The notes under the pieces are model-generated. The model saw only the letters and a program-made list of their open reading frames with translations, did no database searches and was not told where the DNA came from. The position numbers and the translations under genes are program-made. Positions 1 through 64,000 of a stretch of 64,000 nucleotides of DNA are shown here, piece after piece; the first letter of the stretch is position 1; the number at the start of each line of letters is the position of its first letter. This stretch comes from Lachnospiraceae bacterium. GTDB taxonomy: Bacteria; Bacillota; Clostridia; Lachnospirales; Lachnospiraceae. The stretch covers positions 1 to 64,000 of the forward strand of contig JAFZLD010000015.1 of assembly GCA_017553505.1 (NCBI GenBank), given 5' to 3'.

Positions 1-57
1 GGCTAGAGCATGCGGTTCATACCCGCAGTGTCGAGGGTTCGAATCCCCCTCTCGCTA
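1..57 (+). tRNA. tRNA-Met (CAT anticodon), 5' end outside the window
   Basis: The sequence starts in the D arm. The anticodon stem TGCGG/CCGCA closes a loop TTCATAC with anticodon CAT. A T arm with loop TTCGAAT follows, then the acceptor 3' strand ending at base 57. No CCA is encoded. The loop lacks the usual initiator pattern (CTCATAA), so this is more likely elongator Met or an Ile tRNA whose C34 becomes lysidine; the missing 5' half prevents a decision. Confidence 0.85.
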
Positions 58-66
58 TTTAAATAC

Positions 67-139
67 CGGGGTGTGGCTCAGGTGGTAGAGCGCCACGTTA
101 GGGACGTGGAGGCCGCAAGTTCAAGTCTTGTCACTCCGA
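67..139 (+). tRNA. tRNA-Pro (AGG anticodon)
   Basis: A full cloverleaf is visible: acceptor CGGGGTG pairs with CACTCCG (one G-T pair), the D stem is GCTC/GAGC, the anticodon stem CCACG/CGTGG holds loop TTAGGGA, and a T arm follows. The anticodon is AGG, which reads CCU and, after deamination of A34 to inosine, other proline codons. No CCA is encoded. It lies 9 bases after the tRNA-Met gene, so the two are probably one transcript. Confidence 0.93.
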
Positions 140-144
140 TTTAA

Positions 145-180
145 GCAGAAGCCTTTAGATATAAGGTTTCTGCTTTTTTC
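145..180 (+). terminator. Rho-independent terminator of the tRNA transcript
   Basis: An 11-pair stem (GCAGAAGCCTT with AAGGTTTCTGC, one G-T pair) is followed directly by six T residues. It lies 5 bases after tRNA-Pro. Confidence 0.92.
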
Positions 181-339
181 TTTTTCCGGGATAAGTATTA
201 AAATCTAAGCGTTCCCCCAAACGTTCTCAAAAATGCTTCCCCCAAATTTTTAAGATTGTTTAAGAATTGCCGTAGTTTGTTGACTTTAAGCCGGCTGAAT
301 GTGAATATTGTATTGTAAATAATTTGAGGGGGTACAGTT

Positions 340-1074
340 ATGGTCAGAAAGCAAATAACGTTACATAAACGTCTGTTATGCGCGTTTGTCGTAAGCACCA
401 TGCTTTTGGCAGGCTGTGGTAAGGACGTAAGAGAATCCGTTGAAAGCGTACAGACAGAAAGCTTTGTCGAAGAAGAAGCAAAAGAAGTAGTAAGCAAAGA
501 GGAATCCTCTGTTGAGGCTTCTACAGAGACTGATGTAGAAGAGGAAACTCCGGTAGAAATAAACATAGAGGCACACTATCCTCCGGTGGAAGACTCTGCG
601 CTTAGAGACAAGATTTTGGCGGATTACGCAGACGCTTATGGATATTGGATGTGGTTTGCGGGTGCGGCTCCCATGAACAGTGATTACGTCAAGGAAGAAG
701 AAAACTGTAATTATTACGCCTTCGATTATCCGGGTATCACTACGATGGACGAGTTAAAAAAGTTCCTAAAGACCCGTTTTACCGACGAAATTATCGAATC
801 TAAGCTTGAGGGCGATTTCTTTAGGGAGTACGACGGCAGACTATACGTTATGGATGCTGCCCGCGGCTCCAACATATTCATAGACCATGTTGATTATGAA
901 GTTTACTATGACGTAGAGAAAAGTGAAGGCGAAATCGCCGCTTTAATCTACAGGCACGACTTTGATGATAAAACCGGTGAGACTTATCTCACAGGAGAAG
1001 TAGATGTAGAATATATACGTTTTAACATGGAAGATGACGGAGCGGTGTTCAGCACATTTCCGACGATTTGGTAG
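340..1074 (+). CDS. Hypothetical lipoprotein with acidic linker
   Basis: A 244-residue protein of unknown function. A basic N terminus and hydrophobic stretch end in a lipobox LLAGC with Cys26, so it should be exported and lipid-anchored on the outer face of the membrane. Residues about 30-85 are Glu/Ser/Val-rich and probably disordered, a spacer that pushes the globular part (about 90-244) away from the membrane. The globular part has many Asp, Tyr and Phe residues and matches no fold I know. Start chosen from GAGGGGG about 8 bases upstream. A possible promoter (TTGACT at 280, GAATAT at 303) precedes it. It is followed by a terminator shared with the convergent lipoprotein gene. Confidence 0.8.
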   Translation: MVRKQITLHKRLLCAFVVSTMLLAGCGKDVRESVESVQTESFVEEEAKEVVSKEESSVEASTETDVEEETPVEINIEAHYPPVEDSALRDKILADYADAYGYWMWFAGAAPMNSDYVKEEENCNYYAFDYPGITTMDELKKFLKTRFTDEIIESKLEGDFFREYDGRLYVMDAARGSNIFIDHVDYEVYYDVEKSEGEIAALIYRHDFDDKTGETYLTGEVDVEYIRFNMEDDGAVFSTFPTIW

Positions 1075-1087
1075 GAATAAGACTTAT

Positions 1088-1126
1088 AAAAACCTTGAAA
1101 ATAAAGCGTTTTCAAGGTTTTTTATT
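1088..1126. terminator. Bidirectional terminator between two lipoprotein genes
   Basis: Inverted repeat AAAACCTTGAAAA / TTTTCAAGGTTTT with A-rich left and T-rich right flanks. It can end transcripts from the gene at 340 and from the convergent gene ending at 1140. Confidence 0.85.
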
Positions 1127-1139
1127 TTCGGAAATAATT

Positions 1140-2165
1140 CTACCTTAATGGCAGTGAATATTCTCCGTTAACGTACCAGTCGTTAACGTATGAGTTACCG
1201 TACCAGGTTTGTGTGGTTCTTTTCTTTTTGCCGTCAGAGTCAGTATAAAACTCGTAGTATTTATCGCCTTTTGCGAGTCTATCGCGAGAGATGTGCATTA
1301 GGTATTCATAAGTTGAAGGTGCTTTCACATGCAGGGTATTGCCATTAACATAGTACTCAAAATTGGCCTCTTTGCCGGCCGGGCAACGCACAATAACGCC
1401 GTCGGTTAAATCCAGATATGCGTATTCGATTTGATTCCAGGCGGAAATGTCCGGATAGAAGTAGTATTCCGCAAGAAGACTTTTAAAGTCGATAGTGCGT
1501 CTTGTTTCGTAGTGGTTGATTCGCATGCTCCCATAATGTAGCGGGTAGAAATCTTTCCATATCATTCTGACTTTTTCTTCAGATACTTTTACGTCAGAAG
1601 GTCCGAAATAGTTAATAATCATGTTGATGTTAAGTGGCAATACGTCAGATGAGGCAATGTATTCGCTAAGATTGTCAGGCGTTACAAAAGTCGGGAGCTT
1701 CATGCCACCGCCACCATACCTTGGATTGTGCTCGCCGGGAGTTGAGTCCCAGAATGAAAAAAAGTCTACTTCGTATTCACAGCCCGAAAACAAATCAAGT
1801 TCGTCAATGCCGCCTAAGATTTTTCCTTTAAACAATTCCTCAAATTCTTTTTGGTAATAGTTGGTATAGGTAACAGGTTCCGACGGATAAGTATCGACAG
1901 ATGCCTTGTATTTGATACCTTTAATTTCAAATTCGTATTCTGCCATGCGGGAATGGCCCACAAAGCCTTCAGACAAATAATCTTTGCCGGAAGTGAAGCC
2001 GTATGCGGAAGAGAGAGCTTCTTCAATTATCGGGTCCGATTTAGCCAGAATTTCTCTAATTTCGCTCTCACCGGGAGCGTCATTACAACCGGTAAAAACA
2101 AGTGATGCAAGTAAACTCACAATACATATGAGTGATAAAACACGTCTTTTTTGTCCCATATACAT
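1140..2165 (-). CDS. Hypothetical lipoprotein
   Basis: A 341-residue exported protein of unknown function. The signal sequence ends in LVFTGC, with Cys27 as the lipidated residue if the first ATG is used. A second ATG two codons later is equally possible; the GGGGCG site fits the first slightly better. The mature part is rich in Tyr, Trp and Asp and has no motif I recognise. It is transcribed towards the lipoprotein gene at 340 and shares its terminator; both could be parts of the cell-surface set that continues to 6.9 kb, but no functional link is shown. Confidence 0.78.
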   Translation of the reverse strand: MYMGQKRRVLSLICIVSLLASLVFTGCNDAPGESEIREILAKSDPIIEEALSSAYGFTSGKDYLSEGFVGHSRMAEYEFEIKGIKYKASVDTYPSEPVTYTNYYQKEFEELFKGKILGGIDELDLFSGCEYEVDFFSFWDSTPGEHNPRYGGGGMKLPTFVTPDNLSEYIASSDVLPLNINMIINYFGPSDVKVSEEKVRMIWKDFYPLHYGSMRINHYETRRTIDFKSLLAEYYFYPDISAWNQIEYAYLDLTDGVIVRCPAGKEANFEYYVNGNTLHVKAPSTYEYLMHISRDRLAKGDKYYEFYTDSDGKKKRTTQTWYGNSYVNDWYVNGEYSLPLR

Positions 2166-2254
2166 ATTCGCCCCATAAAGTCATATAACTATAGCCACTT
2201 TTACCTTATCAAAAATGCTTTTTGTTAACAAGTAGCAAGGATTATATTTCAAAG

Positions 2255-2289
2255 CAAAAGAAAGCCCGCAGGCAGCTAAACCCGCGGGC
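2255..2289 (-). terminator. Terminator of the TraX-like gene
   Basis: On the minus strand, GCCCGC pairs with GCGGGC and is followed by TTTCTTTT. It lies about 30 bases after the stop of the gene at 2320. Confidence 0.85.
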
Positions 2290-2319
2290 GCATTTGTAAG
2301 TGATAAAGCCAAACCGTTA

Positions 2320-3078
2320 TTAATTGTGTAAGAAGTTCATTATCACCAGAATCCATATATGCACAGGATAGATCACATAGAACAGATACTTGCTGAATGC
2401 TGTATTCTTACCACGTTTGCCGTTATACAAAAGTATAAAGGGAATAACCAGAATCATGCCCCATTCGTTGTCAAAGCACAAATGGCTGTACAGCGAACAA
2501 GCGCCCGTAAACGTGACAAGTGTATGCGCCAGCAAAAGAAGGCCAAAAGCGCCTATTCCGATACATTGCAAAGCCTTTTTTTCGCGGAAGAACCACATGA
2601 TTGCCGCTACAGGAAGCATGTAGAGTCCGCCTTCCGAAAAAGGACACATGCATACAACGATAACCGCGACAAGAACGTTTCGGACAATATGATTGCGCTG
2701 CTTTATGTTTTCCAGGCACCAGATGAGGGCAAATAATAGCGCGAGAGTCATGAATATATTGTTGGGGCCGGTCAACCCAAAGTAACTGTATTTGCCTGTG
2801 TTAGGGTTAACATTGTGGAAATACAAATTGATGGCTACATTTCCGGCGAGCATTATCAACGCTGCCACAGAGAGCCTCAAAAGGTACTTGGCGCGGCTTC
2901 TTGTGTGGTAGAAGCCTTCTATCATCAGGTAAAGAAACAACGGTGAAACAAATCTTGTGACCAAAGAAATCCATTGCGGCATGCTTCCATATAGCCACAG
3001 ATGTGAGTGAATGTGATCTAATATCATGAATAGCAGAGCTATTATCTTAAGTTTGTATGCATTGAGTCCTTTTTCCAT
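2320..3078 (-). CDS. TraX-family membrane protein
   Basis: A 252-residue integral membrane protein with about eight hydrophobic segments. The start NAYKLKIIALLFMILDHIHS, with a charged Asp-His pair at the end of the first helix, is typical of the TraX family (named after the F-plasmid protein that acetylates pilin), an acyltransferase-like membrane family. In Firmicutes these are chromosomal and their substrate is unknown, so a role in pilin modification should not be assumed. AAGGAGG lies 5 bases before the ATG. It is a single-gene unit with its own terminator. Confidence 0.85.
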   Translation of the reverse strand: MEKGLNAYKLKIIALLFMILDHIHSHLWLYGSMPQWISLVTRFVSPLFLYLMIEGFYHTRSRAKYLLRLSVAALIMLAGNVAINLYFHNVNPNTGKYSYFGLTGPNNIFMTLALLFALIWCLENIKQRNHIVRNVLVAVIVVCMCPFSEGGLYMLPVAAIMWFFREKKALQCIGIGAFGLLLLAHTLVTFTGACSLYSHLCFDNEWGMILVIPFILLYNGKRGKNTAFSKYLFYVIYPVHIWILVIMNFLHN

Positions 3079-3692
3079 GTCTGCCTCCTTCGCATTACAT
3101 TTCTGATTTCAATACATATACTACCTTCTAAATCTGAAAATCCCCTGCACAATATTCTATAGATGTTCTAAAGACCCTCTTAACTTTTTAATTCCGATAC
3201 CGTACATGTCGGATTAATAGCAAGACACATAGAGACACCTTAACAAAAGGAAGCGCACATATTTCAAATAAAATATATCCACACTAGAATGTAATAAAGA
3301 ATATTGACAATGCACGCATACAGATGAATAATTAAACGGAATGAAATAGTATGGTGCGTATAAATGCACATATATAGATTGAGACTAAAGTATTCGGGGG
3401 AGTACGGAATTCTTTCACGGCAGTAATCGCAATTTTCTATATGCCGCACATTTTATCTCATACGTGTGGCAATCTTATGGAAAATCCCGCTAATTCAGCT
3501 TTTAACCGAATTGTTTCTCAAAAATTAAAACACACAGTTGCATAACTTTGAAATGAGTTTCGTGTTGCATTCCTGCAGCTTGCTTTGTGCAAAACAGCCT
3601 TACATGTGTGGCTGCGGGTATTGTCTGCTTTGGGGAGCGGCGCGCATACACGGACTTATATATAGCTTATTCTGAACAAGGAGAGTATAGGT
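3079..3692. other. AT-rich intergenic region without a supported gene
   Basis: These 614 bases separate divergent genes. Frames of 61 codons on the minus strand (3264-3449) and 76 codons on the plus strand (3587-3817) lack ribosome sites and resemble no protein. An imperfect inverted repeat TGCCGCAC/GTGTGGCA lies at 3442-3471. The last bases carry the AAGGAGAG site of the gene at 3693. Promoters for both flanking genes must lie here, but I cannot place them with confidence. Confidence 0.6.
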
Positions 3693-4499
3693 ATGAAAAA
3701 TGGTTTAACAAGATTGGTCTGTTTAATCGCAGCGCTTATAGTTGCTGTTGCGGTTCTGACGGTTTCCGTATTGATGGTACGAGACAGGAGAGCGGTGACA
3801 GACGTTCAAGCGGTTAACCGAACAGTCGAGGTAACTGACGATTCTTTGGAAACAACCGCCGTGGCAAGTGTAATCAAGCCGCCGGCAAAAGAAACTGTTA
3901 AGGACGACATTTCAAAGAAAGAAAAAACTTCAGAAGAAAGTTCTTTGGCAGTGAAGGAGCAGCCCGACGACTCAGTCGAAGCCGAAGTTTCAGCTAACGA
4001 CGTAGTGCAGGAAAACAAGGAAGAGTATTACCGGGAAAACGCTACCGTAGTAGAAGTTATCGACGCAAGCAAGTCAGAGGATACTCCCACCGAGGACGAA
4101 GTAACCGTCTTGTTACGAGAGAGGGGATTTACCCGTTTCCCCGTAACATATGAGTTCGCCGAGGGCGGGGATTATGAAGGAACCACAGAAATTGCGGGCG
4201 ATTCAAGAAAAACTCATCCAATCTACCAGACATACTTCGAAGCCGATAACGGAGATATCTGGACTATTTTTGTCATAAACGGAAACGTTATGGCCAATCC
4301 TGCTTCTTACAATTTGAGATCACCGCATCCGGTGCAGCTTCTTATATCCGAGACCGAGGAACTTACCAGTTACGACAACCAAACAGACCGATACTTTGTC
4401 ACCATACCCAATGACTCTGCGGTAATAGTGAAAACCGTTGACAGAATAGATGCTCAAACAATCAATTCTATAACAGATGAGGAGATGGACAACTTATGA
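3693..4499 (+). CDS. Membrane-anchored protein paired with the SGNH esterase
   Basis: A 268-residue protein of unknown function. One hydrophobic segment (residues about 7-29) is followed by RDRR, so it is probably a signal anchor with the rest outside the cell. Residues about 45-125 are a Ser/Thr/Glu/Lys/Val-rich, probably disordered linker. The C-terminal 140 residues are predicted globular and unassigned. The ribosome site AAGGAGAG lies 8 bases before ATG. Its last codons overlap the next gene by 4 bases (ATGA), which implies translational coupling and a joint role at the cell surface. Confidence 0.82.
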   Translation: MKNGLTRLVCLIAALIVAVAVLTVSVLMVRDRRAVTDVQAVNRTVEVTDDSLETTAVASVIKPPAKETVKDDISKKEKTSEESSLAVKEQPDDSVEAEVSANDVVQENKEEYYRENATVVEVIDASKSEDTPTEDEVTVLLRERGFTRFPVTYEFAEGGDYEGTTEIAGDSRKTHPIYQTYFEADNGDIWTIFVINGNVMANPASYNLRSPHPVQLLISETEELTSYDNQTDRYFVTIPNDSAVIVKTVDRIDAQTINSITDEEMDNL

Positions 4500-6871
4500 A
4501 AAGAAAACTCAAATGGATAGCGGCAGCACTGGTAATGACGCTAATGGTGCTACCCGTATTCAGCCTAAAATCCATGGCAGCTACCGACCCCATGATAGTT
4601 GTTTCTTTTGGCGATTCTTATGCGTCAGGTGAAGGCATTGAACCTTTCTACGGACAGGACAAGCCCCTTTCACAAAGAGTGTACGATCAGGACTGGCTCG
4701 CACACAGATCGTCGCTCAGCTGGCCGGCTCTTATCAGAGTGCCGGGCTACTCGGGAACCATGAGTAATTACAGAAGAACAGGACAGAGCAGTGCAAGCGT
4801 TCAGTGGTATTTTGCCGCTGCATCCGGTGCGGTTACATCTGATGTGTATCTTGGAACCCAGAACAAAAAGGCCAACAAAACCGAATGGGTAACAAAATGG
4901 TTTATTCCCACACCCGTAACGTACAAAAGCTCCGTAGACCTTCCCAAGCAGATATCGGTGTTTAATCAGATTAAGGGAAGTGTTGACTACGTTACCATGT
5001 CAATCGGCGGTAACGATGTAGGCTTTGTGGATATCATAACCGAGTGTGCTACCGGAAGTACCTATCTTGGCACATCCAATCTCAATGATAAGCTTGCTGC
5101 TGTGTGGAGCAAAATGAACACCACCAAGCAAAATCTGAAGAACACGTACAAGGCAATAGAGACAAAAGCAGGTCCTCAGGCAGCTATCCTTATTACCGGA
5201 TACCCCAAGCTTCTTGACAAGTCCGGCAAAGGCTTCTTAATCAGTCAGGAAGAAGCCAATACCGTCAATTACAATGTCACCAGATTTAACAATACTATCG
5301 CGTCAGTAGTTAACGAGTGCAAAAATGAAGGAATGAATATCCACTTTGTAAGCGTTGAAGAAGCTTTTGACGTTGACGGCGGCCACCAGGCATTTTCAAG
5401 CGATCCCTGGATTAACGGAATTATTCTTTTGGCAAAGGATCAGGATATTGACGATTCAAGCCTTGTAAGCTCATACTCCATGCACCCCAATGCAAGAGGA
5501 GCACAGGCCTATGCTCAGTGCGTGAATGCCAAAATAAGCGAAATCGAAGGCAAGAAACGCGCGGGTACTTTGTCAGGTGTTGTTTATGCCGCAACCGACA
5601 ATACCACACCGGTTTCGGACGCTGTGATAAATGTATATGACGAAAGCGGAAAGTTTGTATACCGTGGCATGACCGATGAAAACGGTGAATACAGCTTATC
5701 GATTGACGAAGGCAATTATAAAATCGAAGTACAGGCAGACGGATACGTTGATTTCCCTGTATACGCAAGCGTTGCCCAAAAGCAGGATGTAGTCATGGAC
5801 AACCTTCTTATGGTAGCGGGCACTTCTGATGAAGCAGCTCTTTCTGCCGGCAATGTAGCCAACATATTTACCGGTTACGGTATAGAAGACGCCACAATTT
5901 CAGTATGTAAAGGCTGGAACAGTTCGGACAAAGAAAGTGCTCTTGCATCATTTACAACAGATGAAGCCGGTAACTACGAAATGTCACTTCCCATCGGTAA
6001 CTACAGCGTAACCGTAAGCAAAGACGGATATACTGTCGATACGGCCAATGTAATTGTTCAAAACGGTACCGAAGATATAAAGAACGTAGTAATAGAGCCC
6101 ACACTTTTTGAAGGCGACTACAGGATAGAACTTGCCGGCAGCGCAGAGAGCAACATCACGACATCGTACCTGGCAGGTGATGAAGTAAACGGAGAAGCCG
6201 CTCTTACAGCAGGTCTCAAAGAAGCATGCATCGATAGTGCATCTGCCGTAAGAAACCTTAATGCAGATGTAACTTTGTCGGATGGCCCCGATACCATTTT
6301 GTTTAATGTATCAGAGAACAGCCCTAAGTATTATTTCGTACAGAATAACTCCGTAAGTGATTCGGTTTCCGCATCGGTAGCTTCGGTTAAACTTTACAGA
6401 GGAAGCGAACTTCTGGCTGTTATTAATTCGGATACAGACGTGCAAGCAGGTGAATGCTGGAATGTATTTGCAATATCAAACGGAAGAATTGTGATTAATA
6501 ATACAGTCACAGGCACCCCTGACTTATCCTACGCCGGTGAGATTTCCATAGACATGGATAAGATTGATATCATTGGATTAAAGAAGTCTCTTAAGGGACT
6601 TAAGGCAGAGGAAGACATTTCCGAGAATGATCCCGAAGCTGAAGAAGCAACTGTCGAAGAAACGGAAACGGATGATGCAGTGGCTGATGATGTGTCGGCG
6701 GGAGATGTATCGGGAGATGATGCATCGAAGGACGAAGAAACTCCTGAGATTTCAGAGCCCGAAGCAATAATACAAGGTAACGAAGATGCGGCATCTGAAG
6801 GCAATGATACTTGCGAAGTTACAGAGGAAGAGAGTGAGTCTGAAGAAGCAACACAGGCAGAAGAACCTTAA
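4496..6871 (+). CDS. Secreted SGNH/GDSL esterase with carboxypeptidase-regulatory-like domains
   Basis: A 791-residue secreted protein. A signal peptide is probably cleaved near residue 29. An SGNH hydrolase domain follows (about 32-350): block I SFGDSYASGEG with nucleophile Ser41, block III IGGNDVG (Gly172, Asn173), and block V MHPNARG with His330. The usual Asp three residues before the His is absent, as in other HPN-type SGNH enzymes. Two carboxypeptidase-regulatory-like beta domains (about 358-425 and 440-535) come next, then a region of about 130 residues, then an acidic Glu/Asp/Ser-rich tail from about 700 to the end without LPXTG or membrane segment. Likely an ester-cleaving enzyme acting on polysaccharide or lipid outside the cell; substrate unknown. 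Overlaps the upstream gene by 4 bases. Confidence 0.88.
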   Translation: MKRKLKWIAAALVMTLMVLPVFSLKSMAATDPMIVVSFGDSYASGEGIEPFYGQDKPLSQRVYDQDWLAHRSSLSWPALIRVPGYSGTMSNYRRTGQSSASVQWYFAAASGAVTSDVYLGTQNKKANKTEWVTKWFIPTPVTYKSSVDLPKQISVFNQIKGSVDYVTMSIGGNDVGFVDIITECATGSTYLGTSNLNDKLAAVWSKMNTTKQNLKNTYKAIETKAGPQAAILITGYPKLLDKSGKGFLISQEEANTVNYNVTRFNNTIASVVNECKNEGMNIHFVSVEEAFDVDGGHQAFSSDPWINGIILLAKDQDIDDSSLVSSYSMHPNARGAQAYAQCVNAKISEIEGKKRAGTLSGVVYAATDNTTPVSDAVINVYDESGKFVYRGMTDENGEYSLSIDEGNYKIEVQADGYVDFPVYASVAQKQDVVMDNLLMVAGTSDEAALSAGNVANIFTGYGIEDATISVCKGWNSSDKESALASFTTDEAGNYEMSLPIGNYSVTVSKDGYTVDTANVIVQNGTEDIKNVVIEPTLFEGDYRIELAGSAESNITTSYLAGDEVNGEAALTAGLKEACIDSASAVRNLNADVTLSDGPDTILFNVSENSPKYYFVQNNSVSDSVSASVASVKLYRGSELLAVINSDTDVQAGECWNVFAISNGRIVINNTVTGTPDLSYAGEISIDMDKIDIIGLKKSLKGLKAEEDISENDPEAEEATVEETETDDAVADDVSAGDVSGDDASKDEETPEISEPEAIIQGNEDAASEGNDTCEVTEEESESEEATQAEEP

Positions 6872-6894
6872 CGAATGTAACGGATAAGCACAAT

Positions 6895-6925
6895 AAAAGA
6901 GTCGGACGCAAGCCCGACTCTTTTT
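6895..6925 (+). terminator. Terminator after the SGNH esterase
   Basis: AAAAGAGTCGG pairs with CCGACTCTTTT and is followed by a T. The A-rich left side means it may also act on the minus strand for the convergent degV gene. Confidence 0.88.
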
Positions 6926-6976
6926 GATGTTTTCTTTTGCAAAGAATGCTCAAATTATTTAAGTATATTTGTAAAC

Positions 6977-7834
6977 TCATCTTGCAAAGAATGCGACACC
7001 GACCGCGCCGGGGCCTACATGGGTCCCGATGACGCAGCCGATACCGGTGATGTATTCCGGGTTGTATGGGTCTACACCACTTGGAAGAAGATGAAGTGAA
7101 TCAGCTATGTATTTGTCTAAAAGTGTACGATCTGTACCGCTGTAAACGAAGCGGAAGGGGCGGGAAAAGTCGATTCCGCCGGAGGCGTTTATAAGCTCCA
7201 CGAGTTTATTGTGAATGTTCTTGGAGCCGCGAGCCTTGCCAAGGAGAGCAACTTCGCCGTCATATATAGTGATGACCGGCTTGATACCCAGTAGGGAGCC
7301 TGCCAGGGCGGTGGCGGAGTTAATTCTTCCGCCCTTTTTCAGGTATTCGAGGGTATCAAGCATGGCCACCAACTTAACTTTTTTAATGTCGCCGGAAAGA
7401 CTTTCGATTATTTCATCCACCGACTTCCCTTCGTCGCGAAGCCTTACAGCCTCTAAGACAAAGAGCATTTCAGCCACGCACACGTTAAGTGTGTCGAAGA
7501 CTTTCACGCGACCGTCGTACTCACTTGCCGCCAGGCATGCGCTTTGGTAACAGCCCGAGAGACGGGAGGAGAGAGTAAGTATCAATGCCTCATCTTCCGG
7601 TCCCATAGCCTCTTTTAAAGCCTCCTCATAATCGTAAGGAGAAATCTGGCTCGTAGTGGGGAGCGTGTCGCTTTCTATCAATTTTTCAAAGAACTCTTTG
7701 TTGGTAATGTCTATCTTATCAAGGTAATCTTTATCACCGAAATGCACCCTCATGGGAAGCAGGGTGACATTTAACTTCGTGGCTTCCTCGGGCGTAAGAT
7801 CCGAAGCCGAGTCCACCAAAATCTTTAAACTCAT
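6977..7834 (-). CDS. DegV family fatty-acid-binding protein
   Basis: A 285-residue DegV/FakB-type protein covering the whole family length. The start LKILVDSASDLTPEEA, the segment LPTTSQISPYDY, and the end GCVIGTHVGPGAVGVAFF are classic for the family. These proteins hold one fatty acid in a buried pocket and, in species with the kinase FakA, present it for phosphorylation to acyl phosphate used in phospholipid synthesis. The ribosome site is weak (GGGAT). It is divergent from a TetR gene with several inverted repeats in the space between, so it may be under that regulator. A stand-alone FakA C-terminal-like domain is encoded far away at 48914. Confidence 0.93.
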   Translation of the reverse strand: MSLKILVDSASDLTPEEATKLNVTLLPMRVHFGDKDYLDKIDITNKEFFEKLIESDTLPTTSQISPYDYEEALKEAMGPEDEALILTLSSRLSGCYQSACLAASEYDGRVKVFDTLNVCVAEMLFVLEAVRLRDEGKSVDEIIESLSGDIKKVKLVAMLDTLEYLKKGGRINSATALAGSLLGIKPVITIYDGEVALLGKARGSKNIHNKLVELINASGGIDFSRPFRFVYSGTDRTLLDKYIADSLHLLPSGVDPYNPEYITGIGCVIGTHVGPGAVGVAFFAR

Positions 7835-7898
7835 GTATTAAATATCCCTTTTTTATTCTGTATACACGTGTTAGTATATTCACAAAAAGAAAAAGAAA

Positions 7899-7913
7899 CA
7901 ATATGCAATATTG
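7899..7913. promoter_or_regulatory. Candidate TetR operator
   Basis: CAATAT-GCA-ATATTG is a perfect 15-base inverted repeat in the divergent degV/tetR space. CAATAT recurs at 7976. TetR-family dimers bind such palindromes; the assignment is by position only. Confidence 0.5.
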
Positions 7914-7918
7914 AACGC

Positions 7919-7969
7919 AAATGTTATTTATTTGAAAATTTGGATTAAAGTGTTGATAAAATAACATTT
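7919..7969. promoter_or_regulatory. Long inverted repeat between degV and tetR
   Basis: AAATGTTATTT (7919-7929) and AAATAACATTT (7959-7969) are perfect 11-base complements separated by 29 bases. The pair lies just upstream of the tetR ribosome site and may be a second operator or a control structure in the leader RNA. Confidence 0.45.
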
Positions 7970-8012
7970 CTGTGGCAATATGTTTAATAGTAAATCGCAA
8001 AAGGAGTATAAA

Positions 8013-8567
8013 ATGGACTCAAGAATAAGATATACCAAGTTTAGAATAAAAGTAGCTTTTTTTGAACTCTTAAAGAACTGCCCCGTGGATAAGATGACGG
8101 TTAAGGGGATATGCGACATTGCTATGGTCAATCGTGCGACATTCTATAAGTACTACGACAGCGCGGCAGACCTTATGAACAAGATAGAAGAGGAGATGTT
8201 GGACAGCCTCGAGGAACAGCTTAAGAAAGTCGACCTTACCAATCACAGAGCGAATTTCACGATTATCTTAAAGGATGTATACGATAACGCGGCCAATTAC
8301 GAGATGCTTTTTGAAAAGAGCGGTGACGGTCGCTTCCGAGACAGATTCTTTAATTTGTTTTACAAGAGAAACATGGAATTAATCGAGATGTATTTCCCGA
8401 ATCTTCCTTACCCCGATAAGCGCAGGCTTTATTACTTCATCGCAGAGGGATTAATCGGTATCATGAAGACCTGGATGGCGGAAGGCTGCAAGGACCCCAT
8501 CGACGAAGTGGTAGGCTTCATGGTAGCCCTCATCGATACCATTAACAAGAACTTCAAAGGACAATAA
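8013..8567 (+). CDS. TetR/AcrR family transcriptional regulator
   Basis: A 184-residue regulator. The N terminus (residues about 5-52) is a TetR helix-turn-helix with the signature DKMTVKGICDIAMVNRATFY followed by KYY. The rest is a helical ligand-binding and dimer domain with no assignable ligand. I chose the ATG at 8013 because AAAGGAG lies 6 bases before it; an upstream in-frame ATG at 7980 has no ribosome site. It is divergent from degV, and the intergenic palindromes suggest it controls itself and possibly degV. Confidence 0.9.
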   Translation: MDSRIRYTKFRIKVAFFELLKNCPVDKMTVKGICDIAMVNRATFYKYYDSAADLMNKIEEEMLDSLEEQLKKVDLTNHRANFTIILKDVYDNAANYEMLFEKSGDGRFRDRFFNLFYKRNMELIEMYFPNLPYPDKRRLYYFIAEGLIGIMKTWMAEGCKDPIDEVVGFMVALIDTINKNFKGQ

Positions 8568-8568
8568 C

Positions 8569-8608
8569 AAAAACTCCGTAAGCTTCACCGGCCTACGGAG
8601 TTTTCTTT
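8569..8608. terminator. Bidirectional terminator between tetR and the nucleoside phosphorylase
   Basis: AAAACTCCGTA (8570-8580) pairs with TACGGAGTTTT (8594-8604), with T-rich ends in both directions. It serves two convergent genes. Confidence 0.9.
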
Positions 8609-8620
8609 GACTAAGATTAA

Positions 8621-9394
8621 TTATTTGTCCTGCTTAATCAGCTCGCGAATAGCCTCGACAGCCACTTCGATGGCGCCCTCGGTATCGTGAACCTGCTTGT
8701 TGGGAAGGCCTTTCTTGGCACGTTCCTGATTGGCTACTACAAGGAAGCAGGAGCCTACGCGGACTCTTAAGAAGCTTCCTGCGATGAATAATGCAGCAGA
8801 CTCCATCTCGGACGCAAGACAGCCCATTTTAAGCCATGCCTGCCATTTATTCTCAAGCTCGTAGCTTACAGGCATAATCTCGGGCTCATGCTGGCCAAAG
8901 AAAGAATCCTTACACTGCACAACACCCACATGATGCTTGAAACCAAGCTTTCTCGCCGCATTGGAAAGAGCGGTGGTAACGTTAAAATCGGGAACTGCGG
9001 GGTACTCGATGGGAGCGAACTCGCGGCTGGTGCCTTCCATTCTGACAGCACCGGTAGCGATAACAACATCGCCGCCTTCAACATCTTCCTGCATACCGCC
9101 GCAGGTACCTACGCGGATAAAGGTCTTGGCGCCAGCTTTGCTTAATTCATCGATAGCGATGGCTGCACTGGGGCCGCCGATACCCGTTGAAGTTACGGAC
9201 ACCTTAACGCCGTCAAGGGTACCCGTATAAGTCACATATTCTCTTGAATCGGCAATGAGCTTCGGATTGTCGAAGTGTGCCGCAATCTTCTCGCATCTCT
9301 TGGGATCGCCGGGAAGAATTACGTACTCGCCCACATCGCCGGGGCCTATCGCCGTATGATACTGCTTACCTGAACCTTCTGTATAATCTACCAT
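8621..9394 (-). CDS. udp: Uridine phosphorylase-type nucleoside phosphorylase
   Basis: A 257-residue cytoplasmic enzyme of the PNP/UDP hexameric family: phosphate plus nucleoside gives base plus ribose 1-phosphate. The motifs [44 protein letters not shown] and the nucleoside-binding MESAALFI are all present, and length fits. The context gives no substrate clue, so uridine is inferred from the overall likeness to Udp; a broader specificity is possible. The ribosome site ACGGAGG lies 8 bases before ATG. Confidence 0.9.
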
Positions 9395-9569
9395 AAATCT
9401 AACCTCCGTTTAATAGTGCTTAAAAGCACACAACTATAATACAACATGACCCCGCTACTTTCAATTAACATCGGCCAAAAACCCATGATATACTCGCTAA
9501 AAACCACGCCTTATGGTATACTAAGCGGGAGAAGAAAGATTAAGTGATTTGAGAGGAGTTTGGGTTGTT

Positions 9570-10496
9570 ATGAGAGACTTTTGTTTCGGCTGGGAAATTT
9601 CGCTCATGGAGTGGCTTCAGAGCCTTTTTTCGAGTTCGATTGCGGTTAAGATTTTTTCTTTCTTTTCCGCCTGCGGGGAGGAACTTGCCTGCATAGGAAT
9701 TCTCGGCTTTTTTTATTGGGGTCTCAACAAAGAGATTGGTAAGTATTTGGGTCTTAATCTCGCGGTGTCCAACGTCTGGAACCCCATGATTAAGAACGTG
9801 GTGTTAAGAGTAAGACCGTACTTTACCCACACATCGATTAAGGTATTAAAGCCCGTCGATACCAAGGCCGACATTATGGACATTGCCGCTCAGGGCTATT
9901 CGTTCCCCAGCGGTCATTCGGGCAATTCGGTGGTGACTTACGGCGGCCTTTCCGTTAAGTCCCGCACTAAGTGGATTAAGGTCCTTCTTTGGGCTGTGCC
10001 GCTTCTTGTAGGCTTTTCGCGCTTTGTAGTGGGCGTACATTACCCCACAGACGTTTTGGGCGGATGGATTCTCGGCGGTATCGTAATCATCGTGGTGCCT
10101 TTCTTGCAAAAGAAAATCAAGAACGAGTTCGTGTTCTTCGGAATCTTGTTACTTGTGGGACTGCCCGGTTTCTTTTACTGCACGAGCAATGACTTTTATT
10201 CGGGTTACGGTATACTTATAGGTGCAATTGCAAGCTTTCTTTTTGAGGAAAGATTCGTTAACTTTGACAGTACGAAGAATGTGCTGAGAGCTATACTCAG
10301 AACGGCAGTAGGCGGAGCGCTTTTCATGCTTCTTAACACTGTGCTTAAGATGCCTTTCAGCAAGGAATTCCTGTCATCGGGAACTGCACTTGCACATATT
10401 GTGAGAACTTTAAGATACGGTTTGGTAATTTTCTGTGTCTGCGGACTTTACCCTATGGTGTTTAAGTTCGCCGATAAGATTTGGAGGAAGAAATAA
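9570..10496 (+). CDS. PAP2 superfamily membrane phosphatase
   Basis: A 308-residue integral membrane protein with about eight helices. The three acid phosphatase motifs are complete: K75-x6-RP, PSGH ending at His116, and SR-x5-H-x3-D (Arg151, His157, Asp161). It should remove phosphate from a lipid phosphate or pyrophosphate (phosphatidate or undecaprenyl pyrophosphate are typical). I chose the ATG at 9570, 11 bases after AGGAG; a TTG at 9549 overlaps the ribosome site and is unlikely. A -10-like TATACT lies upstream. Its stop codon overlaps the start of the next gene by one base. Confidence 0.9.
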   Translation: MRDFCFGWEISLMEWLQSLFSSSIAVKIFSFFSACGEELACIGILGFFYWGLNKEIGKYLGLNLAVSNVWNPMIKNVVLRVRPYFTHTSIKVLKPVDTKADIMDIAAQGYSFPSGHSGNSVVTYGGLSVKSRTKWIKVLLWAVPLLVGFSRFVVGVHYPTDVLGGWILGGIVIIVVPFLQKKIKNEFVFFGILLLVGLPGFFYCTSNDFYSGYGILIGAIASFLFEERFVNFDSTKNVLRAILRTAVGGALFMLLNTVLKMPFSKEFLSSGTALAHIVRTLRYGLVIFCVCGLYPMVFKFADKIWRKK

Positions 10497-10678
10497 TGGC
10501 AAGTTACGGAACCTGCGACACATGTGCCAATTACGTGTATGACGAAGAATATGACTGTTATGAATGTATGGTGAATATGGACGAGGACGACTACGGACGC
10601 CTTATGGCGGACTCGCGCTTCCAGTGCCCGTATTACACCGACGATGATGAATACAAGGTGGTACGCCACCAGAACTAG
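10496..10678 (+). CDS. Small cysteine-rich protein (DUF6472-like)
   Basis: A 60-residue acidic protein with CDTCANY near its start, CYEC in the middle and CPYY near the end, a pattern that suggests a small zinc-binding unit. I associate this sequence with the DUF6472 family of Clostridia; function unknown. The start overlaps the PAP2 stop (TAATG) and GGAGG lies inside the end of PAP2. It is 8 bases from the rRNA methyltransferase gene, so all three are probably one operon. Confidence 0.82.
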   Translation: MASYGTCDTCANYVYDEEYDCYECMVNMDEDDYGRLMADSRFQCPYYTDDDEYKVVRHQN

Positions 10679-10686
10679 GAAGTATT

Positions 10687-11841
10687 ATGGCTGAATCTAA
10701 AGCAAAACCCTGCCCGGTTGCCGGCAAGTGCGGCGGCTGCAGGTACACTGACATTCCATACGAAGAAGAACTTAAGAAAAAGGAGGCCTATGTTGCGGGT
10801 CTCCTTAAGCCTTATTGTAAGCTTTCGGGCATTACGGGTATGAAGGACCCGACCCACTATCGTAATAAGGTATCGGCTGCCTTCGGCCTCGACCGCCGCG
10901 GCGTGCCCGTGTCCGGTATCTACGAAGAGAAGAGCCACAGGATTGTGCCCGTGGACTCATGCTTACTGGAGGACAAGAAAGCGGACGAGATTATCGTAAT
11001 AATCAGAAGCCTTCTTAAATCCTTCAAGATAAAAGTTTACGACGAAGACTCGGGCTACGGCTTACTCCGCCACGTACTGGTGCGAGTCGGCAAGACTTCG
11101 GGCGAGATTATGGTGGTACTTGTTACCGCATCGCCCGTATTTCCGTCCAAGCAGAATTTCTGCAAGGCACTTCGCGCCAAGCATCCGGAGATTACGACTA
11201 TAGTACAGAATGTTAACTCCCGCACCGACTCGCTCGTGCTGTCTGACAAGGAAAATGTGCTCTACGGCAAAGGCTTCATAGAAGATACTCTTTGCGGTAA
11301 GGTGTTTAGAATCTCTGCACGTTCTTTTTACCAGATTAATCCGGTGCAGACCGAGAAGCTGTATACGAAGGCTATCGAATATGCCGGACTTACCGGTAAG
11401 GAAGTTGTGCTCGATGCCTACTGCGGTATCGGCACCATCGGTATCATCGCTTCCGACAAGGCGGCACGCGTAATAAGCGTAGAGCTTAACAAGGACGCTA
11501 CCCGCGACGCCATAACCAATGCCAAAAAGAATAATATCAAGAACTTAACCGTCTACACCGACGATGCCGGCGCCTTCATGGAGAAACTTCAGGCTGACGG
11601 AGCTAAGGTTGACGTAGTTTTCATGGACCCTCCGCGCCAGGGATCGAGCGAGGCATTTATTAAGTCCCTTCTTTTGCTAAAGCCTAAGAAGGTTGTGTAT
11701 ATTTCCTGCGGCCCGGACACCCTTGCCCGTGACCTAAAGCTTATTACCAAGGGCGGCTATAGGGTAGAGAAGGCGGAATGCTATGATATGTTCCCCAAAA
11801 CCGAGCATATCGAAACCGTTGTGGCTTTGTCACGTAAATAG
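10687..11841 (+). CDS. rlmD: 23S rRNA (uracil-C5)-methyltransferase, short RlmD/RumA type
   Basis: A 384-residue enzyme that should add a methyl group from S-adenosylmethionine to C5 of a uridine in RNA. The N terminus has Cys9, Cys15, Cys18 and Cys92, fitting the 4Fe-4S cluster of the RumA family. The methyltransferase part has VLDAYCGIGTIGI, MDPPRQGSSE and the nucleophile loop YISCGPDTLARDL with Cys341, ending in the family motif FPKTEHIETVV. The N-terminal TRAM RNA-binding domain of long RumA proteins is missing. Which uridine is modified cannot be told from sequence. Same operon as the two genes before and probably the MATE gene after. Confidence 0.87.
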   Translation: MAESKAKPCPVAGKCGGCRYTDIPYEEELKKKEAYVAGLLKPYCKLSGITGMKDPTHYRNKVSAAFGLDRRGVPVSGIYEEKSHRIVPVDSCLLEDKKADEIIVIIRSLLKSFKIKVYDEDSGYGLLRHVLVRVGKTSGEIMVVLVTASPVFPSKQNFCKALRAKHPEITTIVQNVNSRTDSLVLSDKENVLYGKGFIEDTLCGKVFRISARSFYQINPVQTEKLYTKAIEYAGLTGKEVVLDAYCGIGTIGIIASDKAARVISVELNKDATRDAITNAKKNNIKNLTVYTDDAGAFMEKLQADGAKVDVVFMDPPRQGSSEAFIKSLLLLKPKKVVYISCGPDTLARDLKLITKGGYRVEKAECYDMFPKTEHIETVVALSRK

Positions 11842-11853
11842 ACAGGTTATCCG

Positions 11854-13236
11854 ATGAAACAGAAGAAAACAATTGTAATTGACGAAAAGACACCGCTGCT
11901 TTTGCTGGCGGGGCCGATGTTTCTTGAACTGCTGCTTAATACGATGCTTCATAATGTGGATACGATTATGTTAAGCCATTATGATGAGTATGCCGTCGGA
12001 GCAGTGGGTAATGCCAATTCAATAATGTTCATGATGAACATTTTGTTCAATGTCATAGCTACGGCCACAAGCGTAGTGGTGGCTCAGTATCTGGGAGCCG
12101 GGCAGCAAGACAAGATGAATATGATATATACGCTGGCAATAACAGTAAATTTTGTGGTGGGGCTTACGCTGAGTGCTGTGTTCTGCGCGGCCAATCCGCT
12201 TATCATGAATTTATTGCATGTATCGCCGGAGATGAGACCGTATTCGATGATATACATATATATTGTCGGAGGGTCCGGATTTGTGACGGCGGTATATAGT
12301 GTAATGCTGCAGATACTTAGGTGTAACGGATATACCCAAATCGGCATGTGGGTTACATTTGCCATTAATATAATCAATATCATAGGCAACTATCTGTTCC
12401 TGTACGGCGCACTGTCGCCTTTAAAGATGGGTGTTGCGGGTGTTGCCATATCTACGGTAGCGGCGAGACTGATTGCGGTAATAGCGCTTTTTGTGTTCTT
12501 CTTTGGAGCTAAGATAGGTAAGATAGCGCTTCGTTATCTAAGACCGTTTCCGGGGAAGCTTCTTGCAAAGATGGTAAGAATCGGACTTCCGTCAGCGGGA
12601 GAGAGTCTTACATACAATCTTTATCAGACGACACTGCTTTCTTTTGTCAATACAATGGGCAATGATGCGGTTAACGCGAGAGCTTACTGTAATATGCTGA
12701 TTTCTTTTGCGATTATTTTCTCGAATGCTGCGGCAATGTCTACGCAGATAATAACTGGCCATTTGGTAGGAGCGGAGAAACCGGATCTTGCGTACAAGAG
12801 GGTATTTAAAACACTTAGAGTATCGATGCCCATAACAATAGCGCTGGCGACTCTTAATGCGGTACTGTGCAGATATTCCCTGCGCCTGTTTACGGATAAT
12901 ATGAATATCATAGCGCTCGGGCAGATGATAATGATAGTGGATATATTTATAGAGGCGGGGCGCTGCCTTAACATGACTTTTGTAAGCAGCCTTAAAGCGG
13001 CAGGCGCGTACATATTCCCGTTGGTGGCAGGCATCCTCTGTAACTGGGGACTGGGGCTTACTACGGGATATGCGGTCGGTGTTCTGCTTGGATTCGGTGT
13101 AGCCGGAATATTCGTGGGAACCGCCACAGACGAGTGTATTCGAGGCCTTATAGTAATGTATTATTGGTACAAGAAAAAGTGGATCGGTAAGTCTGTCGTA
13201 GATAATTCGCAAGGGCAGATGGGCAATAAGATGTAA
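11854..13236 (+). CDS. MATE family efflux transporter
   Basis: A 460-residue protein with about 12 hydrophobic helices in two similar halves, typical of MATE antiporters that export drugs or metabolites using a sodium or proton gradient. The start TPLLLLAGPMFLELLLNTML and the segment DTIMLSHYDEYAVGAVGNANS are characteristic. It begins 12 bases after the methyltransferase with only a weak ribosome site, which suggests translation coupled to the upstream gene. Substrate unknown. Confidence 0.92.
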   Translation: MKQKKTIVIDEKTPLLLLAGPMFLELLLNTMLHNVDTIMLSHYDEYAVGAVGNANSIMFMMNILFNVIATATSVVVAQYLGAGQQDKMNMIYTLAITVNFVVGLTLSAVFCAANPLIMNLLHVSPEMRPYSMIYIYIVGGSGFVTAVYSVMLQILRCNGYTQIGMWVTFAINIINIIGNYLFLYGALSPLKMGVAGVAISTVAARLIAVIALFVFFFGAKIGKIALRYLRPFPGKLLAKMVRIGLPSAGESLTYNLYQTTLLSFVNTMGNDAVNARAYCNMLISFAIIFSNAAAMSTQIITGHLVGAEKPDLAYKRVFKTLRVSMPITIALATLNAVLCRYSLRLFTDNMNIIALGQMIMIVDIFIEAGRCLNMTFVSSLKAAGAYIFPLVAGILCNWGLGLTTGYAVGVLLGFGVAGIFVGTATDECIRGLIVMYYWYKKKWIGKSVVDNSQGQMGNKM

Positions 13237-13257
13237 CAGAATAATCAATAACTTACT

Positions 13258-13289
13258 TACTGCGAAATGAATGTTTCGCAGTATTTTTT
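13258..13289 (+). terminator. Terminator after the MATE gene
   Basis: TACTGCGAAA pairs with TTTCGCAGTA, followed by six T residues. Confidence 0.92.
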
Positions 13290-13309
13290 GTTAGGCGACG
13301 AGCCAAGCG
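13284..13309 (+). repeat. Post-terminator repeat, copy 1
   Basis: Starting with the T run of the terminator, 26 bases are identical to 49232-49257; the conserved part beyond the T run is TTAGGCGACGAGCCAAGCG. The sequences beyond it differ. Both copies sit in the same place, fused to the end of a Rho-independent terminator. Nature unknown. Confidence 0.8.
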
Positions 13310-13475
13310 GCTAAAACCGTGTAAAACATGTCAAAATCAGCGCAAGCCGTGAGCAGAACCGCCATGTATGATAAAAATATGCACAAGGATGTACGTTGGT
13401 GTAGATAAATGGGACAATGCTGATATACTGTTATTAGTGAGTTAAATTCATTGTGTAATCAGTTTAGGGGGATAC

Positions 13476-14225
13476 ATGGATAGCAAGCGTTTATTGGAAG
13501 GGTCTGTACTTCGTATAGCCATTTGCGACGATGACAAAACGGACAGGGAGAGAGTTGACGCTTTGGTACAGGAGTACTTAGGCAAAAAAAATATCAGAGC
13601 CAATGTCAAGGTATTCGACCACCCGGACACGCTTATAGAAGAGTGCGAGCAGTTCAGACCGCATATCTATATTCTCGATATAGTTATGCCCATGGTCACA
13701 GGCATTCAGGCCGCAAGAGAGTTGCGCTGGAATCAGCCGGACGCACAGATTATATTTGCTACCTCGGAAAGTTCTTTTGCCTTGGAGTCTTTTGATGTCA
13801 ATCCCATTAACTACATTTTGAAGCCTATAGCCCGAGAAAAACTGTTTGCGACCCTTGATATGGCCATATCGCGAGTGGACATATCGGACGGAAAGAGCAT
13901 TTCGATTAAGGTTAAAGGCGGCATGCAGACGCTTCGTCTTGATGAGATTCTTTATATAGAATACCGTAACCATGTGGTCTCTTATCATATGATAGACAAA
14001 GAGATTGTCTCAACACCCACACTTCGCATAGGATTCGCCGAGTATCTTGCCGACAATCATTCGGGCAAAGAATTTGTAAGATGCCATGAATCCATAGCGG
14101 TTAACGTAGCGGCAATCGATAAGCTTACCAAAACCGACATTACGCTTCGCGGCGGCGAGCAGATACCCGTTGCCAAGAGCCGATATTCCGAGGTAATGGA
14201 CAGCTACATGGATTACAGGTTTTAA
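13476..14225 (+). CDS. LytTR-type response regulator
   Basis: A 249-residue regulator. A receiver domain (about 12-130) has the acidic pocket DDD at 18-20, phospho-acceptor Asp68 in ILDIVMP, and the conserved Lys in ILKPI. A LytTR DNA-binding domain (about 145-245) carries LRLDEILYIEYRNHVVSYH and FVRCHESIAVN. This is the AgrA/VirR class, which usually controls few nearby genes. The ATG follows TTAGGGGG by 4 bases. The cognate kinase is two genes downstream (14481). Confidence 0.93.
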   Translation: MDSKRLLEGSVLRIAICDDDKTDRERVDALVQEYLGKKNIRANVKVFDHPDTLIEECEQFRPHIYILDIVMPMVTGIQAARELRWNQPDAQIIFATSESSFALESFDVNPINYILKPIAREKLFATLDMAISRVDISDGKSISIKVKGGMQTLRLDEILYIEYRNHVVSYHMIDKEIVSTPTLRIGFAEYLADNHSGKEFVRCHESIAVNVAAIDKLTKTDITLRGGEQIPVAKSRYSEVMDSYMDYRF

Positions 14226-14239
14226 TCGGAGAAATGTTG

Positions 14240-14443
14240 ATGGATAAAACAAATATTTATGATATTCCCAAACGGGACGGGAGTGTATGGCCGGAGGATA
14301 TCTGCCCCGCCTATACCCCGAGAGAAGATGCGATACCAAGCCTTAAGGGCTGCTGGTATTGTAAATATGCCGACTTCCATTTGACGGAAGAGAGGGCACT
14401 CGAAGTGGGAATTTGCAAATGGCCTAAAAAGGTCATTGACTGA
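14240..14443 (+). CDS. Small cysteine-containing protein in the two-component operon
   Basis: A 67-residue protein I do not recognise. Its middle reads LKGCWYCKYADFHLTEE and GICKWP follows, so three Cys residues could bind a metal or form a redox pair. No signal peptide. I chose ATG 14240 because GGAGA lies 7 bases before it; another ATG at 14234 is too close. Lying between regulator and kinase genes, it is likely co-transcribed with them. Confidence 0.72.
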   Translation: MDKTNIYDIPKRDGSVWPEDICPAYTPREDAIPSLKGCWYCKYADFHLTEERALEVGICKWPKKVID

Positions 14444-14480
14444 GGGTATAGACTACTCATAATTTCAGGGGGATTAATTT

Positions 14481-16100
14481 GTGAGAGAGTATCTTTTGGC
14501 GGCAATAATATTAAGCTTGTTGGCCATGCTTTTTGAGGGCTTTATAGTATTCAGAAACTTAAAAAATAAGCTTCATGCCTATTTGTTTCTTAACTGCATT
14601 GCCATGTTAATCGGCAATACAGGTTACCTTATGCAGCTTCTTTCGAAGACGGAAGACGCATATATTGCCGCACTTAAGTTTTCATATGCGGGCAGAGTCT
14701 GGATAGTATTCTCGCTTTTCATGTTCACGGCAGAGTTGTGCCATGTCAGAATATCCAAGCATATCGAGAGAGTACTGGTGTTAATTAATGTGGCGGTCTA
14801 TGGGATTATCTTTACCCTTCAGGACCATTCGCTTTATTACTCGAAGATATGGTATGACAAGACCGGTATGTTCCCTGTTTTGTTGCACAGAAACGGCATA
14901 GTGCATAAGCTGTTCGTACAGTATCAGGCAATCGCCGTTATCATTATTCTTTTATTACTTATCAGATCGTTTAAAAATCACAAAGGTAAAATCGCAAGAA
15001 AGCGCGTGTTTATTATCCTCGGCGGATTTCTCGTGGCGACCCTTCTTTATGCTATGCAAGTGGGACATGCTTTCTTTTCTACGTACTATTTCGATATTTC
15101 GATTTTCGGAAATGTCGCAATCACGGTTTCCATGTTTATTGCAATATTCAGATATAACCTTCTCGGAGTAATCGATATGGCCAGAGATTACATTGTCGAC
15201 AGGCTTTCGGAGGGCGTTATTGCGCTTGATGAAAGCGGAAGGGTACAGTACTACAACGAACACGCCAAGGAACTCTACCCTGAGATTACCAAGAACCCGG
15301 GAAGCGTTGTAAACAGGCTGCAGGAGGCAATCATAAGGGGCGATACCATCACGGTAGGCGACAGATTTTATACACCCGAGGAAAAAGAACTCTCTGCCGA
15401 CGGCGAGGTAATAGGGAAACTCTACGCGCTTGTGGATTCAACCGCGCTTAAGCAAAAAGAATATAAGTTAAAGTCGGACGCAGCTATCCTTGAGATGGCG
15501 GCCAGAAGCATGAGAGAGCGCTTAAACTCCACCGAAGAACTCTTAAGTCAGGACAGAACCATGCGCCACGACAGAAGACATTTTGAGGCTCTCATATTGT
15601 CGCTGATTCAGGACGGTAAGGTTGATGAGGCAAGAAAGTGCCTTGAAGAGCGCCTGTCTCATGAACCTCGCGCCGGCAAGCGCTACTGTGAGAACACAAC
15701 AGTTAATGCTGCGCTTATGCATTATATGTCACTGGCTGAGCGCAATAATATCAAGATTACGGTATCTGCGAATATTCCATACAATGTGGGTGTAGATGAC
15801 ATGCAACTTGCCATAGCAATCAGTAACCTTTTGGAGAATGCCATAAACGCATGTTTAAAGGTTCCCGAACCTGAACGATTTATTGAAGTTACGGCCAAGT
15901 ACAAGGAACAGCTTCTTCTTGAAATAGTCAATTCCTGCGATGGAGAGCAGAAACTTGATGAAGAAGGGCACCCCGTTACGGCTGAGGCAGGTCACGGTAT
16001 CGGAACCAGAAGTGTTCTTGACTTTGCAGAGAAAACCGGCAGCGAAGTCAGATACATTACCGAGGATAACAGATTCAAAGTGCGCATGATAGTAGGATAA
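14481..16100 (+). CDS. Sensor histidine kinase with 7TM N-terminal region
   Basis: A 539-residue membrane kinase starting with GTG, preceded by AGGGGG. Seven hydrophobic helices (about 1-225) match the 7TM region found in many Gram-positive kinases. A PAS-like segment (about 235-325) and a coiled linker follow. The phospho-acceptor region MRHDRRH with His363 is the HPK10/AgrC kind, and the ATPase end has NLLENAINAC and GIGTRSV. It should phosphorylate the LytTR regulator at 13476. The directly downstream sugar-binding lipoprotein may deliver the signal. Confidence 0.9.
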   Translation: MREYLLAAIILSLLAMLFEGFIVFRNLKNKLHAYLFLNCIAMLIGNTGYLMQLLSKTEDAYIAALKFSYAGRVWIVFSLFMFTAELCHVRISKHIERVLVLINVAVYGIIFTLQDHSLYYSKIWYDKTGMFPVLLHRNGIVHKLFVQYQAIAVIIILLLLIRSFKNHKGKIARKRVFIILGGFLVATLLYAMQVGHAFFSTYYFDISIFGNVAITVSMFIAIFRYNLLGVIDMARDYIVDRLSEGVIALDESGRVQYYNEHAKELYPEITKNPGSVVNRLQEAIIRGDTITVGDRFYTPEEKELSADGEVIGKLYALVDSTALKQKEYKLKSDAAILEMAARSMRERLNSTEELLSQDRTMRHDRRHFEALILSLIQDGKVDEARKCLEERLSHEPRAGKRYCENTTVNAALMHYMSLAERNNIKITVSANIPYNVGVDDMQLAIAISNLLENAINACLKVPEPERFIEVTAKYKEQLLLEIVNSCDGEQKLDEEGHPVTAEAGHGIGTRSVLDFAEKTGSEVRYITEDNRFKVRMIVG

Positions 16101-16118
16101 GGAGCGGGAGATTTATCA

Positions 16119-17429
16119 ATGAAAAAAAGTATATTCTTTCTTTTGACTATGGTCATGTGTTTAGGACTCTTAAACGGCTGCGAAGCTAAAACGCAGGACG
16201 GGAAGACTACCATAACCTTTCAGACCTGGAATCCGGCAGATGCGGGACCGGACAGCCCGATTTATAAGATTATTGCGGCTTTTGAAAAAGAAAATCCCGA
16301 CATTCATGTTGAATATAAGTTTGTGGTATCGGACACGTATCAGGAGCATATGCGCGTCGAACTGATTGGAGAGAACGGCCCCGACATATACGGAATAAGC
16401 TCCGGAGCGGCCTTTGATGCCTTCAGGTTATTCGAGGAAGACATTTCGCCATTCTGCATAAGAGCCTGGGGCGAAAACTGGCAGGACAAGTTCTTTGACT
16501 CGTGCCTTGAGCGCGTAAGCACCGCGGACGGTAAGGTATACGGCCTTCCCCTGGGACAGACCTATGCAGGTTACATGTGGGCGGATGTCAACATGCTTAA
16601 GCGTTACGGACTTAAGGTACCCACTTCTTACAAAGAAATGCAGGAGACCTGCCGGGGGCTTCGCGAGAACGGCCAATATCCTCTTGCTATCGGAGCCAAG
16701 GATTCATGGATGAATCTTGACCTGTGGATGTCTATAGCGGCCGACATCGACCGGGTTGCTTTGTACGATGCGATAGAGGGTAAGGCAAGCTTCGAATCGG
16801 AACCCATTACGGAATCCTTCAGAATCTGGCAGGATTGCTTTTACAACGGAGTCTTTCAGGATAAGGCCATTAAGATGCCTATATACGATACCGTCAATGA
16901 CCTGTTCCAGCGCGACGGCAGCATCCCTATGTTTGTTAACGGTTCATGGGCCATGAATATGTACACGGTTGGCGACGAGAAGACCCGCGCGGTCTTCGAT
17001 GCGGAAGGCGCAGACCATGATGCTTTCTTAATCGATTGGAACGACGATGGCAAGGTAGCGCCGGTCACCGCCAATGTAGACGTTATCCTGTGCCTTAACC
17101 CCGAATCGAGCCAAAAGGAAGCGGCATTTCGCTTCATGGCCTATCTTGTAAATGAAGGACAGGAGCTTTTGGTTAATCAGTACCTTGAATATATGCCCTC
17201 CCGCGCCGACATGGAGTTAAACGTTGAAGGACTCAGTGAAGACGGTAAAAAGAATCTTGAGTACATCATAGAGAACGGTAAGACAAACGTCGCCGGCACC
17301 AGAGGAATTAAGTATGAAGATATTAGCCTTGCCGTATGCGACGCACTAAAAAAGCTGGCCCTTGGCAAGATAACGCCTGAAGAAGCGGCCGCGGCAGTAC
17401 AAAAAGTATCTTTGAGAACGGTACGTTAG
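16119..17429 (+). CDS. Sugar-type ABC substrate-binding lipoprotein without neighbouring permeases
   Basis: A 436-residue family 1 extracellular solute-binding protein. The signal ends in LLNGC (Cys21). The mature start TITFQTWNPADAGPDSPIYK and the segment IPMFVNGSWAMNMY are typical of carbohydrate-binding proteins of ABC transporters. No permease or ATPase gene lies near; instead it follows a 7TM kinase gene by 18 bases with a good ribosome site. It may feed a transporter encoded elsewhere or act as an accessory ligand sensor for the kinase. The latter is inference from gene order. Confidence 0.88.
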   Translation: MKKSIFFLLTMVMCLGLLNGCEAKTQDGKTTITFQTWNPADAGPDSPIYKIIAAFEKENPDIHVEYKFVVSDTYQEHMRVELIGENGPDIYGISSGAAFDAFRLFEEDISPFCIRAWGENWQDKFFDSCLERVSTADGKVYGLPLGQTYAGYMWADVNMLKRYGLKVPTSYKEMQETCRGLRENGQYPLAIGAKDSWMNLDLWMSIAADIDRVALYDAIEGKASFESEPITESFRIWQDCFYNGVFQDKAIKMPIYDTVNDLFQRDGSIPMFVNGSWAMNMYTVGDEKTRAVFDAEGADHDAFLIDWNDDGKVAPVTANVDVILCLNPESSQKEAAFRFMAYLVNEGQELLVNQYLEYMPSRADMELNVEGLSEDGKKNLEYIIENGKTNVAGTRGIKYEDISLAVCDALKKLALGKITPEEAAAAVQKVSLRTVR

Positions 17430-17447
17430 GAATAAAAGGAGAGTATC

Positions 17448-18425
17448 ATGATAAAAAGCAGAACCAAATATGAGGCTGCAACAGAGGAAATCAGCCGCCT
17501 TTTTGAAAGCAGGGGAATCGGAAAGATAGTATCGATCGCACCGCTTGGTGACGGTGAGTTCAATGCGGCTTTCAAAGTAGGTTGCAATGACGGCAAGGAA
17601 TATGCGCTTAAAATAGCACCGCCTGCGGATGCAACCGTTCTTACCTACGAGAAAAACATGATGGATTCGGAGGTATTCTGGTACGGACAGATGAGGGATA
17701 ACACCGACATTTGCTGCCCCGAAATCTATGCAACAGATTTTTCAGGGGAGATTATCAAGAGCAATTGTTTTATTATGGAGATGATGCCGGGAGAGCCACT
17801 TTGGAAGTTTAACTTTACGCCCGAAGAATCCGCTAAGGTTCAGGCCGAGAAGATAGGCATGCTTGCCAAGATACATGCGGTAAAGAATGACAAATACGGA
17901 TACAGACAGACCGGATTATATGATTCCTGGTATGAAGCACTCCGCACCATGGCTGCCAATCTTGTAAAAGACTGTAAGAGCATCGGATATGAAACACCCG
18001 ACGGAGAAGAATTTATAAGACTTATCGACAAAAACGAAGCCGTCTTGCGCGAGGCTCCCTGCCGTATGGTTAACTTTGACCTTTGGGACAGTAACATCCT
18101 TTATAATGACGGCCACCTTATCTGGATAGATCCCGAAAGAGGCTTCTGGGGCGATCCGGTAGCCGATTTCATTACAATCGGAGCGGGACAGAAAGCTCCC
18201 CTTTCTGCCAAGATAGAAGAGATTGCCATATACAACAGAACAGCCAAAGAAAAGATAGAAGTAAACAGGCACACCGAAATCAGATACGCCTGCGCCGTAG
18301 CATACCTCGCTCTTATCGAAGAAGTGGAAAAGTACGTAAGATATGAGCCCGACCACCCCAACTACATTCGTAACACTGTAGATGCAAGAGATATGTATGA
18401 TATGGCATTTGATGTGATGAGATAA
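17448..18425 (+). CDS. APH/choline-kinase-fold phosphotransferase
   Basis: A 325-residue cytoplasmic protein of the aminoglycoside phosphotransferase fold. The N lobe has LGDGEFNAAFKV and the nucleotide-binding Lys in YALKIAP. The catalytic loop is VNFDLWDSNILYN, with Asp and Asn in place but Asn instead of the usual His at the head of the motif. The metal-binding Asp is in WIDPERGFWGDP. The substrate could be a small alcohol, sugar or antibiotic; real antibiotic resistance is not implied. It is 18 bases after the binding-protein gene with AAAAGGAG and ends the two-component operon before a terminator. Confidence 0.85.
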   Translation: MIKSRTKYEAATEEISRLFESRGIGKIVSIAPLGDGEFNAAFKVGCNDGKEYALKIAPPADATVLTYEKNMMDSEVFWYGQMRDNTDICCPEIYATDFSGEIIKSNCFIMEMMPGEPLWKFNFTPEESAKVQAEKIGMLAKIHAVKNDKYGYRQTGLYDSWYEALRTMAANLVKDCKSIGYETPDGEEFIRLIDKNEAVLREAPCRMVNFDLWDSNILYNDGHLIWIDPERGFWGDPVADFITIGAGQKAPLSAKIEEIAIYNRTAKEKIEVNRHTEIRYACAVAYLALIEEVEKYVRYEPDHPNYIRNTVDARDMYDMAFDVMR

Positions 18426-18435
18426 GACTAAAGAA

Positions 18436-18462
18436 GGCGTCGCAATGTGCGACGCCCTCTTT
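18436..18462 (+). terminator. Terminator after the APH-fold gene
   Basis: GGCGTCGCA pairs perfectly with TGCGACGCC around a 3-base loop, followed by CTCTTT. Confidence 0.85.
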
Positions 18463-18498
18463 GGCATTATCAATATAAACTATCCGGAGACAGTTTAA

Positions 18499-18564
18499 TT
18501 AAAACTTAGCTACATGTGCAAATGTTTCATACAGCGCTTCAAAAAACTTTTCTAATTTCTTCAT
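18499..18564 (-). CDS. 21-residue peptide gene
   Basis: A 22-codon frame on the minus strand with an excellent ribosome site, AAAGGAGA, 6 bases before ATG. The peptide starts MKKLEKFFEALYET and ends HVAKF. Spacing of Leu, Phe, Ala and Val against Lys and Glu would make an amphipathic helix. It has no hydrophobic core long enough to cross a membrane. About 175 bases separate it from the divergent LysR gene, whose regulator might control it. Small peptides of this kind may be signals, toxins or leader peptides; function unknown. Confidence 0.6.
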   Translation of the reverse strand: MKKLEKFFEALYETFAHVAKF

Positions 18565-18702
18565 AATGATTCTCCTTTCATGGAAACAAACATTATCAGT
18601 TATCAATTAGCGTTTCGGCCGATTCGCTGTTTTCTTTTCTTTACACTTACAATATAAACTATTGCAAGTTAATTGTGAAATACATATAATAAAGGTGTAG
18701 CG

Positions 18703-18717
18703 ATACCTTAAAGGTAT
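18703..18717. promoter_or_regulatory. Candidate LysR-type operator
   Basis: ATACCTT-A-AAGGTAT is a perfect 15-base palindrome 25 bases before the lysR start. It contains T-N11-A (TACCTTAAAGGTA), the core pattern bound by LysR-type regulators, so self-regulation is likely. Confidence 0.65.
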
Positions 18718-18741
18718 AGTAAGAAAAGGAGGCAGAGGCCT

Positions 18742-19629
18742 ATGGAACTGAGACACATACGGTATTTTATGGCAGTTGCGGAGGAGATGAACTTCACTAA
18801 GGCTGCCGAGAAACTTAACATTGCACAGCCTCCGCTGTCCCGTCAGATTAAGGATCTTGAAAATGAACTTGGCACAGAACTTTTTGAAAGAACCTCGCAT
18901 GCGCTTCACTTAACCGAGGCAGGCATTCTTTTTAAGCAGTATGCGGCACAGATGCTTGAGATTGAGGGCAGGTCGAAGGCTGATATTTCCAAGATGGGAA
19001 GCAGTCTTAAAGGACTTGTGTATATTGCAACCGTTGAAGGATACGGCCCGCACATGCTGGCAGAGTGGATAGCGGGCTTCAGGAAGCTTCACCCGGACGT
19101 AAGCTTTGATATCTGGAGCGGTACCACAGATGAAATAGTACATCGTACGCACAACGGCCTTTGTGATATTGCTATAGTAATGGAGCCCTTTTCGGACCCG
19201 GACATCATATCCAAGCACATACATTCCGAGCCATGGGCGGCAATAATCCCAAAGAGCGACCCTTTAGCTTCGCAAAAAGGAAAGTCAATTAAACCGGAAG
19301 ATTTTGCGGGCAAGCCACTCATAATGCCTTCCAGAGCTTCACGTAACGAGGAGTTTCGTAAGTGGATGCCGGACCCGCAAAAGCCTCTTAACGTAGTCTG
19401 CAAGGCTGCACACATGATTAACGTAAGGGAACTTGCCAAGACCGGTATGGGAATAGCTATATTCCCGCGTGCAACCGGTATTATGGGCGATGACGAATAC
19501 GTTACTGTTAAAAACATCGATCATCCCAAGGCAATCGCATCATACCTGCTTATCAAGAGCCGTAAGAGGCGCATTTCGCCCGCTTGCGAAGCCTTCTGGG
19601 ATTACGCACTGTCGACGAAGAAAAAGTGA
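18742..19629 (+). CDS. LysR family transcriptional regulator
   Basis: A 295-residue regulator of usual LysR length. The winged helix-turn-helix (1-60) has MELRHIRYFMAVAEEMNFTK, AAEKLNIAQPPLSRQIKDLE and LFERT. The remaining 230 residues form a substrate-binding domain with two lobes for a small effector. The ribosome site AAAAGGAGG is strong and a T-N11-A palindrome lies between it and the upstream region. The divergent 21-residue peptide gene is the nearest possible target; the effector is not predictable. Confidence 0.93.
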   Translation: MELRHIRYFMAVAEEMNFTKAAEKLNIAQPPLSRQIKDLENELGTELFERTSHALHLTEAGILFKQYAAQMLEIEGRSKADISKMGSSLKGLVYIATVEGYGPHMLAEWIAGFRKLHPDVSFDIWSGTTDEIVHRTHNGLCDIAIVMEPFSDPDIISKHIHSEPWAAIIPKSDPLASQKGKSIKPEDFAGKPLIMPSRASRNEEFRKWMPDPQKPLNVVCKAAHMINVRELAKTGMGIAIFPRATGIMGDDEYVTVKNIDHPKAIASYLLIKSRKRRISPACEAFWDYALSTKKK

Positions 19630-19642
19630 TATATATGGCCAC

Positions 19643-19700
19643 AGAAACCGATGTCACGATTCGTATCGCGATTGTGACAGGCGGTTTCTTTTTCTTTTGC
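19643..19700 (+). terminator. Terminator after lysR
   Basis: GAAACCG (19644-19650) pairs with CGGTTTC (19682-19688); inside, TGTCAC pairs with GTGACA. The stem ends in TTTTTCTTTT. Confidence 0.8.
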
Positions 19701-19755
19701 CGGATATGCATTATCGTCTGAAGCAAGAACTTTAGACGAAAGGACGGAAAAGAAA

Positions 19756-20415
19756 ATGACCAAACAAAAGAAAAATGATTTAATGGCAGGTATTACCCTC
19801 TTTGGGGTGTTTCTCATGTGGACCATAATGGTTCGGTGTGTGGATGTTAAACCTGTCGGACAAAACGGAACCGATATAGGATTTGCGGGTATCAATACAT
19901 GGTTTCACGGGCTTACGGGTGTACATATGTGGATATACACTGTCACAGACTGGCTTGGCCTTGTACCCATAGCCGTTTGCATGTGTTTCGGAGTACTGGG
20001 GCTTGTTCAGCTTATTAACAGAAAGAGCCTCTTTAAGGTGGACCGAGATATAATAGTGCTGGGCATTTATTATCTTATAGTGATATTCGCGTATCTGTTT
20101 TTTGAGATGGTTCCCATTAACTATAGGCCCATACCGATTGAGGGCATCATGGAGGCATCTTACCCCTCATCGACCACGCTTTTAGTGTTAAGCGTTATGC
20201 CCACACTTATGTATCAGGTGAGGAGAAGAGTTAAGAACAAGACTATGCAGACTGCCATTATCTACGCAGGTGGATTATTCGCAGCTTTGATGGCTTTGGG
20301 AAGAACCGTTGCCGGTGTGCACTGGCTTACGGATATTATAGGTTCGATATTATTGAGTTTCGGATTATTTATGCTTTATCGATTCTTCGCTACCGGCAGG
20401 AGTGATAAGAACTGA
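19756..20415 (+). CDS. PAP2-like membrane protein with altered catalytic motif
   Basis: A 219-residue membrane protein with about six helices. It keeps Arg124-Pro125 of motif 1 and GR-x5-H-x3-D of motif 3 (Arg183, His189, Asp193), but motif 2 reads YPSST, with Thr140 in place of the PSGH histidine that acts as general acid. The first motif lysine is also not evident. It may be a slow or non-classical phosphatase or a lipid-binding relative. The ribosome site AAAGGA is usable. The XRE regulator begins 14 bases later, so the two are probably one operon. Confidence 0.82.
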   Translation: MTKQKKNDLMAGITLFGVFLMWTIMVRCVDVKPVGQNGTDIGFAGINTWFHGLTGVHMWIYTVTDWLGLVPIAVCMCFGVLGLVQLINRKSLFKVDRDIIVLGIYYLIVIFAYLFFEMVPINYRPIPIEGIMEASYPSSTTLLVLSVMPTLMYQVRRRVKNKTMQTAIIYAGGLFAALMALGRTVAGVHWLTDIIGSILLSFGLFMLYRFFATGRSDKN

Positions 20416-20429
20416 TTACGGAGGTTATC

Positions 20430-21035
20430 ATGGAGTTTTATGAAAAACTGCAGGAATTAAGAAAAAGCAAATCACTTACCCAGGAGGAACTTGCTGAGGC
20501 GCTTTACGTTTCGAGAACCGCAATTTCCAAATGGGAATCGGGGCGCGGTTACCCCAATATAGATTCGCTCAAGGAAATAGCAAGGTTCTTTTCGGTAACG
20601 GTCGACGACCTTATCTGCTCCGAAGAGATTATTTCCGTTGCAAAGCGGGAAAAAGAAGAACTTAAGGGCAAGATTCTGGCGCTTGCTTTTGCTACATTGG
20701 ATATTGCTATGGCATTGCTTTTGTTCCTTCCGATATTCGGAAACGGTAACGGTACGCCTACATCTGTGGCACTCTACGGCCTCACCGGGATACATGCGTG
20801 GATCAGAAACATCTTTACGGTTGTGATCTGCATTACGATACTAACGGGAATCATAGGCTTCGTGGCTTGTAACCTTGAAAAGAAGGCATGGAGCAGACGA
20901 TTGATTGTTGTGAGCATAGCGCTGTCGATTCTTGGCGCTTCGCTATTTATCATTACCCGTCAGCCTTACGCAGGCATTATTCTTCTCGGAATGCTCATTG
21001 TAAAGGGGCTTGCTTTAATTGCCGGGAAATACTAA
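20430..21035 (+). CDS. XRE-type HTH protein with membrane domain
   Basis: A 201-residue protein. Residues 1-62 form a Cro/C1-type helix-turn-helix (KSLTQEELAEALYVSRTAIS, KWESGRGYPNIDSL). A short linker with Lys/Glu leads to three hydrophobic segments (about 82-102, 118-145, 155-190). Such membrane-bound XRE proteins are common in Firmicutes and may sense the envelope. It follows the PAP2-like gene with ACGGAGG, so it may respond to the same lipid process; that is inference. Confidence 0.88.
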   Translation: MEFYEKLQELRKSKSLTQEELAEALYVSRTAISKWESGRGYPNIDSLKEIARFFSVTVDDLICSEEIISVAKREKEELKGKILALAFATLDIAMALLLFLPIFGNGNGTPTSVALYGLTGIHAWIRNIFTVVICITILTGIIGFVACNLEKKAWSRRLIVVSIALSILGASLFIITRQPYAGIILLGMLIVKGLALIAGKY

Positions 21036-21127
21036 AGCGGTGTAAAGATAAGCACATTCCGTGTAACAGGGATTCTTAGGACTGTAGAGGTGCATTATGT
21101 AGTCAGGAGAATACAGGAGGAATAGAA

Positions 21128-21853
21128 ATGTTTACTTTGTACAAGAAAAAAGAAGTAATATTTGCGGTAATCTGGATAGTTGCTTACAGCATGATTATGA
21201 CGGCAATAAGGAGTAATTACGGGGACGAAAGCCTGCCGATGCTTATCGGACTTACCGTATTTTGGATATTGATTAACCTATTTGTAAGCGTTAACCGTCT
21301 GGAAGACAAGTACGGCCTTAAGAAGTGGCCGAGAGACATGAAGAGCCTGATTTTTATCATCCCCATGTGGGTGCTTATGACAGGTAACCTTTGGGACGGA
21401 TTTGAACTTTCATATACGGGCAAAGAACTTGTTTTTGCAACACTTTCAATGATGATAGTGGGATTCGTGGAAGAAATGCTTTTCAGAGGCTTTCTTTTTA
21501 AGGCACTTGAAAGCAAGCACGGAATAGTGCCTGCGGTTATTATTTCAGCATTGACATTTGGTATCGGACATATCGTAAATCTCTTCTCGGGACAGGCGAC
21601 CGCGGAGACCATTCTTCAGATTGTGTTTGCGGTAAGCTGGGGCTTTATGCTTACGATGGTGTACTACAAGGGTGGCAGCATGCTTCCTTGTATCCTTGCT
21701 CATGCTTTTATTGATGTTTCGTCGCTGTATGGCGCCGACAATGAGACGGTTGATATGATTTACGTGGTTGTGACGATTGTGGTTGCGATTGCTTACAGTA
21801 TTTATCTCGCTAAGATTAAGACCTCGGAGAATCCCAACGCATCTGAGGCTTAA
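21128..21853 (+). CDS. CPBP family intramembrane metalloprotease
   Basis: A 241-residue membrane protein with about eight helices. Motif 1 EEMLFRG (Glu115, Glu116, Arg120), motif 2 with His148 in FGIGHIVN and motif 3 with His192 in LAHAFID are the conserved active-site residues of the CAAX protease / bacteriocin-processing (Abi, CPBP) family. These are glutamate intramembrane proteases; bacterial roles include peptide maturation and bacteriocin self-immunity, but no bacteriocin genes are adjacent. The ribosome site CAGGAGGAA is strong. Confidence 0.92.
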   Translation: MFTLYKKKEVIFAVIWIVAYSMIMTAIRSNYGDESLPMLIGLTVFWILINLFVSVNRLEDKYGLKKWPRDMKSLIFIIPMWVLMTGNLWDGFELSYTGKELVFATLSMMIVGFVEEMLFRGFLFKALESKHGIVPAVIISALTFGIGHIVNLFSGQATAETILQIVFAVSWGFMLTMVYYKGGSMLPCILAHAFIDVSSLYGADNETVDMIYVVVTIVVAIAYSIYLAKIKTSENPNASEA

Positions 21854-21873
21854 CTATCGGTTTAGTAGATTTT

Positions 21874-21924
21874 TACCCCGTGAAATGGTAACATGGAAGA
21901 TAATTGTTATCATTAAGCGGGGTA
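21874..21924. promoter_or_regulatory. Nested inverted repeat with a Fur-like box
   Basis: TACCCCG (21874) pairs with CGGGGTA (ending 21924), and inside it AATGGTAACA pairs with TGTTATCATT (one G-T pair). The right part contains GATAATTGTTATCA, close to the Fur/PerR box TGATAATNATTATCA (two mismatches over 15 bases at 21898-21912). It lies 36 bases before the methyltransferase start. It could be an operator, the leader hairpin of that gene or a terminator of the protease gene. Confidence 0.5.
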
Positions 21925-21960
21925 TTGTCGTTACAGAGATAACGCAGAGTGGGGGTGCCG

Positions 21961-22704
21961 ATGTCTAAGCAGAATATCTATGACAATGATTCTTTTTACG
22001 ATAATTTCAAGTCTAACAGAGCGGATTCTATCAATTTCAACGATGTAATCGAAACACCTATAATCACAGCCATGCTTCCTGACATGAAGGGTAAGAAAGT
22101 CCTTGATATCGGTTGCGGTATGGGTCAGCATGCCATGCAGTATGTGGGCCTTGGTGCGGCGTCGGTGCTTGGCACGGATATTTCTGAAAAGATGCTTGCA
22201 TATGCGCGCGAGAACAATTCTGCGGAAAATATAACTTATCGCAGACTTGCTTTTGAGGAACTGGCTGAGATAGAGGAGAAATTTGATGTAATTACGAGTT
22301 CGCTTGCTTTTGACTATGCGGAAGACTTCGGAGCGCTCATGAAGCAGATTTACGGGATGCTAAATGACGGCGGCAAGCTTGTTTTTTCCATGTCGCATCC
22401 CATAGATACATCTTATGACGGAACTTACGACAGATATACGAGGACCGAGACCGGCGAGCGACTATATGCCAATCTTCGCAACTACGCTGTGGAAGGTGTC
22501 CGCAGGATTAAATGGGTGGTGGATGAGTATGAGCTTTACCACATTACGTTTGCTACACTGATTAACGGCCTGACAGGGGCAGGATTTATCATTGAGGAAT
22601 GTGAAGAGGCCAAAGTACCTGAAGAGATAAGTGTTAAGTACCCTGAGAAGTTCGGGGGAACGATTCATCAGCCCCAGTTTATCTTTTTCAGATGTCGAAA
22701 ATAG
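21961..22704 (+). CDS. Class I SAM-dependent methyltransferase
   Basis: A 247-residue cytoplasmic enzyme. SAM-binding motif I is VLDIGCGMGQHAMQY, with GTDISEKMLAYAREN as motif II and FDVITSSLAFDY further on. The substrate is not predictable; length and the VFSMSHPI segment match a UbiE/MenG-like group of small-molecule methyltransferases. I chose the ATG at 21961 because GGGGG ends 5 bases before it; a GTG at 21949 precedes that ribosome site. The next gene is 28 bases away. Confidence 0.88.
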   Translation: MSKQNIYDNDSFYDNFKSNRADSINFNDVIETPIITAMLPDMKGKKVLDIGCGMGQHAMQYVGLGAASVLGTDISEKMLAYARENNSAENITYRRLAFEELAEIEEKFDVITSSLAFDYAEDFGALMKQIYGMLNDGGKLVFSMSHPIDTSYDGTYDRYTRTETGERLYANLRNYAVEGVRRIKWVVDEYELYHITFATLINGLTGAGFIIEECEEAKVPEEISVKYPEKFGGTIHQPQFIFFRCRK

Positions 22705-22732
22705 GTCTTTGAGAAAATCAGAGGTGAGTACG

Positions 22733-23227
22733 ATGGAAATTAGAGAGTTAGGCGCTTCGGATGATCGGGGCGCAGTCAGCAGGATATACGAAAAAAGCTG
22801 GAAGGCGGCGTACAAAGGAATAGTACCGCAGGATTATCTTGACGGAATTAAACCGGGACGCTGGGCTAAGAATCTGGACATTCCGGGGTGGACCAATATG
22901 GTGTGCATCGAGAATGGTGAGTTCATCGGAACGAGTACATACAGCAAGTCGCGATGGGACAAATGGCCCGATGCGGGTGAGGTTATATCGATTTATTTAT
23001 TGCCCGAGTATTACGGTAAGGGATACGGACGCCCGCTTCTTACAGCTACACTTAATAAGTTAAAAGAACAAGGCTATACGGAAGTACTTCTTTGGGTGCT
23101 TGAAGAGAACAGTCGGGCAAGGCGGTTCTATGAGAGGTTTGGATTTACATGCACTGAGGATACCATGGACGGTGTCATAGGAGGCAAGACTTTAAGGGAA
23201 GTGCGCTACGTATACAAGTTTGCCTAG
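22733..23227 (+). CDS. GNAT family N-acetyltransferase
   Basis: A 164-residue acetyltransferase of usual GNAT length. The acetyl-CoA loop is in IYLLPEYYGKGYGRPLL, and ENSRARRFYERFGF is the conserved motif B. The start is set by GAGGTGA ahead of ATG 22733. It is close to RimI/PhnO-like enzymes that acetylate amines; the substrate is unknown. It follows the methyltransferase in the same direction and precedes a P-loop protein by 10 bases. Confidence 0.9.
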   Translation: MEIRELGASDDRGAVSRIYEKSWKAAYKGIVPQDYLDGIKPGRWAKNLDIPGWTNMVCIENGEFIGTSTYSKSRWDKWPDAGEVISIYLLPEYYGKGYGRPLLTATLNKLKEQGYTEVLLWVLEENSRARRFYERFGFTCTEDTMDGVIGGKTLREVRYVYKFA

Positions 23228-23237
23228 AAAGGAATAT

Positions 23238-24020
23238 ATGAACTATTTTATAGAAGGATTACAAGGAAGCGGCAAAAGCACGCTGGTGCAGAAAGTTTCG
23301 GAGACGCATCCCGGTTACTTAGCGGTGCGAGAGGGCGACTACTCGCCTGTTGAGCTTGCGTGGTGCGCATATGTAAGTCGTGAAAAATATGAGGAAATAC
23401 TTGATAAGTACCCGTCGATTCGCGAGGACATTGAGCTGAAGACTATGGCTGAAGGCGATAAGAGGATAGTCTGCTATACGCAGATTATGACTGATGTTCC
23501 GGGATTTCATAAGGATCTTGAGCAGTATGAGATTTATAACGGAAGGGTTTCTTTGGCCGATTTCAAGGATATTGTGCTTGGTAGGTACAGAAATTGGGGC
23601 TCAGACGAGAATATCTTCGAGTGCGCCATATTCCAGAATACAGTCGAGGACATGATTCTGTTTAGATGCATGAGCGATGCGGAGATTATTGATTTTTACC
23701 GTGAGGTACGAAAGGCGCTTGAGGGTAAGGAATATCGTATTCTTTATCTGGAAGCCGAAGACTTGCGCGGAAATCTGTCGGTGATTCGAAAAGAGCGCTC
23801 CGACGATAAAGGCAATGAAATGTGGTTCCCACTTATGATAGGGTATTTTAACGATTCCCCCTATGCCAAGGCTAAAGGTGTGAGCGGCGAAGAGGAGCTT
23901 CTTAAACACTTTGAACACAGACAGCGGTTGGAACTTGAAATAATACGCGAAGTATTCGCTGACAAGTGCACGATTTTAAAGTCCAAGGGCTATACCGAGG
24001 CAGAAATACAAACATTATAA
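23238..24020 (+). CDS. P-loop NTPase, small-molecule kinase-like
   Basis: A 260-residue protein. The Walker A motif EGLQGSGKST (residues 6-15) directly follows the start, as in small-molecule kinases such as uridine or shikimate kinase. The later lid-like region contains many Arg and Lys (IRKERSDDKG). No DNA-binding or AAA features are seen. A kinase for a sugar, nucleoside or antibiotic is plausible. I chose ATG 23238 from AAAGGA 4 bases before it. It is 10 bases after the GNAT gene, so the two are probably co-transcribed. Confidence 0.8.
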   Translation: MNYFIEGLQGSGKSTLVQKVSETHPGYLAVREGDYSPVELAWCAYVSREKYEEILDKYPSIREDIELKTMAEGDKRIVCYTQIMTDVPGFHKDLEQYEIYNGRVSLADFKDIVLGRYRNWGSDENIFECAIFQNTVEDMILFRCMSDAEIIDFYREVRKALEGKEYRILYLEAEDLRGNLSVIRKERSDDKGNEMWFPLMIGYFNDSPYAKAKGVSGEEELLKHFEHRQRLELEIIREVFADKCTILKSKGYTEAEIQTL

Positions 24021-24093
24021 GAAAACAAGCATCGCTTGAGCGTTAAACAAATAATTGATAATTGAATCCCTGGGGGGCATTTGCTATGCTTAT

Positions 24094-24107
24094 ATCACAC
24101 CGGTGAT
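24094..24107. promoter_or_regulatory. Candidate operator before the XRE-TPR gene
   Basis: ATCAC-ACCG-GTGAT is a 14-base inverted repeat 22 bases before the ATG at 24130. A self-binding site of the XRE regulator is plausible. Confidence 0.45.
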
Positions 24108-24129
24108 AAACATTACGGAGGCATAGAAA

Positions 24130-25185
24130 ATGCAGATTAAACTTGGGGACAAGATAAAAGAGTTACGTAAAAGAGACGGGCGAAAGCAGGAAGACCTGGC
24201 GAATGCTCTCGGTGTGACCGCGCAGGCGGTTTCAAGATGGGAAGCGGGCGGAGGATACCCGGATATGGGTATGATTCCTGCCATAGCCAACTATTTTCAT
24301 ATATCTATTGATGCGTTGTTTGGATATAATAATGACAGGGATATGCGCATCAAGGAATATATGGCGGAGGCGCATAAGCTTCTGCTTGGTGGCGCGGGAG
24401 ATTCGGATAAGTGTATCAATCTTATGAGAAAGGCACTTGAAGAGTTTCCTTCGGAGCCCGAAATTAAGAAGTGCCTTGCAAACGCGCTCCATCAGAAGGG
24501 CTTTACCGTACCGGAGCGACCCAATAGATACTTGGAAGAAGCGGTTTCTCTGTATGAAGAATTGTCAGAGACGGACAAGACAGTTATTCTTTCGCTGTTA
24601 TCTGTGTACGGTCTTTTGGGTGAGTACGACAAGGCAGAAAAGAAAGCACTCGAGCAGCCTGCACTTAGGCAGAGTCGCGAGATACTTGTCGCTAGCATTA
24701 TCGGGGGCAATCATGAAGCAAAATATCTTGGTGAAGCCATAATTGCGCTTTTAAGAGAGCTGATGTTTGCAGTTGAGCCTGCCATAGCAAGAAATGATGA
24801 AATGAAGAAGTCTCAGGCGGGCATAGAATTACTTGTTATGTTACGAGACTTATACAAGAAGTTTCTCGGCGAAGACTACGCAGGTATACTGATTACAGAC
24901 TACTTCCTCATCGATATGCGCTGTGCCAAGATTGCCGCAGCGATGAAGGATTATGAGCAGACTATGAGCTTCTTCGACTCGGCTTACGGGCACTTTGTGA
25001 CAGTTAAGAAAATGCAGGAAGAAGGGTTAAAGGACGAGCACTACAATACACCGCTTCTTTCTGAAGCAGGCGATATGAGTCTTCCCGTGGTGATGTGCAA
25101 GCCGGAACTTATTGAGACGGCGGTCTCGCAGTTTCCCAAAGAGCTTCAGAAGAAGATAAAGAGTAATCCGAAATACATTTTTTAA
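24130..25185 (+). CDS. XRE-type regulator with helical repeat domain
   Basis: A 351-residue protein. Residues 1-66 form a Cro/C1 helix-turn-helix (RKQEDLANALGVTAQAVSRW, EAGGGYPDMGMIPAIANYF). From about 70 onward it is helical with TPR-like spacing (for example ALEEFPSEPEIKKCLANALH, and YEELSETDKTVILSLLSVYG), the layout of XRE regulators that sense peptides or partner proteins. ACGGAGG precedes the start. It heads a tight co-directional run through 29299 and may control it. Confidence 0.88.
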   Translation: MQIKLGDKIKELRKRDGRKQEDLANALGVTAQAVSRWEAGGGYPDMGMIPAIANYFHISIDALFGYNNDRDMRIKEYMAEAHKLLLGGAGDSDKCINLMRKALEEFPSEPEIKKCLANALHQKGFTVPERPNRYLEEAVSLYEELSETDKTVILSLLSVYGLLGEYDKAEKKALEQPALRQSREILVASIIGGNHEAKYLGEAIIALLRELMFAVEPAIARNDEMKKSQAGIELLVMLRDLYKKFLGEDYAGILITDYFLIDMRCAKIAAAMKDYEQTMSFFDSAYGHFVTVKKMQEEGLKDEHYNTPLLSEAGDMSLPVVMCKPELIETAVSQFPKELQKKIKSNPKYIF

Positions 25186-25199
25186 AAAGAAGGAGTAAA

Positions 25200-25688
25200 A
25201 TGGTCATTACGACGGCAAGCAAAGAAGAAATGCTTTCTTTGTGGGAATACAACAGTTACAGAGAGGCTTCTCCGACAGCGCGTTTTTTTGCCGACAATAT
25301 AGCTTCGGGAAACGCGGAATTTTGGAAGATTGATGAATCGGGAGAGACAATTGGCGAGCTGTATGTGTTCTTTGACCTTGCGGACAAGGCCTTTGCTGAC
25401 GGGAAGACCACAGCGTATCTTTGCGCCTTCAGGATTAAGAAAGAGTATCGAGGTAAGGGACTGGGCAGCAGGCTTATGGAGCATGTGCTGGCGGATTTGC
25501 GTGAGCGAGGATTCAGCGCGGCAACCATAGGCGTGGACAGTACCGAAGAACAGAATATAAGATTATATCATCGGCAGGGATTCACGGAGAAAATAAAGGA
25601 TTGCTTCGCAGATCCCTGCGATGTGGATGAGGATATGAAGCCGAAGGCTTGTGAGTGTTATTGGCTTCTTAAGAAGGAGTTATGGTAG
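25200..25688 (+). CDS. GNAT family N-acetyltransferase
   Basis: A 162-residue acetyltransferase. The acetyl-CoA motif is FRIKKEYRGKGLGSRLMEHV, and EEQNIRLYHRQGF is motif B. The ribosome site AAGGAG is 5 bases from the start. It lies 14 bases after the XRE-TPR gene and its stop is one base from the next start. Substrate unknown. Confidence 0.9.
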   Translation: MVITTASKEEMLSLWEYNSYREASPTARFFADNIASGNAEFWKIDESGETIGELYVFFDLADKAFADGKTTAYLCAFRIKKEYRGKGLGSRLMEHVLADLRERGFSAATIGVDSTEEQNIRLYHRQGFTEKIKDCFADPCDVDEDMKPKACECYWLLKKELW

Positions 25689-25689
25689 T

Positions 25690-26400
25690 ATGAAAGTAGG
25701 ATTGGTATCCTATAGGAGTGAAAATAAGAATATAGAGTTAAACCTAAGTCAGATAGAAAGAGCCTGTAAGGCGGCAGAAGGCAAGGCGGAGCTTATATGC
25801 TTCGGAGAGGCCTTCTTGCAGGGGTTCGACTCTCTGTGTTGGGATTATGATATCGATAAAGATATGGCGGTTTCAATCGATTCCGATGAGATAGGCATGC
25901 TTCGTAAGTGGTCGCTGCAATACGATGTGGCGATTGCCGTAGGATTTATCGAAAAAGAAGGCGACAGACTCTATTCGTCTTACGTATTCGTCGACAGAGG
26001 TGCGATAGTGCACAACTACCGTCGTATATCGAAGGGATGGAAAGAGTTCACGAAGACGAACGAGCACTACTGTGAAGGAACTTCGACCGAAGAGTTCACG
26101 CTCAGAGGTAAGGCATTCCAAGTGGCTTTATGCGGCGATATGTGGGACTTCCCCGAGAGGTTTAAAACAGATAAGCCCCTTCTTTGGCCGGTGTATTGCA
26201 ATTATGATGTAGCGGAGTGGGAAGACGGAATCCTCGGCGAGTATGCTGAGCAGGCAAGTCTGGCGGCTCGGGATACGTTGCTTATCAATCCGATTGATAA
26301 CAATCCGGTGAGCCATGGCGGTTCATTTAGATTCATTGACGGTAAGTTGGTCGAGCGGATTTCTTTTGACAGCGAAGAAATATTATATACAGAAGTTTAG
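25690..26400 (+). CDS. Carbon-nitrogen hydrolase (nitrilase superfamily)
   Basis: A 236-residue enzyme with the Glu-Lys-Cys catalytic triad of the nitrilase/amidase superfamily: Glu40 in FGEAFLQGF, Lys115 in YRRISKGWKEF and Cys148 in ALCGDMWDF. It should cleave a C-N bond of an amide or related substrate in the cytoplasm. It is about 30 residues shorter than usual omega-amidases (around 265), mostly after the Cys. I chose ATG 25690, 10 bases after AAGGAG. It sits between two small genes in a tight run. Confidence 0.87.
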   Translation: MKVGLVSYRSENKNIELNLSQIERACKAAEGKAELICFGEAFLQGFDSLCWDYDIDKDMAVSIDSDEIGMLRKWSLQYDVAIAVGFIEKEGDRLYSSYVFVDRGAIVHNYRRISKGWKEFTKTNEHYCEGTSTEEFTLRGKAFQVALCGDMWDFPERFKTDKPLLWPVYCNYDVAEWEDGILGEYAEQASLAARDTLLINPIDNNPVSHGGSFRFIDGKLVERISFDSEEILYTEV

Positions 26401-26411
26401 CGGGAGATAAC

Positions 26412-27596
26412 ATGGCAGTTTCAAAGACGAATAAAAAGAATGTGCTTACGGGCATAATAGGAATTATTATTCTGGGGATTACGATAGTTACGGTGTATCT
26501 GACTCAGAAGTGGGTACCGGTCATGATGGACGATTTATGGTATTCCACCAAATTGTCGGATGATACGCCGATTCGTAACGCAAGAGATATATTCGAGGCT
26601 CAGGTGTGGCACTATAACAATTGGGGAGGACGTTCCATGGCGCATACCCTTCTTCAATTCATTCTTTTGACAGGGGCTAAATGCGCGGATGTGCTTAATA
26701 CATGTGCGATAGTGTTAACCGGAATGATAGTTCTTAAATTCGCGGGGCTTTCGGGCAAAAAGGAAACCTGCATCGGAGAATATCTGATTAAGTTAAGCAT
26801 CATTATCGGCTGTATTCATGGGCTTAACGCCAACTGGGAGATGAGCATGTACTGGCAGTCGGGCGCTGCCAATTATCTCTATATCACCATGTTTATCATG
26901 GCATTTATATATGTTTACGTGCGTGAGATTATGGCTTCTTTTAACGGGGATGCTTCTTTGTCAAAGAAAATACCCGGAATAGATATATGGATTGTTCCGC
27001 TGGCGATTATTGTGGGCTGGAGCAATGAGAATATGGGCCCGACATCTTTCCTTATTGCAGTGTTTGCGATAGCTGTGAATATCTATAAACATCAAAAGGT
27101 TAAGATTTGGATGATTCTCGGAGCGGTTTTATGTGCGGCAGGTTGCGCGGTGTGCATCCTTGCGCCGGGCAATTTCGTGCGTTCCGGTCAGGTTGTAAGT
27201 AACAATTACGGTATTGTATGGCAGATTTATTTAAGATTCTACGGTATGTTCAAGGGATATCTGGAATATCTTTTCCCTGTGATTATGCTGACGGTGGCGG
27301 TTGCGGTATTTGTGATATTTGTGTTAAAGCAGTCGCTTAAGATTCAGGAAATTGTATTGCTTGCGGCAGGTATAGTTTCTTGCGGCGCAATGCTTTTGTC
27401 ACCGCATTTCCCGGACAGAGCATCGTATGGTTCCATGATGTGCTTTATACTTGCCGATGCATTGATGTTAAGAAGGGCGGCCAAGGCTGATTCCAAATGT
27501 ATGATAGGAGTGTACATTGTGGGTGGCGTAATCTGGCTGCGTGCTATGTATATACTGTCTGAATTCCTCGGTATTTCGTGGGGATGGATATTGTAA
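26412..27596 (+). CDS. Multi-pass membrane protein, DUF6056-like
   Basis: A 394-residue membrane protein with about ten helices. After the first helix the segment MMDDLWYST carries two acidic residues in the position where GT-C fold glycosyltransferases bind metal and polyprenyl sugar. I associate the sequence with the DUF6056 family, which resembles such transferases. A role in glycosylation of a surface polymer is possible but unproven. GGGAG lies shortly before the ATG. It is 11 bases after the amidase gene. Confidence 0.82.
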   Translation: MAVSKTNKKNVLTGIIGIIILGITIVTVYLTQKWVPVMMDDLWYSTKLSDDTPIRNARDIFEAQVWHYNNWGGRSMAHTLLQFILLTGAKCADVLNTCAIVLTGMIVLKFAGLSGKKETCIGEYLIKLSIIIGCIHGLNANWEMSMYWQSGAANYLYITMFIMAFIYVYVREIMASFNGDASLSKKIPGIDIWIVPLAIIVGWSNENMGPTSFLIAVFAIAVNIYKHQKVKIWMILGAVLCAAGCAVCILAPGNFVRSGQVVSNNYGIVWQIYLRFYGMFKGYLEYLFPVIMLTVAVAVFVIFVLKQSLKIQEIVLLAAGIVSCGAMLLSPHFPDRASYGSMMCFILADALMLRRAAKADSKCMIGVYIVGGVIWLRAMYILSEFLGISWGWIL

Positions 27597-27606
27597 CGGA
27601 GATTGA

Positions 27607-28350
27607 ATGATTAGATACAAGGTTTCTGATTCGCATCTTAATATGTCGCGAAAGTCGCGGGAGGCGCTTGTAGAGTTCTTTGAAGCCGTAAAAGGCTGCG
27701 GAAGAGAAGGCGCTGAACTCACGGCGGATTTCTGCGCGCTTCACTTTGAGAAGGTTTTCGCGGTGAAGTGGTATGAAGTTATGGCTTGGGAAGCAGGCAG
27801 GATTGTAGGCTATATCAGGTGCCTGCGAAACCCGGAAGATGCTACGAACTGGTATATATGCGAAGTTCATGTAAGACCCGAATACAGGCGCCGCGGAATT
27901 GCGGGACGGATGTATCGTAAGGTTATAGATGTGCTCGGCGAGTATGAAGACGCAAGAATTGTGTCGGCGTCGGTTCATGCTGAAAATGGCGGCTCCATAA
28001 AGCTCCATGAGAGCCTTGGATTCACTGACTCGGGGGTTCCCTGCAAGTTCCCGGGATTAAGCTTTGAGGACAGAGAAACCGAGTATACGAGAAAGATATA
28101 TAAAAGGCTTTTCCTGCCCGACAATCTTGACTTTGCAGTGCCTAAAGTTATGCCGCTTTGGAAGGCATACTTGCGCAACCATGGAAGTAATATGTCGGAC
28201 GATGAGGCAAGAGAGAAACTGGTTAAGCTTATGAGGAAAGCGCTTGTCGGTAAGTGTTCTTTTGACACTATATGGTGCGGACTTGAAATTGTGGGATTTG
28301 AAGCGGTTGACGGCGATACAGAATACTTTTATTTAAAGGATGAGGACTGA
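27607..28350 (+). CDS. GNAT N-acetyltransferase with C-terminal extension
   Basis: A 247-residue protein. Residues about 1-165 form a GNAT domain with acetyl-CoA loop VHVRPEYRRRGIAGRMYRKV and ENGGSIKLHESLGF. The last 80 residues (from about LFLPDNLDF) are an added helical part I cannot assign. ACGGAG precedes the ATG. The final codons may overlap the next gene if its first ATG is used. The substrate is unknown. Confidence 0.87.
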   Translation: MIRYKVSDSHLNMSRKSREALVEFFEAVKGCGREGAELTADFCALHFEKVFAVKWYEVMAWEAGRIVGYIRCLRNPEDATNWYICEVHVRPEYRRRGIAGRMYRKVIDVLGEYEDARIVSASVHAENGGSIKLHESLGFTDSGVPCKFPGLSFEDRETEYTRKIYKRLFLPDNLDFAVPKVMPLWKAYLRNHGSNMSDDEAREKLVKLMRKALVGKCSFDTIWCGLEIVGFEAVDGDTEYFYLKDED

Positions 28351-28357
28351 GAATCTG

Positions 28358-29299
28358 ATGGAGAGAAGTGAAGTCATAGAGAGATCTCATGGATTTTATG
28401 TAAACCAAGTTGCACCCATGATTCGTGAGAAGTTCCCCGAATACGAGGAGCGGATTGCCGTGGGAATTGCGGGCGAGGGCTCGGATTGCTTCGGGTTTGA
28501 TGACTTTATTTCCAGAGACCATGACTATGGTACGGGAGTGTGCCTGTGGGTTACGGATGAGGATTTTAAGGCGATTGGGTATCATCTGTCGATAGCTTAC
28601 AATGAGCTCTTCTCGCGTCAGAAGGGTATGGCTCTTTCACAGAGGCTCACTGACAGGCGCGGAGTCATGACGATACATGATTTTTATTCGAATATCCTGC
28701 TTATAGACTGTGATACTAAGCACGCGACCATGAGTGAGGAGCAGTGGCTGTCGCTCGATCATTCCTGCCTTGCAACCGCCACCAACGGCGAGGTGTTCAG
28801 GGATGACCTCGGCAAGTTTAAAGCTTTCAGAAAGCTTCTTACAGACTATTATCCTGACAGGATATGGCGTATTCGCATAGCCGATGAACTTCATAATTTC
28901 TCCGCATCCCTTCAGACCAATTACATGAGATGCATGTTGAGAAACGACCTCGTGGCAGCAGAAATGTGCAGGGCTACGGGACTTAAGGCGGCTATGGAGT
29001 TGTTCTTTTTACTGAAGAGGGCTTATCCGCCGTATTATAAGTGGACATTCAAGGCGCTTGAGGCATACGGCGACACTGAGTACACAGAGCTTATCAAGGG
29101 TCTGGCAACGACTCCGCTTGACTATTCTAAGTGGGAGTCTAAGTCTTACCTTCCCGGGCATTTAAACTATGATGACGATATAGTGAATATCGCCGAGAGC
29201 CTGGCTATAGACATTTCTAAGGCGTTAAAAGAAAAAGGCCTCATCCGTGAACGAGACCTTTACCTGGAACGATTTGTTGATGAAATTTTACAGGTTTAA
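28358..29299 (+). CDS. DUF4037-type nucleotidyltransferase-like protein
   Basis: A 313-residue protein. Residues about 35-65 read GEGSDCFGFDDFISRDHDYG, the acidic motif of a nucleotidyltransferase-fold N-terminal domain as seen in DUF4037 proteins, followed by a long helical domain. These may transfer nucleotides to small molecules or proteins; target unknown. I prefer ATG 28358; an in-frame ATG at 28340 overlaps the preceding gene and leaves no space for a ribosome site. The 3' end overlaps the convergent transporter gene by 12 bases. Confidence 0.82.
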   Translation: MERSEVIERSHGFYVNQVAPMIREKFPEYEERIAVGIAGEGSDCFGFDDFISRDHDYGTGVCLWVTDEDFKAIGYHLSIAYNELFSRQKGMALSQRLTDRRGVMTIHDFYSNILLIDCDTKHATMSEEQWLSLDHSCLATATNGEVFRDDLGKFKAFRKLLTDYYPDRIWRIRIADELHNFSASLQTNYMRCMLRNDLVAAEMCRATGLKAAMELFFLLKRAYPPYYKWTFKALEAYGDTEYTELIKGLATTPLDYSKWESKSYLPGHLNYDDDIVNIAESLAIDISKALKEKGLIRERDLYLERFVDEILQV

Positions 29300-30145
29300 T
29301 ATCACGAGTGCCGCAAGCACCATTATTAAACCGATTATCTGCCTTACGGTAGGACGTTCCTTAAAGAACGTAAGGCTTACTATACTTACAAGTATCAGCG
29401 CACCTGTCGAGAAACACGTGTATACGATGAATGAAGGAAGCGCCGACAATGATTTAAGAAGCAAGAGAGACGAGAAGTAATTGGGTATTCCCACGGCGAT
29501 GCCGGCGAGGAAATCCTTTAGGGTCGATTTCTTTTGCTTTTTTATTTTCTCATTAAAGAAAAGCGCGGTTGTAAGCACCAGCGCTGTGGTAAACACGAAT
29601 AATATGTACAAAGAATCCTGATCGCGTGAACCCACGTGGTCGAAAATCTTTGCCATACTGTCGGTGATACCGGTAGACAAGAGTGTAAGAATAAGTATCA
29701 AGGGAGCGGATACATTAGCCTCACCCTTCTTACCGTTAATCACCAATATGGCCGAAAGAACGATTGCGACTCCGACAATCTGCAGTACGCCCGGCTTTTC
29801 GCCAAAAAACGCAACACTTAAAACAAGAGGAACTATCAACCCAAGCTTTGAAAACGCAGCGGTGAGTATTGCTCCGTTACTTTCAATACTCTTTTGCATA
29901 AGAACAAGGGTCAAAACAAAAAGTATACCGCAGATGCCGCCACATATATATGTGGTGGGGGTGCCGGTGAAAATCACCGACTTATCTTTAAGCATAAGGA
30001 GACCGGTCACGATACAGGTGATGTAATTACCGAGTATTATGGCATATCGGTTGTGGCCGTTCGTTTTAAATATCTTTAAAACGATAGTCATTGAGGCACT
30101 TGCAATTATAGCAAGCACAAGATACGAACTTCCGCCAAGTTGCAT
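29288..30145 (-). CDS. EamA/DMT family transporter
   Basis: A 285-residue protein with about ten helices in two EamA repeats, the drug/metabolite transporter layout. I place the start at 30145 (MQLGGSSYLVLAIIASAS), because GGAGA lies upstream of it and the upstream 43 codons are not membrane-like. Its coding sequence overlaps the end of the DUF4037 gene tail to tail. Substrate unknown. Another DMT gene with different sequence occurs at 45578. Confidence 0.87.
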   Translation of the reverse strand: MQLGGSSYLVLAIIASASMTIVLKIFKTNGHNRYAIILGNYITCIVTGLLMLKDKSVIFTGTPTTYICGGICGILFVLTLVLMQKSIESNGAILTAAFSKLGLIVPLVLSVAFFGEKPGVLQIVGVAIVLSAILVINGKKGEANVSAPLILILTLLSTGITDSMAKIFDHVGSRDQDSLYILFVFTTALVLTTALFFNEKIKKQKKSTLKDFLAGIAVGIPNYFSSLLLLKSLSALPSFIVYTCFSTGALILVSIVSLTFFKERPTVRQIIGLIMVLAALVILNL

Positions 30146-30376
30146 AATCGCTTCTTTCTCCAGCCTCCGCAAGGCTGAATCTGTATAGTAGCACCCAATT
30201 TCAAATATAACAAGTGAAATTTTAAATTGTACGCAAAAAAAAACAATAAGGGCATTGGGGGGATGTTCGGTCACAGTTACGATAAATATGATAGTAAAAA
30301 AATAACACCAATGTAAAAGTTAACTACTTAAAATATACCTCTGTACTTCTTATTATCCATATAAGAGGTTATTGAT

Positions 30377-31288
30377 ATGAAAAGAAAACTGCTTTTTGCA
30401 ATGGTGCTTTTAGGCAGTCTTACACTTGCCGCATGCGCCGATAAAAATACTGATGGAGAGAGTACTATGATAGAAGATGTTAAGGATACGGTTACGGAAA
30501 CAGCGCTTGCAGTTACGGAAGTGCCTGAGATAGAAGGGTATGAACTGTTCTGGCACGATGAGTTTGACGGTGACAAGCTTGATACCAAGACCTGGACGGT
30601 TGAAGCGCACAAGCCCGGGTGGGTTAATCATGAGCTTCAGGAGTATGTCATAAAGCGTGATAACATTTTTTTGCGTGACGGGAAGCTTGTTATTAAGGCG
30701 ATTAAGACGGTTGACGACAACGGAAACGTACATTACACTTCGGGGCGCATGAATACCAACTACGCCATGTCGTTTACCTACGGCAAGGTAGTGGTAGGCG
30801 CCAAGGTTCCCAAGGGCAGAGGCTTATGGCCCGCGGCATGGATGATGCCTTCATCCAACGAGGTATACGGACAGTGGCCCTTGGGCGGCGAGATAGATAT
30901 TATGGAGATTCTCGGCCACGATACCAAGACTACTTACTCCACCATACACTACGGTCTTCCTCACGAGGAGCAGCAGGGACGCCTTACGGTGACGGGCGAT
31001 GAGCCTGATTTTGCCGAGGCTTTCCATGAGTTCAGCGTTGAATGGGAACCGGGTGAGATAAGATTCTATGTTGATAATCGTCAGATTGCCACCATAAATA
31101 AATGGTTTACGAAGAATCACGGGCAGGTGCCTGCAGAGTTTCCGGCACCCTTTGACAAGCCTTTCCACGTGATACTTAATCTTGCGGTGGGCGGCGACTG
31201 GCCGGGAAGCCCGGATGATTCCACAGATTTTGACAATGCGGAATATCTTGTGGATTATGTGAGAGTCTACACGAAGACCGAACAATAA
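30377..31288 (+). CDS. GH16 endo-beta-glucanase lipoprotein
   Basis: A 303-residue secreted hydrolase. The lipobox LTLAAC (Cys20) is followed by a 30-residue linker and one GH16 domain (about 52-300). The signature GGEIDIMEILGH gives Glu172 as nucleophile, Asp174 and Glu177 as general acid; the extra Met residue in the motif marks the beta-bulge type of laminarinases and relatives. The start of the domain, FWHDEFDGDKLDTKTW, and the end NLAVGGDWPG also fit beta-1,3-glucanases. It should cut beta-1,3- or mixed beta-glucan at the cell surface, supplying oligosaccharides to the transporter and phosphorylases downstream. Confidence 0.92.
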   Translation: MKRKLLFAMVLLGSLTLAACADKNTDGESTMIEDVKDTVTETALAVTEVPEIEGYELFWHDEFDGDKLDTKTWTVEAHKPGWVNHELQEYVIKRDNIFLRDGKLVIKAIKTVDDNGNVHYTSGRMNTNYAMSFTYGKVVVGAKVPKGRGLWPAAWMMPSSNEVYGQWPLGGEIDIMEILGHDTKTTYSTIHYGLPHEEQQGRLTVTGDEPDFAEAFHEFSVEWEPGEIRFYVDNRQIATINKWFTKNHGQVPAEFPAPFDKPFHVILNLAVGGDWPGSPDDSTDFDNAEYLVDYVRVYTKTEQ

Positions 31289-31308
31289 AAAATCGACACC
31301 CTTTTGAT

Positions 31309-31343
31309 AAAAAGAACCTTTTTCGCAAGGTTCTTTTTTTTTA
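31309..31343 (+). terminator. Terminator after the GH16 gene
   Basis: AAAAGAACCTT pairs with AAGGTTCTTTT, followed by more T residues. It separates the extracellular enzyme gene from the cytoplasmic phosphorylases. Confidence 0.92.
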
Positions 31344-31388
31344 CCTTTAGTGTAAGAAAGTCAAATCTGACATGAGAGGATTGTTGAG

Positions 31389-34058
31389 ATGATTAGATTT
31401 AATGAAGACAACAGCGCTTTTACATTTGAAGGCGCGGATAAGGTAACGGGACTTTACTATCCCTTGGCAAGCGAAGCGGGACTTAAGTCCTGCGTAACAC
31501 CTACGCTGGCAGGCGACAGTAAGCTTAATCAGAATACGTTTCTTTATGAACCCGCAAGTATAGAGGACTTAACAGAGAAACGCTACTCCAGAAATTTCTG
31601 GGTGCTACGCGAGGGCAAGACCCCCTGGTCGGCTACAGGGGCTTCCGTATGGCAGATGGCCTCGGACAAAGAAAGCACCACGGTCACGGCGGGTCTTATG
31701 TGGCACAAGACCGAGCGCACTTCCGAGGACGACGAATTAAGCGCGTCCGTTCTTTCGTTCATACCCGTTGACAAGCTTCATGAAATTCATGTGGTAACGG
31801 TTAAGAATATTTCAAAGGACCCGGTGAAAATTCGTTTTTGTGCGGCACTTCCCATCTACGGAAGAAGTGCTGATAACTTAAGAGACCACAGACATGTTAC
31901 GAGTCTTCTTAACAGAATATATGTGACCAAGAGAGGCGTGAGTGTTGCGCCTACACTTTCTTTTGACGAAAGAGGGCATAAGGTCAACCATATGTTGTAC
32001 TTCGCGGAAGCTATAACTTGTGCGGGTGAGGCTCCGGAAGAGTTCTTTGCAGAGGTTAAGGACTTCGCGGGCGAGGGAGGCAATCTTGAAAGACCAATGG
32101 CGCTCGCAAATAGATTAAAAGGCGTGAAGCCCGGCTACAAGACTGCAGGCGGGGAGACTATGAGTGCATCACTCTTTGCGGAAAAAGAACTTGCACCGGA
32201 AGAAGAGACGGTTTACATAACTATAGCAGGCATAACGTCGGATGTAACTCCCGAGGAGCCTCAATCTCTTGAATACAAAGACCTTTACGATATTTTGAAG
32301 ACCTTCGAAAACACTCGTGACTACTGGGATAAGAAATCGGTTCTCAAGGTTGAAACAGGCGACAAAACCTTCGACGGCTTCATGCGTTTTGTAAGCTTTC
32401 AGCCGGAGCTTCGGCGAATATTCGGCTGTTCATTTTTACCTCATCACGACTACGGTCGCGGCGGCAAGGGCTTCAGAGATTTGTGGCAGGACTGCCTGGC
32501 GTTAGTACTTTTTAATCCGAAGCTTACATCGGATCTTTTGTACAACAACTTCAAAGGCTTGAGGGTGGATGGTACCAACGCCACAATCATCGGCGACAAG
32601 CCCGGTGAATTCAAGGCTGACAGAAACGGCATCCCGCGCGTGTGGATGGATCACGGATTCTGGCCGCTTCTTACCACCAAGCTTTATATAGATGAGACAG
32701 GTGATCTTGATTTCCTTCTTAAGAAAACAGGATACTACAAGGATTCCCTCGTAAAGCGCGGAACCGACAGAGACGATAAGTGGGATGGCGAGAATCTTCA
32801 TCAGCAGACCGAAGAGCATAAGACATACGAAGGAAGCATCATCGAACATCTTCTACTTGAGACCCTTACAGAGTTCTGGGAAGTGGGCGCCCACAACATG
32901 ATTAAGCTTCGCGGCGCTGACTGGAACGACGCTCTCGATATGGCGCCGGACAAAGGCGAAAGTGTTGCGTTTACTCACGCCTACGCAGGTAATCTTGTGA
33001 CACTTTCAAATCTCTTGATGAAGCTTCACGAAACCGGCGTTACAAGCATTAAGCTGCTTAAAGAAATCGAGCCGCTCCTTTCAGACAACGATGATGTGTA
33101 CGCATCACTCAATCACAAGAAATGTATCTTAAACGGGTATCTTGACAGCGTCGTCCACAGCGTAAGCGGCAAGCGGAAGACATACAAGACCAAGTATCTT
33201 GCGGAGAATATGAAGAGTAAGGCGGAGTTTCTTTTTGCGCTTCTTAGAAATCAGGAGTGGATAGGAGACGACGGTTACGGACGTTACAACGGATATTACG
33301 ACAATCAGGGACAGGCTCTCGAGCGCGGTAACGGTACGCAGATGACCCTCACAGGTCAGGTATTCGCCATCATGTCGGGCGTTGCGACCGATGAGCAGAT
33401 TAAGGAGATTACGGGCAGCGCCGACAAGCTTCTCTACGACGAGTATTGCGGAGGCTACAGGCTCAACACCGATTTCGGTAAGGGCTTAAGCGATATGGGA
33501 CGCGCGTTTTTCTTTGCCTACGGGGAAAAAGAAAACGGTGCGGTGTTCTCCCACATGGCGGTAATGTACGCAAATGCCCTCTATTCAAGGGGCTACGCCC
33601 GCGAAGGCTATAAGGCGCTGAAGGCACTTTACAAGCAGTCCATGGACTTTGAGACGAGTCGAATCTACCCCGGAATTCCCGAGTACTTCGGCAAGGGCGG
33701 AAGAGGACTGTATCAGTTCTTAACCGGTGCCGCCAGCTGGTACGTGCTTACCGCGGTAACGCAGATGTACGGAATCTGCGGCGAATACGGCGCTCTCACG
33801 GCAGAGCCCAAGCTCATGGCGGAGCAGTTTAACGAAAAGGGCAAGGCGCTGATAACGCTTCCTTTTGACGGTAAGACCCTTCACGTCGAATACGTGAACG
33901 AAAAGCACCTTGAGTACGGCAGCTACCGCATCGCAAGCGCCGTCCTTAACGGTAAGACCGAACTTGAAATTGAAAACGGCAAGAAAGCGGTTCTTAAAGA
34001 CACATCGCTTTTAACCGCCGACAATCACTTAAAAATCGTATTAGAGCAGGGAGAGTAA
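31389..34058 (+). CDS. GH94-family glycoside phosphorylase, probably laminaribiose type
   Basis: An 889-residue cytoplasmic enzyme. An N-terminal beta-sandwich (to about 270) is followed by an (alpha/alpha)6 barrel with PHHDYGRGGKGFRDLWQD and GADWNDALD (509-517), the Asp-rich segment that holds the catalytic acid in GH94, and HAYAGNL after it. These enzymes split a beta-glucoside with phosphate to give alpha-glucose 1-phosphate. Length about 890-910 and the HDYGxGGxGxRDLWQD form recall laminaribiose phosphorylases rather than cellobiose phosphorylase (about 810), but this is from memory. No signal peptide. It is 3 bases from the next phosphorylase gene. Confidence 0.82.
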   Translation: MIRFNEDNSAFTFEGADKVTGLYYPLASEAGLKSCVTPTLAGDSKLNQNTFLYEPASIEDLTEKRYSRNFWVLREGKTPWSATGASVWQMASDKESTTVTAGLMWHKTERTSEDDELSASVLSFIPVDKLHEIHVVTVKNISKDPVKIRFCAALPIYGRSADNLRDHRHVTSLLNRIYVTKRGVSVAPTLSFDERGHKVNHMLYFAEAITCAGEAPEEFFAEVKDFAGEGGNLERPMALANRLKGVKPGYKTAGGETMSASLFAEKELAPEEETVYITIAGITSDVTPEEPQSLEYKDLYDILKTFENTRDYWDKKSVLKVETGDKTFDGFMRFVSFQPELRRIFGCSFLPHHDYGRGGKGFRDLWQDCLALVLFNPKLTSDLLYNNFKGLRVDGTNATIIGDKPGEFKADRNGIPRVWMDHGFWPLLTTKLYIDETGDLDFLLKKTGYYKDSLVKRGTDRDDKWDGENLHQQTEEHKTYEGSIIEHLLLETLTEFWEVGAHNMIKLRGADWNDALDMAPDKGESVAFTHAYAGNLVTLSNLLMKLHETGVTSIKLLKEIEPLLSDNDDVYASLNHKKCILNGYLDSVVHSVSGKRKTYKTKYLAENMKSKAEFLFALLRNQEWIGDDGYGRYNGYYDNQGQALERGNGTQMTLTGQVFAIMSGVATDEQIKEITGSADKLLYDEYCGGYRLNTDFGKGLSDMGRAFFFAYGEKENGAVFSHMAVMYANALYSRGYAREGYKALKALYKQSMDFETSRIYPGIPEYFGKGGRGLYQFLTGAASWYVLTAVTQMYGICGEYGALTAEPKLMAEQFNEKGKALITLPFDGKTLHVEYVNEKHLEYGSYRIASAVLNGKTELEIENGKKAVLKDTSLLTADNHLKIVLEQGE

Positions 34059-34060
34059 AA

Positions 34061-37000
34061 ATGAAAAACTACGGAAAGAAAAGTACCTTCGCAAGCTTCC
34101 TCCCCGGAATTGCGGGAATCAAAGGCATCCCGATCTGGTGCCACTACGTTAACAGGGGCCAGGCGGTAACAAGCTTCGGCACTAAGGATAAGAACGGCGC
34201 CATCATGGAGTTTTCGCCCGCCCACACTGCATATCAGACAGTCAAAAGAAACGGTTTCCGCACTTATATTAAGAAAGACGATACGGTTTACGAGCCCTTT
34301 CATGACGAGAACGTTCCCCACAACATGGATGTGGAGATGAACCTTCTTACCATCGAAGAACAGAACGACAAAAGCGGCCTCAACACCAAAGTCACCTACT
34401 ATGTTCTTCCCGAAGAAGAGCTCGGTGCACTGGTGCGAGAGGTTAACATAACTAATACATCCAATAGAAATGCCCACCTTGAAATCCTCGACGGAATGCC
34501 CGCAATCATTCCCTTCGGAATTAACATGGACAACTTAAAGAACATGGTGGAAACCGCCAAAGCCTGGATGCAGGCTGAAGATACTCCCGCGGGCAACATC
34601 TACTACAGAGTGCGCGCAAGCATCGAAGACTCCACCACGGTTACAGAGATTATTCAGGGTAACTTCGCCCTCTGCCACGACAAGGCAGGCAGAAGAATCC
34701 ACGCGGTTGTGGACCCTGCGGCGATTTTTGCCTACGACAATTCTTTCGAGAACCCTGTAGGCTTCAAAGAAAAAGGCTTATCCGGAGTACACGAGTACAA
34801 GGAGAAGCGTTCAAACCTGTTTCCGTGCGCTTTTTTTGGCCACGCTATAGACTTAAAGCCCGGCGAAAGCATTACCTTTAACGAAGTCTACGGCTTCATA
34901 GAAAGCATGGACAAGCTCGATGCTTACACCGAAGAGCACCACGGCACGGACTACTTCACGCTCAAAAAAGCAAGAGCGCGCGAGCTGACCGCCGATCTTA
35001 CGAACCCTATAGATACCCATACCGCCGACAAGCGCTTCGACGAGTACTGCAGATACACTTTCATGGACAACGCCCTCCGCGGCGGCGCCCCCATCAGACT
35101 CGGCAACAACAAGGTATTCTACGTGTACTCAAGAAAGCACGGCGACACCGAGCGAGACTACAATTTTTTCTCGGTGCTTCCCGAGTTCTATTCTCAGGGC
35201 AACGCAAGCTACAGAGATATCAATCAGAACCGCCGCATGGATGTTTTCTTTGCCCCTTTTACCGGCAGGGAAAACATCAACGAATTCTACAGCCTTATCC
35301 AGCTTGACGGCTACAATCCGCTGGGAATAGAGAAGCTCACATACAAGCTCCCCGAGGACAAGGCCGACACTTTATTAAGTGACCTTGAACCCGGGAACAA
35401 AGCACTTGTGAAGACTTTGGTAACGGGTGGCTACACGCCAGGCGCGCTTTACATGACACTTCTTAAGGTTGTTAAGGCCGACGTTCTTAAAGACCTTTTC
35501 ACAAGCATCATCGACTTCTCCGGATGCCTTGTTAACGGTAACTTCGGCGAAGGTTACTGGTGCGACCACTGGACCTACAACCTCGACCTCGTGAACGAAT
35601 ACTTAAACGTATATCCGGAAAAAGAACACTGCCTGCTTTATTCCGACTCCCTCACGTATTTTAAGTCCGAAGTCAACCTCCTAAAGCGTCACAAACGCTA
35701 CGTCAAGACCGAGAACGGTATAAGGCAGTATAACGCCCTCGATAAGGACAGCATGCGCGTAAACACCGACAAGCTCGTGCGCGCCGACTACGGCAAGGGC
35801 GACACCGTGAAGGTTAACCTCATGGAGAAGTTAATCCTTCTTTCCGCAATTAAGTTTGCTACCCTTGATCCCTACGGAATGGGCATTGAGATGGAAGGGG
35901 GCAAGCCCGGCTGGTACGACGCACTTAACGGCCTTCCCGCACTTCTCGGTTCCTCCATGGGCGAGACTTATGAACTTGCAAGAAACATTCTTTTTACAAT
36001 AAATGCACTTAACAAGCACAAAGAAGACGTTAAGCTCACCGAAGAAGTGGCTAAGCTCTTTATAGACGTATCCGAGGCGGCCGCAAGAGAGACAGATCCC
36101 TTCAAGCGCTGGAACCTTCTTAACGACATTAAGGAAGAGTACAGAGAAAAGACCTACTACGGAATCTCCGGCAAGAAAACATCATTCAGCTATCAGAAAG
36201 CAATCGACATGCTACTGGTACTCTACCGCGCAGTGATGTTCGGCATCGAAAAGGCGCTTAAGTACGGCGACGGCATCTGCCCCATGTACTTTAGCTACGA
36301 AGTGACCGAGTACGATGAGAAGGATGACCTAATCATTCCGCTTAAAACAGAGATTCGCACCCTTCCGCCTTTTCTCGAAGGACAGGTGCGCTACTTAAAG
36401 CTTCCCGAGACCGGCGAAAGAAAGCTGGCTCTCTACAACGAAGTAAAGAACAGTGCCCTCTACGATAAAAAGCTTTCCATGTACAAGGTAAACGGCTCGT
36501 TGGCTAAGGCAAGCTACGAAGTGGGCCGTGCGAAGGCTTTCACTCCGGGCTGGCTTGAGAATGAGTCAATCTGGCTTCACATGGAATACAAGTACCTTTT
36601 GGAACTCATTAAGTCGGGACTTTACAAAGAGTTCTTTGAAGACTTTAAGAACGCAGCCATTCCTTTTCTTGACGAGGAAACCTACGGCCGAAGCACCCTG
36701 GAGAATTCATCTTTCATCGCAAGTTCCGCCAACCCCGACGAGCGCATTCACGGCAAAGGCTTTGTGGCAAGACTCAGCGGTACTACGGTTGAGTTCATGA
36801 ATATCTGGAAGTTAATGATGTTTGGTAAGAATCCTTTCACCGTGGAAAGCGATAAGCTGACGCTTAAGTTCGAGCCTGCAATTCCGAATTACTTAATCGG
36901 CGAGGACAGAAAGGTCAAGGCTATGTTTCTCGGAAGCGTTCCCGTGACATATTCTTTTGACGGAATAAAAGACTACATCCCGGGCGAGTACGAGATCGGC

Positions 37001-37135
37001 GCAATTGTGCTTACTTACAAGAATAATACGCTTATTAACGTCTATAACGGCGCAGTGGAAGATACCGCGGCAGCAGACGTACGCGACGGCAAGGTTAAGT
37101 CGATTGAGGTAAGCGTCATAAAAAAAGAACACTAA
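34061..37135 (+). CDS. Large glycoside phosphorylase, probable GH161 beta-1,3-oligoglucan phosphorylase
   Basis: A 1024-residue cytoplasmic enzyme with no signal. The N-terminal part (to about 290) is a beta-sandwich; a helical barrel follows with FGEGYWCDHWTYNLDLVNEY and EMEGGKPGWYDALNG, in which Asp620 is the likely catalytic acid matching the DWND segment of GH94. This form is the one I connect with GH161, which acts on beta-1,3-linked oligoglucans. A GH161 next to a GH94 and a beta-1,3-glucanase is a known type of gene cluster in Gram-positives. GGGAGAG lies at the end of the preceding gene, so the two are translated together. Confidence 0.78.
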   Translation: MKNYGKKSTFASFLPGIAGIKGIPIWCHYVNRGQAVTSFGTKDKNGAIMEFSPAHTAYQTVKRNGFRTYIKKDDTVYEPFHDENVPHNMDVEMNLLTIEEQNDKSGLNTKVTYYVLPEEELGALVREVNITNTSNRNAHLEILDGMPAIIPFGINMDNLKNMVETAKAWMQAEDTPAGNIYYRVRASIEDSTTVTEIIQGNFALCHDKAGRRIHAVVDPAAIFAYDNSFENPVGFKEKGLSGVHEYKEKRSNLFPCAFFGHAIDLKPGESITFNEVYGFIESMDKLDAYTEEHHGTDYFTLKKARARELTADLTNPIDTHTADKRFDEYCRYTFMDNALRGGAPIRLGNNKVFYVYSRKHGDTERDYNFFSVLPEFYSQGNASYRDINQNRRMDVFFAPFTGRENINEFYSLIQLDGYNPLGIEKLTYKLPEDKADTLLSDLEPGNKALVKTLVTGGYTPGALYMTLLKVVKADVLKDLFTSIIDFSGCLVNGNFGEGYWCDHWTYNLDLVNEYLNVYPEKEHCLLYSDSLTYFKSEVNLLKRHKRYVKTENGIRQYNALDKDSMRVNTDKLVRADYGKGDTVKVNLMEKLILLSAIKFATLDPYGMGIEMEGGKPGWYDALNGLPALLGSSMGETYELARNILFTINALNKHKEDVKLTEEVAKLFIDVSEAAARETDPFKRWNLLNDIKEEYREKTYYGISGKKTSFSYQKAIDMLLVLYRAVMFGIEKALKYGDGICPMYFSYEVTEYDEKDDLIIPLKTEIRTLPPFLEGQVRYLKLPETGERKLALYNEVKNSALYDKKLSMYKVNGSLAKASYEVGRAKAFTPGWLENESIWLHMEYKYLLELIKSGLYKEFFEDFKNAAIPFLDEETYGRSTLENSSFIASSANPDERIHGKGFVARLSGTTVEFMNIWKLMMFGKNPFTVESDKLTLKFEPAIPNYLIGEDRKVKAMFLGSVPVTYSFDGIKDYIPGEYEIGAIVLTYKNNTLINVYNGAVEDTAAADVRDGKVKSIEVSVIKKEH

Positions 37136-37172
37136 AAAAAGAGCACCAAATAAAAAAATAGTGTACTTTTTT
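37134..37172 (+). terminator. Possible weak terminator or attenuator
   Basis: A run of A residues with GAGCAC pairs imperfectly with GTGTAC and seven T residues. It could reduce readthrough from the phosphorylases into the transporter genes. Confidence 0.4.
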
Positions 37173-37235
37173 TGGTCATCCCATCAAATACAATGAAACC
37201 ACGATAAGGAAATGCCAAAAGGAGGGCAAATTATT

Positions 37236-38699
37236 ATGAAAATGAAGAAACTTATTTCTTTATTGCTTGCAGGCGTTATGACATTTTCACTTGCGGCTTG
37301 CGGCGATACAACCGCATCCTCAACCGACAATTCGAACGCAGGCGAGACTAAAGCACCTGTAGCATCCGTTGAAGAAACAGCTACAGAAGACGTAGTTTCA
37401 CAGGCACTTGCAAACGGCGACAAGCTTGTTGTATGGACCCTTGCCAAGGACCTTGAGCAGTTCGCTGACAGATACACCGAGAAGACCGGTGTTCCCACAG
37501 AAGTAATTGTTATCGAGCCTGCTGACTACCCCACAAAGCTTCAGACAGCTATCATGGGCGGCGAGAAAGAACCCGACATCGTAGTAGGTGAGCCTCAGAT
37601 GCTTCCCGAGTTCTTTGACAACGGATTCTTCGCAGACCTTGATGCACTCGGCGCAAGCAACTACGCAGGACAGATTGTTGACTATGTATGGGAAGTAGGT
37701 AAGGATTCCGAAGGCACCACAAGAGCCATCTCTTACCAGATTACTCCCGCAGGTTTCTACTACAGAAGAGACATCGCTGAATCCGTATTCGGTTCATCAG
37801 ATCCCGAAGAGGTTCAAAAGATCTTCTCTTCATACGAGAACATTCTCGAAGCAGGCAGAAAGTTAAAAGAAGCAGGATACAGAATCTTTGCTTCCGACTC
37901 CGAGCTTAACTACTTCTCCGGCGACTCCGCATGGGTTGTGGATGGCAAGCTCAACGTAGACCAGGCTCGTTTTGACTACATGGATATGGTAGTTAAGCTT
38001 TACCAGGAAGACCTTACAGCATATGCTGCACAGTGGTCTACCCCTTGGTATCAGGCAATGAGCGGCGCAGTTCCGGTTCTTACCGCAGATCTTCAGTGGG
38101 GTGACTGGGGCACAGACGAAGAAGGTAATACCAACCTTAACATTTGGGACGCAGAGAACTACAACGCTAACGTAGGTAACTACACCGATACTTACGCAGA
38201 AGTATTTGCATTCGGTCTTCCCGCATGGGGCGTTTTAACCATGAGAGATAACGTAGGCGACACCGCAGGTAAGTGGGGCGTTTGCGCAGGACCCGCATAC
38301 GGCTTCGGCGGCGGTACCTTCATCGGTATCTCCGAACTCTCCGAAAGAAAAGAACTTGCATGGGATTTTGTAAAGTTCTGTACTCTTAACGAAGAAACAG
38401 CTGACTGGTGGATCGAGGCATCCGAAGGTGATACAGTATCCCTTCTTTCTGCACTTGAGAAGCACAAAGACGACACCAATCCCGTATACGGCGGTGAGAA
38501 GATGTACTCTATGTGGCTTGAGCTTGCAAAGGGTATCGACTACTCCAAGGTTACCAAGTACGACACCGCCATTGGCGATGCATGGGGCAACGCTATCTCC
38601 AAGATTAAGACAGGCGAAGCTTCCAAGGAAGATGCTCTTAACGAATTCTATGACACAGTTGAGTCTACATTCGCAGGCGAAATCGTAGTAGAAAGATAA
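37236..38699 (+). CDS. Sugar ABC transporter substrate-binding lipoprotein
   Basis: A 487-residue lipoprotein: signal ending in SLAAC (Cys22), a Thr/Ser/Ala linker, then a family 1 extracellular solute-binding domain that starts at about residue 57 with DKLVVWTLAKDLEQFADRYT. Two permease genes follow, so it should bind beta-glucan oligosaccharides and deliver them for import. The start is set by AAAAGGAGGG 7 bases before the ATG. A strong stem-loop after the gene would favour more binding protein than permease. Confidence 0.92.
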   Translation: MKMKKLISLLLAGVMTFSLAACGDTTASSTDNSNAGETKAPVASVEETATEDVVSQALANGDKLVVWTLAKDLEQFADRYTEKTGVPTEVIVIEPADYPTKLQTAIMGGEKEPDIVVGEPQMLPEFFDNGFFADLDALGASNYAGQIVDYVWEVGKDSEGTTRAISYQITPAGFYYRRDIAESVFGSSDPEEVQKIFSSYENILEAGRKLKEAGYRIFASDSELNYFSGDSAWVVDGKLNVDQARFDYMDMVVKLYQEDLTAYAAQWSTPWYQAMSGAVPVLTADLQWGDWGTDEEGNTNLNIWDAENYNANVGNYTDTYAEVFAFGLPAWGVLTMRDNVGDTAGKWGVCAGPAYGFGGGTFIGISELSERKELAWDFVKFCTLNEETADWWIEASEGDTVSLLSALEKHKDDTNPVYGGEKMYSMWLELAKGIDYSKVTKYDTAIGDAWGNAISKIKTGEASKEDALNEFYDTVESTFAGEIVVER

Positions 38700-38716
38700 G
38701 ATTATCAATACACAAA

Positions 38717-38745
38717 GGGCGGGGGAGCAAACACTCCCCCCGTCC
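38717..38745 (+). promoter_or_regulatory. Stem-loop between binding-protein and permease genes
   Basis: GGGCGGGGGAG pairs with CTCCCCCCGTCC (one bulge, one G-T pair) around a 6-base loop and has no T run after it. Such stems protect the upstream message and raise the level of the binding protein relative to the permeases. Confidence 0.7.
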
Positions 38746-38782
38746 AAATGTATAAGCTCTTTTTGATTAAGGGAGAACATTC

Positions 38783-39724
38783 ATGGCGAACACAACACGA
38801 GTAAAGCAAAAGAAAAGTAAACTTACCGCGTACAATAATTGGGGCTATTTTTTTGTCGCTCCCTTTGTAATTGTATTTTTGATTTTCAGTGTATATCCGG
38901 TTTTAAGAACTCTTTATTTGAGCTTCACGAACTTAAAGGTTACTGGTACACCCAAGTGGATTTGGTTTGATAACTACAAGCGAGTTTTAACGGATAAATT
39001 CTTTTGGAAAGCACTCGGCAATACGATGCGCATATGGATTGTCAACATTGTGCTTCAGTTAGGCCTTGCATTCCTGTTAATGGTTATATTCAGTGATGTT
39101 AAGTATAAGATGAAGGGCTTACGCGTATTCAGAATCGTGTACTACCTTCCGAACCTTATAGCTGCAACATCCATAGCATTCTTATTCAGCACATTTTTCA
39201 TGTTCCCTTACGGAGACTTTAACAACATGATTTCCGCAGTGTTAAATATATTCGGCAAGGTATTCCAGCGTAAAGACTGGCTGGGGTCATCAGACAGCGC
39301 CGGGTACGTTATAGCGGTCATTCAATCATGGATGTGGTTTGGTAACTCCTTCTTAATGCTCATGGCAGGTGTCCAGGGTATCTCCAAGGATTACTTCGAG
39401 GCTGCGGCCATCGACGGAGCGGGAAGATGGACCATATTTACGAAAATTACATTGCCTCTTATCAGACCCATACTTATGTATGTGGCAATCACCTCCCTCA
39501 TCGGCGGTGTGCAGATGTTTGACCTTCCTTACCTCATGATCAGTCCTTCGACCGCATCCTACGGCAAGGTTCAGACGGCAATGATGTACTTATACAAATT
39601 CGGCTTTACCACAGGCACCACCCAGACCGGTTACGCCTCCAGTATCGCTTACACCATGTTCCTCATCATCCTTGTGGCATCGGTGGTTGAATTCAGATTA
39701 TTTAACAGAAAGAAGGAGGACTAA
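38783..39724 (+). CDS. Sugar ABC transporter permease (MalF/UgpA type)
   Basis: A 313-residue inner-membrane permease with six helices. The ATPase-contact loop reads YFEAAAIDGAGRWTIFTKIT, the EAA motif of the MalF side. It should form the pore with the next gene product. GGGAG lies before the ATG. There is no ATPase gene in the operon, so it probably uses a shared MsmK/UgpC-like ATPase encoded elsewhere. Confidence 0.93.
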   Translation: MANTTRVKQKKSKLTAYNNWGYFFVAPFVIVFLIFSVYPVLRTLYLSFTNLKVTGTPKWIWFDNYKRVLTDKFFWKALGNTMRIWIVNIVLQLGLAFLLMVIFSDVKYKMKGLRVFRIVYYLPNLIAATSIAFLFSTFFMFPYGDFNNMISAVLNIFGKVFQRKDWLGSSDSAGYVIAVIQSWMWFGNSFLMLMAGVQGISKDYFEAAAIDGAGRWTIFTKITLPLIRPILMYVAITSLIGGVQMFDLPYLMISPSTASYGKVQTAMMYLYKFGFTTGTTQTGYASSIAYTMFLIILVASVVEFRLFNRKKED

Positions 39725-39730
39725 AAGAAT

Positions 39731-40570
39731 ATGCATCATTCAGTCGGATATCATATTAAAAAATCTCTTATCTATCTGTTCCTTGTAATACTTGCGGTAA
39801 CCTGCATGATTCCTTTCCTCATGATGATGGTTAACGCAACCAGAAGCGGTAACGAGATCCTCACAGGATTCTCTTTAATTCCCAGCACTCATTTAAAAGA
39901 AAACTGGGATACCGTATTTAAGTACTTTAACCTGTTCGTCGGTATGAGAAACAGCATATTGGTAGGCGTTCCCGCAACACTTTTAGGCGCTTACTTCTCA
40001 ACTCTTACCGCCTACGGACTTGCTTTTTACAACTTTAAAGGCAACAAGCTGATATTCACGGTTATCCTCGTATTTATGATGATACCCGGTCAGCTTTCCC
40101 TCATAGGCTTTTACCAGCTTTGCTCCAAGCTTAAACTGGTAAACTCATACATACCCCTAATTTTGCCCGCCATCGCGGCTCCGGGAACCGTTTTCTTTTT
40201 AAGACAGTACATACTGTCCTCACTGCCCAAATCCCTCATAGAGGCAGCGAGAATGGACGGCGCCAACGAGCTTTTCAGCTTTCACCGGATAGTCATCCCC
40301 ATAGTGGCTCCCGCGGTGGCAACCATGGGCATCATGGGATTCATCGGTAACTGGAACAACTACCTTCTTCCGATGATCCTCATCAACAAGAAAAACAAAA
40401 TGACCCTTCCCGTCATGATGGCGACTCTTCGCGCATCACAGGATATTACCCGCAACCAGGGCGCAACATACCTATCGGTTGCGATATCCGTAATCCCGAT
40501 ACTGATTGTATTTGCGGTATTCAGTAAGTACATCATCAGCAGCGTATCGGCAGGCGCGGTCAAAGAATAA
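39731..40570 (+). CDS. Carbohydrate ABC transporter permease (MalG/UgpE type)
   Basis: A 279-residue permease with six helices. The EAA motif reads LIEAARMDGANELFSFHRIV. The pattern of a short polar N terminus and an early hydrophobic helix is usual for the MalG side. AAGGAGG lies 11 bases before ATG and overlaps the stop region of the first permease gene, 6 bases away. A strong terminator follows, closing the transport operon. Confidence 0.93.
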   Translation: MHHSVGYHIKKSLIYLFLVILAVTCMIPFLMMMVNATRSGNEILTGFSLIPSTHLKENWDTVFKYFNLFVGMRNSILVGVPATLLGAYFSTLTAYGLAFYNFKGNKLIFTVILVFMMIPGQLSLIGFYQLCSKLKLVNSYIPLILPAIAAPGTVFFLRQYILSSLPKSLIEAARMDGANELFSFHRIVIPIVAPAVATMGIMGFIGNWNNYLLPMILINKKNKMTLPVMMATLRASQDITRNQGATYLSVAISVIPILIVFAVFSKYIISSVSAGAVKE

Positions 40571-40578
40571 AAAACTAC

Positions 40579-40619
40579 AACCGAGAGCGGTTTATACCCT
40601 CTCGGTTAAAGTGTTTTTA
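40579..40619 (+). terminator. Terminator after the permease genes
   Basis: AACCGAGAG (40579-40587) pairs perfectly with CTCTCGGTT (40599-40607), followed by a T-rich tract. Confidence 0.88.
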
Positions 40620-40672
40620 TTAATTCAAATTGTGTATACTATTAAATAGATTACGTTACAATGGAGGCTTAT

Positions 40673-42244
40673 GTGAAAAGAAAGCTTTTGGCCATATTGC
40701 TTACGTGCACGATGCTTACTCTTGCGGGCTGCGTGGATAAAAAGAATAATACGGGAGAGGACCCCACGCCCATTACATTTGACTGGTACGTTAACTATTC
40801 GTGGTTCGTAACTTCATGGGGCGGAAACTCAGTGTCTGACGCAATTACGAAGGATACAGGTGTGTCGATAAACTTTATTTCGCCACCCGGTAATGAAGCG
40901 GAGAAGCTTAATGCGCTTATAGCTTCCGACTCCCTTCCCGATTTGATTACACTCGGATGGTGGGAGCCTCAGTATGGTGAGATTGTTGAAAGCGGTATGG
41001 TGTATGCCCTCAACGAGCTTGCGGATAAGTACGACCCGTACTTCTATGAGGTTGCGGATGAGACTGTAAGAGACTGGTATACCTGGGCTGACGGTAATAT
41101 CTACTGTTATCCCAATTCAAGCTTTACCCCTAACGACCTGGCGACTCATGATGACATAGCTTCCAACCAGACTTTCCTGGTAAGAAAGGATATTTACGAA
41201 GCTATCGGCAGTCCCGATATGACTACGCCCGAGGGCTTTTACAAGGCGGTTAAGGATGCTTATTACAAATTCCCACAGGTGGGCGGAGAAGCGCTTATTC
41301 CTATAGGGGCGCATGTTTTTGACGATACCGGATGTGTTTCTTTTGACCAGTATCTCATGAATTTTCTGGCGATTCCTTACGAGAAGGACGGCAAGTATTA
41401 CGACAGATATACGGACGAAGAGTATATTAAGTGGCTTAAGATGTTCAGAAAGCTTTCAAGCGAAGGATATTTAAGTCCCGACGTGTTCGTGGATTCAAGA
41501 ACGCAGATGAGTGAGAAAATCGCCAACGGCCGATACTTCTGCATGTTATATCAGCGTACCGACCTGGCGGATCAGGAAAAGCTTTTGTACGAGAAGAGCC
41601 CCGAGAGTATTTATATCGCTGTGGACGGACCGAAGAACAGTAAGGGCGATGACCCGATTCTTCCGTCAAACGGTATTACCGGCTGGACCATAACACTGAT
41701 TTCCAAGAACTGTAAGGACCCTGAGCGTGCGATTAAGTTTATGTCGTACTTGCTCAGTGAGAAAGGTCAGAAACTTATATACCTCGGTGTCGAAGGCGAA
41801 ACATATACCGAGGAAAACGGTGTGGCGACTTTACTTCCCGAGGTTGAGAAGGTGCTTAATTCCGACCGCGAAGAATATAACGCATTATACGGTGCAGACG
41901 ACACCTACTGGATGCTTCAGAATAACGTAATGCAGCTTAAGTGGAAGCTGCCGCTTAAAGAGCCCATGAAGCAGCTTGAGGAGTGGACTTACCCCTACAC
42001 CGCATATCTTGGCCAGTACGAGGTTATGGTGCCCAAGGATGCTGAGCTTGCAAGCCTTTTTACCAAGTGCGACAAGTTATGGAGTAAGACGTTAAAAGAA
42101 CTTCTTTTGGCAGAGACAGACGAAGCGTTCGACAAGATTCTTGAGGATTATAAGACGGAGCGTAAAGCCTTGGGCTATGACAAAGTCATGGCGGAGAAAA
42201 CAAGGCAGATGAAGGAAAACAAAACCCGTCTTAAGATGGAGTAG
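40673..42244 (+). CDS. Second extracellular solute-binding lipoprotein, co-operonic with YesM/YesN
   Basis: A 523-residue lipoprotein with LTLAGC (Cys20). It resembles the long LplA-like binding proteins for oligosaccharides. The start is GTG at 40673: GGAGG lies 5 bases before it, and the in-frame ATG at 40661 would place that ribosome site inside the gene. It has no permease of its own; its stop is directly followed by the kinase start. It may sense ligand for the kinase, or serve the same permeases with other specificity. Confidence 0.86.
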   Translation: MKRKLLAILLTCTMLTLAGCVDKKNNTGEDPTPITFDWYVNYSWFVTSWGGNSVSDAITKDTGVSINFISPPGNEAEKLNALIASDSLPDLITLGWWEPQYGEIVESGMVYALNELADKYDPYFYEVADETVRDWYTWADGNIYCYPNSSFTPNDLATHDDIASNQTFLVRKDIYEAIGSPDMTTPEGFYKAVKDAYYKFPQVGGEALIPIGAHVFDDTGCVSFDQYLMNFLAIPYEKDGKYYDRYTDEEYIKWLKMFRKLSSEGYLSPDVFVDSRTQMSEKIANGRYFCMLYQRTDLADQEKLLYEKSPESIYIAVDGPKNSKGDDPILPSNGITGWTITLISKNCKDPERAIKFMSYLLSEKGQKLIYLGVEGETYTEENGVATLLPEVEKVLNSDREEYNALYGADDTYWMLQNNVMQLKWKLPLKEPMKQLEEWTYPYTAYLGQYEVMVPKDAELASLFTKCDKLWSKTLKELLLAETDEAFDKILEDYKTERKALGYDKVMAEKTRQMKENKTRLKME

Positions 42245-44065
42245 ATGAAAAAGCATAAGTTATATAACGGCTTAAAACTGAATATAAAGTTCACCATCGT
42301 CATCATAGTGACCATTGCCATTACCATGGCGGTGCTTGCCGGTGTGCTTTTCAGAGAGCAGGAAGTGAATGTGGTAAGCGAGTCTAAGGCTTACATGGAG
42401 CATAAGACGGAGCGAAACAAGAGTCAGATAGATACCTGTATCGACTCTATCAATATGTCCACGCAGTTCTTTCTTGCGGACGAGGAGATGCTTAACGTGC
42501 TTAACGCCGCAAGCGAGGGAAGAAGCCTCGATCTTGATGCAATCGTAAGCTTTAAGGAAACAGACGTTAAGAACCTTGAGCGACTTGTCAGCAACAACCC
42601 GTTACTGTACGGCGTGCGAATATATGCATCAAACGATGCCGTATCCGAGGTTATGCCGGTGCTTTATAAGAACTCGCGAATGAGTAATCTTGAGTGGGCG
42701 GAAGAGGGAAGAACCGGCTGGGTATTCGGTTACAACGACACTGCTTTTTCCGCGCTGATTACCAGTCACAGAGAGAGCCTTGCGGGCCTTATTACGCCTA
42801 TTACGGACTATAAGAACGGTGTAATCGGCACGATTGAAGCCGCAGTCAACATGAAGACCATGTTTCCGGCATTATACGAAGGCAAGGACACAGAATACGG
42901 CTTTTTTAAGACCGATGACGGCTTAATATATTATGACGATGCTCAAAGCGACGAGATAGCGGCGCTTATGGAGACTCTCGCCGCAGAGTGCGACAGCGAG
43001 GGGCAGGAAAACTTTGTAAATTACATCAGGCATGACGGCAAGAAATTTGTGGTGTCGGGCGTATACAGTAAGAAGCTCGGCGGTACCCTTATCACCGTCC
43101 TTGATATTACCGCCAACATCAAGAAGGTCTACAACACCAGAAATTTCTTTGTGGGTGTGATGGTGGTAGTGCTTATTCTTTTGGCATTCATCATCGATTT
43201 TATTGTCAAAAGAATGCTGCGACAGTTCTACGCAATACTCGAAAGCATGGAGAAAGTAAGACAAGGTAACCTAAGTGTTCGTATCAAAGAAGAAACCTCC
43301 GATGAGATGGGTGAACTTGGTACGGCTCTTAACGATATGCTTGATAAGATTGAAAAGCTGATGAAGGAGAACATCGACAGAGAAGTCCTTGTTAAGAACT
43401 CGGAGATAAGGGCACTTCAGAACCAGATCAATGCTCATTTTATTTATAACGTACTTGAGTCCATTAAGATGATGGCGGAGATTGAGGAAAAGTACGATAT
43501 CTCCGATGCAATCACATCACTTGGTAAGTTACTAAGATACAGTATGAGATGGGTATCAGGCAACGTTACCGTCGGGCAGGAGCTTGAGTATATTCAGGAC
43601 TACATGGCTCTTATTAATCTAAGATACGACTATCCGATTCACCTTGGCGTAAAGCTTGACGATGCACTGCTTGAACTTGAGATTCCGAAGATGTCGCTTC
43701 AGCCTCTGGTTGAGAATGCGATACTTCACGGCATAGAGCCTCTCGGTGTGGAGAATACCGTATATATTAAGGGCCACCTCGAAGGTGAGGACTGTGTAAT
43801 CGAAGTATCCGACAGTGGCCGCGGAATGTCCGAGGAAGAGATAGCTATTCTACGTAAGCGTATAGAGAGCGAAATCGACGTAAACGGCGGCAAAGGAAAC
43901 GGTATCGGTCTTAAAAACGTCAATGACAGAATTATAATGGCCTTCGGCAAGGAATACGGTCTTTCCATGTATTCCAAGCAGGGCTTGTATACAAAGGCGG
44001 TAGTCAAGATTCCCGCCAGAAGAAACCGAAGAGAAGCGGGTAATAATGTCGGAGGTTTAAAGTGA
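42245..44065 (+). CDS. YesM-type sensor histidine kinase
   Basis: A 606-residue membrane kinase. Helix 1 (about 14-35), an extracellular sensor (about 36-295), helix 2 (about 300-320), HAMP (about 322-375), and then the phospho-acceptor region QNQINAHFIYNVLESI with His398. The ATPase domain has MSLQPLVENAILHGI and GNGIGLKNV. It should phosphorylate the AraC-type regulator that overlaps it by 4 bases. The extracellular part may bind sugar directly or with the neighbouring binding protein. The start follows the previous stop with no gap. Confidence 0.93.
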   Translation: MKKHKLYNGLKLNIKFTIVIIVTIAITMAVLAGVLFREQEVNVVSESKAYMEHKTERNKSQIDTCIDSINMSTQFFLADEEMLNVLNAASEGRSLDLDAIVSFKETDVKNLERLVSNNPLLYGVRIYASNDAVSEVMPVLYKNSRMSNLEWAEEGRTGWVFGYNDTAFSALITSHRESLAGLITPITDYKNGVIGTIEAAVNMKTMFPALYEGKDTEYGFFKTDDGLIYYDDAQSDEIAALMETLAAECDSEGQENFVNYIRHDGKKFVVSGVYSKKLGGTLITVLDITANIKKVYNTRNFFVGVMVVVLILLAFIIDFIVKRMLRQFYAILESMEKVRQGNLSVRIKEETSDEMGELGTALNDMLDKIEKLMKENIDREVLVKNSEIRALQNQINAHFIYNVLESIKMMAEIEEKYDISDAITSLGKLLRYSMRWVSGNVTVGQELEYIQDYMALINLRYDYPIHLGVKLDDALLELEIPKMSLQPLVENAILHGIEPLGVENTVYIKGHLEGEDCVIEVSDSGRGMSEEEIAILRKRIESEIDVNGGKGNGIGLKNVNDRIIMAFGKEYGLSMYSKQGLYTKAVVKIPARRNRREAGNNVGGLK

Positions 44066-45516
44066 AAAGCGTACTCATAGTTGAAGATGAAAAAATGATA
44101 AGACGCGGCATCTGCACCATGGTAGAGCGAAGCGGAGTTCCGGTGGAAATGATTATGGAGTGCCAGAACGGTGAGCTTGCCTGGGAGATACTAAAGGACA
44201 AAGAAGTGGACGTAATGTTCACCGATATCCGTATGCCCAAAATGGACGGTATAGAGCTGGTGCGCCTTGCCAACACTCTGCCCAAGCCCCCGCTTATGGT
44301 GGCAATCAGCGGTTATGATGATTTTTCATATGCTGTTGAGATGCTAAGAAGCGGCGTAAGAGAATATATCTTAAAGCCTGTTGAACGAGACAAGATAGCA
44401 GGTATCCTTAAGACTCTTAACGAAGAGATAGAAGGCAAGAACCTTCGCAGCATGAAGGATAAGGACTTCGGGCTTAAGGAAGTAAGGCAGCTCGTGGAGA
44501 GACCCGTTATTGATGAGGCTCGTATTCAGGAGATTGCCGAGAGGTACAGCGAGATATTTGTAACCGAGCCCTACAGGGTGGTTGTTGCGCCCGTGGGCAG
44601 CTTTAAAGACGTTATTGACGGAATACTCTTTGAGAACATTAATGCATCCGATGTACTGGTGCTTGAAGAGCCCCGCGAATTTGACGAAGATCGTTTTGAA
44701 GAACTTCGTGCCGGAGCCTCCGATGTACATACCGGATTGATTGAATTAAGAAAAGCGTACAAAGAAGCTCTTGAGCGCAGAAAGCGTGCCTTTGTGGAGT
44801 GTCGCGGCATTAAGTCTGACGATGACATCAAAGAAGCACCCGAGCCTTTGCGGGTGCAGGCAAAACGTCTGGTGGAAGAAGCGGCACTAATGCAGAGGCT
44901 TCAGCTTGTGGGCACCAAGAGAGAAGATGAGCTTGATGAACAGTGGGGCAAGTTATTCACCGAATGTAAGCGCGGAAATCTGAGCTACGATGACTTCGAA
45001 GCGGCTCTGACGGACTTTAACGATAATGTCAAAAAAATATACAAAAACAGCGTGACGGAAGAGGCGGAAGAGGAGCTTAAGAGGCTTCGTGACGTGCTTT
45101 CTTTGGCTGACATCGACGAGTACAGGGAAGCACTTATGGAGTGGATTATGAAGCTTAGGGGGCTCATCTTACAAAGCGATGATTCGGAAGGTAAGAAGAA
45201 GCTTAAAGCGGCCGTTGAGTATGTGGAACAAAACTACATGAAAGACTTAAACATGGCGGTTGTGTCCAATTATATCTCCATGAATTACTCCATGCTTTCG
45301 TACCTGTTCAAGCAGTACACCGGCACGAACTTCGTGAATTACTTAAAGGGCATCCGCATTAAGGAGGCTAAGAAGCTTTTAAGCGAGACCGACATGAAGA
45401 TTATCGAAGTGAGCCGTGCGGTGGGATACGACAACGAGAAGCATTTCATGAAGACCTTTAAGGCTGAGTGCGGAGTCTCGCCCGGAGAGTATCGCAAAAA
45501 CATGCAAAGGCAATAA
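44062..45516 (+). CDS. YesN-type AraC response regulator
   Basis: A 484-residue regulator with GTG start behind GGAGG. The receiver domain (1-120) has VEDE at 7-10, Asp55 in FTDIRMP and the conserved Lys in ILKPVE. A variable middle (about 125-370) is followed by two AraC helix-turn-helix motifs (about 380-480), including MNYSMLSYLFKQYTGTNFVN and IIEVSRAVGYDNEKHFMKTF. It probably activates the beta-glucan genes around it; no operator could be picked out by eye. Overlaps the kinase gene by 4 bases. Confidence 0.94.
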   Translation: MKSVLIVEDEKMIRRGICTMVERSGVPVEMIMECQNGELAWEILKDKEVDVMFTDIRMPKMDGIELVRLANTLPKPPLMVAISGYDDFSYAVEMLRSGVREYILKPVERDKIAGILKTLNEEIEGKNLRSMKDKDFGLKEVRQLVERPVIDEARIQEIAERYSEIFVTEPYRVVVAPVGSFKDVIDGILFENINASDVLVLEEPREFDEDRFEELRAGASDVHTGLIELRKAYKEALERRKRAFVECRGIKSDDDIKEAPEPLRVQAKRLVEEAALMQRLQLVGTKREDELDEQWGKLFTECKRGNLSYDDFEAALTDFNDNVKKIYKNSVTEEAEEELKRLRDVLSLADIDEYREALMEWIMKLRGLILQSDDSEGKKKLKAAVEYVEQNYMKDLNMAVVSNYISMNYSMLSYLFKQYTGTNFVNYLKGIRIKEAKKLLSETDMKIIEVSRAVGYDNEKHFMKTFKAECGVSPGEYRKNMQRQ

Positions 45517-45577
45517 GTTTTTCTTGCTTTATCGCCCTAAAGTGGTAACATAATGGGAAAACGATAGGAGAGACACT

Positions 45578-46498
45578 ATGGGCGAAGTTAAGTTAAAATC
45601 GAATCACATAAAGGGAATTCTGTGCATTTTACTTGCTGCGCTGGGATTCTCTTTTATGACGTTTTTTGTACGTGTATCGGGCGACCTGCCGACTATGCAG
45701 AAGGCGTTTTTCAGGAATGCCGTGGCAGCAGTCGTGGCAACCGTGATTCTGGTTCGCTCACCTGAGAAATTCAAGATTCAGAAGACAAGCTATTTAGATA
45801 TCGCGCTTCGCTGTATCTTCGGCACCAGCGGCCTTATCTGCAATTTCTATGCCATAGACAGGCTAGGTATTGCGGACGCGAATATGCTTAATAAACTTTC
45901 ACCTTTTTTTGCGATATTGATTTCCATACCGGTGCTTAAGGAAGTGCCCAAGGTCAGGGATATTGTGGCAACGGTGGTTGCCTTCATAGGCGCGCTTTTC
46001 ATCATCCGTCCCGGAGGAGATATGTCGGTAGTGCCGGCACTTATCGGTCTTTACGGAGGCTTCGGAGCAGGTACCGCGTATGTGTTTGTGAGAAGACTCG
46101 GGGGCAAGGGTGAGAGAACGCCTGTCATAGTATTTTGTTTTTCTGCGTTCTCATGCCTTGTGACTGCACCGTTTCTGATTAAGGACTTTCATCCCATGAC
46201 AGCATGGCAGTGGACCTGCCTGATACTTGCGGGGGTTGCGGCATCCCTTGGGCAGTTCGGAATCACCACAGCATATAAGTTCGCCCCGGCCAAAGAAATT
46301 TCCGTGTTCGACTACACGCAGGTTATATTTGCGGCCATCCTCGGTATGATATTCTTATCCGAGACACCTTCATACCTTAGCGTTATCGGTTATGTGATCA
46401 TCATCGGAACGGCAGTTGTAAGGTGGTATCTGACGCTTCGCCGCGACCGCGCCGCTTCAAACGAAAGGATTAATAATTCGTTTCGCTCCTTCGGGTAG
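45578..46498 (+). CDS. EamA/DMT family transporter
   Basis: A 306-residue protein with about ten helices in two EamA repeats (LAALGFSFMTFFVRVSGDLP; LAGVAASLGQFGITTAYKFA). These transporters move amino acids, nucleotides or drugs. AGGAGAG lies 5 bases before the ATG, and the spacing from the AraC gene (61 bases) leaves room for its own promoter. No substrate is suggested by context. Confidence 0.9.
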   Translation: MGEVKLKSNHIKGILCILLAALGFSFMTFFVRVSGDLPTMQKAFFRNAVAAVVATVILVRSPEKFKIQKTSYLDIALRCIFGTSGLICNFYAIDRLGIADANMLNKLSPFFAILISIPVLKEVPKVRDIVATVVAFIGALFIIRPGGDMSVVPALIGLYGGFGAGTAYVFVRRLGGKGERTPVIVFCFSAFSCLVTAPFLIKDFHPMTAWQWTCLILAGVAASLGQFGITTAYKFAPAKEISVFDYTQVIFAAILGMIFLSETPSYLSVIGYVIIIGTAVVRWYLTLRRDRAASNERINNSFRSFG

Positions 46499-46551
46499 TA
46501 TAAAAGGTGCGAAGGAAAATTTCCTGAGTAGGGGATATAGATAAATATATA

Positions 46552-46575
46552 AGTGCAGGCTACAAGGCCTGCACT
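46552..46575 (+). promoter_or_regulatory. Perfect stem-loop before the gene at 46615
   Basis: AGTGCAGGC pairs with GCCTGCACT around a 6-base loop. Without a clear T run, it is either a weak terminator of the transporter gene or a leader hairpin. Confidence 0.5.
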
Positions 46576-46614
46576 CTTGCTACATAGCACTTTTCATGCG
46601 GAAAGGAGTCCGAT

Positions 46615-47235
46615 ATGTCATTAGAAATTTCATCGGTAACACAGGGCGCAAGCGTAGCGCAGACCGCTGCGACTTCGACTGTTTCCAAGGCAACTGAAGT
46701 CAAAGAAGAAAAGGCTGTCGAGACCGTCAAGGAAGACGTGGGCGCAGTCTATGAAAAAGGACAGAATCAGGGCAAGGCTACTTACTCAATCAATAAGATG
46801 AGCAAGGAAGACAGAGATGCCCTTGTTAATCAGCTTAATGCAGACATGGAGAAGCGTCAGGCACAGCTTTTGGATCTTGTTCAGAAGACCATCAGCGGTC
46901 AGGTAGGCGCATACGGCAAGGCAACCGGCGACGATATGTGGAAGTTCCTTGCAAGCGGCAAGTTCACCGTTGATTCGGCTACCAAGGCCCAGGCCCAGGC
47001 GGATATCTCAGAGGACGGCTACTGGGGCGTTAAGCAGACCTCCCAGCGACTCTTCGATTTTGCATCCGCTCTTGCGGGAGACGACGTAGAGAAGATGAAG
47101 TCCATGCAGGAAGCCATCGAAAAGGGTTACAAGCAGGCTGAGAAGACCTGGGGCAAAGAGCTTCCCGAAATCAGCAAGAACACGCTTGATGCCACCAACA
47201 AGCTTTTCGAAGACTACTTCGCATCCAAGCAGTAA
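46615..47235 (+). CDS. Hypothetical helical protein
   Basis: A 206-residue soluble protein with no signal peptide or membrane part. Residues 1-60 are Thr/Ser/Val/Lys/Glu-rich and probably disordered. Residues about 60-110 are charged and helical. The C-terminal 75 residues contain YWGVKQTSQRLFDFASALAG, YKQAEKTWGKELPEIS and LDATNKLFEDYF, a block I recall from poorly characterised proteins encoded near flagellar or motility genes in several phyla. A structural or regulatory role is possible. GGAAAGGAG precedes the ATG. Confidence 0.75.
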   Translation: MSLEISSVTQGASVAQTAATSTVSKATEVKEEKAVETVKEDVGAVYEKGQNQGKATYSINKMSKEDRDALVNQLNADMEKRQAQLLDLVQKTISGQVGAYGKATGDDMWKFLASGKFTVDSATKAQAQADISEDGYWGVKQTSQRLFDFASALAGDDVEKMKSMQEAIEKGYKQAEKTWGKELPEISKNTLDATNKLFEDYFASKQ

Positions 47236-47257
47236 ACAGTATTACAGCGTATTACCC

Positions 47258-47286
47258 GCGGCGGATAGTATCCGCCGCTTTTTTTA
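47258..47286 (+). terminator. Terminator after the gene at 46615
   Basis: GCGGCGGA pairs with TCCGCCGC around TAGTA, followed by seven T residues. Confidence 0.92.
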
Positions 47287-47361
47287 TCGGGGCGCGCGGT
47301 GCGTAGCCTTTTTTCCTTAAAGTGCATACTTTTCTTTTTCCGCGGCACGTAAATTGTTCTT

Positions 47362-47582
47362 TTATCGCAATACGAAAAAAGAATGGATTCTGCGATAAAA
47401 AACCGTTAGTTATGTAAACCATTTATCGCAATACGCTAATCCGTGCCAAATTGCGATAAAAAAAGTGTCAAATCTTATCGCAATTCCGAATGAAATTTCA
47501 TATTGCGATAAATGCCCCGAAATACAGCCTGAAAATGGCCGGAATTTATCGCAGTTTCAGGTAAAATTGCGTATTGCGATAA
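47362..47582. repeat. Array 1: four 37-base inverted-repeat units
   Basis: Units at 47362-47398, 47423-47459, 47475-47511 and 47546-47582 are each exactly TTATCGCA-N21-TGCGATAA. Some extend the arms to TTATCGCAAT / ATTGCGATAA. The 21-base interiors differ completely. Linkers are 24, 15 and 34 bases. The array fills most of the 520-base gap between 47235 and 47756; no coding frame there has a ribosome site. Function unknown. Confidence 0.93.
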
Positions 47583-47755
47583 AGGCGGCGGGAGAAGGAC
47601 CATAGACGGAGCAATATGGACACCAAAAGGGTGGAACAGGCTTATATGCACAAAGAACAATAGTTAGAATAGGATATAATCAGATGAGTTAGACATTGCT
47701 AACAGCATCAAGAGTGGTACAATTTAATCAATAAATACGGAAAGGAAGGACAACG

Positions 47756-48550
47756 ATGGAAGCTTTATCGGATAAGAATGTTTTGATGGGTTTGATCATA
47801 CCTTTTGTGGGAACTGCCGCGGGTTCGGCGATGGTGTTCTTTATGCGAAAGGAAATGGGAAGATTGGTGCAGAAAGCTCTTACCGGCTTCGCGGCGGGAG
47901 TTATGGTGGCAGCGTCTATCTGGAGCTTGCTGATTCCTGCGATGGAACAGTCGGCGCATCTTGATAAGTGGGCATTTGCTCCGGCGGCAGCCGGATTCTG
48001 GGCGGGCGTGTTGTTCCTTCTTTTGCTGGATACGATTACGCCGCACTTGCATATGAATGCGGAGAAGGCGGAGGGTCCTAAGAGCAGGCTGGCGCGTACT
48101 ACGATGATGGTACTGGCGGTTACGCTTCATAACATTCCGGAAGGTATGGCGGTGGGCGTTGTGTTCGCGGGACTGGTGTCGGGATCGGCTGAGATTACGG
48201 CGGGCGGCGCGCTTGCTTTGGCGTTGGGTATTGCGATTCAGAACTTCCCTGAGGGTGCGATTATTTCAATGCCGCTTCATGCAGAGGGCAAAAGCAAGTT
48301 CGGAGCCTTCATGGACGGTATGTTATCCGGTGCGGTTGAGCCTATATTCGGCGCGCTTACGGTGATGGCGGTGGGCTTTATAGTGCCGGCGATGCCGTTC
48401 TTACTTTCTTTTGCCGCCGGCGCAATGATGTATGTGGTGGTGGAAGAACTTATTCCCGAGATGTCGGAGGGTGAGCATTCCAATATAGGTGTTGTGATGT
48501 TTGCGGTCGGATTTACTGTTATGATGGCGCTTGATGTGGCGCTCGGATAA
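47756..48550 (+). CDS. ZIP family metal transporter
   Basis: A 264-residue membrane protein with eight helices. Two metal-site motifs are clear: VTLHNIPEGMAVGVVFA in helix 4 and IQNFPEGAIISMPLHAEGKS in helix 5, plus VVEELIPE in helix 7. ZIP proteins import zinc or other divalent metals. AAAGGAAGGA lies before the ATG. It is downstream of the inverted-repeat array, but nothing else links the two. Confidence 0.93.
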   Translation: MEALSDKNVLMGLIIPFVGTAAGSAMVFFMRKEMGRLVQKALTGFAAGVMVAASIWSLLIPAMEQSAHLDKWAFAPAAAGFWAGVLFLLLLDTITPHLHMNAEKAEGPKSRLARTTMMVLAVTLHNIPEGMAVGVVFAGLVSGSAEITAGGALALALGIAIQNFPEGAIISMPLHAEGKSKFGAFMDGMLSGAVEPIFGALTVMAVGFIVPAMPFLLSFAAGAMMYVVVEELIPEMSEGEHSNIGVVMFAVGFTVMMALDVALG

Positions 48551-48613
48551 TTGACAGTTTCGGTTAAAAAGAGTAGATTATTGAGTATCAAAGAAAGTAT
48601 GGGAGGATATGTT

Positions 48614-48853
48614 ATGATTAGATTTATAGTTACGCTTTTGCTCGGCGCATTGTCCGGTTGGCTTGCAGGTGAAATTATGGGAAGCAAGGGTTCTTTCCTT
48701 CGCAATATCATCCTCGGTCTTGTAGGTGGTGTTGTCGGCGGACTTCTCGGCGGAATCATCGGACTCGGTGCCACAAACTGGATTGGCGGTATCCTTATTT
48801 CGGTAGTAGGTGCCTGCGTACTCATCTGGCTCAGCAGAAAGATTTTTAAGTAA
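48614..48853 (+). CDS. GlsB/YeaQ/YmgE family small membrane protein
   Basis: A 79-residue protein with three hydrophobic segments rich in glycine (LGALSGWLAGEIMG; ILGLVGGVVGGLLGGIIGL; GILISVVGACVLIWL), typical of the transglycosylase-associated or GlsB/YeaQ/YmgE family linked to stress response. The start is placed at 48614 behind GGGAGGA; longer frames upstream lack a ribosome site. It lies between the ZIP gene and a FakA-like fragment. Confidence 0.9.
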   Translation: MIRFIVTLLLGALSGWLAGEIMGSKGSFLRNIILGLVGGVVGGLLGGIIGLGATNWIGGILISVVGACVLIWLSRKIFK

Positions 48854-48913
48854 GACATAAGACGAAGAGAGGCTACGCGCCCCTCTTTGTTTTTGATAAA
48901 GGAGGACATTTAA

Positions 48914-49207
48914 ATGGCAGACTTTACCAATATCGATGCCGAAGACGATCAGTTTGCGTATCGTTATGACACACAGCTTCTTATTGACAGACGCGACGAA
49001 GATTTGGATGAGGATGAAATAGCAGATTACATCACCGAGCACTTTGAAGGCAACAGCTTAATTGCTGCAGGTGATGAAGATCTTATCAAGATTCATTTCC
49101 ATACCAACGAGCCCTGGAAAGTACTTGAGTACTGCAATACCATCGGCGAAATTTACGATATCGTCGTAGAAGACATGATTCGTCAGTCAAACGGCTTAAA
49201 AGGCTAA
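48914..49207 (+). CDS. Stand-alone FakA C-terminal-like domain
   Basis: A 97-residue protein. The stretch FAYRYDTQLLIDRRDEDLDE, then LIAAGDEDLIKIHFHTNEPW and KVLEYCNTIGEIYDI matches the C-terminal part of FakA/DAK-type fatty acid kinases (the family annotated as kinase to dihydroxyacetone kinase), which contacts the DegV/FakB partner. The DhaL kinase domain is absent. AAAGGAGG with usual spacing and its own terminator show it is a complete gene, not a fragment left by decay. It may regulate acyl-phosphate transfer; inference only. Confidence 0.8.
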   Translation: MADFTNIDAEDDQFAYRYDTQLLIDRRDEDLDEDEIADYITEHFEGNSLIAAGDEDLIKIHFHTNEPWKVLEYCNTIGEIYDIVVEDMIRQSNGLKG

Positions 49208-49210
49208 AGT

Positions 49211-49238
49211 TAAGGCACCCGCGAGGGTGCCTTTTTTG
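49211..49238 (+). terminator. Terminator after the FakA-like domain gene
   Basis: AAGGCACCC pairs with GGGTGCCTT around GCGA, followed by TTTT. Confidence 0.93.
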
Positions 49239-49257
49239 TTAGGCGACGAGCCAAGCG
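49232..49257 (+). repeat. Post-terminator repeat, copy 2
   Basis: These 26 bases are identical to 13284-13309 and again begin with the T run of a terminator. Beyond it lies an inverted repeat GTCTGAT / ATCAGAC (49257-49281), another TAATAAA / TTTATTA pair (about 49326-49349) and a second partial TAGGCGAC (about 49350). Up to 49400 no gene is visible. Could be the remains of a non-coding RNA or mobile repeat. Confidence 0.8.
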
Positions 49258-49400
49258 TCTGATGTGCTTGCACAATCAGACATTTGAGCCATAAAAATCT
49301 TTGCAGTCTTTACGCAGGCGATGATAATAAAGCGCGAAGCGGTTTATTATAGGCGACCGCATACAATCTCGGATTTTATCATTAAGAAATCCGATGATTG

Positions 49401-50282
49401 TTATTGCATTGCTATATCTTTTATGTAGTCTATAAAGGCCTCTTCGATGGTCGGGAGAGGGTGACCTTTTCTCCAGACGAAGAGGTATTCTACCTTGTTG
49501 GACTTATTGTCTATGTCGATGGAAACGAGCGAGTCGCTGGGTACATAGGCAGTCTTGGGAAACACACAGATTCCGATCCCCCGGCCGGCAAGAGCGGCGG
49601 CGTTAAGCGAAGAGTCTATTTCGCATACGATGTTAGGTTCTTTTCTCGTAGAGCGGAACCATTTATAGATTGTATCAATATCGGCCTTTCGGCTGGGAAC
49701 AATCAACGGTTCATCGATGATGTCTGAGACATCGAGGGTTTCTTTGCCGGATAATGCAAGAGGGTGGTCCTTTCGCATTAAAACGGTCATTTTTTCATTA
49801 CCCACCGGGAACGAGTTAAGCAGTGACTGGTTACAAGGAGCGGTGATGACTGCGAGTGAAATGATACCGCTGAGCAGCTTCTCTATGAGGTCGTCGCTGT
49901 TACCGTCCAGGATACGGAAGCGTACGCGGGAATGGTCTTTCATGAAGCCGGAGAACCATTCTGCGGCGATGTCGGGCGCCATTCCTTCCACGAGACCCAG
50001 AGAAATGGTACCGCTCATGCCCTTGGTAAGAGCAAGAATTTCTTCTTCGGCTTTGTCCGCAAGATTGATGATTTCTTTGGCACGGCGATAAAAAAGCTGA
50101 CCGGATTCAGTTAACATAAGTTGGCGTTTGCCCCGGACAAACAAAGTGGTATTCAAATCATATTCGAGGTTCTTAATCTGTGTACTGAGTGGCGGCTGGC
50201 TCATGTTGAGCTTCTCGGCGGCGCGGGATATGTTGAGTTCCTCCGCCACGGCTACGAAGTAGGAAAGCGAACGAAGATTCAT
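49401..50282 (-). CDS. LysR family transcriptional regulator
   Basis: A 293-residue LysR regulator. The helix-turn-helix (1-60) has MNLRSLSYFVAVAEELNISR and AAEKLNMSQPPLSTQIKNLE; the effector domain follows. It is related to the LysR at 18742 in layout. It is divergent from purA with 143 bases between starts, which contain an 11-base inverted repeat. It may regulate itself and possibly the purine operon, although LysR control of purine genes is unusual. Confidence 0.93.
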   Translation of the reverse strand: MNLRSLSYFVAVAEELNISRAAEKLNMSQPPLSTQIKNLEYDLNTTLFVRGKRQLMLTESGQLFYRRAKEIINLADKAEEEILALTKGMSGTISLGLVEGMAPDIAAEWFSGFMKDHSRVRFRILDGNSDDLIEKLLSGIISLAVITAPCNQSLLNSFPVGNEKMTVLMRKDHPLALSGKETLDVSDIIDEPLIVPSRKADIDTIYKWFRSTRKEPNIVCEIDSSLNAAALAGRGIGICVFPKTAYVPSDSLVSIDIDNKSNKVEYLFVWRKGHPLPTIEEAFIDYIKDIAMQ

Positions 50283-50321
50283 GACGACTCCTTGTTATAC
50301 GAAAATCATATAGTAACACCT

Positions 50322-50365
50322 ATATTATATGTATTTTATTTCTTGCGTGCAAGCACATATAATAT
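50322..50365. promoter_or_regulatory. Inverted repeat between lysR and purA
   Basis: ATATTATATGT (50322-50332) and ACATATAATAT (50355-50365) are perfect complements 22 bases apart. The right arm contains TATAAT, a likely -10 box of the purA promoter. CTTGC-GT-GCAAG lies between the arms. A bound regulator here would cover the promoter. Confidence 0.55.
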
Positions 50366-50425
50366 GCTTGTCAATGAGAGTGCAAGGCACTCATGTAATT
50401 AGAATTGTATCGGAGGATTATTCTT

Positions 50426-51706
50426 ATGTCTAATTGTGCAGTAGTAGGAATTAACTGGGGCGACGAAGGCAAAGGCCGTATGGTAGACCTTCTCACCGAG
50501 CAGTATGATATTGTAGTTCGTTTTCAGGGCGGCGGTAACGCAGGACACACCGTTATCAACGATAAGGGTAAGTTCGCGCTTCACCTTCTTCCTTCGGGTA
50601 TCTTAAGAGACGGCGTTGTTAACATCTTAGGTAACGGCGTGGCAATGGACCCTGAGAACCTTTTAAAAGAAATCGGAGACGTAACATCCAAGGGTGTTTC
50701 CGTCACTCCCGAGAATTTAAAGATCAGTGACAGAGCATCCCTTCTTTTGCCCTGGCACAGAGATATGGACGAATTGGAAGAGAGACGTCTTGCCGATAAG
50801 AAGTTTGGTTCCACCAAGCAGGGAATCGCTCCTTTCTATTCAGACAAGTACCAGAAGAAGACCATTCTTGCAGGCGAGTTATTCTATCCCGAAGAGTTAA
50901 AAGAACACTTAAAAGACTTAATGGAATGGAAGAACTTAACCCTTACCAAGATTTACGGCGCGGAAGGCTACACCGAGGAGATGCTTGATAAGTGGCTTAA
51001 CGATTACGCCGAGAAGATTAAGCCTTTCGTATGTGACACAGGTTTATATCTTAAGGACGCTCAGAAAGCCGGAAAGCGTATCATGTTCGAGGCTCAGCTC
51101 GGTTCACTTCGTGACCTTGATTACGGTATTCATCCTTACACCACATCATCCAACACCACCGCAGCTTACGCTCCCATCGGCTCAGGCTTCCCCGGTGCCA
51201 AGATTGAAGATGTAATCGGTGTTGTTAAGGCTTACTCCACCTGCGTAGGCGAAGGACCTTTCGTATGCGAAATGTTCGGCCCCGAAGCTGACGAGTTAAG
51301 AGAAGCAGGCGGCGAGTACGGTGCCAAGACCGGTCGTCCCCGTCGTGTGGGCGCGCTTGATATCGTTGCTACCCGTTACGGGGTAGAAGTTCAGGCAGCT
51401 ACCGAGATTGCACTTACCAAGCTTGATGTGTTAAGCTATATGGACAAGATTCCCGTATGTATTCACTACATCGTGAACGGTGAGAAGACCGACAGATTCC
51501 CCTTCCCCACCGCTCTTAAGGATGCCAAGCCCGTTATCGTATTCTTCGATGGCTGGAAGTGCGACATTTCCAAGGTTAAGACCTGGGAAGAATTACCTGA
51601 GCAGGCTCGTAAGTACGTTGAATTTATTGAAAAAGAAATCGAGTGCCCCATCACCTACGTTTCCGTAGGAGCTGAGCGTGACAGCATTATCGTAAGAAAT
51701 AAATAA
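50426..51706 (+). CDS. purA: Adenylosuccinate synthase
   Basis: A 426-residue cytoplasmic enzyme that joins IMP and aspartate with GTP to give adenylosuccinate, the first step from IMP to AMP. The GTP loop GINWGDEGKGRMVDLL, the segment GNAGHTVI and STCVGEGPF followed by GRPRRVGALD are all present and length is normal. The start is set by CGGAGG 8 bases before ATG 50426. First gene of a purine operon with purC, purB and guaA. Confidence 0.97.
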   Translation: MSNCAVVGINWGDEGKGRMVDLLTEQYDIVVRFQGGGNAGHTVINDKGKFALHLLPSGILRDGVVNILGNGVAMDPENLLKEIGDVTSKGVSVTPENLKISDRASLLLPWHRDMDELEERRLADKKFGSTKQGIAPFYSDKYQKKTILAGELFYPEELKEHLKDLMEWKNLTLTKIYGAEGYTEEMLDKWLNDYAEKIKPFVCDTGLYLKDAQKAGKRIMFEAQLGSLRDLDYGIHPYTTSSNTTAAYAPIGSGFPGAKIEDVIGVVKAYSTCVGEGPFVCEMFGPEADELREAGGEYGAKTGRPRRVGALDIVATRYGVEVQAATEIALTKLDVLSYMDKIPVCIHYIVNGEKTDRFPFPTALKDAKPVIVFFDGWKCDISKVKTWEELPEQARKYVEFIEKEIECPITYVSVGAERDSIIVRNK

Positions 51707-51745
51707 TTAGCTAAAGCTTTTATAATTTATATAAGGAGAGTGCAC

Positions 51746-52615
51746 ATGAAAGAGTACAGCCCCATCGCCAGCGGCAAGGTAAGAGAGATCTACGATCTCG
51801 GCGATAACCTCGTGTTATACGCAACAGACAGAATCAGTTGTTTTGACGTTATTCTTAACAACACAGTGGTTAACAAGGGAAAGGTTCTTACACAGATGTC
51901 CAAGTTCTGGTTCGACATGACCAAGGATGTAGTGAAGAATCACATGATTTCTGTTGATGCCAAGGATTTTCCGGAATTCTTCAGACAGGAGAAATTTGAG
52001 GGAAGAGTAATGCTTTGCAAGAAGCTTAAGATGATTCCCGTTGAATGTATCGTAAGAGGCTACCTTTCCGGTTCGGGCTGGGCAAGCTACCAGAAGGATC
52101 AGACCGTATGCGGCATCAAGCTTCCCGCAGGACTCAAGGAATCCGACAAGCTTCCCGAGATTATCTTTACCCCTTCCACCAAGGCAGAAATCGGCGATCA
52201 CGATGAGAACATTTCTTATGAGCAGTCGGTTGACTACCTTGAGAAGCGCTATCCCGGCAAGGGCGCTGAATACGCTTCAAAGATTCGTGATTACTCAATC
52301 GCTATTTACAAGAAAGCAAGCGAGTATGCTTATGAGCGCGGCATCATCATCGCTGATACCAAGTTTGAATTCGGTATCGATGAAAACGGTGATATTGTAG
52401 TGGCTGACGAGATGCTTACTCCCGACTCTTCAAGATTCTGGTCTAAGGAAGCTTATGAGCCCGGTCACGGACAGGCTTCTTTTGACAAGCAGTTTGCAAG
52501 AGACTGGCTTAAGAGTCACGAACACGACTGGACACTCCCGCAGGACGTAGTGGACAAGACCATTGCAATTTATCTTAAGGGATATTCAATGCTTACAGGA
52601 ACAGAGCTTAAATAA
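51746..52615 (+). CDS. purC: Phosphoribosylaminoimidazole-succinocarboxamide synthase
   Basis: A 289-residue SAICAR synthase, which couples CAIR and aspartate using ATP in purine synthesis. Typical are SGKVREIYDLGDNLVLYATD, MIPVECIVRGYLSGSGWASY and DEMLTPDSSRFW. The length is that of the longer bacterial and yeast-like form (about 290-305), not the 235-residue form. The start is ATG 51746 behind AAGGAGAG. The next gene begins 11 bases after the stop. Confidence 0.97.
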   Translation: MKEYSPIASGKVREIYDLGDNLVLYATDRISCFDVILNNTVVNKGKVLTQMSKFWFDMTKDVVKNHMISVDAKDFPEFFRQEKFEGRVMLCKKLKMIPVECIVRGYLSGSGWASYQKDQTVCGIKLPAGLKESDKLPEIIFTPSTKAEIGDHDENISYEQSVDYLEKRYPGKGAEYASKIRDYSIAIYKKASEYAYERGIIIADTKFEFGIDENGDIVVADEMLTPDSSRFWSKEAYEPGHGQASFDKQFARDWLKSHEHDWTLPQDVVDKTIAIYLKGYSMLTGTELK

Positions 52616-52626
52616 GGAGAAGATTG

Positions 52627-54081
52627 ATGAGCGATACTTCCAAATATATCAGTCCTTTTTCGGAGAGATATGCTTCGGCGGAGATGCAGTATATTTTCAG
52701 CCAGGACAAGAAATTTTCCACCTGGAGAAAGTTATGGATTGCACTTGCCGAGACTGAAATGGAACTCGGACTTTCACAGGACGGCAAGCCCGTCATCACT
52801 CAGGAAATGATTGATGAGATGAAAGCCCACGTAGACGATATTAACTATGATGTGGCAAGAGAGCGCGAGAAAGAAGTTCGTCACGACGTAATGAGCCATG
52901 TCTATGCTTTCGGATGTCAGTGCCCCAAGGCCGCAGGTATCATCCACCTCGGTGCTACCAGCTGCTACGTAGGCGATAATACCGACATCATTATCATGCG
53001 CGACGCATTAAGACTCGTGCGTAAGAAACTTATTAACGTTATTTCCAAGCTGGCTTCTTTTGCCGAGGAATACAAGGACCTGCCTACTCTTGCGTTCACA
53101 CACTTCCAGCCCGCTCAGCCTACTACAGTCGGCAAGCGTGCGACTTTGTGGCTCAATGAGTTTGTGATGGATTTGGCCGATCTTGACTATGTGCTTGGTT
53201 CACTTAAGCTTCTCGGCTGCAAGGGTACCACCGGTACTCAGGCTTCCTTCAAGGAGTTATTCAACAACAATCAGGAGATTCTTAACAAGATCGATCCCAT
53301 GATTGCTGCCAAGATGGACTTCGATGCATGTTACCCCGTATCCGGCCAGACTTATTCCAGAAAGGTGGACACAAGAGTTATGAACGTGGTAGCCGGTATT
53401 GCGGCTTCCGCTCACAAGATGTCCAATGACATCAGACTCTTACAGCATTTAAAAGAAGTGGAAGAGCCTTTCGAAAAGAACCAGATCGGTTCATCCGCTA
53501 TGGCATACAAGCGTAACCCCATGCGTTCCGAGAGAATTGCTTCTTTGTCCAGATACATTATCTGTGACGCACTTAATCCTGCAATTACTTCCGCTACGCA
53601 GTGGTTCGAGAGAACTCTTGACGACTCTGCCAATAAGCGTATTTCCGTTGCAGAGGGCTTCCTTGCTCTCGATGGTGTGCTTGATATCTGCGTGAATGTA
53701 GCAGACGGTTTAGTAGTTAATGATAAAGTTATCTACAAGCACATCATGAGTGAACTTCCTTTCATGATTACCGAGAACGTTATGATGGATGCAGTCAAAG
53801 CAGGCGGCAACCGTCAGGAACTTCACGAGGAAATCAGAAAGTTAAGCATGCAGGCAGGCGCTCACGTGAAGAAAGAAGGCAAGGAGAACAACCTCCTTAA
53901 GCTTATCGCAGAGAGCGACGCATTTAACCTTACACTCGAAGAGTTAAACGGATTTATGAATCCTATCGATTATGTGGGAAGATCCGTTGAGCAGGTTGAT
54001 GCTTACTTAAAGGATGTAATTAAGCCTATTTTGGACGAGAACAAAGATTTACTCGGCTTGTCCGTAACATTAAAAGTTTGA
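52627..54081 (+). CDS. purB: Adenylosuccinate lyase
   Basis: A 484-residue enzyme of the fumarase/aspartase superfamily. It splits SAICAR to AICAR and adenylosuccinate to AMP, so it works directly after both PurC and PurA. The signature SSAMAYKRNPMRSE is the family pattern, and HLGATSCYVGDN and LPTLAFTHFQPAQPTT are also typical. AAGGAGA from the end of purC lies 6-7 bases before ATG 52627. At 484 residues it is of the longer, human-like form. Confidence 0.97.
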   Translation: MSDTSKYISPFSERYASAEMQYIFSQDKKFSTWRKLWIALAETEMELGLSQDGKPVITQEMIDEMKAHVDDINYDVAREREKEVRHDVMSHVYAFGCQCPKAAGIIHLGATSCYVGDNTDIIIMRDALRLVRKKLINVISKLASFAEEYKDLPTLAFTHFQPAQPTTVGKRATLWLNEFVMDLADLDYVLGSLKLLGCKGTTGTQASFKELFNNNQEILNKIDPMIAAKMDFDACYPVSGQTYSRKVDTRVMNVVAGIAASAHKMSNDIRLLQHLKEVEEPFEKNQIGSSAMAYKRNPMRSERIASLSRYIICDALNPAITSATQWFERTLDDSANKRISVAEGFLALDGVLDICVNVADGLVVNDKVIYKHIMSELPFMITENVMMDAVKAGGNRQELHEEIRKLSMQAGAHVKKEGKENNLLKLIAESDAFNLTLEELNGFMNPIDYVGRSVEQVDAYLKDVIKPILDENKDLLGLSVTLKV

Positions 54082-54096
54082 TTTTGAGGATAATTT

Positions 54097-55638
54097 ATGA
54101 ATCAGGAACTGATTATTGTTTTGGATTTCGGTGGGCAGTACAATCAGCTGATTGCAAGACGTGTGCGTGAGTGCAATGTCTATGCGGAAGTTAAGCCTTA
54201 TACCATGGCGCTTGAGGAGATTGAGAAGCTTAATCCCAAGGGTATCATTTTCACAGGCGGCCCCAACAGCGTATACGATGAGACTTCACCCCACTATGAC
54301 AAGAAGATTTTTGAACTGGGCATTCCGATTCTCGGTATCTGCTACGGTTCACAGCTTATGGCCTACACTCTCGGCGGCGAGGTTAAGACAGCACCTGTCA
54401 GCGAGTACGGTCATACAGAGATTACACTTGATAAGAGTTCGGCACTTTTCTCAGGTGTTGAAGAGAAGACAAGTGTGTGGATGAGCCACACAGACTATAT
54501 TGCGAACGCACCCACAGGATTCAAGATTACTGCACATTCGTCCGTATGCCCCGTGGCTGCCATGGAAGATGCTTCACGTAAGCTTTACGCTACGCAGTTC
54601 CACCCTGAGGTAATGCATACCGAGCGCGGTAAGGAAATGATTTCCAACTTCGTATACAAGGTATGCGGATGCAAGGGCGACTGGACCATGGATTCTTTTG
54701 TGGAGACCAAGATTCGTGAGATTCGCGAGACTGTAGGTAACGGCAAGGTATTGTGTGCTTTGTCCGGCGGGGTTGATTCTTCCGTTGCGGCAGTTCTTAT
54801 GTCCAAGGCTGTCGGCAAGAATCTTACCTGTGTATTCGTAGATCACGGCCTCCTTCGTAAGAACGAAGGCGACGAAGTTGAGGCGGTATTCGGAGAGGGC
54901 GGTTCCTACGAACTTAACTTTATCCGTGTCAACGCTCAGGAGCGCTTCTACGAGAAGCTTGCGGGCGTAACAGAGCCCGAGAAGAAGCGTAAGATTATAG
55001 GCGAAGAATTCATTCGCGTATTCGAAGAAGAAGCCAAGAAAATCGGCGCCGTAGACTTCCTTGTACAGGGTACCATCTACCCCGACGTTATTGAGTCAGG
55101 TCTTGGCAAGTCTGCTGTAATTAAGTCACATCACAACGTGGGAGGACTTCCCGACTGCGTTGATTTCAAAGAAATTATTGAACCGCTTCGTATGCTTTTT
55201 AAGGACGAGGTTCGTAAGGCGGGACTTGAGCTCGGACTTCCCGAGTATCTTGTTAACCGTCAGCCTTTCCCCGGCCCCGGTCTCGGTGTACGTATCGTCG
55301 GCGAAGTTACCGCTGAGAAGGTTCGCATCGTTCAGGATGCCGACTACATCTTCCGCAAGGAACTTGAAAAAGCAGGCCTCACCAAAGGCCTCGGCCAGTA
55401 CTTCGCAGCACTTTCCAACATGCGTTCCGTTGGCGTAATGGGCGACTTCCGTACCTACGACTACGCTGTAGTGCTTCGTTCCGTTAACACCAGCGACTTC
55501 ATGACCGCTGAGTGCAGCAACATACCTTTCGAGGTTCTTCAGATCTGCATGAACCGCATCATTAACGAAGTTAAGGGCGTTAACCGCGTAATGTTCGATC
55601 TTACGAGTAAGCCTCCGGGAACGATAGAGCTTGAGTAA
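54097..55638 (+). CDS. guaA: GMP synthase (glutamine-hydrolysing)
   Basis: A 513-residue enzyme turning XMP into GMP with glutamine and ATP. The N-terminal class I glutaminase has [12 protein letters not shown] with the Cys nucleophile and FHPEV for its His/Glu. The ATP-pyrophosphatase part has [16 protein letters not shown] and the C-terminal dimer domain ends in [13 protein letters not shown], where the Lys/Pro tail closes the active site. GAGGATA precedes the ATG. Last gene of the purine operon, before a terminator. Confidence 0.98.
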
Positions 55639-55701
55639 CTGACACAAAACCGTTAGCTTATCTTGACATCTTAAGCGAAAAATACTATATTGAACAAAGA
55701 T

Positions 55702-55738
55702 AACGTGCATCGGTGCACATCCTATGCACGTTTTTTGT
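55702..55738 (+). terminator. Terminator of the purine operon
   Basis: AACGTGCAT (55702-55710) pairs with ATGCACGTT (55724-55732), followed by five more T residues. Confidence 0.92.
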
Positions 55739-55794
55739 TGGCAAAACACTTTAGCGCGATAAAATGGTAGCGTGCTAAATACGGGAGGAAGAAA

Positions 55795-56640
55795 ATGAAA
55801 AAGTTTAAAAGAATTTTGGCTCTTATCGGAGTCATGACACTCATCGCAGCTTTATTTGCAGGTTGCGGTAAGGAAAACAGCGACAACAGTAATTCAGGTG
55901 CCGCTTCAAGCGAGAAAACCTATGATTTGACAGGTGTTAAACTCCTTAATGACGGAGTTCTTTGTGTAGGTGAAGAGGTGGGATATCCTCCCTTCGAAGA
56001 TTTCGCTGAAGACGGAACCACCCCCATCGGATTTGATGTGGATATCATCAATGAGATAGCAAGAAGACTCGGTCTTAAGGTTAATATCATCAACACTTCC
56101 TTTGACGGTATTTTCGCAGGAATCGGCAATAACTACGATGTGGTTTGCTCCGCCTGCACCATTACCGACAAGCGCAAACAGAGCATGCTTTTCTCGACTC
56201 CTTACATTTCCAATTATCAGGCAGTCATTCTTAAAGCCGGAGATACCAGAACAATCTCAAGCTTTAACGATCTTGACGGTATGACCATTGCACTTCAGAA
56301 AGAAACCACTTCTGACGAGCTTATAAGCGACTACAAATCAACCGGCACCATCGATATCGAAATCGTTGCCAATGAAAAGGTGTTAAGCTGCTTTACCCAG
56401 CTTGATAACGGTGAAGTTGATGCAGTTGTGGTTGACTCTACCGTAGCTGACGGCTATCTTGCCAAGAACCCCGACAAGTACATCTATGCATACAAGGATG
56501 AGGCTGAAGCAGAGTCCTTCGGTATCGCAATCGGCAAAGAAAACGAGGCTCTTAAGAAAGTTATCGACGAAGTACTTGCAGACATGGAAGCAGACGGCTT
56601 TATCAAAGAAACTTTAGAGTATTGGTTTGGTGCAGAATAG
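55795..56640 (+). CDS. Amino acid ABC transporter substrate-binding lipoprotein
   Basis: A 281-residue family 3 solute-binding lipoprotein. The signal ends in LFAGC (Cys24); the mature domain has VGEEVGYPPFEDF, IGFDVDIINEIARRLG and CSACTITDKRKQSMLFSTPY, all typical of polar amino acid binding proteins. GGGAGGAA precedes ATG. It forms an operon with a permease and an ATPase gene, giving a full importer. The residue specificity (Gln, Cys, His and others) cannot be told. Confidence 0.95.
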   Translation: MKKFKRILALIGVMTLIAALFAGCGKENSDNSNSGAASSEKTYDLTGVKLLNDGVLCVGEEVGYPPFEDFAEDGTTPIGFDVDIINEIARRLGLKVNIINTSFDGIFAGIGNNYDVVCSACTITDKRKQSMLFSTPYISNYQAVILKAGDTRTISSFNDLDGMTIALQKETTSDELISDYKSTGTIDIEIVANEKVLSCFTQLDNGEVDAVVVDSTVADGYLAKNPDKYIYAYKDEAEAESFGIAIGKENEALKKVIDEVLADMEADGFIKETLEYWFGAE

Positions 56641-56674
56641 AAGAAGATTTGGTTAGATTGGGAAACATACGGAT

Positions 56675-57718
56675 ATGAAGAGTTTTTTTAAAAACTTATT
56701 TGATGTTAAAAACTGGAAAAAGAAAACAAAAATCACGTGGATTGTGGTTTTGTGTGTCTTGGCGGTTTGCTGTGTGCTTTCGGCTATAAAGCCTTCTGAA
56801 GCGGACATGAAGCTTCAGGCAAGCGAACAGATGCAGAAGCTTATACAGGCAGATGAGAACAGCACCAGAAAGCATGTGACGGTTACATACAACAGTCTCA
56901 TAATCGTAAATTACTGTTCTTTCTCCACCTCAGGCGCAAGTGAAATCAACGAGAAATATGTAGGCTTTGCGGGACAGGTATTCCACGCGGACGAAGGTGT
57001 CGGCAAGTTTGTGGGCCAGATGGTTAACTATACTTACCGTATGCTTGGCTGCGGCGAGAACATCCTTCACGGTGCGAAACTCACACTTTTGCTTACCACA
57101 CTTACCACCTTAATCGGTGTTATTCTCGGTACGCTTTTGGCACTTGGAAAGATTTCGAGGAACAAGCTTTTAAGCAAGCCTTGTTCTGCGTACATTTTCT
57201 TTTTCCGTGGAACACCCTTGCTGATTCAGCTGTTCGTGATCTATTATTCGCTTCCCGCAATCTTCGGATTTGCATGGAGAGACTTATTTGACGCAGCGGA
57301 TAACCAGGCGGTTTACAAGGGCGCATTCATCGCTGCCCTCATCGCATACGGTTTAAACTCCGGTGCATATTGCGCGGAAATCGTGCGAGCAGCCATTCAG
57401 TCAATTGACAAAGGTCAGCATGAGGCAGCCAAAGCACTTGGTTTGTCCTATGGAAAAACCATGCGACTTGTCATTATTCCCCAGTCTGTCCGCAGAATGG
57501 TTCCGCCCATCTGTAACGAATTTATCATGATGCTTAAGGATGCGTCACTGGTATTTGCAATTTCCCTTATGGACATTACCACCATCTCAAAGAACATCAT
57601 GACCAGTGAAATATCATACATCGTGTTCCTGCCGGCACTGATTATTTATCTTATTATCACTGCCTTTTTCACATGGATTTTCAATGCGGTCGAGAAGAAA
57701 TTCTCGCTGTATGAGTAA
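56675..57718 (+). CDS. Amino acid ABC transporter permease with N-terminal extension
   Basis: A 347-residue permease. The HisM/GlnP-type domain occupies about 125-345, with [20 protein letters not shown] and the ATPase contact loop [20 protein letters not shown]. The first 120 residues are extra: a helix at about 19-37, then about 80 extracellular residues. Such extensions occur in Lachnospiraceae permeases and may dock the binding protein. Ribosome site weak. Confidence 0.92.
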
Positions 57719-57729
57719 GGAGGTGCGGC

Positions 57730-58506
57730 ATGGACAATTACGAGTACATTCTTGAAACGGAACACGTGAGCAAGAATTTCGGAAATCTTGTTGTTTTAAA
57801 GGACATTAACTTAAAGGTTAAAAAAGGCGAGGTTATCTGTATCATCGGACCCTCCGGAGCGGGTAAATCCACATATTTACGCTCCCTTAACCAGCTTGAA
57901 AAGATAACATCGGGAAAGATTTTTATAAAGGGAGACCTTTTCCTTCACAGAGAGAAGGATCACACGGTTGAAAGAATTGACAAGCAGACCCAGCAAAAGC
58001 TCTTATTGGAAATGGGCATGTGCTTTCAGCGATTCAATCTTTTCCCTCATAAGACGGTGCTTGAAAACATTTGCCTTGCCCCCGTGGAAGTTAAGCACGA
58101 GGACAAAGAAACCGTCAAACAAGAGGCCATGGAGCTTCTTCAAAAGGTAGGTCTTGCGGACAAAGCAAACGAATATCCCAATCGTTTATCGGGCGGACAG
58201 CAGCAGCGTGTTGCAATAGCCAGAGCTCTTGCCATGAAGCCTGAGATCATGCTTTTTGATGAGCCTACCTCAGCCCTTGACCCTGAACTTGTAGGCGACG
58301 TTTTGCAGGTTATGAAGGACCTTGCGTTAGAGGGCATGACAATGTTGGTGGTTACTCACGAAATGGGCTTTGCCAAAGAAGTTGCCGACCGCGTTTTATT
58401 CATGGCGGACGGAATCATTGCAGAGGAAGGAACCCTGGACCGGATATTTAACCATCCTGAGAATCCCAGGACTCAGAGCTTCCTTAAATCTGTGTTAAAC
58501 GTTTAG
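57730..58506 (+). CDS. Amino acid ABC transporter ATP-binding protein
   Basis: A 258-residue ATPase of the GlnQ/HisP class. Walker A is GPSGAGKST, the signature [15 protein letters not shown], Walker [15 protein letters not shown] and the switch His VVTHEMGF. It powers the importer with the two genes before it. TAAGGAGG overlaps the permease stop and lies 6 bases before ATG. A terminator follows. Confidence 0.96.
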
Positions 58507-58532
58507 ACGGAAACTAAATATAATGCCAATAG

Positions 58533-58571
58533 ATTGCAGGTAATCCGCGTGATTGCCTGTAGTTTTATTTT
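58533..58571 (+). terminator. Terminator of the amino acid transporter operon
   Basis: TGCAGGTAATC (58535) pairs with GATTGCCTGTA (two G-T pairs), followed by GTTTTATTTT. Confidence 0.82.
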
Positions 58572-58675
58572 GGGCCAATAAACCAAGAAACTATATGAAA
58601 AGCGCACGTTAATGTAGATTTAACTGACATGTTTAATATTGTATATATGTATATTTCTTGTGAAAGGGGAAGGAT

Positions 58676-60688
58676 ATGAACAAAGAAAATACAAAGGTTA
58701 AACATCTCAGCACTAAACTTATGGTGCGCTTTTTGCCTGTAATCATTATCGGCGTAGCGATTATCATCGGTGTGGTTGCGCTCTTCAGTATTCGCCTTAT
58801 CAAGGATTTGCTTCATACCACGTTGGAGCAGCACGTTTCGGCGGATTCGGGTGAGGTTAATAAGCAACTGAATTCTACTTTCTATTATCTGAACGCTATC
58901 GCGGACTCCATTGAAATTCAGGAGTTTTCAAGCGACGAGGAAATGAAAGCATTTATGGCTCAGACACTCGGCCGCTATGATATGATTCCTACCGGCGTAT
59001 ATCTTGGCTTAAATGAAGGTTCTTACATAGACCCTTCGGGCTGGGACCCCGGCAAGGACATTCGTGAAAGTAATTGGTATAAGCAAGGAATGGGCTATAG
59101 CAATTCCTACTATTACTACTACGATGTTCCTTATTTTGATTCGGATACCGGCGACCTTTGCGCCACTGTTATCCGTCACGTTCACTTAAAAGACGGAAGA
59201 GAAGGTGTTCTTGCATCCGACCTTATGATGTCTGCATGCCAGAATTACCTGAATTCTTTTACGATTTTTGATAACGGCCGTGCGGTAATGATTACTTCCG
59301 AAGGCCTCATCTTAAGCAGCCCCAACGCAGAGTGGTGCGGTATGACCGTTGAAGAGACGGGAGATGCTTTTTACGCATCACTTACAAGGTTCCTTACGGC
59401 TAAGGACGGCGAAGTTCAGGAGTTTAAATCGGGCGGCAAGATGTATTACGGAGTTGCCTACACTGTAGACGGAACCGACTGGAAAGTTATAGATTATGCC
59501 AAAGAAGACGATGTTCTTGCCGACGTAAGAGTAATGTTTAATTACATTATCATGGCAGCTTTGGTTATGTTAGTTATAATCATTATCCTGTTTAACACTA
59601 CTCTCGGAAGAATGATCGGCAAGCCCGTAACCGAGCTTACAGGAAACATTAAGCACATCGGAGAAGGCGACTTCACGGTTGAAATAGAGTCTAAGAGTAA
59701 CGACGAAATCGGTGTAATGAATGAGTCCATGAACGGCTTTATTACCAACATTCGCGGCACCATTCGTAACATAAAGGATATTTCAGAACGTCTGGAGCGA
59801 GATTCCAAGAACTCGAGAGAAACTGCCGAAGTATTAACGAGAGAGGCCAAAGAACAGGCTTCTTCCATGGAGCAGATTCTCGACAGCATGGAATCAATGG
59901 CTCATTCAGTTACAGAGGTTGCGGAGAATGCGACTTCTTTGGCCATGACAGTTGCAGATCTTACAGAATCCGAGCGCGGTGTTGAAGCTAACATGAACGA
60001 GTTAGTGGAAAAAGCAGGTGTCGGAAGACGAGACATGAGCAAGGTAAGCGACGGCATGCAGGATATCGTTGCTTCCATGAACGACATGAATACCGCTGTA
60101 CGCTCCGTAGATCAGGCGGCTGAGCAGATTAATCAGATTATCGATATGATTAACGAAATCGCAAGTCAGACCAATTTACTTTCACTTAACGCTTCCATCG
60201 AGGCTGCACGCGCGGGCGAGGCAGGTAAGGGATTTGCAGTAGTGGCAACCGAAATCGGACAGCTTGCAAATAACAGTGCCGATGCCACTCAGCAGATTGC
60301 AGAAATCATCCGAGGCATGACTGAAAAGGTTCAGGACCTTGCAGAAAAGTCTGAGCACAATACCAAGATGATTAACGAAAGCTCCGATACTATTACCAAC
60401 GCGGCAGATACATTCAAGCAGATTACCGATGACTTAAGCGAAGCAAGTAAGACAATGGTTAAGATGGCAGAGCAGATGAACAAGGTTAACGATGTTGCCG
60501 CCAATATGGCTTCCGTTTCCGAAGAGCAGTCTGCAACATCTCAGGAAATCACGGCTACCATCAATCAGCTTACCGAAAGCTCCAAGAATGTTGCTTCATC
60601 CAGTGATACAGTATCCGGTGCAGCCACATCGGTTGCTGAGGCTGCAGACGCAATTAATGAGAGCGTTAAGTTCTTTACCATCGATTAG
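58676..60688 (+). CDS. Methyl-accepting chemotaxis protein
   Basis: A 670-residue chemoreceptor. Helix 1 (about 16-40), an extracellular dCache-type sensor (about 41-285, with [15 protein letters not shown] and VLASDLMMS), helix 2 (about 290-312), HAMP (about 315-368) and a long signalling coil. The hairpin tip reads [31 protein letters not shown], the CheA/CheW contact. The sensor may bind an amino acid, which would suit the transporter genes upstream, but the ligand site is not verified. GAAAGGGGAAGG precedes ATG. Its presence implies the cell is motile. Confidence 0.95.
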
Positions 60689-60720
60689 TCATAGCCTAAT
60701 CATAATATTGGTGATTTAAT

Positions 60721-60763
60721 AAGTCCCGGGTCCGTTTGTGGCGGATTCGGGGCTTTCTTCTTG
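60721..60763 (+). terminator. Terminator after the chemoreceptor
   Basis: A 14-base arm from 60721 pairs with one at 60742-60755 (several G-T pairs), followed by TCTTCTT. Confidence 0.75.
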
Positions 60764-60893
60764 CTTTGACGGAAATCAAGGCCACTTCTTTTGCGAAATA
60801 TCAAAAAAACCGTGAGTTATACTTATAGTTTATATCTCATTTATATGGAATAATGGATACTGATAGAAGATTAGTATTCACGGGGGTAATGAC

Positions 60894-62624
60894 ATGAAAA
60901 TGCTGCTTAAGCTCAGCAAAGAAGCTATCAAGTTTAAAAACCTTTATATTATAGCCATTTTCTCCACTTTTATGCTTACGGCCATTAACCTTGCGGCGCC
61001 GAGGGCGTTGTCGGCCATGACGGGTATTGTAAGTGAAGGCGTGGATGAAGCGGGAATGTGCAGGATTCTGATACTTACACTGATTCTTGTGGGGCTGTAT
61101 CTGTCCAGGGTTCTTTTCAGATTCCTAAGTAACTATCTTGCGCATAAGGCTGCCTGGTATCTGGTGGGAGACCTTCGTACCAAGGTTTATGACAAGCTTG
61201 AACGCATGCATATCGGGTATTTCCATGACAAGCAGACCGGCGACCTTATGAGCCGAATTGTGAATGATACGAGAGATTTCGAGCTCCTCTATGCCCATAT
61301 GATTCCGGAGACTATAACGAATTTCGTGACGTTTGCGGGCGTTCTTATTATGCTTCTTACGATTAATGTGAAGCTTGCGCTTATTACGTGTGCGCCACTT
61401 CCGTTGATTTTTATTTCGGGCATTATTTTTTCCAAGAAGGTTAGACCGTTCTTCAAGATTTCGCAAAAGAAAATGGGTGAACTTTCCGGTAAGCTTCAGG
61501 ATAACCTTTCGGGTATTCACGAGATTCAGTCTTTTGGTCGCGAAGAGTACGAGACCGGGCAGGTAGATGCCACTAACTTCGAACACATTAAGGCCATGCT
61601 CACGGCGCTTAAATACAGCGGTATTTTCCATCCGACGGTAGAGTTTATTTCGTCAATCGGAACCATCCTTGTGGTGGCTTTCGGCGGACTTCTTGCCTAC
61701 AGGGAAGGGCTTAAAGTAGAGGATATTGTAGCGTTCCTCCTGTATCTTGGATTGTTCTATGCTCCGGTAACGGGACTTGCTAACTTGCTTGAGAGTATGC
61801 AACAGTCACTTGCGGGCGCTGAGCGTGTGGTGGCGATCCTGGATGCGCCCTGTGAGATTAAAGATAAAGACGGCGCAGAGGGTTTAAAAGATGTTAAGGG
61901 CGCCATCACTTTTGAAAATGTCAGCTTCGCTTACGAGACAGGCATTCCGGTGCTCGACGGAGTTTCTTTTGACTGCGCACCGGGTAAGATGCTTGCGCTT
62001 GTGGGACCTACGGGTGTGGGCAAGACTACGCTTACGCAGCTTATTTCCAGATTCTATGAGCCTACTTCGGGCAGGATTCTGATAGATGGGCATGACATCA
62101 AGGATGTGACGATTGAAAGCTTAAGGCAGAATATCTCGCCGGTGCTTCAGGATACGTTTCTTTTTAACGGAACCATCGCCGAGAACATCGGATACGCATA
62201 TCCCGAGGCCGACCTTGATATGATTAAAGAAGCCGCTAAGATAGCCAATATTCACGAGGACATCCTTGCGATGCCTGACGGTTATGATACCGTTGTGGGC
62301 GAGAGAGGATTGAGGCTGTCAGGCGGCCAGAAACAGCGAGTTTCGATAGCCCGTGCGATTCTTCGAAAGTCACCGATTATCATCCTTGATGAGGCGACAG
62401 CTTCTGTTGACGTTGAGACAGAGCGTCAGATTCAGGATGCTATTACGGGAATTGTAGGCTCGCGTACTATCATAGCCATAGCACACCGGCTTTCCACCAT
62501 CCGTAATGCTGACATGATTCTTGTAATAGAAGACGGCAAGATTACCGAGCAAGGTACCCACGAGGAACTGGTGGCGTTAGGCGGAAGCTATGCAAGGATG
62601 AACAGGATACAGAGTAATTCGTAA
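60894..62624 (+). CDS. ABC exporter, fused permease and ATPase
   Basis: A 576-residue half-transporter. Six membrane helices (about 17-310) with the segment MHIGYFHDKQTGDLMSRIVN are the type IV exporter permease; the ATPase has Walker A GPTGVGKTTL, signature LSGGQKQRVSIARA, Walker B IIILDEATASVD and a switch His in AIAHRLSTI. It acts as a homodimer, or as a heterodimer with a partner not seen here, exporting drugs, lipids or peptides. GGGGG lies 8 bases before the ATG. Confidence 0.94.
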   Translation: MKMLLKLSKEAIKFKNLYIIAIFSTFMLTAINLAAPRALSAMTGIVSEGVDEAGMCRILILTLILVGLYLSRVLFRFLSNYLAHKAAWYLVGDLRTKVYDKLERMHIGYFHDKQTGDLMSRIVNDTRDFELLYAHMIPETITNFVTFAGVLIMLLTINVKLALITCAPLPLIFISGIIFSKKVRPFFKISQKKMGELSGKLQDNLSGIHEIQSFGREEYETGQVDATNFEHIKAMLTALKYSGIFHPTVEFISSIGTILVVAFGGLLAYREGLKVEDIVAFLLYLGLFYAPVTGLANLLESMQQSLAGAERVVAILDAPCEIKDKDGAEGLKDVKGAITFENVSFAYETGIPVLDGVSFDCAPGKMLALVGPTGVGKTTLTQLISRFYEPTSGRILIDGHDIKDVTIESLRQNISPVLQDTFLFNGTIAENIGYAYPEADLDMIKEAAKIANIHEDILAMPDGYDTVVGERGLRLSGGQKQRVSIARAILRKSPIIILDEATASVDVETERQIQDAITGIVGSRTIIAIAHRLSTIRNADMILVIEDGKITEQGTHEELVALGGSYARMNRIQSNS

Positions 62625-62644
62625 CTAATTACAAATGATTTTGA

Positions 62645-62680
62645 TTTCAAGCCATGCGAAACGCTTGGCTTGATTTATAT
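62645..62680 (+). terminator. Terminator-like stem after the ABC exporter
   Basis: TCAAGCCA (62647-62654) pairs with TGGCTTGA (62666-62673), with GCG/CGC inside, followed by TTTATATT. Confidence 0.7.
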
Positions 62681-62788
62681 TACGTCTTAGTGTATTCTGT
62701 AACAGATATTTCTGTATGCTTTTTTCATATTCATGTGGCGACTATTCTGTCACGTTTTCACGAATTATTTGTTTTTTATGTACCTGTT

Positions 62789-63130
62789 GACATGCGTAAG
62801 TACGATTAGGTGGATTTAGCATGTCTTGATTTGAGTGGCGTAAGAGATTTATGCATGCGATAGAGTGTTCATGTTCGGTTGGCATGTCGTTTGGCAAGGT
62901 AAATTTATCTAACAACGAAAGTCCTACATGCGAGAACGGAAATAGTTAGATTTCGCATGTAAGCTTATGCATGCGATAAGAGATTTGGCATCTATACATA
63001 TGTCGGAGTCAGAAAATGGACAGAAAATGCTACATGCGAGAATGCACTCGACGTCATATAGCATGTTAAGTCCACTAAAGGAAGAAAACGGCATACATGC
63101 GAAATGGTGGAGAGTATCTGTACGCATGTC
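62789..63130. repeat. Array 2: six 37-base inverted-repeat units before a nuclease-like gene
   Basis: Units lie at 62789-62825, 62852-62888, 62925-62961, 62968-63004, 63031-63067 and 63094-63130. Five have the exact core CATGC-N23-GCATG; the fourth has ATATG as the closing arm. Typical ends are TACATGCGA and GCATGTC; unit three is perfect over 9 bases (TACATGCGA/TCGCATGTA). Interiors differ except for a leading GANA tendency. Linkers are 26, 36, 6, 26 and 26 bases. The last unit ends 22 bases before the TTG at 63153 and 24 bases before the GGAGGA of that gene. Confidence 0.93.
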
Positions 63131-63152
63131 TAATCGTCGATTGCATTACTGA

Positions 63153-63965
63153 TTGGAGGATAGAAATATAAAAGATTACAGAGAAATGCTTAGTGAACAG
63201 TCAAAATGGCTGGATTCACTTCTTACTAAGACAGAAAAAAGCTTGAAAGTTAATAAAACTAAGGGTGATATTGCGCTGAGATTTTCAAAAAGAAACGGGC
63301 AGTATCAATACTACATAGAGGATGATACAGGAAAAAGGCAGTATATCAAGAAAAAAGATGTCAATATGGCAGCGAGAGTGGCACAACGAGATTACGATTT
63401 GGCGCTTAAGAAGACGTTGACTTCTCTTAGATACAGGCTGAACCAATTCATTAATCTCTATGACATCAGCATGGTAGAAGCAGAATATGATAACTTATCT
63501 GAGGCAAGGAAGAGATTGATAGTACCGGTAGTCGATACTGACAGCGATTATATTACAAAATGGATGACAGAACACAGGGGAGGGATGAATCCGTTTCCAA
63601 GAGAAGGGCAATACCTCACTGAACGTGGGGAACTGGTAAGGTCTAAGTCCGAGAAGATTTTAGCTGACCTCTTTAACAGGCATAGTATTCCGTATGTATA
63701 CGAGACGGGCTTTGAACTTGATAATGGGTATTATATTTATCCGGACTTTGCCCTCTTAAATGTCAAAGAAAGGAGAACGATATACTGGGAACACTTCGGA
63801 TTGGCATCGGACGGTGAATATTCAACTAAGGCTTTGCAGAAGTTAAGGCAATATGAGTCAGTTGGAATTGAGGTTGGCGTGGACTTGCTGTTTTCTGTTG
63901 AGGCTGAGAATATGCCTTTGGACGTGAAGAGTATAGAGAAGAAGATTATGAAATACCTGATATGA
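63153..63965 (+). CDS. PD-(D/E)XK nuclease-like protein linked to an inverted-repeat array
   Basis: A protein of up to 270 residues with no signal or membrane part. Residues about 1-125 are helical and very Lys/Arg-rich, suiting nucleic-acid binding. Residues 160-255 look like a restriction-nuclease fold: RSKSEKILADLF (Glu167), YPDFALL (Asp198), IYWEHFG (Glu213, His214), then a Lys/Arg-rich helix. I do not know a characterised homologue. The start is odd: GGAGGA at 63155-63160 points to ATA at 63168; a TTG at 63153 overlaps that site and the first ATG is at 63186. The gene is more AT-rich than its neighbours, which suggests transfer. Confidence 0.75.
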   Translation: MEDRNIKDYREMLSEQSKWLDSLLTKTEKSLKVNKTKGDIALRFSKRNGQYQYYIEDDTGKRQYIKKKDVNMAARVAQRDYDLALKKTLTSLRYRLNQFINLYDISMVEAEYDNLSEARKRLIVPVVDTDSDYITKWMTEHRGGMNPFPREGQYLTERGELVRSKSEKILADLFNRHSIPYVYETGFELDNGYYIYPDFALLNVKERRTIYWEHFGLASDGEYSTKALQKLRQYESVGIEVGVDLLFSVEAENMPLDVKSIEKKIMKYLI

Positions 63966-64000
63966 GAGCAGGGTAATATCTATATGGTAAAATAATAGAA

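Follow-up and report, generated by a model that had tools for sequence, protein, structure and literature searches.

A stand-alone nuclease-like gene and its adjoining array of inverted-repeat sites in a Lachnospiraceae bacterium: a candidate two-part DNA element

Analysis of the window, a 64,000-nucleotide stretch of contig JAFZLD010000015.1 from a Lachnospiraceae bacterium, showed an array of paired half-sites directly ahead of a nuclease-like gene, and a second array elsewhere. The features were as follows:

47362-47582, no strand: second array, of the TTATCGCA type, with four units (47362-47398, 47423-47459, 47475-47511 and 47546-47582) and no nuclease beside it
62789-62825, no strand: array unit 1, with paired half-sites ACATGCG and GCATGT
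62852-62888, no strand: array unit 2, with half-sites GCATGCG and GCATGT
62925-62961, no strand: array unit 3
62968-63004, no strand: array unit 4, with a degenerate right arm
63031-63067, no strand: array unit 5
63094-63130, no strand: array unit 6
63153-63965, plus strand: stand-alone nuclease-like gene for 270 amino acids, start codon uncertain
63153-63460, plus strand: N-terminal part of the gene (about 100 codons), proposed reader of the arm motif, its boundary inferred from the breakpoint between loci L004 and L051
63591-63956, plus strand: C-terminal PD-(D/E)XK-like domain (residues 147-268), from PADLOC models, with invariant E167, D198 and E213

A sequence-only reading of this DNA had claimed six inverted-repeat units of 37 bases between outer ends, built as CATGC-N23-GCATG with one degenerate arm and ending 22 bases before the gene. 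All six were recovered between 62789 and 63130, the pattern was exact in five (unit 4 being the exception), and the 22 bases run from the last unit to the TTG at 63153. The same reading had called the interiors and linkers unrelated, a claim weakened by partial sharing: units 3 and 5 have 20 bases in common at 90%, and units 2 and 4 carry 14 identical bases around the left arm. Given this shared flank, part of the array probably grew by duplication of some of its units. At least three exact-arm units of one geometry occurred at just two places in the window (62789-63130 and 47360-47583) and at none in ten Markov copies of it, so the array is not a product of chance. Over the whole genome, the strict pattern ACATGCGN{18,24}GCATGT gave 9 forward and 8 reverse matches, and its reversed control gave 2 and 1.

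The 270-codon reading frame starts at the TTG at 63153 or at an ATG at 63186. The region 63140-63190 carries a good ribosome site (GGAGG) yet no in-frame ATG at the usual distance from it, as does the orthologue in genome G013; at another locus (L007), the array's final unit extends over what may be the beginning of the coding frame. Residues 147-268 matched the PADLOC candidate-defence models PDC-S68 (E 2e-23), and the C-terminal domain of every family member compared (31/31) matched them as well. The protein thus shares a related nuclease-like domain with PDC-S68 / HEAT_CxxC_PDDEXK, but the match takes in only a domain at the end of PDC-S68 models of about 1200 residues. In protein alignment A3, E167, D198 and E213-H214 were invariant in all 31 rows. 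The classical PD-(D/E)XK lysine is missing from its usual position, the motif reading E-H-F-G, and nuclease activity of the window protein is therefore likely, though not assured. Pfam gave no family model for the protein among 31 members (one had a weak DUF790 match) and no transposase family at E 0.01, and a profile search of solved structures returned three matches (E 0.05-0.41), none meaningful. The N-terminal domain may resemble the beta-sheet arm-binding domains of integrases.

The organism's own genome (3.13 Mb, 28 contigs) contained nine copies of the gene, the window copy included. All nine adjoined inverted-repeat units, each with its own arm motif (ACATGCG, GTAGG, TGACCC, CCATCCATA, GGCGAAG, TTAGATGC and ATGCATAA) except for L008 and L009, which share TTATCGCA; units at L004, L006 and L009 were read partly by eye. 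The family was present in 14 of 40 genomes from the genus and its wider relatives (own genome included), with one to nine matches each. A scan of genome contigs added 31 further loci. Most came from metagenome-assembled genomes; the records include some under the names Fibrobacter, Eggerthellales, Saccharofermentans and Treponema, as well as the named strain of Baileyella intestinalis.

A strict array, meaning three or more exact-arm units of constant length next to the gene, was found at 41 of 64 homologous loci (upstream of the gene at 32, downstream of it at 9), and the same test was passed by 3 of 2560 and 0 of 2520 shuffles (3/5080 in all). The 23 loci that failed comprised 13 with two such units and 10 with none. 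Four of those without a repeated unit were cut near the gene on one side (L060, L071, L083, L085); the others were L033, L037, L062, L065, L073 and L089, although an array does accompany L074, which is related to L073. Neither of the two Treponema loci (L071, L086) had a strict array, and three distant homologues from genome G030, outside the 64 (L038, L046, L054), had no array. The 64-locus set omits loci that duplicate a place already counted (L026, L040, L049), distant or partial matches (L038, L039, L046-L048, L054, L055) and those matches in the 14 genomes that had no assigned locus; it still holds the near-duplicates L045/L150 (the same place), L002/L060 and L084/L085. L059 was counted among the 41 with its units about 500 bases beyond the gene, and both it and L052 are doubtful among the nine downstream cases. 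Homologues without arrays had been named beforehand as grounds for refuting the link between array and protein; with a strict array at 41 loci and failure at 23, the link was not refuted, and it gains support from these 41 loci together with the exchange of modules between loci.

This exchange involves the array and the N-terminal part (about 100 codons) of the gene at homologous loci. L004 and L051 lie at the same place in two species, with DNA identity of 93% in the upstream flank and 92% downstream from mid-gene, and the array plus approximately the first 100 codons gave no blastn match between them. Their proteins are 99% identical in the C-terminal and 44% in the N-terminal part, and the arm motif differs. 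L005 and L041 showed the same replacement with flanks kept (N-terminal 38%, C-terminal 76%; the L041 array is weak). The L027 protein, compared with those of L007 and L028, had C-terminal identities of 98% and 87% and N-terminal identities of 71% and 66%; the array regions of L007 and L028 contained eight ATGCATAA half-sites each, and that of L027 contained none of these and six of ATGGATAA. Among the 19 pairs whose C-terminal identity is 0.6 or more, which are not independent of one another, motif similarity followed N-terminal identity with rho 0.86 and C-terminal identity with rho 0.63. In the full set of 861 protein pairs, motif similarity bore no relation to N-terminal identity (rho -0.07), which is to be expected if distant pairs have reached saturation. 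The replacement of array and first 100 or so codons as one block, and the change from ATGCATAA to ATGGATAA, indicate that the N-terminal domain probably reads the arm motif. Co-replacement is visible at the level of sequence, and array and reader domain may be regarded as one exchangeable specificity module.

In type I restriction systems, the specificity subunit gains a new sequence specificity by exchange of its DNA-reading domain, the remainder of the gene being kept. The reader domain described here is exchanged in a like manner; unlike type I systems, the sites travel with it, and no methyltransferase or other neighbour recurs. Among 188 flanking ORFs of at least 90 amino acids at 51 loci, no family was found at more than four loci, no methyltransferase was recurrent, and no ORF of this length recurred as a candidate linked antitoxin. 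The L004 protein matched 3 of 50,697 phage records (one match covering at least 80% of the query) and 3 of 72,556 plasmid records (none covering at least 80%). A scan of viral contigs gave three partial relatives, without arrays of three units. In viral scans for arrays, the TTATC(G/C)CA triple pattern occurred on one contig, without an array, and the looser ACATGC pattern gave, among the matches listed, 1 of 80 loci with three units, loosely spaced.

These observations bear on a possible defence role, in which the phased array would keep the nuclease inactive and its loss or change, for example under phage attack, would free the enzyme, with specificity shifting as decoys or inhibitors compete with it in an arms race. 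Holding a toxic or defence nuclease in check would explain the private arrays and the changes of specificity, and the PDC-S68 match in 31/31 members, the several copies of different specificity per genome, the patchy occurrence (14/40 genomes) and the replacement of the specificity module all agree with it. The absence of a recurring neighbour gene of at least 90 amino acids at the 51 loci, the two viral pattern searches and the restriction of the PDC-S68 match to an end domain weigh against it, and we regard a tethered effector of this kind as unlikely.

The distances between units were examined in 56 spacings from 36 curated arrays, with one value per distinct spacing and array. The best period was 10.5 bp (phase -0.01 bp, R 0.843), a fit reached by 0 of 20000 uniform nulls. 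Spacings clustered at 43, 51-54, 62-64, 71-74, 83-85, 94-95, 104-106 and 124-127, the rest being 115, 147, 159 and 177. Left out of the 36 arrays were six orthologues (L009, L028, L029, L032, L042, L050) and five weak or gene-distant arrays (L004, L052, L059, L065, L070); with the five weak arrays restored (41 loci), R was 0.695 at 10.5 bp, again with 0 of 20000 nulls. The array detector constrains unit length but leaves the distance between units free, and distances of 35-180 were included. With spacings that follow a 10.5-bp period, the protein probably contacts duplex DNA from one side of the helix. Comparable behaviour is known for NrdR, a helix-phase-dependent repressor whose site spacing is set by the DNA helix (PMC12051234). 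Site spacing here likewise follows the helix; unlike NrdR, the present family has a nuclease-like domain, long private arrays and a different motif for most members seen.

Across six orthologous array pairs, divergence was 7/418 in arms (1.7%), 92/643 in interiors and 96/672 in linkers (14.3% each), so that arms were about eightfold more conserved than interiors in the summed pairs, with the contrast weak or absent in two of the six (L030/L029, against linkers, and L022/L106). A further pair, L031/L032, gave no match and is not counted among the six. Conserved arms, free interiors and helical phasing bear out the earlier proposal of selection on paired sites read by a protein. CRISPR-like spacers were not indicated, as interiors diverge in the same way as linkers and no neighbour recurs at 51 loci.

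The sequence-only reading had also offered RNA hairpins processed by the protein, and the inverted arms could indeed form stems of 7-9 bp. A hairpin would need mostly two-sided changes. Among 84 arm positions deviating from the consensus of their array, 81 were one-sided and break the pair; the other three were two-sided and all still pair (0.9 two-sided positions expected by chance). Together with the 10.5-bp phasing, the equal freedom of interiors and linkers and the lack of an Rfam match in the six loci scanned, this makes the hairpin explanation highly improbable. Even less credence is given to simple tandem duplication without function. Some units do share flanking bases and the interiors at L005 resemble each other, but the eightfold conservation of arms in the summed pairs, the helical phasing and the recurrence of arrays at 41/64 loci with different motifs speak against it.

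Arrays were also found away from the gene. The second window array shares its motif with nuclease-linked arrays on contigs C7 and C8. In the genome, the TTATCGCA motif had 32 strict units in nine arrays, on C5, C7, C8 (two), C11, C14, C18, C19 and C22; those on C7 and one of the two on C8 adjoin nuclease genes, and the C19 array is the one in this window. The ACATGCG motif had three further genome arrays without an adjoining nuclease, and the ATGCATAA and GGCGAAG motifs gave no strict paired units elsewhere in the genome. For two motif classes, therefore, inverted pairs outside genes accompany a cognate gene of the same genome, and for two they do not; with two of the four genome-searched classes having no arrays elsewhere, spreading is not general.

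Among 18 genus genomes, the ACATGCG pattern occurred in three (own; G013, which has the orthologue L042; and G015, a lone match). TTATC(G/C)CA-type array DNA occurred in four of the 18 (G000, G002, G013, G017), with a marginal G016 match in addition, and all four hold an array of this type beside a nuclease; the search scored part of the candidate places (17 in most rows), and its counts are lower bounds. Frequent arrays unrelated to the gene family had been put forward earlier as evidence against the link. Arrays without the gene do occur, and in the genus genomes searched they occur only in genomes that also hold a nuclease-linked array of the kind, the exceptions being one lone unit in G015 and the G016 match, which has no unit.

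Similarity between copies of the TTATCGCA-type arrays stops near the outermost arms. Nearly all arrays were uniformly TTATCGC or TTATCCC (L152 was mixed and L160 gave no array). The nuclease-linked array of G017 is TATCCC and its dispersed form TATCGC, and a variant unlike the nuclease-linked array was also seen in 2/9 G000 and 1/9 G013 arrays. Neither the window array at 47362-47582 nor the C8 array at 59 kb is found at the orthologous site in G013 or G002, the C22 arrays at 207 kb and 275 kb are missing from theirs in G013, and the C13 array is present in both G000 and G013. At these presence/absence sites the flanking intergenic sequence also differs, and no clean insertion with a target-site duplication was evident. 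Spacings of dispersed arrays (27 loci) gave R 0.85 at 9.3 bp against 0.74 at 10.5 bp; they are mostly copies of one family near 51, 61 and 71 and were not counted as support.

Three further observations concern the surroundings of these arrays. In the comparison of window positions 46615-48550 with contig C51 of G013, the upstream ORF was 96% identical and the downstream transporter-like gene 84%, a difference that suggests recombination near the second array. Linkers of TTATCGCA-type arrays (47362-47582 and several copies, L118-L126) frequently contain a further pair, GTTATGTAAACC and GGTTTACATAAC or near matches to them, possibly a site for another protein. The nuclease-less ACATGCG arrays L022, L023 and L024 lie in clusters of small genes, named by eye as acetyltransferase, phosphotransferase, Nudix-like and tautomerase-like, which partly differ between close species, like gene cassettes.

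The placement of arrays also bears on an autoregulatory operator, whereby the protein would repress its own gene through the array, its nuclease fold being inactive or meant for another DNA substrate, and dispersed arrays would mark co-regulated genes or relics. The upstream position at 32/64 loci, the end of the window array 22 bases ahead of the first codon and the position of three dispersed ACATGCG-type arrays just upstream of small genes (by eye) are in keeping with such a role. It accounts for upstream arrays, but not for downstream and stand-alone ones: at nine loci (including the doubtful L059 and L052) three or more units follow the gene, all ten stand-alone arrays examined lay between the longest ORFs in several gene orientations, and dispersed TTATCGCA arrays were found even between convergent genes (L120). 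In addition, three to eleven exact units exceed the need of a simple repressor, and the sole promoter-like match in 62600-63200 is on the other strand, a number below the shuffled mean. Autoregulation is thus a doubtful, if conceivable, explanation.

The explanation favoured here, to which we give about an even chance, is a two-part, self-linked DNA element with a role like that of REPIN/RAYT, consisting of a stand-alone nuclease-like protein and a private, adjoining array of its own sites. The protein would combine an N-terminal DNA-reading domain with a C-terminal PD-(D/E)XK-like nuclease domain. Through the N-terminal domain, its dimers would recognise both inverted half-sites of a unit. 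As units lie whole helical turns apart, the dimers bound along an array would share one face of the DNA and form an extended complex; such dimer binding and one-face stacking, inferred from sequence, have strong support. The nuclease domain may then act on DNA marked by the array, arrays being maintained in this way and, in some subfamilies, copied to other intergenic places; this step, suggested by analogy, is the weakest of the scheme. Points that tell against the scheme are the two motif classes without arrays elsewhere, the lack of a clean insertion, the variant mismatches and 9.3-bp period of dispersed arrays, the 23 loci that fail the strict test, the array-less distant homologues from G030, the two orthologous pairs with little or no arm contrast, the missing correlation over 861 pairs and the absence of the lysine from its usual position.

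RAYT is a tyrosine transposase of the HUH type; the protein here is PD-(D/E)XK-like, with no transposase family by Pfam in 31 members. REPINs are described as paired inverted short sequences with spacers, dispersed between genes and located near a specific gene in the same genome, and spread by that gene has been proposed (PMC3116915). Of the known systems, this is the closest in logic, with intergenic paired inverted sites near a specific gene of the same genome in both cases. The present arrays differ from REPIN/RAYT in having many units, in the joint replacement of reader domain and sites, and in features pointing to duplex reading with helical phasing, not hairpins. A REPIN/RAYT-like role would explain why arrays are linked to the gene, dispersed and turned over; it would leave unexplained those motif classes that have no additional arrays. 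No description of a nuclease-array arrangement was found in open-licence PubMed Central papers, and the arrangement looks like an undescribed kind of genetic element. The chances seem evenly balanced that it is a new class, in which nuclease and private phased array form one unit, specificity is an exchangeable module, one cell holds several modules, arrays can spread, and the array directs or restrains the nuclease.

The family occurs mostly in gut and rumen bacteria of several phyla. If the explanation is true, these bacteria carry a partnership of protein and DNA whose recognition domain and target array evolve, and are exchanged, as a pair. Dozens of naturally paired reader domains and cognate sites would then make the recognition code learnable from sequence, and the dispersed arrays would be an independent example of REP-like elements, the purpose of which has long been in question.
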